NCBI GenBank assembly: GCA_002294185.1
Contig: DBFD01000047.1
Location: 1 to 32,018 of the forward strand
Source of the DNA: Paracoccus sp. UBA889
GTDB taxonomy: Bacteria > Pseudomonadota > Alphaproteobacteria > Rhodobacterales > Rhodobacteraceae
Direction: 5' to 3'
Length of the DNA stretch: 32,018 nucleotides
The notes beneath the pieces are model-generated. The model saw nothing but the letters and a program-made list of their open reading frames with translations. It was not told the DNA's origin and did no database searches. The position numbers and the translations under genes were made by a program. Shown here piece by piece: positions 1-32,018 of the stretch. Within the stretch, counting starts at the first letter, position 1, and every line of letters starts with the position of its first letter.

Positions 1-198
1 GCGACGATCACCTTCGTGTCCAACGTTCCCGGCCAGACCCAGACCCTGCCCTCGGCCATCTATGCCTTCCTTCAGGTGCCGGGGGGCGAGGGCGCGGCCG
101 TGCGGCTGGTCCTGATCGCCGTCGCCATTGCCATGGGCGCGCTGTTCCTGTCCGAAGCCCTGTCGCGCGCCGTGGCCCGCCGCATCGGGGGCGGATGA
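1..198 (+). CDS. modB: Molybdate ABC transporter permease, C-terminal fragment
   Basis: The reading frame is open from the first base and ends with TGA at 196-198, leaving the last 65 residues of a membrane protein whose start lies outside the window. It contains one clear hydrophobic segment (about residues 34-52, rich in Val, Leu, Ile and Ala), followed by a short basic tail that would face the cytoplasm. The segment around TFVSNVPGQTQTLPSAIY resembles the C-terminal part of ModB-type permeases, which form the membrane channel of the molybdate importer. The main support is the directly following ATPase gene, whose ATG overlaps this stop codon by four bases (ATGA), as in modABC operons. A sulfate or tungstate permease is a less likely alternative, because the ATPase carries a C-terminal Mop-like region. 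Confidence 0.85.
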   Translation, partial: ATITFVSNVPGQTQTLPSAIYAFLQVPGGEGAAVRLVLIAVAIAMGALFLSEALSRAVARRIGGG

Positions 199-1328
199 TG
201 CTGTCCGTCGCCATCCGCCACGCCTTTGCGGACTTCACGCTGGATGCGCGATTCGAGGCCCCGGCCGGCGTTACCGCCCTGTTCGGCCAGTCGGGATCGG
301 GCAAGACCAGCATCGTCAACGCCGTCGCCGGCCTGATGCGCCCCGACCACGCCCGCATCGAGGCTGGCGGCACCGTCCTGACGGATACCGCGGCACGCCG
401 ATTTCTTCCGCCCCACCGGCGCGGTATCGGCTATGTCTTTCAGGAGGCGCGGCTGTTTCCGCATCTCAGCGTGCGGCAGAACCTGCTTTACGGACGCCGC
501 TTCTCGCATGGCGGCGGCGCCGTGCAGGATCGCGTGGTCGAGATGCTGGGCATCGGGCATCTGTTGCAGCGCCGTCCCGCAGCCCTGTCGGGGGGCGAAC
601 GCCAGAGGGTGGCCCTGGGCCGCGCGATCCTGTCCAATCCCCGCCTGCTGCTGATGGACGAGCCCCTCGCGGCGCTGGATCAGGCCCGCAAGGACGGAAT
701 CCTGCCCTATCTGGAACGTCTGAGGGACGAGACCGGCCTGCCGATCCTCTATGTCAGCCATTCCGCCGCCGAGGTTGCGCGGCTTGCAAACACCATCGTG
801 CTGCTGCGGGCCGGCCGCGTCGCCGCATCCGGCCCCGCCGCGCAGATCCTGTCCGATCCCGCCACAGCGCCGCTTCTGGGTCCGCGCGAGGTGGGCGCGA
901 TCCTGTCCGCGCGGATCGAGGCGCAGGAGGCCGACGGCCTGACGCGCCTTGCAAGTGCTGCCGGGCCCTTGTGGCTGTCGCGGATCGACAGCGCGACGGG
1001 CGCCGTGCTGCGCCTGCGGATTCTGGCGCAGGACGTGATGATCGCGCTGGATCGCCCGACGGGCATCTCGGCGCTGAACGTGCTGGCGGGCGTGGTCCGC
1101 GACCTGACCCCCGATGATGGCGCCATGCTGGTGCGGCTGGAGGCAGGATCCCAGACGCTGCTGGCGCGGATCACGACACGATCGGCCCAGGCGCTGGCGC
1201 TGCATCCGGGCAAGCCGGTTCACGCGGTGCTGAAGGCGGTTTCCGTCGCGCCGGGCAGTATCGGCTCGGGTTCGGATCCTTCGATCAGCCGCCATGCGCC
1301 GCCGGCGCGCGACAGCCGCAGCGTCTGA
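195..1328 (+). CDS. modC: Molybdate ABC transporter ATP-binding protein ModC
   Basis: This 377-residue ATPase would energise molybdate import with ModB at the inner membrane. Visible motifs are Walker A (GQSGSGKT, residues 31-38), the Q-loop (VFQEARLFPHLSV, Q83), the ABC signature LSGGERQ (131-137), Walker B LLLMDE (151-156) and the switch histidine (SHS, H189). The C-terminal third looks like a Mop/TOBE molybdate-binding domain (ISALNVLAGVV and the following strands). The ATG at 195 overlaps the modB stop. Family members such as E. coli ModC are about 352 residues long. Here roughly 25 extra residues follow the natural end of the Mop domain, and they are read from the antisense of the convergent phosphoesterase gene. 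The tail therefore looks like read-through into overlapping sequence rather than a domain. Confidence 0.95.
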   Translation: MMLSVAIRHAFADFTLDARFEAPAGVTALFGQSGSGKTSIVNAVAGLMRPDHARIEAGGTVLTDTAARRFLPPHRRGIGYVFQEARLFPHLSVRQNLLYGRRFSHGGGAVQDRVVEMLGIGHLLQRRPAALSGGERQRVALGRAILSNPRLLLMDEPLAALDQARKDGILPYLERLRDETGLPILYVSHSAAEVARLANTIVLLRAGRVAASGPAAQILSDPATAPLLGPREVGAILSARIEAQEADGLTRLASAAGPLWLSRIDSATGAVLRLRILAQDVMIALDRPTGISALNVLAGVVRDLTPDDGAMLVRLEAGSQTLLARITTRSAQALALHPGKPVHAVLKAVSVAPGSIGSGSDPSISRHAPPARDSRSV

Positions 1329-2068
1329 GGCGGGTCGAAATCGTCCTGCGCCATGGGCGCGACATGGCGGTGGATCACCGCCTCGTCGCCGTCGATGTCC
1401 AGCACCGCGAATTCGTTCTGCCTGTCGCTTTCGCGCGCGCACAGCGCCGTGCCCGCCTGCACCTGAAGAATGCGCCGATGGCCGTGATCCAGCAGGTTCG
1501 CGGCGCTCCAGACGTGCAGATGGCCGCTGAAAACCATGCTGACGCCCGCCGCTTCCAGGCGTCGCAGCAATTGCGGGGCGCGGGCGGCCAGTTCCTTGTC
1601 CACACCCGGCATGTGCTGCAACGGATGATGCAGCGCGACGATGTTCACCGCCAGCGGATCAAGGCTGGCGGTCAGTCGGGCGATCTCTCCATCGCGGATC
1701 ACGCCGCGCTGCCAGGCAAAGGGATCGACGCTGTTCAGGCCCAGCACGCGGACCCTGCCCGCAACGCCGGCCGGATCAAGATCGGGGTTGATCGCCAGCC
1801 GGTAGCCGCGCCAGGGGATCAGGAAACGCACCGGGATATTGTAGAGCGGCACGTCATGGTTTCCCGGCACGCTCAGCACCGGCGCGGTGATACGCGACAG
1901 GAAATCGGCGGCCAGCCCGTATTGACCGGGACGTCCACGATGGGTCAGATCACCGGTGACGACGACCAGATCCGCAGCCGCCCGGTTGATCCGCGCCAGC
2001 AGCGGTTCGACAAGAGACTGACGGTGAAACCCGAAATGCAGATCCGACAGATGCAGGATCCGGGTCAT
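1220..2068 (-). CDS. Metallophosphoesterase, CpdA-like
   Basis: A 282-residue protein with the calcineurin-like phosphoesterase motif set in order: DLHFG near residue 9 (D9, H11), GDLTHRG near 40, GNHD near 70, the HHPL histidines near 147 and GHLHVW near 182. These residues bind two metal ions. The layout is that of class III cyclic-nucleotide or other small phosphodiester hydrolases such as CpdA, so it may hydrolyse cAMP, but the substrate cannot be read from the sequence. No signal peptide is seen, which suggests a cytoplasmic protein. Its ATG overlaps the stop of the upstream kinase-like gene by four bases (ATGA), so the two are probably co-translated. Its 3' end overlaps the 3' end of modC on the other strand by 109 bp. 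Confidence 0.9.
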   Translation of the reverse strand: MTRILHLSDLHFGFHRQSLVEPLLARINRAAADLVVVTGDLTHRGRPGQYGLAADFLSRITAPVLSVPGNHDVPLYNIPVRFLIPWRGYRLAINPDLDPAGVAGRVRVLGLNSVDPFAWQRGVIRDGEIARLTASLDPLAVNIVALHHPLQHMPGVDKELAARAPQLLRRLEAAGVSMVFSGHLHVWSAANLLDHGHRRILQVQAGTALCARESDRQNEFAVLDIDGDEAVIHRHVAPMAQDDFDPPQTLRLSRAGGAWRLIEGSEPEPILPGATETAFSTA

Positions 2069-3012
2069 CCGCCGTTGTCCCTTGTCTTGTTGACCCCGTC
2101 CGCCGGCAACAGCACCTGCAAACCGTCATGCCAGACCCGCAGGCGGAACGGACTGGCCATCACCGTCTTTTCGCCGTCATGGGCGACCAGCATCCTGTGC
2201 TTGCGCGATTCGATCGTGACCTCATCGGTCTCGATCAGGTCGAAATCGCTGTTTCGGGCGGAAAACCCGAAGGCCAGCCGCAACGCAGAGCGGATCAGCG
2301 GCATCGGCTTCAGCGCCTTCGCGATCAGCAATGCGAACTTGCCCTGCCGGATCGCGTCTGCGCCTTCCAGCCCGAAATTGTCCAGCTGATAGGCGCTGCG
2401 GGCGACGAAGACCAGCGCGGTCGTGACATCGCGCGTATCGCCGTTCACGCGGGCTTTCAATTGCATCGGGTGGCGCAGGCGGCGCAGGGCGACCAGCACC
2501 GACCAATAGGCCGCGATCCGCGACCGGCCCCAGCGCTTGTAGATGCTTTCACGGGTCTTCAGGATATGTGGATAGGCGCCAAGGCTGACATTGTTCAGAA
2601 AGATGAGATTTTCGATCTGGCCGATGTCGATCGGACGGGCGCAACCGTTGCAGATGGTCTCCAGCGCATCCTCGATCGTCTCGCCGACGCCCAGGTCGCG
2701 GGCAAAGTAGTTGAAGGTTCCGCCGGGCAGAATACCCATGACGGCCTCTGTCCCGGCCAGCGCCCCGGCCACTGCCGATTGCGTGCCATCGCCGCCGCAG
2801 GCGATGATCAGGCCAAAGCCGTCGCCGACCGCCTGCCGCGCCATGTCGGTCAGATCGCTGCCGCGTGTCGTGGGACGGATCTCGAAATGCGCGCAGCGCG
2901 GCTTCAGTGCGTCCTCGATCTGGCCGCGCAGTCGTTTCTCCTTTCCGCGGCCCGAGCCCCGGTTCATCACCACGCATACGCGCAGTCGCGACAGATCCAG
3001 CGTCTCGGACAT
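2065..3012 (-). CDS. Diacylglycerol/lipid kinase family protein (DAGK catalytic domain)
   Basis: A 315-residue protein of the DAGK_cat/YegS-like lipid kinase family. The nucleotide-binding region shows VVMNRGSGRG near residues 14-23, the hallmark GGDGT at 73-77, and PGGTFNYFARDLG at 96-108. The C-terminal half has the beta-rich fold typical of these kinases (NNVSLGAYP, DGEKT). It probably phosphorylates a lipid such as diacylglycerol or a sphingoid-type substrate at the membrane; the substrate is unknown. The ATG at 3012 is preferred because a GGGAG/AGGA ribosome-binding sequence lies just upstream. The frame is open for 13 more codons, which would run into the stem-loop at 3027-3091. The pairing of a lipid kinase with a metallophosphoesterase in one unit suggests linked lipid or nucleotide phosphate metabolism, an inference from context only. 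Confidence 0.88.
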   Translation of the reverse strand: MSETLDLSRLRVCVVMNRGSGRGKEKRLRGQIEDALKPRCAHFEIRPTTRGSDLTDMARQAVGDGFGLIIACGGDGTQSAVAGALAGTEAVMGILPGGTFNYFARDLGVGETIEDALETICNGCARPIDIGQIENLIFLNNVSLGAYPHILKTRESIYKRWGRSRIAAYWSVLVALRRLRHPMQLKARVNGDTRDVTTALVFVARSAYQLDNFGLEGADAIRQGKFALLIAKALKPMPLIRSALRLAFGFSARNSDFDLIETDEVTIESRKHRMLVAHDGEKTVMASPFRLRVWHDGLQVLLPADGVNKTRDNGG

Positions 3013-3026
3013 TTCCTGCTCCCGCG

Positions 3027-3091
3027 GTTCTTCATGCCTTTGCGGATCCAACCCGCGACTGGCAGCCGGGTTTCACGCAAAGGCAAAGAAC
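3027..3091. other. Long bulged stem-loop between fdsD and the kinase gene
   Basis: The arms 3027-3044 and 3076-3091 pair over 16 base pairs, GTTCTT plus TGCCTTTGCG against CGCAAAGGCA plus AAGAAC, interrupted only by a two-base CA bulge on the left arm. Inside, AACCCG (3050-3055) pairs with CGGGTT (3067-3072). No run of T follows on either strand, so it is not a standard intrinsic terminator. On the minus strand it lies 75 nt after the fdsD stop and ends 15 nt before the kinase ATG, directly upstream of its ribosome-binding site. It could protect the 3' end of the formate dehydrogenase mRNA, act as a Rho-type boundary, or control the kinase leader. Confidence 0.75.
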
Positions 3092-3165
3092 GGCACGACA
3101 GGCCGGGGTGCTGCGACATCAGGATCTCGTGAAGGCCATTTCAGCCGCCGCGAATGGCGATGGGG

Positions 3166-3372
3166 TCAGTCCCGCAGAAGCCTTGCGGCGGCCTCGACGC
3201 TGGGGTCGAGGCCAGCGCCGCCGGCGCGAATGTAATCCTGCAACTGCGTCCGCATCCGGGGTTCCCAGAAATCGGCCAGATGGGCCGCGACCTTCGGCGC
3301 CGGATCCCCCGGCTGGGTGTTGAAAAAGGCGGCGATCTGGTTGGCCATGACGACCATCTTTTCAGGCGACAT
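3166..3372 (-). CDS. fdsD: Formate dehydrogenase delta subunit
   Basis: A small 68-residue protein starting MSPEKMVVMANQIAAFF, matching the FdsD family by its N-terminal helix, its acidic/hydrophobic middle (VAAHLADFWEPRMR) and its position as the last gene of the fds operon. FdsD is a small accessory subunit of the cytoplasmic molybdenum formate dehydrogenase, needed for a stable or active complex in Rhodobacter and Cupriavidus relatives. It has no cofactor-binding motif. The start at 3372 is preceded by a GAGG ribosome-binding sequence and lies 11 bp inside the fdhD gene, so translation is probably coupled. The frame is open further upstream, but that would read the antisense-like overlap with fdhD and is not expected to be used. 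Confidence 0.88.
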   Translation of the reverse strand: MSPEKMVVMANQIAAFFNTQPGDPAPKVAAHLADFWEPRMRTQLQDYIRAGGAGLDPSVEAAARLLRD

Positions 3373-4189
3373 CGGAAACCTCGTCCCGCAGGCGTTCGGG
3401 GTGGCAGAACAGATCGAATCCCTCGCCGCGCGCGAAGGCGGCCAGGGTGATGCCCGCGCCCGTTGCCAGCCGCAGGGCATGGGCAGTGGGGGCGGAGACG
3501 GCGATCAGCACACAGCCGCCCGCCATGGCGCATTTCTGCACCATCTCGACCGAGACGCGGCTGGTCAGCACGAAGGCGCCCTGCCCCGCCTGATGACCCT
3601 GCCGTGCCATCGCGCCGATCAGCTTGTCCAGCGCGTTGTGCCGTCCCACATCCTCGCGTGCCAGGACCACGCCCTTGCCTGGCATCAGGAACCCGGCGGC
3701 GTGGACCGCCCGGCTCTGGTCGTGCAGCGGCTGCCAGCCGCGCAGGGATTCGGTGGCGCCGGCGATCTCTTCGACGCTCAGCACCGGGCCCGCGCCGTGG
3801 CGATCGGGCAGCGCGCGCACCGCCTGATCGAGGCTGTCGATCCCGCACAGCCCGCAGCCCACCGGTCCGGCCAGCGTGCGCCGCCGCGCGGCCAGCGCAT
3901 CGCCCCGGTCCTCGGCCAGCCAGATCCGCGCCTCGACGCCCTTGTCGTGGGTCACGATCTCGCACGAGGCGATCTGACCGGTCCCGGTCACGATCCCTTC
4001 GGTCAGCGAGAAGCCGATCGCGAAATCCTCGATATCGGCGGGCGTCGCCATCATCACCGCGTGGGTGGTGCCGTCATAGACCAGTGCGACCGGCGTTTCC
4101 TCGGGCACGACACGCTGCGCGGCGGCGCGGCTGCCCGGCCGGACATGGACCGCCTGCACGCGGGCCAGGGGATCGGGCAGCGTTGTCAT
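3362..4189 (-). CDS. fdhD: Formate dehydrogenase accessory sulfurtransferase FdhD (FdsC)
   Basis: A 275-residue FdhD-family protein. In the fds gene order this position is called fdsC. FdhD transfers sulfur from a cysteine desulfurase to the molybdenum cofactor, which formate dehydrogenases need for activity, and also binds bis-MGD. Diagnostic segments are GPVGCGLCGIDSL, with the reactive C112-x-x-C115 pair; AREDVGRHNALDKLIG near residues 176-191; and TSRVSVEMVQKCAMAGG near 209-225. Its ATG overlaps the fdsA stop by four bases (ATGA), and it overlaps fdsD at the other end, so it is made with the enzyme it matures. The length is usual for the family. No feature suggests inactivation. Confidence 0.95.
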   Translation of the reverse strand: MTTLPDPLARVQAVHVRPGSRAAAQRVVPEETPVALVYDGTTHAVMMATPADIEDFAIGFSLTEGIVTGTGQIASCEIVTHDKGVEARIWLAEDRGDALAARRRTLAGPVGCGLCGIDSLDQAVRALPDRHGAGPVLSVEEIAGATESLRGWQPLHDQSRAVHAAGFLMPGKGVVLAREDVGRHNALDKLIGAMARQGHQAGQGAFVLTSRVSVEMVQKCAMAGGCVLIAVSAPTAHALRLATGAGITLAAFARGEGFDLFCHPERLRDEVSDVA

Positions 4190-7131
4190 TCCGCGGCGGG
4201 CAGGATGCGGCGGGCGCGTTCGGCCTGTTCGTTATAGCATTCCTGCCAGTCCGAAGGCCCGTTCGAGGGACTGACCTGCACTGCCGTCACCTTGTATTCC
4301 GGACAGTTCGTCGCCCAGTCCGAAAAATCCGTGGTCACGACATTGGCCTGCGTCGCCGGATGGTGGAAGGTCGTGTAGACCACGCCCGGCGCCACCCGGT
4401 CGGTCAGGGTCGCCCGCAGCGTCGTCTCGCCCGATCGGCTGGCCAGCCGCACCCAGTCGCCCTGGTTCACGCCGCGCGTCTCGGCGTCGTGGGGGTGGAT
4501 TTCCAGAACGTCCTCGGGGTGCCAGACGACATTCGCGGTCCGCCGCGTCTGCGCGCCCACATTGTATTGCGACAGGATCCGCCCCGTGGTCAGCAGCAGC
4601 GGGAAACGCGGCCCGGACTTCTCGTCGGTCGGCAGATATTCGGTGACGATGAAATGGCCCTTGCCCGACACGAAGTGATCCACATGCATCGTCGGCGTGC
4701 CTTCGGGCGCGGCCTCGTTGCAGGGCCACTGGACCGATCCCTTCTCTTCCAGAAGGGCAAAGCTGACGCCTTCGAATGTGGGGGTGGTCGCCGCGATCTC
4801 GTCCATGATCTGACTGGCATGGGTATAGGTCCAGTTCGCGCCCATCGCGTTGGCCAGGGCCTGCGTCACCTCCCAGTCCTCGAAACCGTTCAGCGGCGCC
4901 ATGACCCGGCGGACGCGGTTGATGCGGCGTTCGGCATTGGTAAAGGTGCCCTCCTTTTCGAGGAAGGACGAACCCGGCAGGAAGACATGGGCGTAATTCG
5001 CGGTCTCGTTCAGAAACAGATCATGGACGATGACGCATTCCATCGCCTTCAGGCCCGCCGCGACATGGTGGGTATCGGGGTCCGATTGCAGGATATCCTC
5101 GCCCTGGCAGTAAAGCCCCTTGAACGTTCCCTCGACCGCCGCATCAAGCATGTTGGGGATGCGCAGGCCGGGTTCGGGGTCGATCTCGACCCCCCACGCC
5201 GTCTCGAAGATCTTGCGGACATCGGGCAGTTTCACATGGCGATAGCCGGGCAGTTCATGCGGAAAGCTGCCCATGTCGCAGGAACCCTGGACGTTGTTCT
5301 GCCCCCGCAGAGGGTTCACGCCGACGCCCTCGCGTCCGACATTGCCGGTCAGCATCGCAAGGTTGGCGATCCCCATGACCGTGGTCGAGCCCTGGGAATG
5401 TTCGGTCACGCCCAGACCGTAATAGATCGCCCCGTTGCCGCCGGTCGCGTAAAGCCGCGCGGCGGCACGCAGATCGGCGGCGGGAACGCCGGTCAGCGGC
5501 TGCATGGTTTCGGGGCTGTGGCGGTCCTGACTGACGAATTCGGCGTAATGCTGAAATTCGTCCCAGTCACAGCGCTCGCGGATGAACGCTTCGTCCACCA
5601 GCCCCTCGGTCACGATGACATGCGCCATTGCGGTGACGACGGCGACGTTGGTGCCCGGCCGCAGCGGCAGGTGATAGGCTGCCTCGACATGCGGGCTGCG
5701 CACGATATCGGTGCGGCGCGGATCCACGACGATCAGCCGCGCGCCCTGACGCAGCCGCTTTTTCAGCCGGCTGGCGAAGACCGGGTGGCCATCGGTCGGA
5801 TTGGCGCCGATGATCATCACCACATCGGCCTTCTCGACACTGTCGAAATCCTGCGTGCCGGCCGAGGTGCCGAAGGTCTTGCCCAGTCCGTAGCCGGTCG
5901 GCGAATGGCAGACCCGGGCGCAGGTATCGGTGTTGTTGTTCAGAAACACCGCCCGCGCCAGTTTCTGCACCAGGTAGGTTTCCTCGTTGGTGCAGCGGCT
6001 TGAGGTGATGACGCCGATCGACCGGCGGCCGTATTTCTGCTGCAACGCACTCATCCGGCCGGCGGCAAAGGCCAGAGCCTCGTCCCATTCGACCTCGCGC
6101 CAGGGCTCGTCGATGCGGTCGCGGATCATCGGCTTGAGGATGCGGTCGCGGTGGTTGGCATAGCCATAGGCGAAGCGGCCCTTGACGCAGGAATGGCCCC
6201 GGTTCGCCTTGCCATGCTTGTAGGGGACCATGCGGACAAGCTGATCGCCGTTCAGCTCTGCCTTGAAGCTGCATCCGACGCCGCAATAGGCACAGGTGGT
6301 GATGACCGACCGATGCGGCGTGCCCATCTCGATCACGGATTTTTCCTGCAAGGTCGCGGTCGGACAGGCCTGCACGCAGGCACCGCAACTGACGCATTCG
6401 GAATGCAGGAAATCGTCGGTCGCCGCCCCGGCGCTGACCTTGCTGTCGAAGCCGCGCCCCTCGATGGTCAGCGCGAAGGTGCCCTGCACCTCTTCGCAGG
6501 CCCGGACGCAGCGCGAACAGACGATGCATTTCGACGGATCGAACGTGAAATAGGGGTTGCTTTCGTCCTTCGGCACATAACGGGGATTGGCCTGATCGAC
6601 CGGCATCCGCAGCCGCGCCTCGGCCTGGCTGCGCGCGCCGCTGCCCGAGGGATCGAAATGGTTCTGGCCGGGCGCATAGCGCACGTCGCGCAGACCCACC
6701 TGCCCCGCCGCATCCTGCAATTCGCAATCGCCATTGGCCGCGCAGGTCAGGCAATCCAGCGGGTGATCGCTGATATACAGCTCCATCACCCCCTTGCGGA
6801 TGCGCTTGACCTTGCCGGACTGGGTGTGAACGACCATGCCTTCCGCCACGGGCGTGGTGCAGGATGCGGGCGTGCCCTTGCGGCCCTCGATCTCGACGAC
6901 GCAGAGGCGGCAGGATCCAAAGGCTTCCATATTGTCGCTGGCGCAGAGCTTGGGAACCATGATCCCGGCCTCGGCCGCGGCCCTCATGACCGAAGTGCCC
7001 TCGGGCACTGTCACCGCGAAACCGTCGATGCTCAGGCTGACGGGGGCGCCCGACCGGGCGGGCGTTCCCATGTCGCGCTCGTCCTGCGGATCGGAACCGG
7101 GCGGGAATTGCGGGATGATGAAGTCCTTCAT
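4186..7131 (-). CDS. fdsA: NAD-dependent formate dehydrogenase alpha (catalytic) subunit
   Basis: The 981-residue catalytic subunit oxidises formate to CO2 at a molybdenum bis-MGD centre in the cytoplasm. Iron-sulfur ligands are visible in order: a [2Fe-2S] set C63, C74, C77, C91; a His-Cys cluster set H123, C127, C130, C136; two ferredoxin-like sets C202/205/208/212 and C246/249/252/256; and the proximal cluster C280, C283, C287, C315. The molybdenum ligand is the cysteine in VCHSPTGYG (C408), followed by the conserved histidine H409, so this is a cysteine and not a selenocysteine enzyme. The frame is open upstream, but the ATG at 7131 overlaps the fdsB stop as ATGA and gives the start MKDFIIPQFPPG, so the longer reading is rejected. 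This is the central gene of fdsGBACD, and it gains importance from the nearby molybdate transporter genes. Confidence 0.97.
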   Translation of the reverse strand: MKDFIIPQFPPGSDPQDERDMGTPARSGAPVSLSIDGFAVTVPEGTSVMRAAAEAGIMVPKLCASDNMEAFGSCRLCVVEIEGRKGTPASCTTPVAEGMVVHTQSGKVKRIRKGVMELYISDHPLDCLTCAANGDCELQDAAGQVGLRDVRYAPGQNHFDPSGSGARSQAEARLRMPVDQANPRYVPKDESNPYFTFDPSKCIVCSRCVRACEEVQGTFALTIEGRGFDSKVSAGAATDDFLHSECVSCGACVQACPTATLQEKSVIEMGTPHRSVITTCAYCGVGCSFKAELNGDQLVRMVPYKHGKANRGHSCVKGRFAYGYANHRDRILKPMIRDRIDEPWREVEWDEALAFAAGRMSALQQKYGRRSIGVITSSRCTNEETYLVQKLARAVFLNNNTDTCARVCHSPTGYGLGKTFGTSAGTQDFDSVEKADVVMIIGANPTDGHPVFASRLKKRLRQGARLIVVDPRRTDIVRSPHVEAAYHLPLRPGTNVAVVTAMAHVIVTEGLVDEAFIRERCDWDEFQHYAEFVSQDRHSPETMQPLTGVPAADLRAAARLYATGGNGAIYYGLGVTEHSQGSTTVMGIANLAMLTGNVGREGVGVNPLRGQNNVQGSCDMGSFPHELPGYRHVKLPDVRKIFETAWGVEIDPEPGLRIPNMLDAAVEGTFKGLYCQGEDILQSDPDTHHVAAGLKAMECVIVHDLFLNETANYAHVFLPGSSFLEKEGTFTNAERRINRVRRVMAPLNGFEDWEVTQALANAMGANWTYTHASQIMDEIAATTPTFEGVSFALLEEKGSVQWPCNEAAPEGTPTMHVDHFVSGKGHFIVTEYLPTDEKSGPRFPLLLTTGRILSQYNVGAQTRRTANVVWHPEDVLEIHPHDAETRGVNQGDWVRLASRSGETTLRATLTDRVAPGVVYTTFHHPATQANVVTTDFSDWATNCPEYKVTAVQVSPSNGPSDWQECYNEQAERARRILPAAE

Positions 7132-8645
7132 TCGGCGGCCTCCTTGCGGGTCGCGAAGTCGTCGGGGAAATGGCGCAGTGCGGACATGACCGGGAACGGG
7201 GTGAAGCCGCCAAGCGCGCAGAGCGAGCCGTCCTTCATCGTCTCGCACAGATCGGTCAGCAATTCGGCGGCGGCGGGATCGCCGGCGGCGATGCGGTCGA
7301 TGGTCTCGACCCCACGCACCGCGCCGATGCGGCAGGGCGTGCATTTGCCGCAGGATTCGATGGCGCAGAACTCCATCGCGAAGCGCGCCATGCGCAGCAT
7401 GTCGGCGCTGTCGTCGAACACGACCAGCCCGGCATGGCCGATCAGCCCGCCCTCGGCGTCGAATTCCTCGTAGCCCATCCTGGTGTCGAACTGACCCTCA
7501 TGCAGATAGGCGCCCAGCGGTCCGCCGACCTGCACCGCCTTCACGGGCCGGCCGCTGGCGGTGCCGCCGGCGACGTCGTTGACGACCTCGCCCAAAGTCA
7601 GGCCGAATCCGGCCTCGAACAATCCGCCGCGTTTCACATTGCCGGCGATCTGCAGCGTCGCAGTGCCGCGCGACCTGTTATGGCCGAAGCCCGCGTAATG
7701 GTCGGCGCCCTTCTCGAAGATCACGGGGATCGTGGCCAGCGTGATGACGTTGTTGACCACGGTCGGCTTGCCCAGAAATCCTTCCAGCGCCGGCAGCGGC
7801 GGCTTGGCGCGCACCACGCCGCGCTTGCCTTCGAGGCTGTTGAGCAGGCTGGTTTCCTCGCCGCAGACATAGGCGCCCGCGCCCACGCGGATCTCCATCT
7901 CGAAGGCGTGATCCGATCCCAGAACGGATGGGCCCAGCAGGCCGCGCCTGCGCGCGATCCCGACCGCCGCGTTCATTGCCCGGATCGCATCGGGATATTC
8001 GCTGCGCAGATAGACATAGCCGCGCGTCGCACCCACGCCGATCCCCGCGATCGCCATGCCCTCGATCAGGGTGAAGGGATCGCCCTCCATGATCATGCGG
8101 TCGGCGAAGGTGCCGCTGTCGCCCTCATCGGCGTTGCAGACGATGTATTTCTGCATGGCCTCGGCCTGCATCACCGTCTTCCACTTGATGCCGGTGGGAA
8201 AGCCCGCACCGCCCCGCCCGCGCAGCCCGCTGGCGGTGACCTCCTGCACGATCTCCTCTTGGCTCATGGCAATGACCCGGCGCAATCCGGCCAGACCGCC
8301 ATGGGCCTGGTAATCGTCGTAATCCAGCGGATCGGTCAAACCGCAGCGCGCGAAGGTCAAACGGGTCTGGCGGGCAAAGAACGGGATCGCCTCGACCGGG
8401 CCCAGGCTTTCCAGCTTGCCGTCCAGCAGCGCGGCCACATCCTCGGGCGCGACGGGGCCGTAGCCCACGCGCCCGTCTCCGCGGTCGATCTCGACCAGGG
8501 GTTCCAGCCAGATCATGCCGCGCGAGCCGTTGCGGATGATCCGCACGTCAATTCCGCGTGATGCGGCCTCGCGGGCGATGGTTTCGGCCACCTCGTCGGC
8601 GCCGACGGCCTTCGCGGCGCTGTCCATGGGAACCCAGATCCTCAT
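7128..8645 (-). CDS. fdsB: NAD-dependent formate dehydrogenase beta subunit (diaphorase, NuoF-like)
   Basis: This 505-residue subunit passes electrons from the FdsA clusters through a [4Fe-4S] cluster and FMN to NAD+. It has an N-terminal thioredoxin-like region of about 100 residues and then the NuoF-type core: the glycine-rich NADH/FMN segment LRGRGGAGFPTGIKW (141-155), NADEGDSGTFADR (171-183) and GAGAYVCGEETSLLNS (255-270). The C-terminal cluster ligands are C432, C435, C438 (ESCGKCTPCR) and C476. The ATG at 8645 overlaps the fdsG stop by four bases. The length and motif spacing match soluble bacterial formate dehydrogenases and, more distantly, the diaphorase parts of complex I and NAD-reducing hydrogenase. 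The flanking fdsG and fdsA make the formate dehydrogenase assignment firm. Confidence 0.96.
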   Translation of the reverse strand: MRIWVPMDSAAKAVGADEVAETIAREAASRGIDVRIIRNGSRGMIWLEPLVEIDRGDGRVGYGPVAPEDVAALLDGKLESLGPVEAIPFFARQTRLTFARCGLTDPLDYDDYQAHGGLAGLRRVIAMSQEEIVQEVTASGLRGRGGAGFPTGIKWKTVMQAEAMQKYIVCNADEGDSGTFADRMIMEGDPFTLIEGMAIAGIGVGATRGYVYLRSEYPDAIRAMNAAVGIARRRGLLGPSVLGSDHAFEMEIRVGAGAYVCGEETSLLNSLEGKRGVVRAKPPLPALEGFLGKPTVVNNVITLATIPVIFEKGADHYAGFGHNRSRGTATLQIAGNVKRGGLFEAGFGLTLGEVVNDVAGGTASGRPVKAVQVGGPLGAYLHEGQFDTRMGYEEFDAEGGLIGHAGLVVFDDSADMLRMARFAMEFCAIESCGKCTPCRIGAVRGVETIDRIAAGDPAAAELLTDLCETMKDGSLCALGGFTPFPVMSALRHFPDDFATRKEAAE

Positions 8646-9118
8646 GCGCCGGCCTCGGCCAGCAATCTGTCAAGGCGGGCCGCATCCAGTCGCGCGACGA
8701 CGCGGTCGTCCAGCATGGCGGCGGGGGCGCAGGCGCACAGGCCCAGGCAATAGACCGGCTCGACCGTGACCGCGCCATTGGCCGTGGTGTCGTGCCAGCC
8801 GATGCCCAGCCTTGCCAGGGTCGCCTCGGCCAGGGCTTGGCCGCCCATGGACTGACAGGCCTCGGCCCGGCAGAGGCGCAGAATATGCTTTCCCGCCGGA
8901 GCCTTGCGGAAATCGTGGTAGAAGCTGACGACACCGTGGACCTCGGCCCGCGACAGGTTCAGCAGATCGGCCAGAACCGGCACCGCGGCTTCGGGCACGC
9001 AGCCGTATTCGTGCTGCACCGCGTGCAGCATCGGCAGTAACGGCCCTTCGAGCGAGGCGAGCGGCGCGGCGACCGCGCGAATCTCGTTCTCGGTCGGGGC
9101 TTGCGCATCGTGATGCAT
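8642..9118 (-). CDS. fdsG: NAD-dependent formate dehydrogenase gamma subunit (NuoE-like)
   Basis: A 158-residue thioredoxin-like [2Fe-2S] protein of the NuoE/24-kDa family. Cluster ligands are C83 and C88 (RLCRAEAC) and C124 and C128 (VYCLGLC). The N-terminal helical part (LLPMLHAVQHEYGCVP, then HGVVSFYHDF) is typical of the family. It docks to FdsB and takes part in electron transfer or redox tuning of the diaphorase module. It is the first gene of the operon and starts at the ATG at 9118, with an AAAGG-type ribosome-binding sequence about 9 bases upstream. The 85-bp gap to the regulator gene carries the expected promoter region and a LysR-type inverted repeat at 9194-9214. Confidence 0.95.
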   Translation of the reverse strand: MHHDAQAPTENEIRAVAAPLASLEGPLLPMLHAVQHEYGCVPEAAVPVLADLLNLSRAEVHGVVSFYHDFRKAPAGKHILRLCRAEACQSMGGQALAEATLARLGIGWHDTTANGAVTVEPVYCLGLCACAPAAMLDDRVVARLDAARLDRLLAEAGA

Positions 9119-9193
9119 GGCTGGCCTTTCGACGGTCCCGTGGCTTCAGCAAACAGGTCCGGCAATGGAAAATCAATAACGCAATTCCGTCAG

Positions 9194-9214
9194 TCGATAG
9201 AAATTACCTATCGA
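9194..9214. promoter_or_regulatory. LysR-type operator candidate upstream of fdsG
   Basis: A perfect inverted repeat with 7-bp arms and a 7-bp spacer, TCGATAG and CTATCGA. It contains the ATAG-N7-CTAT form of the LysR-family T-N11-A motif. It lies 76-96 bp upstream of the fdsG ATG, a usual distance for a LysR recognition site, and overlaps the last codons and the TAA stop of the LysR gene beside it. It is probably the binding site of that regulator, though no binding data exist. It is not followed by a T-run, so a terminator role is unlikely. Confidence 0.65.
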
Positions 9215-10091
9215 CAACCAGCCGCCGCGCCTCGGCCAACAGCGCCTCCAGCACCGGCGTATGCGGTTCGCGCCACGGCGCGACCAGACCCACGGCGTGA
9301 ATCGTCTGCGGCTTTTCCAGCGGGATCAGGCGCAGGTTCTTGCCGTGGCCCAGAAAGGCGGCGATATCCTCGGGCAGGATGGTGACCCAGCCCCCCTCGA
9401 CCACATGGGAGACCAGCACCACGGTCGAGCCGGATTCGACGCTGGCCTGCGGCGTCACCCCGGCGGCCGAAAGGTTGCGATTGATGATCCGCCGGTTCTG
9501 CATGTCCGAGGTCAGCAGGCACAGCCGCTGCCCGTCCAGATCAGCCCATGCCACGCGATCGCGACCCGCCAGATCGCTGCCCGGGTCGCAGACCAGCATG
9601 TAGCGTTCGTCGTAAAGCGGCACGGTCGAGACCTTGCCCAGCGGTTCGTTGTCCAGATAGGAAATCCCCGCATCGACGTCGAGATCGTCGATCATCTGCA
9701 AAATCTCGACCGAATTGCGCGACAGGATGGTGAAGGCGACGTTCGGATGGGCCCGGCCGAAGCGGGCGCTGATCCGCGCGGCCCAGGTCAGCGCGGTCGG
9801 GATGACAGCGATGCGCAACCGTCCCGACAGGCCGTGCCGGGTGGCCCGCATCTCTTCGCGCAACTGGCGGCTGTCGCCGACGATCCTGCGTGCCCAGATC
9901 AGTGCCGCCTGCCCCTCGGGCGTCAGGCCGCCAAAGCGCGAGCCTCTAAAGATCAGCAGGACGCCAAGCTGTTCCTCAAGCTGCTTGATGCCGGCAGACA
10001 GGGTGGGCTGGGTTATGCCCAGGCTGGTGGCGGCGCGGCCGAAATGACGTTCTTTCGCGACGGCAAGGAACATTTCCAGCTTGTCGATCAA
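9204..10091 (-). CDS. fdsR: LysR-family regulator of the formate dehydrogenase operon (FdsR-like)
   Basis: A 295-residue LysR-type regulator. The N-terminal winged helix-turn-helix spans about residues 3-60 (MFLAVAKERHFGRAATSLGITQPTLSAGIKQLEEQLG), with the family's T-Q-P-T-L-S recognition helix. A substrate-binding-like effector domain follows from about residue 90 to the end. It sits directly upstream of fdsG in the same direction, where FdsR is found in related operons, and an ideal LysR-type inverted repeat overlaps its 3' end. It therefore probably responds to formate or a related signal and controls fdsGBACD. Its own promoter should lie in the 90 bp between 10092 and the RND gene stop at 10182. 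The symbol rests on context; the effector cannot be read from the sequence. Confidence 0.85.
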   Translation of the reverse strand: MIDKLEMFLAVAKERHFGRAATSLGITQPTLSAGIKQLEEQLGVLLIFRGSRFGGLTPEGQAALIWARRIVGDSRQLREEMRATRHGLSGRLRIAVIPTALTWAARISARFGRAHPNVAFTILSRNSVEILQMIDDLDVDAGISYLDNEPLGKVSTVPLYDERYMLVCDPGSDLAGRDRVAWADLDGQRLCLLTSDMQNRRIINRNLSAAGVTPQASVESGSTVVLVSHVVEGGWVTILPEDIAAFLGHGKNLRLIPLEKPQTIHAVGLVAPWREPHTPVLEALLAEARRLVVDR

Positions 10092-10145
10092 GGCGGTCTC
10101 TCCCAGAGGCAGGCAAGGCCCGCGGGTCGTATCCAGGGGCCGCGC

Positions 10146-10170
10146 GCCGCGGCGTGAAGAGACGCGCGGC
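10146..10170. terminator. GC-rich hairpin between the RND gene and fdsR
   Basis: GCCGCGGCGT (10146-10155) pairs with ACGCGCGGC (10162-10170) around the loop GAAGAG, leaving one bulged G. This gives a stem of nine base pairs that lies 11 bp after the stop of the RND transporter gene on the minus strand. No U-run follows, so termination would be Rho-assisted or weak. It may mark the boundary between the efflux operon and fdsR. Confidence 0.5.
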
Positions 10171-10181
10171 CATCCCCGGCC

Positions 10182-13100
10182 TCAGTCGAACTGGTCCTTG
10201 CGGCCCAGCAGGCGGCGCATCAGCACGTAGAACAGCGGCGCGAACAGGATACCCAACGCGGTGGCGGCCAGGGTTCCGCCCAGCACGGTCGCGCCGATGG
10301 CGTTGCGCCCGTTCGCGCCCGCGCCCGAAGACAGGACCAGCGGCAGGACACCCAGCGAAAAGGCGATCGAGGTCATGATGATCGGGCGGAACCGCTGGCG
10401 CGCGGCCTCGACCACGGCCTTGAACAGCGGCATCCCGGCCTGCGACTGCTCGCGCGCGAATTCGACGATGAGGATCGCGTTCTTGCCGGTCAGCCCGATC
10501 ACCGTCAGCAATCCGACCTGGAAGAAGACCCCGTTGTCGAAGGCCCCCGCCCAGGCGCCGGCAAGGGCGCCGAGGATTCCGATGGGCATGACCAGGATCA
10601 CCGCCAGCGGGATCGACCAGCTTTCGTAAAGCGCCGCCAGGCACAGGAACACGGCGGCCAGCGACAGCGCATAAAGCAGCATCGTCTGGTCCCCGGCCTG
10701 CCGTTCCTCCAGCGACAGGCCCGTCCATGCGACATCGAAACCGCCGGGCAACTGGCCGACCAGCCGCTCGATCTCGGCCATGGCGTCGCCCGAGGACACA
10801 CCCGGCGCGGGACTGCCCTGGATCTGCATCGAAGGAATGCCGTTATAGCGGTTCAGACCCTGCGGCCCGAAGGTCCATTCGCCCTCCGCGAAGTTCGCGA
10901 ACGGCACCAGCCCGCCGGTCGCGTTGCGCACCCGCCACTTGTCCAGATCCGAGGGTCCGGCGCGCGAATCCGCCTCGCCCTGGACATAGACCCGCTTGAT
11001 CCGGCCACGATCGACGAAATCATTCACATAGGCGCCGGTCCAGGCGATCTGAAGCAGCGTGGCCACGTTGTCGGCCGTCACCCCCATCGCCCCCGCCTTG
11101 CGCCAGTCGATGTCGAGATTGAACTGCGCCGCGTCTTCCAGGCCCGAGGGACGGGCCTGCGCGATCAGCGGGCTCTGGGCCGCCATTCCCAGCAACTGGT
11201 TGCGCGCCTCCAGCAGTTGTTCGTGGCTCTGGCCGCCGCGCGCCTGAAGGTAGAAGTCGAAGCCCGAGACATTGCCAAGCTCGATCACCGAGGGCGGCAC
11301 GATCGGGAACACCATCGCGTCCCGGATCTGGCTCAGCGCGCCGAAGGCCCGGCCCGCCAGCGCCTGCACCGACTGCGACGGATCGGGACGCTGGTTCCAG
11401 TCCTTCAGCCGCACGAAGGCGATGCCCACGTTCTGACCCTGCCCCGCGAAACTGAACCCGGCGACGGCGAACATGCTGTCGACCACATCGCCTTCCTCGT
11501 TCATGAAGTAATTCTCGACCTGATCCAGAACCGCCCTGGTCCGTTCGGTCGTGGCCCCGGTCGGCCCGTTCACCAGCACGAACATGATGCCCTGATCCTC
11601 ATCCGGCAGAAAACCTTCGGGCGTGCGCAGGAACAGAAAGACCATCGCCGCACCAAGGGCGGCATAGATCAGCAGCACCCGCAGCGGCCGGCGCACGATC
11701 CAGCCGACAAGGCCGGTATAGCCGCGCGTGGTGCCGTCGAAGCCGCGGTTGAACAGCCCGAAGAACCCGCGCCTCTTGCCATGCGCGGGTTTCAGAAGCT
11801 GCGCGCAGAGCGCCGGCGTCAGGGTCAGCGCGACGACCACCGACAGCGCCATGGCCGAGACGATCGTGATCGCGAATTGCTGATAGATCACGCCGGTCGA
11901 GCCGGGAAAGAACGCCATCGGCACGAAGACCGCCGACAGCACCAGCGCGATGCCGACCAGCGCGCCGGTGATCTGGCCCATGGATTTGCGCGTCGCCTCG
12001 CGCGGGGAAAGTCCTTCTTCCTCCATGATGCGTTCGACATTCTCGACCACGACGATGGCGTCGTCGACCAGAAGGCCGATCGCCAGAACCATGGCCAGCA
12101 TGGTCAGGGTGTTGATGGTAAAGCCGAAGACGGCCATGATCCCGAACGTCCCCAGCAGGACGATGGGCACGGCCAGGGTCGGGATCAGCGTCGCGCGCCA
12201 GCTTTGCAGGAAGACGAACATCACCACGGTAACCAGCGCGATGGCCTCGATCAGGGTCTTGACCACCTCCTCGATCGAGATCTTGACGAAGGGCGAGGTG
12301 TCGAAGGGGATCACGTAGTCCACGCCTTCGGGGAAGAACCGGGCGAATTCCGCCATCCGCGCCTTGACCAGATTGGCCGTGTCCAGCGCATTGGCACCCG
12401 GCGCAAGACTGATCGCCATCCCCGATGAGGGGCGCCCGTTATAGGTTCCCGCCGTGCTGTAATTCTCGGCCCCGATCTCGACGCGGGCCACGTCGCGCAG
12501 CAACACGAGGCCGCCGCTTTCCTCGGCCCGCAGCACGATCTGGCGGAAATCCTCGGGCGTGGACAGCAGCGATTGCGCGGTGACGGTGGCGTTGAGCTGC
12601 TGACCCTCGGGCGCGGGCTGGCTGCCGAAGGCGCCGGCCGAAATCTGCGTGTTCTGGGCCGAGACCGCGGCGACGACATCGGATGGCGTGATCTGGTAAT
12701 TGGCCAGTTTCGACGGATCCAGCCAGATCCGCATTGCGTATTTCGCGCCAAAGACCTGCACGCTGCCCACGCCCTCGATCCGGCTGAGATCATCGACGAG
12801 ATTCGTGACCAGATAGTCCGACAGGTCGGTCTGGTCGTAATTCTCGTCCCCGATCAGGCCCACGACCATCAGGAACCCGGCCGAGGATTTCTGCGCCGTC
12901 ACGCCCTGCCTCTGCACGGCCTCGGGCAGCAGCGGCGTGGCCTGGGACAGCTTGTTCTGGACCTGAACCTGGGCGATGTCGGCATCGGTCCCGGTCTCGA
13001 AGGTCAGCGTGGTCTGCGAGGTGCCCGAGGAACTGGACGACGACGAGATATAGCGCAGCCCGTCCAGTCCGGTCATCTGCTGTTCGATGATCTGGGTCAC

Positions 13101-13280
13101 GGTATTGGCGACGGTATCGGCCGACGCGCCCGGATAGGCGGCCCGGATCGCGACCGAGGGCGGCGCGATCTGCGGATATTGGGCAATGGGCAGGGTCAGG
13201 ATCGACAGCACGCCCACGCCCATGATCAGGATCGAGATCACCCAGGCGAAAACCGGACGGTCGATGAAGAAGCGGGCCAT
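10182..13280 (-). CDS. RND multidrug efflux transporter, HAE1 family (AcrB/MexB-like)
   Basis: A 1032-residue inner-membrane proton-driven efflux pump subunit. It has the N-terminal signature FFIDRPVFAWVISILIM, two repeats of a membrane helix followed by a large periplasmic loop, and the proton-relay residues D406-D407 in TM4 (GLLVDDAIVVVENVER) and K933 in TM10 (GLTGKNAILIVEFA). The length matches AcrB (about 1050 residues) and the charged relay residues are intact, so the pump should be active. A run of seven serines at residues 79-85 replaces the mixed segment usual in this part of the porter domain. The adaptor gene lies 37 bp upstream on the same strand. No outer-membrane TolC-like gene is in the window. 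Substrates are unknown; the aromatic catabolism operon nearby raises the possibility of aromatic acid or solvent export. Confidence 0.95.
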   Translation of the reverse strand: MARFFIDRPVFAWVISILIMGVGVLSILTLPIAQYPQIAPPSVAIRAAYPGASADTVANTVTQIIEQQMTGLDGLRYISSSSSSSGTSQTTLTFETGTDADIAQVQVQNKLSQATPLLPEAVQRQGVTAQKSSAGFLMVVGLIGDENYDQTDLSDYLVTNLVDDLSRIEGVGSVQVFGAKYAMRIWLDPSKLANYQITPSDVVAAVSAQNTQISAGAFGSQPAPEGQQLNATVTAQSLLSTPEDFRQIVLRAEESGGLVLLRDVARVEIGAENYSTAGTYNGRPSSGMAISLAPGANALDTANLVKARMAEFARFFPEGVDYVIPFDTSPFVKISIEEVVKTLIEAIALVTVVMFVFLQSWRATLIPTLAVPIVLLGTFGIMAVFGFTINTLTMLAMVLAIGLLVDDAIVVVENVERIMEEEGLSPREATRKSMGQITGALVGIALVLSAVFVPMAFFPGSTGVIYQQFAITIVSAMALSVVVALTLTPALCAQLLKPAHGKRRGFFGLFNRGFDGTTRGYTGLVGWIVRRPLRVLLIYAALGAAMVFLFLRTPEGFLPDEDQGIMFVLVNGPTGATTERTRAVLDQVENYFMNEEGDVVDSMFAVAGFSFAGQGQNVGIAFVRLKDWNQRPDPSQSVQALAGRAFGALSQIRDAMVFPIVPPSVIELGNVSGFDFYLQARGGQSHEQLLEARNQLLGMAAQSPLIAQARPSGLEDAAQFNLDIDWRKAGAMGVTADNVATLLQIAWTGAYVNDFVDRGRIKRVYVQGEADSRAGPSDLDKWRVRNATGGLVPFANFAEGEWTFGPQGLNRYNGIPSMQIQGSPAPGVSSGDAMAEIERLVGQLPGGFDVAWTGLSLEERQAGDQTMLLYALSLAAVFLCLAALYESWSIPLAVILVMPIGILGALAGAWAGAFDNGVFFQVGLLTVIGLTGKNAILIVEFAREQSQAGMPLFKAVVEAARQRFRPIIMTSIAFSLGVLPLVLSSGAGANGRNAIGATVLGGTLAATALGILFAPLFYVLMRRLLGRKDQFD

Positions 13281-13316
13281 GGGAAATCGTCCTATCCGGG
13301 CGTGGTCAGAAGCGGT

Positions 13317-14693
13317 TCATTCGGCGGCGGGCTGCGCGTCCGGGGCCGGTGCGGCCGACCCGTCCCGGGCATTCGCGCCCTGGGACAAGGCGCCCGCCGT
13401 TTCGGCCTTGCTTGCGTTGCCGGTCGCATCCCTCCCGGTCGCGGCATTGTCCGAGGCCGGTGCGCCGGAGGCATCGTCACCGGATGCGCCCGGATCCGCC
13501 TGCGCGGGATTGGCCGTTCCGGACGGCTTTTCCGGCTTGCCCTGCTGGCCGCCGGCCGGATCGGCCGGGCGTTCCTCGGGCGCGACCGTCATGCCCGCCC
13601 CGATACGCTGAAGACCGGCGACGATCAGGCGGTCGCCCGCCGACAGGCCGTCGCGAACGACCCAGTTGTTGCCGCGATCCTGCACGATATCCAGTTGCCG
13701 CTGCTCGACCACGTTGTCGGCATTCACGACCATGGCGACGGGGCGGCCGCGTCGGTCGCGGGTCACCCCCTCTTGCGGGGCGAGGATCGCGTCCTTGATC
13801 TGGCCCTGCGGAATTTCGGCCAGCACATACATGCCGGGCAACAGGAAGCCGTCGGGATTGGCGAATTCCAGCCGCAGGGTCACGACTCCGGTCGTCTCGT
13901 CCACGCGCGGCTCGGCCGCGGTCAGCGAGCCGGTGTATTCGTAGCTGCTGCCATCGGCCAGACGCAGCGCGACAGTGCGGTCAGCGCCCGCCGGCAGCGC
14001 GGCATCGGCCCCCTGGCGCTGCCAGCGCAGGATCTCGGCCGCTGACTGGGTGACGTCCACGCGCACCGGATCGATGCGCCGGATCACCGCCAGCGGGCTG
14101 GCCTGACCAGCCGTGACCAGGGCGCCGGGACTGGCCTGGGCCAGACCGATCACCCCGTCTATGGGGGCGGTGATCGTGGTCCGGTCCAGCTCGATCCGCG
14201 CCGCCTGCACCTGCGCCTCGGCGGCCTTCACCTGCGCCTCGGCCGCGTCGCGGGCGGCAATGGCACTGTCCTGGCTTTGTTCGCTGGCGACGCGGCGGTC
14301 GCGCAGCGCGCCGACCCGCTCGGCGTCGCGGGCGGCGGCAGAGGCTTGCGCCTGGGCCTGCGACAGCGATGCCTCGGCCTGTGCGAGGGCGGCTTCATAG
14401 CTGCGCGGGTCGATCCGGTACAGCGGATCGCCGGCGCGGACGGGGCTGCCTTCCTCGAACAATCGCTCGGTGATGAGACCGGCGACCTGTGGGCGCAGCT
14501 CGGCCTCGGCCGAAGCGACGACGCGACCCGGCAGGCTGGCCGTCAGCGTCACGTCCCGTGCCTGCAACGTGACCACCGTCACCTTCGGCGGCGGCGCCTC
14601 GCCACCGCCGGGCTGCTGGGCCAGGGCCGCGCCGGGCTGCGCCAGAACCGCGCAGAGACCCGAAAGAACAAGGAACCGTTTCAGCGTCGTCAT
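13317..14693 (-). CDS. RND efflux periplasmic adaptor (membrane fusion protein, AcrA-like)
   Basis: A 458-residue exported adaptor that would link the RND pump to an outer-membrane channel. It starts with a signal peptide (MTTLKRFLVLSGLCAVLAQ, cleavage after ALA near residue 25). Then come the lipoyl/barrel-sandwich parts (LPGRVVASAEAELRPQVAG near 50 and APIDGVIGLAQASPGALV near 175), separated by an alanine-rich coiled-coil hairpin (about 95-160). Beta-barrel and membrane-proximal domains follow. Unlike AcrA, it ends with about 85 residues of low-complexity Pro/Gly/Ala/Asp/Ser sequence. The ATG at 14693 is preferred over a TTG four codons upstream, although an AGGA sequence lies nearer the TTG. 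It is probably co-transcribed with the pump gene 36 bp downstream. Confidence 0.93.
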   Translation of the reverse strand: MTTLKRFLVLSGLCAVLAQPGAALAQQPGGGEAPPPKVTVVTLQARDVTLTASLPGRVVASAEAELRPQVAGLITERLFEEGSPVRAGDPLYRIDPRSYEAALAQAEASLSQAQAQASAAARDAERVGALRDRRVASEQSQDSAIAARDAAEAQVKAAEAQVQAARIELDRTTITAPIDGVIGLAQASPGALVTAGQASPLAVIRRIDPVRVDVTQSAAEILRWQRQGADAALPAGADRTVALRLADGSSYEYTGSLTAAEPRVDETTGVVTLRLEFANPDGFLLPGMYVLAEIPQGQIKDAILAPQEGVTRDRRGRPVAMVVNADNVVEQRQLDIVQDRGNNWVVRDGLSAGDRLIVAGLQRIGAGMTVAPEERPADPAGGQQGKPEKPSGTANPAQADPGASGDDASGAPASDNAATGRDATGNASKAETAGALSQGANARDGSAAPAPDAQPAAE

Positions 14694-14847
14694 GCGGCCC
14701 GCCAATCCTGATCAATTGTCATGTCGAAAGCACGCAAGCGGCCGAGCGCCGGCGCATCGCCCGGAACCTACCGGCCGGATCGGCCAAGGACAACCGCCGA
14801 AACGCCGCTTTCGCGGAACCTGCCCGAATATGACGCAAGGTGCCTGC

Positions 14848-15765
14848 TCAGGCGGCAAAATCCGGCCGGGCCAGCGCCCGCCGAACGGCCAAGGCGAACA
14901 TGTCCTGCGCCGGATCGGGCCGTGCATCGGCGCGCCGCATCAGGCCGATCGGGCCTTCGGTCATTGCCGTCTCGACCGGCAGCCGCGTCAGCGTGCCTTC
15001 ACTGATGTCGCGGGCCACGACCCCGGCCGAGATGAACCAGATGGCGTCGCTGTGTCGCGTCTGGACGCGGCCGAATTCGCCCGAGACGCTTTCCACCCGG
15101 CGCCGCGGAACCGGGATGCCCTGCGCGATCAGCAATCGTTCCACGAATGGCCGGATGGCCGAACCGGGCGGCGGATAGATCACCGGCCAATCGCCGATCC
15201 GCCGCAGGTCGGGATCGGCCAGGATCGGATGGCCGGGCCGCACCACCACCGCCACCCGCTCCAGATAAAGCTGGGTAAAGCTGAGGCCGCGCATCGTCTC
15301 GGGCGCGCCCAGCCGCCCGATCACGGCATCAAGCTGGCCGTCGCGCAGCAGCGCCGTCAGATAGCCGTGCGGCCCGTCCGTGATGACCAGCCGCAGATCG
15401 GCCTCCATGCGACCGAGTTCGACCAGCACCTCGGGCATCAATCGCGCCGCGACCGAAGGCAGCGCCCCCAGTCGCATCTGCGCCACCCCCGCGCCGCCGG
15501 CCTGTGCGATTCCCGCCAGGCCCTGTTCCAGCGCCGCGAGGCTGGTCTGCGCATGGGGCAGGAAGAATTCGCCCTCGGGCGTCAACGCGATACCGCCGCG
15601 GCCGCGGGTCAGCAGCTCGGCGCCCAGGATTTCCTCCAGTTCCGACAGCGTTCGCGAGATGGCCGGCTGGGTCAGCAAAAGCCGCCGGGCCGCGCCTTTC
15701 AGACTGCGCTGGCGCACGATCTCGGTGAAGGTCTGCAAGTGGCGGATCTTGATGCGTCGGTCCAT
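14848..15765 (-). CDS. pcaQ: LysR-family regulator PcaQ, divergent from the pca operon
   Basis: A 305-residue LysR-type regulator starting MDRRIKIRHLQTFTEIVRQR, a beginning typical of PcaQ, which activates protocatechuate catabolism genes in alphaproteobacteria in response to a pathway intermediate. The winged helix-turn-helix spans about residues 7-66 (AARRLLLTQPAISRTLSELEEILG), and the effector domain follows (LRLGALPSVAARLMPEVL onwards). It is transcribed away from pobA across a 93-bp gap, the classic layout of a LysR activator and its target. The frame stays open upstream for hundreds of codons, but that stretch is the antisense of pobA, so the ATG at 15765 is chosen. A PobR-type function for pobA alone is possible, but the whole operon suggests PcaQ. 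Confidence 0.88.
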   Translation of the reverse strand: MDRRIKIRHLQTFTEIVRQRSLKGAARRLLLTQPAISRTLSELEEILGAELLTRGRGGIALTPEGEFFLPHAQTSLAALEQGLAGIAQAGGAGVAQMRLGALPSVAARLMPEVLVELGRMEADLRLVITDGPHGYLTALLRDGQLDAVIGRLGAPETMRGLSFTQLYLERVAVVVRPGHPILADPDLRRIGDWPVIYPPPGSAIRPFVERLLIAQGIPVPRRRVESVSGEFGRVQTRHSDAIWFISAGVVARDISEGTLTRLPVETAMTEGPIGLMRRADARPDPAQDMFALAVRRALARPDFAA

Positions 15766-15777
15766 GATTGCGCTTTC

Positions 15778-17027
<1,250 letters not shown>

Positions 17028-17028
<1 letters not shown>

Positions 17029-17816
17029 TGCTGAGCGCGACGATCAACGGGGTTGACCTGCATTACGCCGATGACGGTCCCGGCGATGGTCCGGCGCTGG
17101 TCTTCGCCAATTCGCTGGGCACCGATCTGCGGGTCTGGGACCGGCTGCTGCCCCATCTTCCCGACGGTCTGCGGGTGGTGCGATATGACAAGCGCGGCCA
17201 CGGCCTGTCGCAGGACGCGCCCGGCCCCTGCACCATGGACGCGCTTGCGGATGATGCCGCCGGACTGATCGCGCATCTCGGCCTTTCGCGGCCGGTTTTC
17301 GTGGGCCTGTCCATCGGCGGGCTGATCGGATTGTCGCTGGCGCTGCGGCATCCGGGTCTGCTGGCCGGGCTGGTCGTGTCGAACAGCGCCGCAAAGATCG
17401 GCGAGGCGGCGATGTGGCGCGACCGGGTCGCCGCCATCCGCGCCGATGGTCTGGCCAGCATCGGACCGGCGACGATGGAGCGCTGGTTCTCGGCCGGCTT
17501 CCGCGCCAGCGGGGCCGCGTCGCCCTGGCAGCGGATGCTGGAGCGTCAGCCCCTGGAAGGCTATGCCGCCTGCTGCGAGGCCATCGCGGCCGCCGATCTG
17601 CGCAAGCAGGCGACCGGCCTGCGCCTGCCGGTGCAGATGATCGCGGGCGATCGGGACGGCGCCACCCCGCCCGGGATGGTGCAGGCCACGGCCGATCTGA
17701 TTCCGGGCGCGCGCATGGACGTGATCCCCGGCGCGGGCCATATTCCCTGCGTGGAAACGCCGCGCGAATACGCCGCCATCATCACCCGCTTCCTGAAGGA
17801 GATCGGTCATGTCTGA
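17028..17816 (+). CDS. pcaD: 3-oxoadipate enol-lactonase
   Basis: A 262-residue alpha/beta hydrolase that converts 3-oxoadipate enol-lactone to 3-oxoadipate. It shows the nucleophile elbow GLSIGG with S95, the acid residue D210 in GDRDGATPP and the histidine H238 in GAGHIPCVE. The oxyanion-side segment ALVFANSLGTDLRVWD near residues 23-38 and RYDKRGHGLS near 52-61 are typical of PcaD. The ATG at 17028 overlaps the pobA stop, and its own 3' end overlaps pcaC by 8 bp. A long open frame upstream is the shifted reading of pobA and is not part of the gene. General esterase activity could not be excluded from sequence alone, but the position among pca genes settles the role. Confidence 0.95.
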
Positions 17817-18204
17817 CACCCATTCGCAAGGGATGAAGGTCCGGCGCGAGGTTCTGGGCGATGCCCATGTCGATCGCGCCGAAGCCGAAAGAACCGATCT
17901 GGATGCGCCGTTCCAGGATCTGATCACCCGTTTCGCCTGGGGCACCGTCTGGGCCGGCGACGGCATCACGCGCCGCGAACGATCCATGCTGACGCTGGCG
18001 CTGCTGGCCGCAACCGGCAATTTCGAAGAAATTCCAATGCATATCCGTGCCACCGCGCAGACCGGGGCCAGCCCTCGGGACGTGCGCGAGGCGTTTCAGC
18101 ATGTCGCGATCTATGCCGGCGTGCCGCGCGCCAATCACGCGCTGAAACTGGCGCGGGACACCTATGCCCAGATGGATGCCCGGCAAGGGGAGGTCAGCGA
18201 ATGA
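17809..18204 (+). CDS. pcaC: 4-carboxymuconolactone decarboxylase
   Basis: A 131-residue protein of the carboxymuconolactone decarboxylase/AhpD-like fold. It removes CO2 from 4-carboxymuconolactone to give 3-oxoadipate enol-lactone, the step before PcaD. Recognisable segments are [15 protein letters not shown] near the N-terminus, [20 protein letters not shown] (about 45-64), and [14 protein letters not shown] with [20 protein letters not shown] towards the end. The AhpD CxxC redox pair is absent, as expected for true PcaC. It overlaps pcaD by 8 bp and pcaH by 4 bp (ATGA), so the genes are tightly coupled. Some bacteria fuse pcaD and pcaC into pcaL; here they remain separate. Confidence 0.95.
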
Positions 18205-18923
18205 AACCCGCCGAATACCACCAGCGCGACCGCAGCCTGCATCCGCCTGCGCTGACCCCGAAATACAAGACCAGCGTGGCCCGCAGCCCGCGCTGGCCGA
18301 TGATCTCGCTGGAAAACACCATCAGCGAGATCACCGGCCCGCGGTTCGGCCATGCCGACATCGACCCGATCGACAACGATCTGATCCGCAACTACGCCAA
18401 AACCGGCGATCCTGTGGGCGAACGGATCATCGTCCATGGCCGCGTGCTGGATGAAAACGCGCGCCCGGTCCCCAATACCCTGGTCGAGATCTGGCAGGCC
18501 AATTCGGGCGGGCGCTATCGTCACAAGAAGGACACCTATCTTGCCCCGATCGACCCCAATTTCGGCGGCTGCGGGCGAACGCTGAGCGACGAGAACGGAC
18601 AATACGCCTTTCGCACGATCAAGCCCGGCGCCTATCCGTGGCGCAACCGCGTCAATAACTGGCGCCCCGCCCATATCCATGTCTCGGTCTTCGGATCGGG
18701 CTTTCTGCAGCGACTCATCACCCAGCTTTACTTCGAGGGCGACCCGCTGATCGCGCATTGCCCCATCGTCCATGCCATCCCCGACAGGGACGCGGTCCAG
18801 CAATTGACGGCGAAACTGGATCTGAACGCCACGATCCCGCTGGATTCCATCGCCTATAAATTCGACATTGTGCTGCGCGGCCGCCGCTCGACCCTGTTCG
18901 AGAACCGGCTGGAGGGAAACTGA
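18201..18923 (+). CDS. pcaH: Protocatechuate 3,4-dioxygenase beta subunit
   Basis: The 240-residue beta subunit holds the ferric iron that cleaves protocatechuate between its hydroxyl groups, giving 3-carboxy-cis,cis-muconate. The four iron ligands are in place, with an offset of two from the Pseudomonas enzyme: Y106 (GGRYRHKK), Y145 (GAYPWRN), H158 and H160 ([10 protein letters not shown]). [14 protein letters not shown] near 113-126 is the family signature. The ATG overlaps the pcaC stop by four bases. The gene's stop overlaps the pcaG start by one base, as expected for subunits made in equal amounts for an alpha-beta oligomer. The length is normal and the enzyme is cytoplasmic. Confidence 0.97.
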
Positions 18924-19546
18924 TGCCACAGGAATTGCACTATCTGCGCGAATCCGCATCCCAGACCGCGGGCCCCTATGTCCATATCGGTCTGGCGCCC
19001 GGCGCTGCGGGCTTTGACATCTATCGCGAGGAACTGGGCCGCGACATCGCCGGGCCGAATGCGAAGGGACAGCGGATCCGGGTCGAGGGGCTGGTCATCG
19101 ACGGCACGGGAAGCCCGGTCAAGGATGTCCTGCTGGAGGTCTGGCAGGCCAATGCGAACGGGCATTACGCCCATCCCGAGGGCGGCGGCCCGGTCGAGGA
19201 CGGATTTCGCGGCTGGGGGCGTGTGATCACCGACTTCGACAGCGGCGAATGGGGCTTCGACACGGTGAAGCCGGGGCCGGTTCCGGGGCGGAACGGATCG
19301 GTGCAGGCGCCGCATCTGAATTTGTGGATCGTCGCGCGCGGGATCAATATCGGGTTGAACACGCGGATGTATTTCCCTGACGAGGCCGACGCGAATGCCG
19401 CCGATCCGGTCATCAACCTGATCGAATGGGAAAAGCGCCGCGCCACCCTGATCGCGCGGCAATCCGAGGATCGCGACGGCGTTCCGGTCTATCGCTTCGA
19501 CATTCGTCTGCAGGGCGATGACGAAACCGTTTTCTTCGATATCTGA
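18923..19546 (+). CDS. pcaG: Protocatechuate 3,4-dioxygenase alpha subunit
   Basis: The 207-residue alpha subunit pairs with PcaH. It has the same dioxygenase beta-sandwich fold but lacks the iron ligands, as is normal, and it contributes to the active-site wall. Characteristic parts are the N-terminal SASQTAGPYVHIGLAPG, the VLLEVWQANANGHYAHP strand and the central APHLNLWIVARGINIGLNTRMYF, where the arginines help shape the substrate pocket. The start overlaps the pcaH stop (TGATG). Only nine bases separate it from the following BKACE gene, including a GGGGG ribosome-binding sequence, so transcription clearly continues. Confidence 0.96.
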   Translation: MPQELHYLRESASQTAGPYVHIGLAPGAAGFDIYREELGRDIAGPNAKGQRIRVEGLVIDGTGSPVKDVLLEVWQANANGHYAHPEGGGPVEDGFRGWGRVITDFDSGEWGFDTVKPGPVPGRNGSVQAPHLNLWIVARGINIGLNTRMYFPDEADANAADPVINLIEWEKRRATLIARQSEDRDGVPVYRFDIRLQGDDETVFFDI

Positions 19547-19555
19547 GGGGGTCTC

Positions 19556-20389
19556 ATGTCCCAACCCTGCATCATCTGCGTGGCGATCACCGGCTCGGTT
19601 CCGACCAAGGCCGACAATCCCGCCGTTCCGGTCACCCTGTCCGAACAGGTCGAAAGCACGCAGGCCGCGTTCGAGGCGGGCGCCAGCATCGCGCATTGCC
19701 ATGTCCGCGACGACGAGGGCAAACCCACCAGCGATCCCGACCGGTTCGCGGCGCTGAAAGAGGGGATCCAGACGCATTGCCCCGGCATGATCGTGCAGCT
19801 TTCCACGGGCGGGCGGTCGGGTGCGGGGCGGGCGCGGGGCGGCATGCTGTCGCTGTCGCCCGAGATGGCGTCGCTGTCGGTCGGCTCGAACAACTTTCCG
19901 ACGCGGGTCTATGACAATCCGCCCGATCTGGTCGATTGGCTGGCGGGCGAAATGATTGCCCACGACGTCAAGCCCGAGATCGAGGCCTTCGATCTGTCCC
20001 ACATCTTTCAGGCCGCGAAGATGTGGAAGGATGGCCGCATCCGCGACACGCCCTATGTGCAATTCGTGATGGGGGTGAAGAACGCGATGCCGGTCGATCG
20101 CGCGGTGTTCGACTTCTACCGCGCCACCGTCGCGCGGCTGTTCGGCGAGAATGCGGCATGGTGCGCGGCCGGGATCGGCCAGAACCAGATCGTGCTGAAC
20201 GAATGGGCGATCTCGACGGGCGGCCATGCCCGGACGGGACTTGAGGACAACGTGCGACTGGACCGCAAGACGCTGGCCCCGTCGAACGCGGCGCTGGTGC
20301 AGCGGGCGGCTGATCTGTGCAGCCGGTATGACCGCCCCGTGGCCAGCCCGGCGCAGGCGCGGCAGATCCTGGGATTGCGGGCCGCATGA
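19556..20389 (+). CDS. BKACE family beta-keto acid cleavage enzyme within the pca operon
   Basis: A 277-residue protein of the DUF849/BKACE family, often annotated as 3-keto-5-aminohexanoate cleavage protein. BKACE enzymes are TIM barrels that bind zinc and react a beta-keto acid with acetyl-CoA to give acetoacetate and a new acyl-CoA. Zinc ligands are visible as H47 and H49 (AHCHVRDD) and E230, with the catalytic arginine R226 (GGHARTGLEDN), close to their positions in the lysine-pathway enzyme Kce. The gene lies between pcaG and pcaB, nine bases after pcaG and overlapping pcaB by four (ATGA), so it belongs to protocatechuate catabolism. The obvious substrate here is 3-oxoadipate, which would yield succinyl-CoA and acetoacetate. 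That role is inferred; family membership is firm. Confidence 0.92.
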   Translation: MSQPCIICVAITGSVPTKADNPAVPVTLSEQVESTQAAFEAGASIAHCHVRDDEGKPTSDPDRFAALKEGIQTHCPGMIVQLSTGGRSGAGRARGGMLSLSPEMASLSVGSNNFPTRVYDNPPDLVDWLAGEMIAHDVKPEIEAFDLSHIFQAAKMWKDGRIRDTPYVQFVMGVKNAMPVDRAVFDFYRATVARLFGENAAWCAAGIGQNQIVLNEWAISTGGHARTGLEDNVRLDRKTLAPSNAALVQRAADLCSRYDRPVASPAQARQILGLRAA

Positions 20390-21669
20390 CCCTGACCGAC
20401 GGTCTTTTCGGGGATGAGGAACTGGGCCGTGCCATGGGCGCCCGCGCCCAGATCGCCGCCATGCTGAAGGCCGAGGCCGCGCTGGCGCGCGCGCAGGGAA
20501 GGCTCGGGATCATCCCCGAAACGGCGTCGGGGTCGGTTTCCGAAACAGCCGAGAATCTGCGGCCGGACCCGTCCGAACTGGCGGCAGGCATGGCTGCGGC
20601 GGGCATCGCGGCGCAGCCGGTGATCGCCGCCCTGAAATCCGCCTGTGGCGGGGATGGTGCCTGGGCGCATTTCGGCGCGACCTCCCAGGATATCCAGGAT
20701 ACCGGGCTGGTGCTGCAACTGCGCGATGCCCTGCGGATTGTCGAGGATCGGCTGGCCGATCTGGAGGCCGTCCTGCATCGAAAGGCGCGCGACCATGCCG
20801 GTCTGCCGATCCCTGCACGCACGCGATACCAGATTGCCGCGCCAACCACCCTGGGCGCGAAGATCGCCGTCTGGCGCGCGCCCCTGCCCCGACACCGGCT
20901 GCGGCTGGATCAGTTGCGGCCGCGCCTTCTGAACGTCTCGCTTCACGGCGCCGCCGGCACCGGCGCCGCGCTGAGCCCGCAGATGGGGGCGGTCCGGGCC
21001 GCCATGGCCGAGGAACTTGGCCTGGGCGCGCCGGATGTGGCCTGGCACGCAACCCGCGATGCGATCTGCGAACTGGGCGGCTGGCTGGCGCTGGTCACCG
21101 GGACGCTGGGCAAGATGGGGGCCGATCTGATCCTGCTGGGTCAATCGGAAATCAGCGAGGTTGCGGCGGGCACGGGCGGGGCATCATCGACCATGCCGCA
21201 GAAATCCAACCCGGTCGCGGCCGAGGCGCTGGTGGCGCTGGCGCGGCTGAACGCGGGGGCGGTGGGAACGCTGCATCAGGCGATGATCCATGCCCAGGAA
21301 CGCGATGGCAGCGCGCTGGCGATCGAATGGCAGGTGCTGCCCGACATGATGATCCGGACCGGCGCGGCCTTGCGACTGGCCCTGGACCTGGCCCGCAGCC
21401 TGACCCCGCGCCCGGATCGGATCGCCGCGACCTTCGCGGCCGATCGCGGCGCGATGCTGGCCGAGGCGGCGGGCTTTCATCTTGCCCGCCAGATGCCACG
21501 CGGCGATGCGCTGAAGATCGTCGCCGCTGCGCTGGCAGAACTGGCCACCGACGAGACCGAAACCCTGGCGGGGGCGCTGGCGCGGCTGGCCCCCGGCCAT
21601 GACTGGTCGCGAATCCTCGCGCCAGAGGCGAATACGGGCGATGCCGCGATGCAGGCCCGGCTGTCATAG
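20386..21669 (+). CDS. pcaB: 3-carboxy-cis,cis-muconate cycloisomerase
   Basis: A 427-residue member of the fumarase/aspartase superfamily that lactonises 3-carboxy-cis,cis-muconate to 4-carboxymuconolactone, the step between PcaHG and PcaC. The superfamily signature GGASSTMPQKSNPV lies near residues 264-277, and GATSQDIQDTGLVLQL near 97-112 is the second conserved region. The fold is largely alpha-helical and the enzyme should be a tetramer. Its ATG overlaps the BKACE gene, and the TRAP binding-protein gene follows after 20 bp with a strong AAAGGGAGGAG ribosome-binding sequence. An adenylosuccinate lyase assignment is excluded by the operon context and the lyase region sequence. Confidence 0.94.
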   Translation: MTLTDGLFGDEELGRAMGARAQIAAMLKAEAALARAQGRLGIIPETASGSVSETAENLRPDPSELAAGMAAAGIAAQPVIAALKSACGGDGAWAHFGATSQDIQDTGLVLQLRDALRIVEDRLADLEAVLHRKARDHAGLPIPARTRYQIAAPTTLGAKIAVWRAPLPRHRLRLDQLRPRLLNVSLHGAAGTGAALSPQMGAVRAAMAEELGLGAPDVAWHATRDAICELGGWLALVTGTLGKMGADLILLGQSEISEVAAGTGGASSTMPQKSNPVAAEALVALARLNAGAVGTLHQAMIHAQERDGSALAIEWQVLPDMMIRTGAALRLALDLARSLTPRPDRIAATFAADRGAMLAEAAGFHLARQMPRGDALKIVAAALAELATDETETLAGALARLAPGHDWSRILAPEANTGDAAMQARLS

Positions 21670-21689
21670 AACCAAAGGGAGGAGAGATC

Positions 21690-22706
21690 ATGAAGACCTT
21701 GCTGATCGCCAGTGTCACGCTGGCCGCGATGTCCGGCGCGGGCGCCGCGCAAGAGGTAACCCTGCGCGTGCAGCACTTTCTGTCGGCCGACGCGCCGATC
21801 CAGAAGGGCGTGCTGGAGCCGTGGAAAAAGGCGGTCGAGGAACAATCGGGCGGCCGGATCGACGTGCAGATCTACCCGTCGATGCAGCTGGGCGGCAAGC
21901 CGCCGCAGCTTTTCGATCAGGCCCGCGACGGCGTGGTGGACGTGGCCTGGACGCTGCTGGGCTATACGCCGGGCCGGTTCCCGGCCTCGGAGGCGTTCGA
22001 GTTGCCCTTCATGTCCGGCACCGCGACCGAGACGACGATGGCCTTGCAGGAATACCAGACGAAATACATGGGCGATGAGCTGAAGGATGTGAAACCCCTG
22101 CTGATCCACGCCCCCGCCGCCTACAAGTTCCACACCAAGGGCAAGCCGATCCAGTCGATGGCCGACCTGAAGGGTCTGAAGATCCGCGCCCCCTCGCGCA
22201 CCATGACCGACGGGCTGAACGCGCTTGGCGCGACCGCCGTCGGGATGCCGGTCCCCGAAGTGCCGCAGGCGCTGACGACCGGCGTCATAGACGGCGCGGT
22301 GATTCCCTGGGAGGTTTTCGGCAGCCTGCGCATCGAGAACGTGACGCAGGATCACACCGAATTCGGAACCGAGAATGGCGGGTTGTCCACCTCGGTCATG
22401 GCGCTGGTGATGAACAAGGCGAAATACGACAATCTCCCCGACGATCTGAAAAAGGTGATCGACGACAATTCCGGCGCGGCGCTGGCGGCGCTGGCCGGCG
22501 AAGCCTTCGACAAGGCCGAGGCGGCCGAGCGTCAGAAGGCGGTCGACGCGGGTCACAATATCGTCGTGATTCCCGAGGATCGCCTGGGCGAATGGCAACA
22601 GGCCAGTCAGCCCGTGATCGACGCCTGGGTGAAATCCATGGGCGAAAACGGTCAGGCGATGCTGGACGATGCCAAGGCGATGCTGGCCGGGGCACGGGGC
22701 AAATAG
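21690..22706 (+). CDS. dctP: TRAP transporter substrate-binding protein (DctP family)
   Basis: A 338-residue periplasmic binding protein. It starts with a signal peptide (MKTLLIASVTLAAMSGAGAAQ, cleavage near residue 20) and then the DctP fold, with VTLRVQHFLSADAPIQKGVLEPW near the N-terminus. The family's ligand-binding arginine is in the region LKGLKIRAPSRTMTDGL (about 163-179), followed by the GMPVPEVPQAL segment. It would deliver an organic acid to the DctQM permease. Because it directly follows pcaB and lies in the same operon, the ligand is probably an aromatic acid such as 4-hydroxybenzoate or protocatechuate, an inference from context. A hairpin after the gene, between dctP and dctQ, may hold dctP expression above that of the permease genes. 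Confidence 0.93.
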   Translation: MKTLLIASVTLAAMSGAGAAQEVTLRVQHFLSADAPIQKGVLEPWKKAVEEQSGGRIDVQIYPSMQLGGKPPQLFDQARDGVVDVAWTLLGYTPGRFPASEAFELPFMSGTATETTMALQEYQTKYMGDELKDVKPLLIHAPAAYKFHTKGKPIQSMADLKGLKIRAPSRTMTDGLNALGATAVGMPVPEVPQALTTGVIDGAVIPWEVFGSLRIENVTQDHTEFGTENGGLSTSVMALVMNKAKYDNLPDDLKKVIDDNSGAALAALAGEAFDKAEAAERQKAVDAGHNIVVIPEDRLGEWQQASQPVIDAWVKSMGENGQAMLDDAKAMLAGARGK

Positions 22707-22719
22707 GGCTGCGGCAGGG

Positions 22720-22744
22720 CAAGGCCCCGCGCGCGGGGCCCTTG
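22720..22744 (+). other. Intercistronic hairpin after dctP
   Basis: CAAGG-CCCCGCG pairs with CGCGGGG-C-CCTTG, giving 12 base pairs with a single bulged C. It starts 14 bp after the dctP stop. No T-run follows, so it is more likely a processing/stability hairpin that favours dctP mRNA over dctQM than a full terminator. This fits the common need for more binding protein than permease. Confidence 0.6.
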
Positions 22745-22806
22745 GGGCGGGCGCTGCGACCGGGCATGTCGGGCGCCCTGCGCTGCGATCCATCCCCATC
22801 CCCTCG

Positions 22807-22852
22807 CCGCGCCCGGCCCCGCGCCCGGCCCCGATCCAGGCCGCGGCCGGGC
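22807..22852. repeat. Tandem 12-bp GC repeat and second hairpin before dctQ
   Basis: The 12-base unit CCGCGCCCGGCC occurs twice in a row (22807-22830). The second copy contains GCCCGGCC (22823-22830), which pairs perfectly with GGCCGGGC (22845-22852). The first copy can pair with the same right arm, giving two mutually exclusive hairpins. The whole 211-bp dctP-dctQ gap is therefore highly structured. A replication-slippage origin is plausible. Confidence 0.55.
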
Positions 22853-22917
22853 GGATACCTTCCGGGCAGCGTGACGGCCCGCGGCGTCCGATCTGCACAT
22901 GTTCAAGGGAGACGGCC

Positions 22918-23433
22918 ATGAGCGACGATCCGACCGAACGCCCCCATCCGGTGCCGCTGCCGCGATGGCTGTCGGCCCTGTGCCGATGGTTCGCCGCTTT
23001 GGGCGGAATCACCCTGCTGGCGATGATGCTGATGACCGTGATCAGCGTCACCCGGCGCAGCCTGCTGGGCGCGCCCATTCCCGGTGATTTCGAACTGGTC
23101 GAGATCGGCAGCGCCATCGCCATCTTCTGCTTTCTGCCCTGGTGCCAGTCCACCGGCGGCAACGTCCTGGTCGATTTCTTTACCCAGAACGCCAGCCCGC
23201 GCCTCAACCACCGGCTGGAGGCCCTGGGCGATCTGCTCTACCTGCTGATTGCCGCGCTGCTGTTCTGGCGGATGATCCCCGGCGGGCTGGAGATGCGCCA
23301 ATATGGCGAGCAGTCCATGGTCCTGCGCATTCCGGTGTGGTGGAGCTTCATCGTCATCCTGCCGGCCATGGCGCTGCTGGTCGCCACCTGCGCCGCGACC
23401 ATGATCGGCCATCTGGGAAAGGCCCGCGCATGA
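22918..23433 (+). CDS. dctQ: TRAP transporter small permease (DctQ family)
   Basis: A 171-residue inner-membrane protein with four predicted hydrophobic helices (about 22-45, 56-76, 98-118 and 138-162). It has the DctQ-type segment VDFFTQNASPRLNHRLEALGDLLYLL between the second and third. It forms the small membrane subunit of the sodium-coupled TRAP importer with DctM. The ATG at 22918 follows an AAGGGAG ribosome-binding sequence seven bases upstream. The frame is open further upstream, but that part is GC-rich non-coding sequence with the two hairpins, and it lacks a membrane-protein character. The stop overlaps the dctM ATG (ATGA). Confidence 0.93.
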   Translation: MSDDPTERPHPVPLPRWLSALCRWFAALGGITLLAMMLMTVISVTRRSLLGAPIPGDFELVEIGSAIAIFCFLPWCQSTGGNVLVDFFTQNASPRLNHRLEALGDLLYLLIAALLFWRMIPGGLEMRQYGEQSMVLRIPVWWSFIVILPAMALLVATCAATMIGHLGKARA

Positions 23434-24749
23434 GCGGCGTCGCCGCCGGGCTGACGGGTTTCGCGGTGCTGCTGGCGCTGATGGCCATCCGTGTCCCCAT
23501 CGGGGTCGCGATGATGACGGTGGGTGTAGGCGGATATGCCGCATGGACCGGTGTGTCGCCGCTGCTGGCATTCCTGAAAACCTCGACCTACTACCAGTTC
23601 TCGACCTATTCGCTGTCGGTCATCCCGCTTTTCGTGCTGATGGGCGAATTCGCCACGCAGGCCGGGATGAGCCGGGCGCTGTACCGCACCGCCGCTGCCT
23701 TTCTGGGCCATCGCAAGGGCGGACTGGCGATGGCCTCGATCGGCGGATGCGCGGCCTTCGGCGCGATCTGCGGATCCTCGCTGGCGACCGCCGCCACCAT
23801 GGGACAGGTCGCCCTGCCCGAGATGAAGCGATACAATTACAGCGGCGCGCTGGCCACAGGCTCGCTGGCGGCGGGCGGCACGCTGGGCATCCTGATCCCG
23901 CCGTCGGTGATCCTGGTCCTCTATGCGCTGATGGCCGAGATGAGCATCGCCACCATGTTCGTGGCGGCGATGGTGCCGGGCGTGCTGGCCGCGCTTGGCT
24001 ACATGGCCGCGATCGCCATCTTCGTCGCCCGCAATCCCGATGACGGTCCGGCCGGCCCACGCGCGACATGGGCTCAGCGGATGGGCGCGCTGCGCGAGAC
24101 GTGGTCGCTGATCGTGATCTTCGCGCTGGTCATCGTCGGGATGTATCGCGGCTGGTTCACGCCCACCGAAGCGGCGGCGGTCGGCGCCTTCGGCACCGGT
24201 GTCCTTGCGGTGCTGCATGGCGGGATGCGGCTGACGGGGATCGCGCGATGCCTGCGCGGCACGGCCACGACCTCGGCCATGATCTTCCTGATCCTGCTGG
24301 GGGCCGAGACCTTCAACGCCTTTCTGGCCCAGACCCGGACGCCGATGCTGCTGGCGGAAGCGATCCGGAATTCCGGCCTGACGCCGATGCTGGTCCTGCT
24401 GGCGATGCTGGCGCTGTATCTGGTGCTGGGCTGCGTCATGGATTCGATGTCCATGCTGCTGCTGACCATCCCGATCTTCTATCCGATCATCGCGGGTCTC
24501 GATTTCGGGATGCCGCGCGAGGAGACCCTGATCTGGTTCGGAATCCTCTCGGTCGTGGTGGTCGAGGTGGGCCTGATCACGCCGCCGGTGGGCATGAACG
24601 TCTTCGTCATCAACGGCATGGCAAGGGACGTGCCGATGATCGAAAGCTTCCGCGGCGTCCTGCCTTTCCTGATCAGCGACATCATCCGCATCGCCGCGCT
24701 GATCGCCTTTCCGGTCGTCACGCTGGGGCTGGTGCGGCTGCTGGGCTGA
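23430..24749 (+). CDS. dctM: TRAP transporter large permease (DctM family)
   Basis: A 439-residue, very hydrophobic permease with about 11-12 membrane segments. It forms the ion-coupled translocation channel of the TRAP importer. Family segments include the early IRVPIGVAMMTVG, the conserved FGAICGSSLATAATMGQVALPEM (about 108-130), GTLGILIPPSVILVLYALMAE (about 151-171), and the later PPVGMNVFVINGMARDVPM. It overlaps dctQ by four bases. It is probably the last essential gene of the pca-TRAP operon; the DUF1330 gene follows after 173 bp. The substrate is inferred from the neighbours to be an aromatic acid of the 4-hydroxybenzoate pathway or a related carboxylate. Confidence 0.95.
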   Translation: MSGVAAGLTGFAVLLALMAIRVPIGVAMMTVGVGGYAAWTGVSPLLAFLKTSTYYQFSTYSLSVIPLFVLMGEFATQAGMSRALYRTAAAFLGHRKGGLAMASIGGCAAFGAICGSSLATAATMGQVALPEMKRYNYSGALATGSLAAGGTLGILIPPSVILVLYALMAEMSIATMFVAAMVPGVLAALGYMAAIAIFVARNPDDGPAGPRATWAQRMGALRETWSLIVIFALVIVGMYRGWFTPTEAAAVGAFGTGVLAVLHGGMRLTGIARCLRGTATTSAMIFLILLGAETFNAFLAQTRTPMLLAEAIRNSGLTPMLVLLAMLALYLVLGCVMDSMSMLLLTIPIFYPIIAGLDFGMPREETLIWFGILSVVVVEVGLITPPVGMNVFVINGMARDVPMIESFRGVLPFLISDIIRIAALIAFPVVTLGLVRLLG

Positions 24750-24922
24750 AATTTCGCAGAAGGCAGAAGTTCGCAAGACCCGTCACCCTGGGTGCCGCGT
24801 TGTCGGCCGATCGTGCCGACCGAGAATCGGGACGAATACTCAGCCCTATGGCGGGCTTGGTCGGGGACATGTTCGGATTTAGGCTGGCAGCCGCACGGAT
24901 CATGCAAGGGAGGGAAAGCAGG

Positions 24923-25249
24923 ATGCCGGTCTATCTGATCGCGAATGTCACCGTGACGGACGATGCCTGGGTGCCGGGCTATGCCGCGAAGGTCCACGAG
25001 ATCGCGGCCAAGCACGGCGGCCGCTATCTGTCGCGCAGCGGCAATATCGAGACGATCGAGGGCACGCCGCCGGGCTGCACGTTGATCGCGCTGATCGAAT
25101 TCCCCTCGCGCGAGGCGGTCCGCGCCTTTGCCGAGGATCCCGAATACGCCCCCTTCGCGGAAGGCCGCAGAAAGGGCAGCGTCAGCGATTTTCACGTCAT
25201 CGACGACAGCGACCTTGCCGGCGGCATTCCCTATCTGCCCAAGGGATAG
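24923..25249 (+). CDS. DUF1330 family protein
   Basis: A 108-residue small protein starting MPVYLIANVTVTDDAWVPGY. The conserved features GGRYLSRSGNIETIEGTPPG and the later EFPSREAVRAFAEDPEYAP identify the DUF1330 family, which has a ferredoxin-like/dimeric alpha-beta barrel fold. The function is unknown. The ATG at 24923 is chosen because a strong AAGGGAGGGAAAG ribosome-binding region lies just upstream, on the far side of a possible start at 24902. It follows dctM by 173 bp, and the gap contains an inverted repeat, GTCGGC (24802-24807) with GCCGAC (24815-24820), so it may have its own promoter. DUF1330 genes often lie near catabolic clusters, but no role can be stated. Confidence 0.85.
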   Translation: MPVYLIANVTVTDDAWVPGYAAKVHEIAAKHGGRYLSRSGNIETIEGTPPGCTLIALIEFPSREAVRAFAEDPEYAPFAEGRRKGSVSDFHVIDDSDLAGGIPYLPKG

Positions 25250-25344
25250 ATCAGGCAGATTGTCGATGCCTCGCGGACATGTCACAGAGGGGGCGGCAAC
25301 GCGGCCCTCCTGACGGCTGCGGCGAGGGTGGAGTGCGCGAGGTG

Positions 25345-26094
25345 ATGCAGTTCAGTTACGAGGGACGGACGATCCGGATCAACCTGCCGGACATGCCCGC
25401 CCTGATGACCGAAATCGCGCGTCGGCTGCACAAGGGCGAGGGTTTCGCGCTGGCCACGCTGAACCTGGATCATCTGGTCAAGTTGCGCAGCGATCCCCAA
25501 TTCCGCCAGGCCTATGCGGAACAGGATCTGGTCTGCGCCGACGGCAATCCCGTGGTCTGGCTGTCGCGGTGTGCCGGGCGGCCGGTCACGCTGGTTCCCG
25601 GATCGGACATCGTGATTCCGCTGGCGCGGCTTGCCGCAGCGGAAGACGCACCCATCGCGCTTGTCGGCTCGACGATGGCGGCGCTGGACGCGGCCGCCGA
25701 AAGCCTGAGCCGTGCAGCGCCGGGTATCACCATCGCGGCCCGGATCGCGCCGCCGATGGGTTTCGATCCGGCAAGCCCCTCGGCCGGACGATTGCTGGAA
25801 GAGGTCCAGGCATCGGGCGCAAGGTTGTGTTTTCTGGCGCTTGGGGCGCCAAAGCAGGAACTGCTGGCGGCGCGGGGTCGGCGCGAAACACCGGAGGTGG
25901 GCTTTGCCTCGATCGGCGCAGGGCTGGATTTCCTGGCCGGGAACCAGCGCCGCGCGCCGTTGTGGGTGCGCCGGCTGGCGATGGAATGGGCATGGCGCAT
26001 GGCCACGGCCCCGCGCCGCCTGATGCCGCGCTATGCGCGCTGCGCGGCGATCCTGCCGGCGGAACTGGCCGCGGCGCTGAAGCTGCGCCGCTAG
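25345..26094 (+). CDS. WecG/TagA/CpsF family glycosyltransferase
   Basis: A 249-residue family GT26 protein that would transfer a sugar (typically N-acetylmannosaminuronate or a related residue) onto a lipid-linked acceptor during polysaccharide assembly. Conserved parts are ATLNLDHLVKLRSDPQFRQAY (about 38-58), VCADGNPVVWLSR, the PGSDIVIPLARLA region and the diagnostic LGAPKQE near residues 168-174, followed by SIGAGLDFLAG. The protein has a basic C-terminal helix likely to touch the membrane. The start at 25345 is uncertain: the frame is open for 22 more codons, and GTG codons lie just upstream. It converges with an ExoY-like sugar transferase, suggesting a small exopolysaccharide locus. A weak hairpin (GAGGG...CCCTC, 25287-25309) lies upstream. 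Confidence 0.88.
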   Translation: MQFSYEGRTIRINLPDMPALMTEIARRLHKGEGFALATLNLDHLVKLRSDPQFRQAYAEQDLVCADGNPVVWLSRCAGRPVTLVPGSDIVIPLARLAAAEDAPIALVGSTMAALDAAAESLSRAAPGITIAARIAPPMGFDPASPSAGRLLEEVQASGARLCFLALGAPKQELLAARGRRETPEVGFASIGAGLDFLAGNQRRAPLWVRRLAMEWAWRMATAPRRLMPRYARCAAILPAELAAALKLRR

Positions 26095-26106
26095 CAGTCG
26101 AGGCAG

Positions 26107-26135
26107 GAAAAAACCGGCAGTGAACAACCGCCGGT
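26107..26135 (-). terminator. Intrinsic terminator of the sugar transferase gene
   Basis: On the minus strand ACCGGC pairs with GCCGGT around an 11-nt loop, followed by six T residues (plus-strand A-run at 26108-26113). It lies 26 bp after the stop at 26161. The A-run side means it works for the minus-strand gene. For the convergent glycosyltransferase it would only stop transcription through the hairpin. Confidence 0.8.
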
Positions 26136-26160
26136 CCCATCGTATCGGAAGACTGGTCCG

Positions 26161-26832
26161 TCAGCAGCCCGTGGCGCGCATCACCACCAGAACCGTGCGC
26201 CACAGCAGCGTCACGTCGGTGGTCAGGCTGACCGAACGTTCGTAGCGGTCATCATAGAAGGCGCGCGAAGAAAAGCTGCAACGGTTGCGTTCGCTGGTCT
26301 GCCAGAAGCCGGTGATGCCCGGACGCAGACGATAATAGGCCTCGCCCTCGTACATGACCTGCTGTTCGGGAAGCATGGGGCGCGGTCCGACCAGACTCAT
26401 GTCTCCACGCAGCACGTTCCACAATTGCGGAAGCTCGTCCATTGAACACTTGCGCAGAAGGCGGCCCGTGCGGGTGACGCGCGGGTCGTCGCGCAATTTC
26501 TGGGACAGATCCCATTCGCTGCGCGCCTTGTCGTCGCTGGCCAGGTGATCCGCCAGGCGCTGATCGGCATCGACGACCATGCTGCGCAGCTTCCACATGC
26601 GATATCGCCGGCCATCCCTGCCCACCCGTTCCTGCGAATAGAACGGCTTGCCCCCGTCGAGCATGACCAGAATGGCCAGCGCGATCACAACGGGAAGAAT
26701 GACCGGCGAAGTCAGAAGCACGATCAGCACGTCAAGCGGACGCTTGAACATGCTGCGATAGACCCAAGGCACTGATTTACTTAAATTGACGGGGGCCGGA
26801 ACCACGGCAACCATTTGCTCTTCAACAGCCAT
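26161..26832 (-). CDS. ExoY-like sugar transferase (undecaprenyl-phosphate phosphoglycosyltransferase)
   Basis: A 223-residue bacterial sugar transferase of the small monotopic type (ExoY/WbaP catalytic domain). It moves a sugar-1-phosphate to undecaprenyl phosphate as the first step of exopolysaccharide repeat-unit synthesis. One hydrophobic re-entrant segment lies at about residues 31-58 (RPLDVLIVLLTSPVILPVV). Then come the family blocks FYSQERVGRDGRRYRMWKLRSM, KCSMDELPQLWNVLRGDMSLVGPRP (with the catalytic Asp-Glu pair) and RLRPGITGFWQTSERN. The length is close to ExoY. The start at 26832 has a weak ribosome-binding sequence, so a start six codons later, after GAAGAG, is possible. A structured region of more than 300 bp lies upstream. 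Confidence 0.93.
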   Translation of the reverse strand: MAVEEQMVAVVPAPVNLSKSVPWVYRSMFKRPLDVLIVLLTSPVILPVVIALAILVMLDGGKPFYSQERVGRDGRRYRMWKLRSMVVDADQRLADHLASDDKARSEWDLSQKLRDDPRVTRTGRLLRKCSMDELPQLWNVLRGDMSLVGPRPMLPEQQVMYEGEAYYRLRPGITGFWQTSERNRCSFSSRAFYDDRYERSVSLTTDVTLLWRTVLVVMRATGC

Positions 26833-27181
26833 TTTTCAACCTACACCACACAATTGCAACTTTCGCTCCGGACAGAGGCAGGTTCGAGCCTCCGCATGGA
26901 GGTCGCACTCACCTCCGCGAAACCGCGCCGTTCTGGCTGCTTTCCGAAACGTCTTCCTAACGGGATCACTCTATCATCGGGGGCGGTTTCGCGAATAGCT
27001 AAAATTTTACGATTAGTTCTGAAAGACCTGCCTTTTGAGTCAGGTCGCGGGCGGTTCGGCAATCGCAAGGATTAATGTCTGATAGGTTCACAACCAATGG
27101 TTGCCAACGGACGGAAATCCGCAAAGCTGATTCGCCCGATGAGCGGAGAATCGCCGGAAAGAGGAGGATGTCGGGACAGGC
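26833..27181. other. 349-bp non-coding region with several inverted repeats
   Basis: No credible gene was found here. The region holds GGAGGT...ACCTCC (26898-26916), a perfect 11-bp inverted repeat CGCGAAACCGC (26916-26926) with GCGGTTTCGCG (26983-26993) enclosing CCGTT/AACGG (26928-26932 with 26959-26963), the AT palindrome TAAAATTTTA (27000-27009), GACCTG...CAGGTC (27025-27046) and CAACCA-A-TGGTTG (27091-27103). If transcription of the sugar transferase starts near the AT-rich block, the first two repeats would fold in a leader of about 160 nt. Another possibility is a cluster of regulator-binding sites. No known riboswitch motif was recognised. Confidence 0.55.
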
Positions 27182-27265
27182 TGGTGCGGGTGGTCGGACT
27201 CGAACCGACACTCCTTGCGGAAAGGGTGTTTGAGACCCTCGCGTCTACCATTCCGCCACACCCGC
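27182..27265 (-). tRNA. tRNA-Leu (anticodon CAA)
   Basis: Read on the minus strand, this 84-nt class II tRNA has the acceptor pair GCGGGTG/CACCCGC, discriminator A and an encoded CCA (27182-27184). The anticodon stem AGGGT/ACCCT closes the loop CTCAAAC with anticodon CAA, reading UUG leucine codons. A long variable arm (TCC-GCAA-GGA) and the T arm GTCGG-TTCGAGT-CCGAC are present, as is the D-arm sequence GGAATGGTAGACGC. All arms pair, so the gene looks functional. It follows lipA on the same strand after a structured spacer. Confidence 0.97.
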
Positions 27266-27272
27266 AGCCTGT

Positions 27273-27346
27273 CGTCCCCGATGGCAGACGGGAACCGGGC
27301 CTTCGCCCTGGCACGCCGGCGACTCGGGCAGCCGGCGTTGGGGACG
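27273..27346. other. Three-stem structured element between lipA and tRNA-Leu
   Basis: Nested complementarity within 74 bases: an outer stem CGTCCCC (27273-27279) with GGGGACG (27340-27346), a first inner hairpin GGGC-CTTC-GCCC (27297-27308) and a second inner hairpin ACGCCGGC (27313-27320) with GCCGGCGT (27331-27338). This could fold as a three-way junction. It starts 45 bp after the lipA stop and ends 8 bp before the tRNA 5' end. It could terminate or stabilise lipA mRNA, lie in the tRNA leader, or be a small RNA. No T-run follows. Confidence 0.5.
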
Positions 27347-27390
27347 GTATCACTTGGGCCGCGGCAATTTGCAACCCGCCTTGCGTTGCG

Positions 27391-28362
27391 TCACGCCCGG
27401 CCCAGTCGTTCCAGCCGCGCCGCCCGCAACCGGGAAAAATCCTCGCCAGCATGATAGGACGACCGCGTCAACGGCGTGGCCGAGACCATCAGGAACCCCT
27501 TGCCGAACGCGGTCTTTTCGTAGCTTGCGAATTCCTCGGGCGTGACGAACCGATCCACGCGGTGATGTTTCGGCGTCGGTTGCAGATACTGGCCGATGGT
27601 CATGAAATCCACATCCGCCGCGCGCATGTCATCCATCACCTGCAACACGCCCTGCCGGTCCTCGCCCAGACCGACCATGATGCCCGATTTGGTGAACATC
27701 GCCGGATCCAGTTCCTTGACCCGCTGCAACAGCCGCAGCGAATGGAAATAACGCGCGCCGGGCCGGACCGAAGGATAGAGGCCGGGCACGGTTTCAAGGT
27801 TGTGGTTGAACACATCCGGCCGTGCCTCGACCACGGTCTCCAGCGCACCGGCGGCCGATTTCAGAAAATCGGGGACCAGCACCTCGATGGTGGACGCGGG
27901 GCTGCGGTGGCGGATGGCGCGAATCGTCTGGGCGAAATGTTCGGCCCCGCCATCATCCAGGTCGTCGCGGTCCACGCTGGTGATGACGACATGATTCAGG
28001 CCCAGCTTCTGCACCGCATGGGCCACGCGCCCCGGCTCGAACACGTCCAGCGCGTCCGGCCGGCCGGTGGAGACATTGCAGAACGTGCAGCCGCGGGTGC
28101 AGATCTCGCCCATGATCATCATCGTGGCGTGACCCTGGCTCCAGCATTCGCCGACATTGGGGCAGCCCGCCTCTTCGCAGACGGTCGAGAGGCGGTGTTC
28201 CTTCATGATGTCGCGGGTGCGCTTGTAGCCTTCGCTGACCGGCGCCTTGACCCGGATCCAGGCCGGCTTCTTCGGCTGGTCCTGATCGGGCCGGTGAGCC
28301 TTTTCCGGGTGGCGCAGGCGCGGAATCCGGGATTGCGGCGGGACGGTGCTGGTATCGGCCAT
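27391..28362 (-). CDS. lipA: Lipoyl synthase
   Basis: A 323-residue radical SAM enzyme that inserts two sulfur atoms into octanoyl groups on the lipoyl domains of 2-oxoacid dehydrogenases. The auxiliary cluster ligands C62, C67 and C73 ([12 protein letters not shown]) and the radical SAM cluster C88, C92, C95 (CTRGCTFC) are intact. The C-terminal RSSYHA motif at about 300-305 supplies the serine ligand of the auxiliary cluster. The ATG at 28362 is preferred over a TTG 13 codons upstream, although its ribosome-binding sequence is weak. The family length and the full cysteine set indicate an active cytoplasmic enzyme. It lies downstream of oxyR in the same direction with 51 bp between them, and the iron-sulfur enzyme could share expression with the peroxide sensor. 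Confidence 0.97.
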
Positions 28363-28413
28363 GTCAACGCTTTCGCTGGGTTTCGTTCTAGGTAAACACA
28401 AAGACGCAGCGGA

Positions 28414-29361
28414 TCAACGCCGCGCGCTGCCCGCCGGGGTCATGACGGCCATGTCATCGGGCCCCAGCAGCGCCGCCCCGGCATCGGCAAGGATCGCGGC
28501 CAGATCCTCGAACCAGCCCTGCGAGGGGGTCGAGGCGCGGCGCAGCAGCACCACCTCGCGGGCGGGCTGTGGCGCGGGAAAGCGGATCGCGGTCAGCCCT
28601 GGCGCCGCCGCGATTTCCTGCGCGGCGGCGATTTCGGGCAGGAAGGTCAAGCCCATTCCCTGCGCGGCAAGGCGGCACAACGTCGCCAGCGATGCCGCGC
28701 CCAGATCAAGCCGCGCCGAACCGCGTTCCAGCCCGCAGACCTCCAGCGCCTGATCGCCGAGGCAATGCCCCTCGTCCAGCAGCAGCAACTGGCCGGGATC
28801 CAGATCTCGCGGCTCGGGCGGGTCGTCGCGAAGACGGGCGATCCGGGCCGCGCTGCCAGCCAGCAGGAACCGGTCGACGAACAGCGGCGCGGATTCCAGA
28901 TCGTCGTTGCGGGTCGGCGTGGCGACCACGGCGGCATCCAGCCGTCCGGCGATCAACTCATCCAGCAGGCGTTCGGTCCGGGCCTCGCGCAGATGCAGAT
29001 CGCGGCCGATATCGCGGGCGCGCAGCACCGGCAGCGCCTGCGGCAGCAGATAGGGGGCGACGGTCGGAATCATGCCCAGCATCAACCGGCCGCCCTGACC
29101 CGGCCGCCGCAAGCCCTGTTCCAGCCCCGCCATTGCCGCCATGACCCGGCGGGCATCGCGTTCCAGCGCCCGGCCCTGCGGGGTCAGCACCACGCCCGAG
29201 GGCGTCCGCTCGACCAGGCGCGCGCCGGCGGCGTCTTCCAGAGCGCGGATCTGCATCGACAGGGCGGGCTGGCTGACATGACTGATTTCCGCTGCACGGG
29301 TGAAATGGCCGTGCCGGGCCAGCGCGAGGAAATAGCGAAGCTGCCGCAAGGTGATGTTCAT
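28414..29361 (-). CDS. oxyR: OxyR-type hydrogen peroxide sensor, LysR family
   Basis: A 315-residue LysR-family regulator with the peroxide-sensing cysteines of OxyR, C200 and C209, in the characteristic segment LLDEGHCLGDQALEVCG. They match C199 and C208 of the E. coli protein and form a disulfide on oxidation. The helix-turn-helix is at about residues 5-60 (LRQLRYFLALARHGHFTRAAEISHVSQPALSMQIRALEDAAG). OxyR activates catalase, peroxiredoxin and iron-storage genes in oxidised form. No katG, ahpC or dps lies in this window, so its targets are elsewhere, although lipA directly follows. The upstream 218-bp gap contains a terminator for the preceding gene and short palindromes (CCTGGCCAGG at 29429-29438). 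Confidence 0.93.
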   Translation of the reverse strand: MNITLRQLRYFLALARHGHFTRAAEISHVSQPALSMQIRALEDAAGARLVERTPSGVVLTPQGRALERDARRVMAAMAGLEQGLRRPGQGGRLMLGMIPTVAPYLLPQALPVLRARDIGRDLHLREARTERLLDELIAGRLDAAVVATPTRNDDLESAPLFVDRFLLAGSAARIARLRDDPPEPRDLDPGQLLLLDEGHCLGDQALEVCGLERGSARLDLGAASLATLCRLAAQGMGLTFLPEIAAAQEIAAAPGLTAIRFPAPQPAREVVLLRRASTPSQGWFEDLAAILADAGAALLGPDDMAVMTPAGSARR

Positions 29362-29528
29362 AAGACAGGCTGATACCCCAGGGGTTCGTCGCGGATTTCA
29401 GTTTATAGCCTGGCACCGCCCGATTCAACCTGGCCAGGACGAACCAGTTCGACAGCACGGCGTTCCCACCGCTTTCTTCCCGCCGCATACCGGGGCATAT
29501 TTGGACCGACGTGAATGGGCGGAAAGCG

Positions 29529-29554
29529 AAAAAAAAGGCGCCCTTTCGGACGCC
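29529..29554 (-). terminator. Intrinsic terminator of the DUF6456-type gene
   Basis: On the minus strand GGCGTCC-GAAA-GGGCGCC forms a seven-pair stem with one G-U pair and a GAAA tetraloop, followed by eight T residues. It lies 25 bp after the gene's stop codon at 29580. It is the clearest intrinsic terminator in the window. Confidence 0.92.
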
Positions 29555-29579
29555 CTTGGCCAAAATGTCACGGCATGGC

Positions 29580-30707
29580 TCAGCCGATCAGACGCGAACC
29601 GGTGCCGTAGGTTTCGGCATAATGGCGTTCCAGGCGCATCAACGCCAGACGCAACACGATCTTGCCCGACCGCGCCGACCAGCCGAGACGCCTTTCGGTC
29701 TGCTCGATTCCCTCGAGGAAGCAGCAGACCCGCAGCACGATATCGCCCATGCCGGGCCCCAGATCGCGCAACGCAACCGCGACCCGATCACGCGCGGATT
29801 CCGATCCGCCCCGGTAACCGCCGGCATGATACGAGACATCGATACCCGCGGTCATGAAGCCGTCCCAGTTCTGCGTGATGCGCGGTCCCATCTGCGCCAG
29901 CTCGAAATCCTCGCGCAGCCTCTCGCCCGCCCCGACCATCCCGGGCGTCAGGAACGGCCGTCCGTCCAGATCCCGACGACGCGCCAACAGCAAAAGCGGG
30001 CTTTCGGCGATGTTGACGCGGGCGCGGCGGCGCTTGCCGTCTTCGGGATCCTGGATCAGCCGGTTTTCCCAGACCCGATGCTGTTCGGCATGGTCGGGCG
30101 CCGTCTCGTCAGCCTTGCCCGGGACGGGGCGGGCATCGCTGAATTCCTGCGGCCCGGGAACCGCGTTGCGCTGGCGGGGCGAACGCAACATGGCGCGCAA
30201 CGCATCGCGCCCCGCCGGCGCGATCGCATAGCGCTGGATCCGGGCCGAGCCGGACATCTGGACCACCCAGCCCTTCAGCGCCATCGTCTCGGCCAGGGCG
30301 CGCGGAAGGACGGCGGTGCGAATATCGTTGCGGGTGATGATCGCCTTTTCCATGCCATCGGCCGTGCCCATGACCGCGCCCGGTTCGGCCAGCCGTCTCA
30401 GCACGCGCATCGCCTGGCGACCGTCAGTGACCACAGGCCGCGCGACATCGGCGGCCGCGTTCAGCGCACCGTCGATCAGCGGATCGTCGCGCCGGGCCTC
30501 GAAGCGGCGGATCCGGCGCAGGATCGTCGAAGCGTGGCAACCCGCCTCGCGCGCCAGGGCACGGATCGTTTCCCCCTTCTCGACATGGCGCAGATAAAGG
30601 CGCGCATCTTCGGGCAGATCGGCGGCGGTGGCAGGCGTGGCGCTGGTTTCCGATCGGTGCTCCGCAAAGCTTGCATCGATTGCGAACTCACCGGTCAAAA
30701 TGGTCAT
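29580..30707 (-). CDS. Helix-turn-helix protein with DUF6456-type C-terminal domain
   Basis: A 375-residue protein that I assign to the DUF6456 helix-turn-helix proteins of Rhodobacterales by recall, not by search. The N-terminal part contains a predicted helix-turn-helix at about residues 40-65 (GETIRALAREAGCHASTILRRIRRFEAR). A middle region (about 105-190) looks like a winged helix with RYAIAPAGRDALRAML. The C-terminal domain (about 215-360) holds NIAESPLLLLARRRDLDGRPFL, ERLREDFELAQMGPRITQNWDGF and the closing WSARSGKIVLRLALMRLERHY. It is likely DNA-binding and regulatory. The ATG at 30707 is chosen for the GAGGGA sequence upstream. It diverges from the DUF6477 gene across an AT-rich region with DnaA-box and CtrA-like motifs, which suggests a cell-cycle link. 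Confidence 0.75.
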   Translation of the reverse strand: MTILTGEFAIDASFAEHRSETSATPATAADLPEDARLYLRHVEKGETIRALAREAGCHASTILRRIRRFEARRDDPLIDGALNAAADVARPVVTDGRQAMRVLRRLAEPGAVMGTADGMEKAIITRNDIRTAVLPRALAETMALKGWVVQMSGSARIQRYAIAPAGRDALRAMLRSPRQRNAVPGPQEFSDARPVPGKADETAPDHAEQHRVWENRLIQDPEDGKRRRARVNIAESPLLLLARRRDLDGRPFLTPGMVGAGERLREDFELAQMGPRITQNWDGFMTAGIDVSYHAGGYRGGSESARDRVAVALRDLGPGMGDIVLRVCCFLEGIEQTERRLGWSARSGKIVLRLALMRLERHYAETYGTGSRLIG

Positions 30708-30773
30708 GTCTTGTCCCTCGTCATCCTCGGATGGACCTGGCAGATGGACCACCCTGGGTTGAATGAAAGCCCG

Positions 30774-30798
30774 TTAAAAACAGGCTAATTTATCCACA
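30774..30798. promoter_or_regulatory. DnaA-box and CtrA-like motif upstream of the DUF6456-type gene
   Basis: TTATCCACA (30790-30798) is a perfect match to the consensus DnaA box. Directly beside it TTAA-N7-CTAA (30774-30788) differs by one base from the CtrA site TTAA-N7-TTAA. Both lie about 70-90 bp upstream of the minus-strand gene in an AT-rich stretch (30771-30840) that is unusual for this GC-rich window, so they probably belong to the divergent promoter region. The functional assignment is by motif only. Confidence 0.5.
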
Positions 30799-30925
30799 TA
30801 GACGCAACATTCCCTAACAAATCCTAAAGATTTCTTTCCCCTCCGCGCGGTGCATCAAAGGGTAAGGCAACACACGTCAAAGTTGTGTGAACCTGCCTGT
30901 GTCACCACTTGCAGGAACCACGCCC

Positions 30926-31312
30926 ATGATCGACAGCCCCAACGTCATTGCCTTCCGTCCGCGGCAGAACCAGGCCGCCCTGCGCCGTCCGCGCATCCTG
31001 ATCCGGGCCGCCCGCGAGGGCCAGGCCGGCTGGCGGCGCGACCGCGATCTGCCGCGCCTGCTGCGCAGTGACCACTGCCCGCTGCCGGGCGCCTGTCTGT
31101 CGCGCCTGCGCGCGGAAGAGGCGATGCTGGAAGAGGCTCGGCAGGAAAAATCCGCCGAATACGACGTTCAGCGCCATGTCCTGCTGATGGTCGCGATCCT
31201 GGCCGAAATGCGCGCCGCGGTCCAGGCCGTGCCGGTGCCCGACCTTGCCGCAGCCGCGATCAATGCCGTGGCGATCAGCGTCCGCGGAACAGTGAGCCGA
31301 GCACACCCCTGA
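30926..31312 (+). CDS. DUF6477 family protein
   Basis: A 128-residue small protein of unknown function. It has the pattern of the Rhodobacterales DUF6477 family: ALRRPRILIRAAREG near residues 18-32, then RRDRDLPRLL and the acidic/hydrophobic helices RAEEAMLEEARQEKSAEYDVQRHVLLMVAILAEMRAA. No catalytic motif or membrane segment is visible. The ATG at 30926 follows an AGGA sequence and gives the start MIDSPNVIAFRP. The last 38 bases overlap the end of the convergent HerA-like gene. It is probably expressed from the shared divergent promoter region with the DUF6456-type gene. The assignment is from recall of the family pattern, not a search. Confidence 0.7.
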   Translation: MIDSPNVIAFRPRQNQAALRRPRILIRAAREGQAGWRRDRDLPRLLRSDHCPLPGACLSRLRAEEAMLEEARQEKSAEYDVQRHVLLMVAILAEMRAAVQAVPVPDLAAAAINAVAISVRGTVSRAHP

Positions 31313-32018
31313 CCAGCGCCTGCCCGGACTTGGTTCCCAGCTGCCGGGCAAGGCTTTTCCCGAAGGTCTCCAGAACCGTGTCGCTGCGCGAGCTTCGGCT
31401 GCGCGATCCGGTTCGCGACGATTCTTTCGCGCTCGGCTCGTAGCGGCGGCCGCGGCTGCCCTGGGCCTGTTTCATGTCGAAGAGATCGTCATCCGGGGTT
31501 GGCGACGCGCCGGTCCTGGCTTCGGCGCCGGCACGCGCGGCCTGTTCCGCGCGATCGGACAGAATCTCTTGCGCCGATTGGCGATCAAGGGGGGTGTCGT
31601 ATTTCGCACCCAGTCCCGAAGCGGCCAAGGACGCGGCGCGTTCGGATTCGGAAATCGTGCCGAGCCGGCTGAACGGCGGGCGGATCAGCGTGCGTTGAAC
31701 AACGCCCGGCACCCCCTTGCTTTCCAGCAGCGAGGTTACCGCCTCGCCGGTGCCGACATTCCGGATCGCCTCGGCCGTATCGAAGTCGGGATTGGCGCGG
31801 TAGTTTTCGGCCGCCAGGCGCAGCGCCTTCTGGTCCTTGGCCGTAAAGGCGCGCAGCGCGTGCTGGATGCGATTGCCCAATTGGCCCAGAACATCCTCGG
31901 GGATGTCGGTCGGGCTTTGGCTGATGAACCAGATGCTGACGCCTTTCGAGCGGATCAGCCGGGCCACGCGCTCGACCTTGTCGATCAAGGCCTTGGGTGC
32001 ATCATCGAACAGCAGATG
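31275..32018 (-). CDS. HerA-like ATPase (DUF853 family), C-terminal fragment
   Basis: The reading frame runs from the window edge to a stop at 31275, giving the last 247 residues. It begins with the Walker B region HLLFDDAPKAL (the DD pair here replaces the usual D-E), followed by VARLIRSKGVSIWFISQSPTDIPEDVLGQLGNRIQHALRAFTAKD. This is the conserved end of the ATPase core of DUF853/YjgR proteins, hexameric DNA-translocase-like relatives of HerA. A long, Arg/Ser/Ala-rich low-complexity linker follows (about residues 150-215) before a C-terminal segment ending in VLGSLFRGR. The cellular role is unknown. Because the start is missing, length and Walker A cannot be checked. Confidence 0.9.
   Translation of the reverse strand, partial: HLLFDDAPKALIDKVERVARLIRSKGVSIWFISQSPTDIPEDVLGQLGNRIQHALRAFTAKDQKALRLAAENYRANPDFDTAEAIRNVGTGEAVTSLLESKGVPGVVQRTLIRPPFSRLGTISESERAASLAASGLGAKYDTPLDRQSAQEILSDRAEQAARAGAEARTGASPTPDDDLFDMKQAQGSRGRRYEPSAKESSRTGSRSRSSRSDTVLETFGKSLARQLGTKSGQALVRGVLGSLFRGR

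Follow-up and report, generated by a model that had tools for sequence, protein, structure and literature searches.

A β-keto acid cleavage enzyme gene as the probable ending of a pca operon in Paracoccus sp. UBA889, and its distribution in Rhodobacteraceae

A 32,018-nt stretch of DNA from Paracoccus sp. UBA889 (contig DBFD01000047.1; the whole stretch is hereafter called the window) carries a pca operon with the genes that lead from 4-hydroxybenzoate to 3-oxoadipate, and no pcaI, pcaJ or pcaF was found within that operon. How, then, would the pathway end? A preliminary description of the window had pointed to this gap and had suggested that a BKACE (DUF849) gene between pcaG and pcaB may stand in for the classical CoA-transferase and thiolase. 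The gap is there, and the suggestion is well supported by the predicted family of the protein, the genome-wide absence of the classical genes, co-occurrence across genomes and the exchange of gene modules at one operon position. We put at roughly 0.85 the probability that BKACE, together with acetoacetate handling, forms the terminal route that replaces PcaIJ and PcaF in this operon.

The pca operon and its BKACE

The pathway genes are co-directional on the forward strand in the order pobA-pcaD-pcaC-pcaH-pcaG-BKACE-pcaB and are followed by a three-part TRAP transporter. Five of them exceed the cut-offs of their NCBIfam equivalog models (bit scores against cut-offs are given in brackets): pobA, encoding 4-hydroxybenzoate 3-monooxygenase (15859-17028; TIGR02360, 684.1 against 538.7), pcaD, 3-oxoadipate enol-lactonase (17028-17816; TIGR02427, 296.3 against 255.85), pcaC, 4-carboxymuconolactone decarboxylase (17809-18204; TIGR02425, 189.5 against 155.7), and pcaH and pcaG, the beta and alpha subunits of protocatechuate 3,4-dioxygenase (18201-18923; TIGR02422, 370.6 against 296.4; and 18923-19546; TIGR02423, 249.6 against 126.25). 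The open reading frame that follows BKACE (20386-21669, forward strand) is best read as pcaB, with scores slightly below the cut-offs (335 against 355.75 with TIGR02426, and 335.3 against 371). The gene for the LysR-type activator of the pca operon, pcaQ (14848-15765, reverse strand; TIGR02424, 389.1 against 303.8), is divergent from pobA.

The BKACE gene itself (19556-20389, forward strand, 277 codons from an ATG start) was confirmed as an open reading frame. The pcaG stop and its ATG are 9 nt apart, with a G-rich stretch between them, and its stop overlaps the pcaB start (ATGA), an arrangement that agrees with the coupled translation proposed earlier. Beyond pcaB, on the same strand, lie genes for a TRAP solute-binding protein of the DctP type with a possible role in aromatic-acid uptake (21690-22706; NF037995, 102 against 50), a small permease, DctQ (22918-23433, starting at the first in-frame ATG after 22909; PF04290, 76.8 bits), and a large permease, DctM (23430-24749; TIGR00786, 283.3 against 268.45). 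The same arrangement of TRAP genes 3′ of pcaB (21690-24749 in the window) was seen in loci of Paracoccus denitrificans, P. versutus and P. solventivorans, and these genes fit the TRAP uptake of 4-hydroxybenzoate that has been reported for Roseovarius nubinhibens (PMC12442348).

The window protein matches the Pfam BKACE family over its full length (PF05853, model positions 1-274 of 274; 312.3-312.8 bits, cut-off 24.8) and is the sole match to that family in its genome (E<=0.001). It exceeds by 137 bits the cut-off of NF053568, the model for 3-oxoadipate:acetyl-CoA acetyltransferase (486.9 against 350), the function that we predict for it, and we found no difference from that family; the zinc ligands are conserved. 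With Kce, the lysine-fermentation cleavage enzyme, it shares its family, zinc ligands and R226, and would share the type of reaction. It fails the Kce model, however (NF052387, 249.6 against a cut-off of 382), so the public product name, “3-keto-5-aminohexanoate cleavage protein”, is misleading for the window protein. The zinc ligands H47, H49 and E230 and the residue R226, which the preliminary description had singled out, have identical counterparts in aligned Kce 2Y7D and are invariant in 16/16 aligned proteins and in 100/100 aligned BKACEs, and the protein is predicted to be a zinc-dependent β-keto acid cleavage enzyme. The two types differ at the position of the substrate-amine Glu of Kce, which we take to be Glu14 and which is V or L in window-type BKACEs. 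Conversely, R87 and R117 (both invariant in 100/100 aligned BKACEs) and K175 (K or R in 98/100) are not found in Kce and could be what holds a second carboxylate.

Two solved structures belong to close relatives. 3FA5, identical to the window protein at 219/273 aligned residues, is the pca-operon BKACE of P. denitrificans DSM 413 (273/273 aligned residues), and 3CHV (202/275 identical) is that of Ruegeria pomeroyi DSS-3 (275/275); both were deposited as DUF849 proteins under molecule names that give no function. BKACE15 of P. denitrificans (8RIO, 8RIP, 9HNF) has BKACE chemistry, zinc, and acetoacetate as product and inhibitor in common with the predicted enzyme, but it is a distant BKACE (110.8 bits between the window protein and 8RIO) and different from the enzyme of the pobA-pca operon. 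The congener G023 carries two nearly identical BKACE copies (L062, L063), one within and one outside the pca operon. BKACE matches were also present in 90 plasmid records (see also L144:8986-9837), and most of the annotated records among those listed use the same product name as for the window protein.

Terminal enzymes of the source genome and the proposed route

In the source genome (3.24 Mb, 79 contigs, 97.24% complete), a search for the PF01144 superfamily gave two matches, which are one adjacent pair of genes, scoA and scoB, on contig C46; the 100% complete congener G023 likewise gave one single pair, and the two controls that carry pcaH, C. vibrioides and C. glutamicum, were both positive in this search. 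At 1e-40, TIGR02429 matches a single gene of the source genome, scoA (242 bits), which scoB follows. The closest solved relatives of this scoA are succinyl-CoA:3-ketoacid CoA-transferases (SCOT; the best, ScoA 3CDK, at 325.6 bits), and a canonical-group pcaI of Rhodobacteraceae reaches 191.3 bits against 3CDK. By these comparisons the pair is a SCOT-type scoAB. SCOT and PcaI are sufficiently similar (95/215 aligned residues identical) that SCOT could come up as the best match where PcaIJ is missing.

Within the scope of PF01144, outside which other CoA-transferases and CoA ligases fall, the source genome has no 3-oxoadipate CoA-transferase of the PcaI/PcaJ type, and no GctA-type transferase was found at E<=1e-10 there or in G023. 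Nor does any of its thiolases reach the PcaF cut-off, which is a strict one (0/14 control genomes reach it): the best TIGR02430 match, at 399.8 bits against 597, is BktB-like, and G023 has no match at 1e-150. Thiolases of both the BktB and the AtoB type are present in the source genome. An assembly gap is an unlikely cause of the missing genes, since the source genome is nearly complete and the complete congener agrees. What the searches returned in place of pcaIJF is thus the SCOT-type pair, with no PcaF above the cut-off.

BKACE enzymes convert a β-keto acid and acetyl-CoA to acetoacetate and a new acyl-CoA. The window enzyme would accordingly take 3-oxoadipate, the product of PcaD, and acetyl-CoA and yield succinyl-CoA and acetoacetate. 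The housekeeping SCOT would then convert acetoacetate and succinyl-CoA to acetoacetyl-CoA and succinate, and an acetoacetyl-CoA thiolase would cleave acetoacetyl-CoA with CoA to two molecules of acetyl-CoA. The net reaction that we derive, 3-oxoadipate + CoA to succinate + acetyl-CoA, is that of PcaIJ and PcaF, and substrate, reaction and flux are in each case what we infer for this genome. Because the two sums are equal, the route would bring no gain in energy or steps. The route had been called a shortcut, and this part of the earlier proposal does not stand: acetoacetate must still be activated and cleaved, which makes three steps against two. What would be saved is genes, with one dedicated gene in place of three through the use of housekeeping enzymes. 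Acetoacetate inhibits a related BKACE with an IC50 of 1.45 mM (PMC11961710), and its removal would therefore be important.

Distribution and genomic context

Among 149 evenly sampled Rhodobacteraceae genomes, 93 carry pcaH, and 86 of these 93 encode a protein above the NF053568 cut-off. BKACE lies within 6 kb of pcaH in 59/93 and not within that distance in 27/86, and its start falls 550-900 nt after pcaH in 52 of the 59 linked pairs; fifteen further genomes have BKACE without pcaH. For the classical ending, TIGR02429 matches were split at about 300 bits, a division of our choosing within a score gap from 309.9 to 261.1, with the upper group taken as canonical PcaI, and GctA-type transferases were counted at >=190 bits. 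Canonical PcaI was found in 15/93 pcaH-bearing genomes. BKACE without canonical PcaI or GctA was found in 74/93, an upper figure for BKACE as the sole ending, since the markers undercount classical endings; with TIGR02429, the pcaH-bearing control C. glutamicum gave no match at 1e-40 and C. vibrioides none at 1e-84.

The seven pcaH-bearing genomes of the family that lack BKACE comprise four with PcaI, two with the GctA type and one (G119, 78% complete) with neither. PcaI or GctA thus occurs in 12/86 genomes with BKACE against 6/7 without it (Fisher p 1.5e-4, and 3.9e-5 among the 86 pcaH-bearing genomes that are >=90% complete, both ignoring relatedness). Canonical pcaI is present together with BKACE in 11 of the 86, and in ten of these double carriers (all but G140) no pcaH, pcaG or pcaB was detected within about 9 kb of pcaIJ, or within a shorter distance in G082, where the contig measures 9.7 kb.

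The pattern was similar across 289 Alphaproteobacteria genomes, of which 53 carry pcaH and 16 BKACE (PcaI counted at 1e-84, GctA at 1e-60). PcaI or GctA was found in 0/7 genomes with both pcaH and BKACE against 28/46 with pcaH and no BKACE (p 0.003, ignoring relatedness); 18 of those 46 had no terminal module that we recognized, and 9/16 BKACE carriers had no pcaH at the threshold. Outside Rhodobacteraceae, only 3/49 pcaH-bearing genomes carry BKACE, so the BKACE ending would be mainly a feature of this family. Two other markers were discarded. The pcaF model passes in 91/149 family genomes and in none of the controls, does not track BKACE among pcaH-bearing genomes (58/86 with BKACE against 6/7 without), and may also catch thiolases of the phenylacetate pathway; for these reasons we did not use it when testing for association. 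TIGR02429 as a yes/no marker matches SCOT too, with matches at 1e-40 in 139/149 family genomes; for the source genome, the PF01144 search settles this ambiguity.

What we take as the strongest comparative sign that BKACE and the classical enzymes do the same job comes from the operon position between pcaG and pcaB, which in two cases that we read holds a transferase and a thiolase in place of BKACE. In G014 and G059, both with pcaH and without BKACE, this slot is occupied by a two-gene CoA-transferase of the GctA/GctB type and PcaF (633.8 bits in G014 and 613.2 in G059). These modules, each a glutaconate-type CoA-transferase pair plus PcaF, are found at L147:1964-4826 and L148:9297-12125. Their A subunits begin 630 and 655 nt after pcaH; that of G014 has glutaconate CoA-transferase 1POI as its closest solved structure and is 66% identical to that of G059. 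Neither subunit in L147 or L148 matches any NCBIfam model at 1e-15, and the pair probably represents a further type of 3-oxoadipate CoA-transferase. By coordinates alone, the class sample contains three more genomes with an A subunit at this place, starting 646, 653 and 765 nt after pcaH.

We also analyzed the genetic contexts of the best 80 of 582 confirmed relatives (49/80 with >=6 kb on both sides), a selection that leans to close relatives. Among these 80 loci, 47 have pcaH or pcaG, with pcaG directly upstream of BKACE (<300 nt) in 42 of the 47, five have other pca genes only, and in 28 no pcaB, pcaC, pcaD, pcaG or pcaH was found in the DNA covered. A tblastn search at 1e-15 detected no pcaI, pcaJ or pcaF in any of the 80. 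SCOT is an acetoacetate enzyme, and acetoacetate is made by the BKACE route and not by the classical one. Nine of the best 80 loci have scoA no more than 3.5 kb from BKACE, directly after BKACE in seven and after pcaB in two, and the nine genes are 78-84% identical to scoA of the source genome over the parts covered. The order is pcaG-BKACE-scoA-scoB in Yoonia vestfoldensis SKA53 and in an Octadecabacter metagenome-assembled genome, and BKACE-pcaB-scoA-scoB in two Donghicola species.

In six of the 28 loci without these pca genes (again among the best 80), BKACE lies near another intradiol dioxygenase. A hydrolase with weak likeness to PcaD stands directly upstream of BKACE in L074, L076, L126 and L141, which would fit another source of 3-oxoadipate. 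A recurring cluster (L126:4628-8858; also L048, L061, L074, L076 and L141) comprises a LysR regulator, an intradiol dioxygenase with a catechol-type N domain, a protein of ~198 aa, a hydrolase that weakly resembles PcaD, and BKACE; four of the six (L048, L074, L076 and L141) also contain scoA. This cluster could possibly represent an undescribed ring-cleavage route to 3-oxoadipate.

Alternative readings, precedents and implications

Does the position of BKACE in the operon reflect work on 3-oxoadipate at all? The enzyme might act on some other β-keto acid of aromatic catabolism, or on a broad range of them, in a side or peripheral pathway. BKACE enzymes are promiscuous in published work, and the 28 of the best 80 loci without pcaB, pcaC, pcaD, pcaG or pcaH, six of them with another intradiol dioxygenase nearby, would suit such a role. 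We considered a separate clade of unlinked copies with another function and rejected it: a 100-row tree mixes linked and unlinked BKACEs, with 26 label changes against a shuffled mean of 32.5, although the linkage label is somewhat clustered (1/500 shuffles as low), which is a point for the other-substrate reading. Against it stand, besides the missing clades, the wide margin over the NF053568 cut-off and the conserved R87, R117 and K175, absent from Kce, which would suit a second carboxylate. We regard a different substrate as very improbable.

An explanation that keeps the classical chemistry deserves somewhat more weight, though we still think it unlikely. A SCOT-type transferase would take 3-oxoadipate, a generic thiolase of the BktB or AtoB type would cleave the resulting 3-oxoadipyl-CoA, and BKACE would be accessory. 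The source genome has both kinds of thiolase, SCOT and PcaI are homologous, and such a scheme has been proposed for R. nubinhibens, where cells without the CoA-transferase no longer grow on 4-hydroxybenzoate and the loss of pcaF is made good by thiolases (PMC12442348). A need for SCOT and a dispensable pcaF are, however, predicted by the BKACE route as well. The TIGR02429-matching gene is found in 139/149 family genomes and pcaH in only 93, which marks that gene as mostly housekeeping, and 59 of those 93 retain BKACE within 6 kb of pcaH. The BKACE ending thus remains our preferred reading.

Such an ending has itself already been proposed in print, for Methylobacterium, and is not new. Nearly every Methylobacterium strain has a DUF849 gene between pcaG and pcaB, in a cluster without pcaIJF (PMC8963497, from 2022), and an mSphere paper of 2025 names the gene kce, gives the same reaction and writes of a “single-step bypass”, with “acetoacetate” appearing once in its main text (PMC12379598). 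In that work, M. extorquens PA1 supplied with vanABK and pcaHGBL plus kce of M. nodulans grows on vanillate and protocatechuate; we found no kce deletion in its passages on kce, so host enzymes may have contributed (PMC12379598). The earlier suggestion that 3-oxoadipate was among the tested BKACE substrates is borne out at second hand, in that β-ketoadipate is listed as a substrate class of BKACE group G3 in a later paper, while PMC8963497, which cites Bastard 2014 for the β-ketoadipate group, speaks of G4. In Betaproteobacteria, cleavage of β-ketoadipate was suggested in 2019 for a COG3246 protein of Ralstonia eutropha H16 that is regulated with catBCD, and a link of COG3246 to protocatechuate dioxygenase genes was remarked upon in the same paper (PMC6449761). 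The Methylobacterium system agrees with ours in kind of gene, position, proposed reaction and the lack of pcaIJF from the cluster (PMC8963497, PMC12379598). It belongs to another alphaproteobacterial family, and here the absence was checked across the whole genome and the SCOT pairing and slot exchange were found. In the literature that we searched, which for the most part excludes subscription journals, we found no published statement of a BKACE ending in relatives of Paracoccus, Rhodobacter or Roseobacter. As far as that literature goes, its prevalence in Rhodobacteraceae, the slot exchange, the SCOT pairing and another reading of the Roseovarius genetics are new.

The R. nubinhibens “pcaIJ” genes were identified by alignment to PcaIJ of Pseudomonas putida and C. 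glutamicum and were up 1.24- and 1.64-fold as transcripts and 2.15- and 2.66-fold as proteins (PMC12442348). Without the A subunit, cells no longer grew on 4-hydroxybenzoate and its consumption was severely repressed, which was published as dependence on PcaIJ. A mutant that lacked only pcaF showed no visible change, one that lacked a second thiolase as well reached a lower final density, and expression data suggested a compensating acetyl-CoA acetyltransferase (PMC12442348). The words BKACE, DUF849, aminohexanoate and acetoacetate are absent from the main text of that paper. We propose that these results are predicted alike by the authors' reading and by BKACE with SCOT and an acetoacetyl-CoA thiolase, and that the dispensability of pcaF is simpler on the latter. 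More broadly, the usual ending in Rhodobacteraceae may be BKACE, acetoacetate, SCOT and thiolase, with PcaIJ and PcaF exceptional, and the “PcaIJ” and “thiolase crosstalk” of R. nubinhibens may be SCOT and acetoacetyl-CoA thiolase working downstream of a BKACE that went unnoticed; on this wider claim we are evenly divided.

The comparison also points to functions for two crystal structures that were deposited without one (3FA5 and 3CHV), and it sets right an automatic product name that misleads. Relatives of this organism from the sea and from soil are under study as degraders of aromatic compounds and lignin. Their pathway has been left incomplete for over 20 years, according to a 2025 paper (PMC12442348). 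If BKACE is indeed their usual ending, flux models, engineering for 3-oxoadipate as a product and the interpretation of mutants must include acetoacetate and SCOT.
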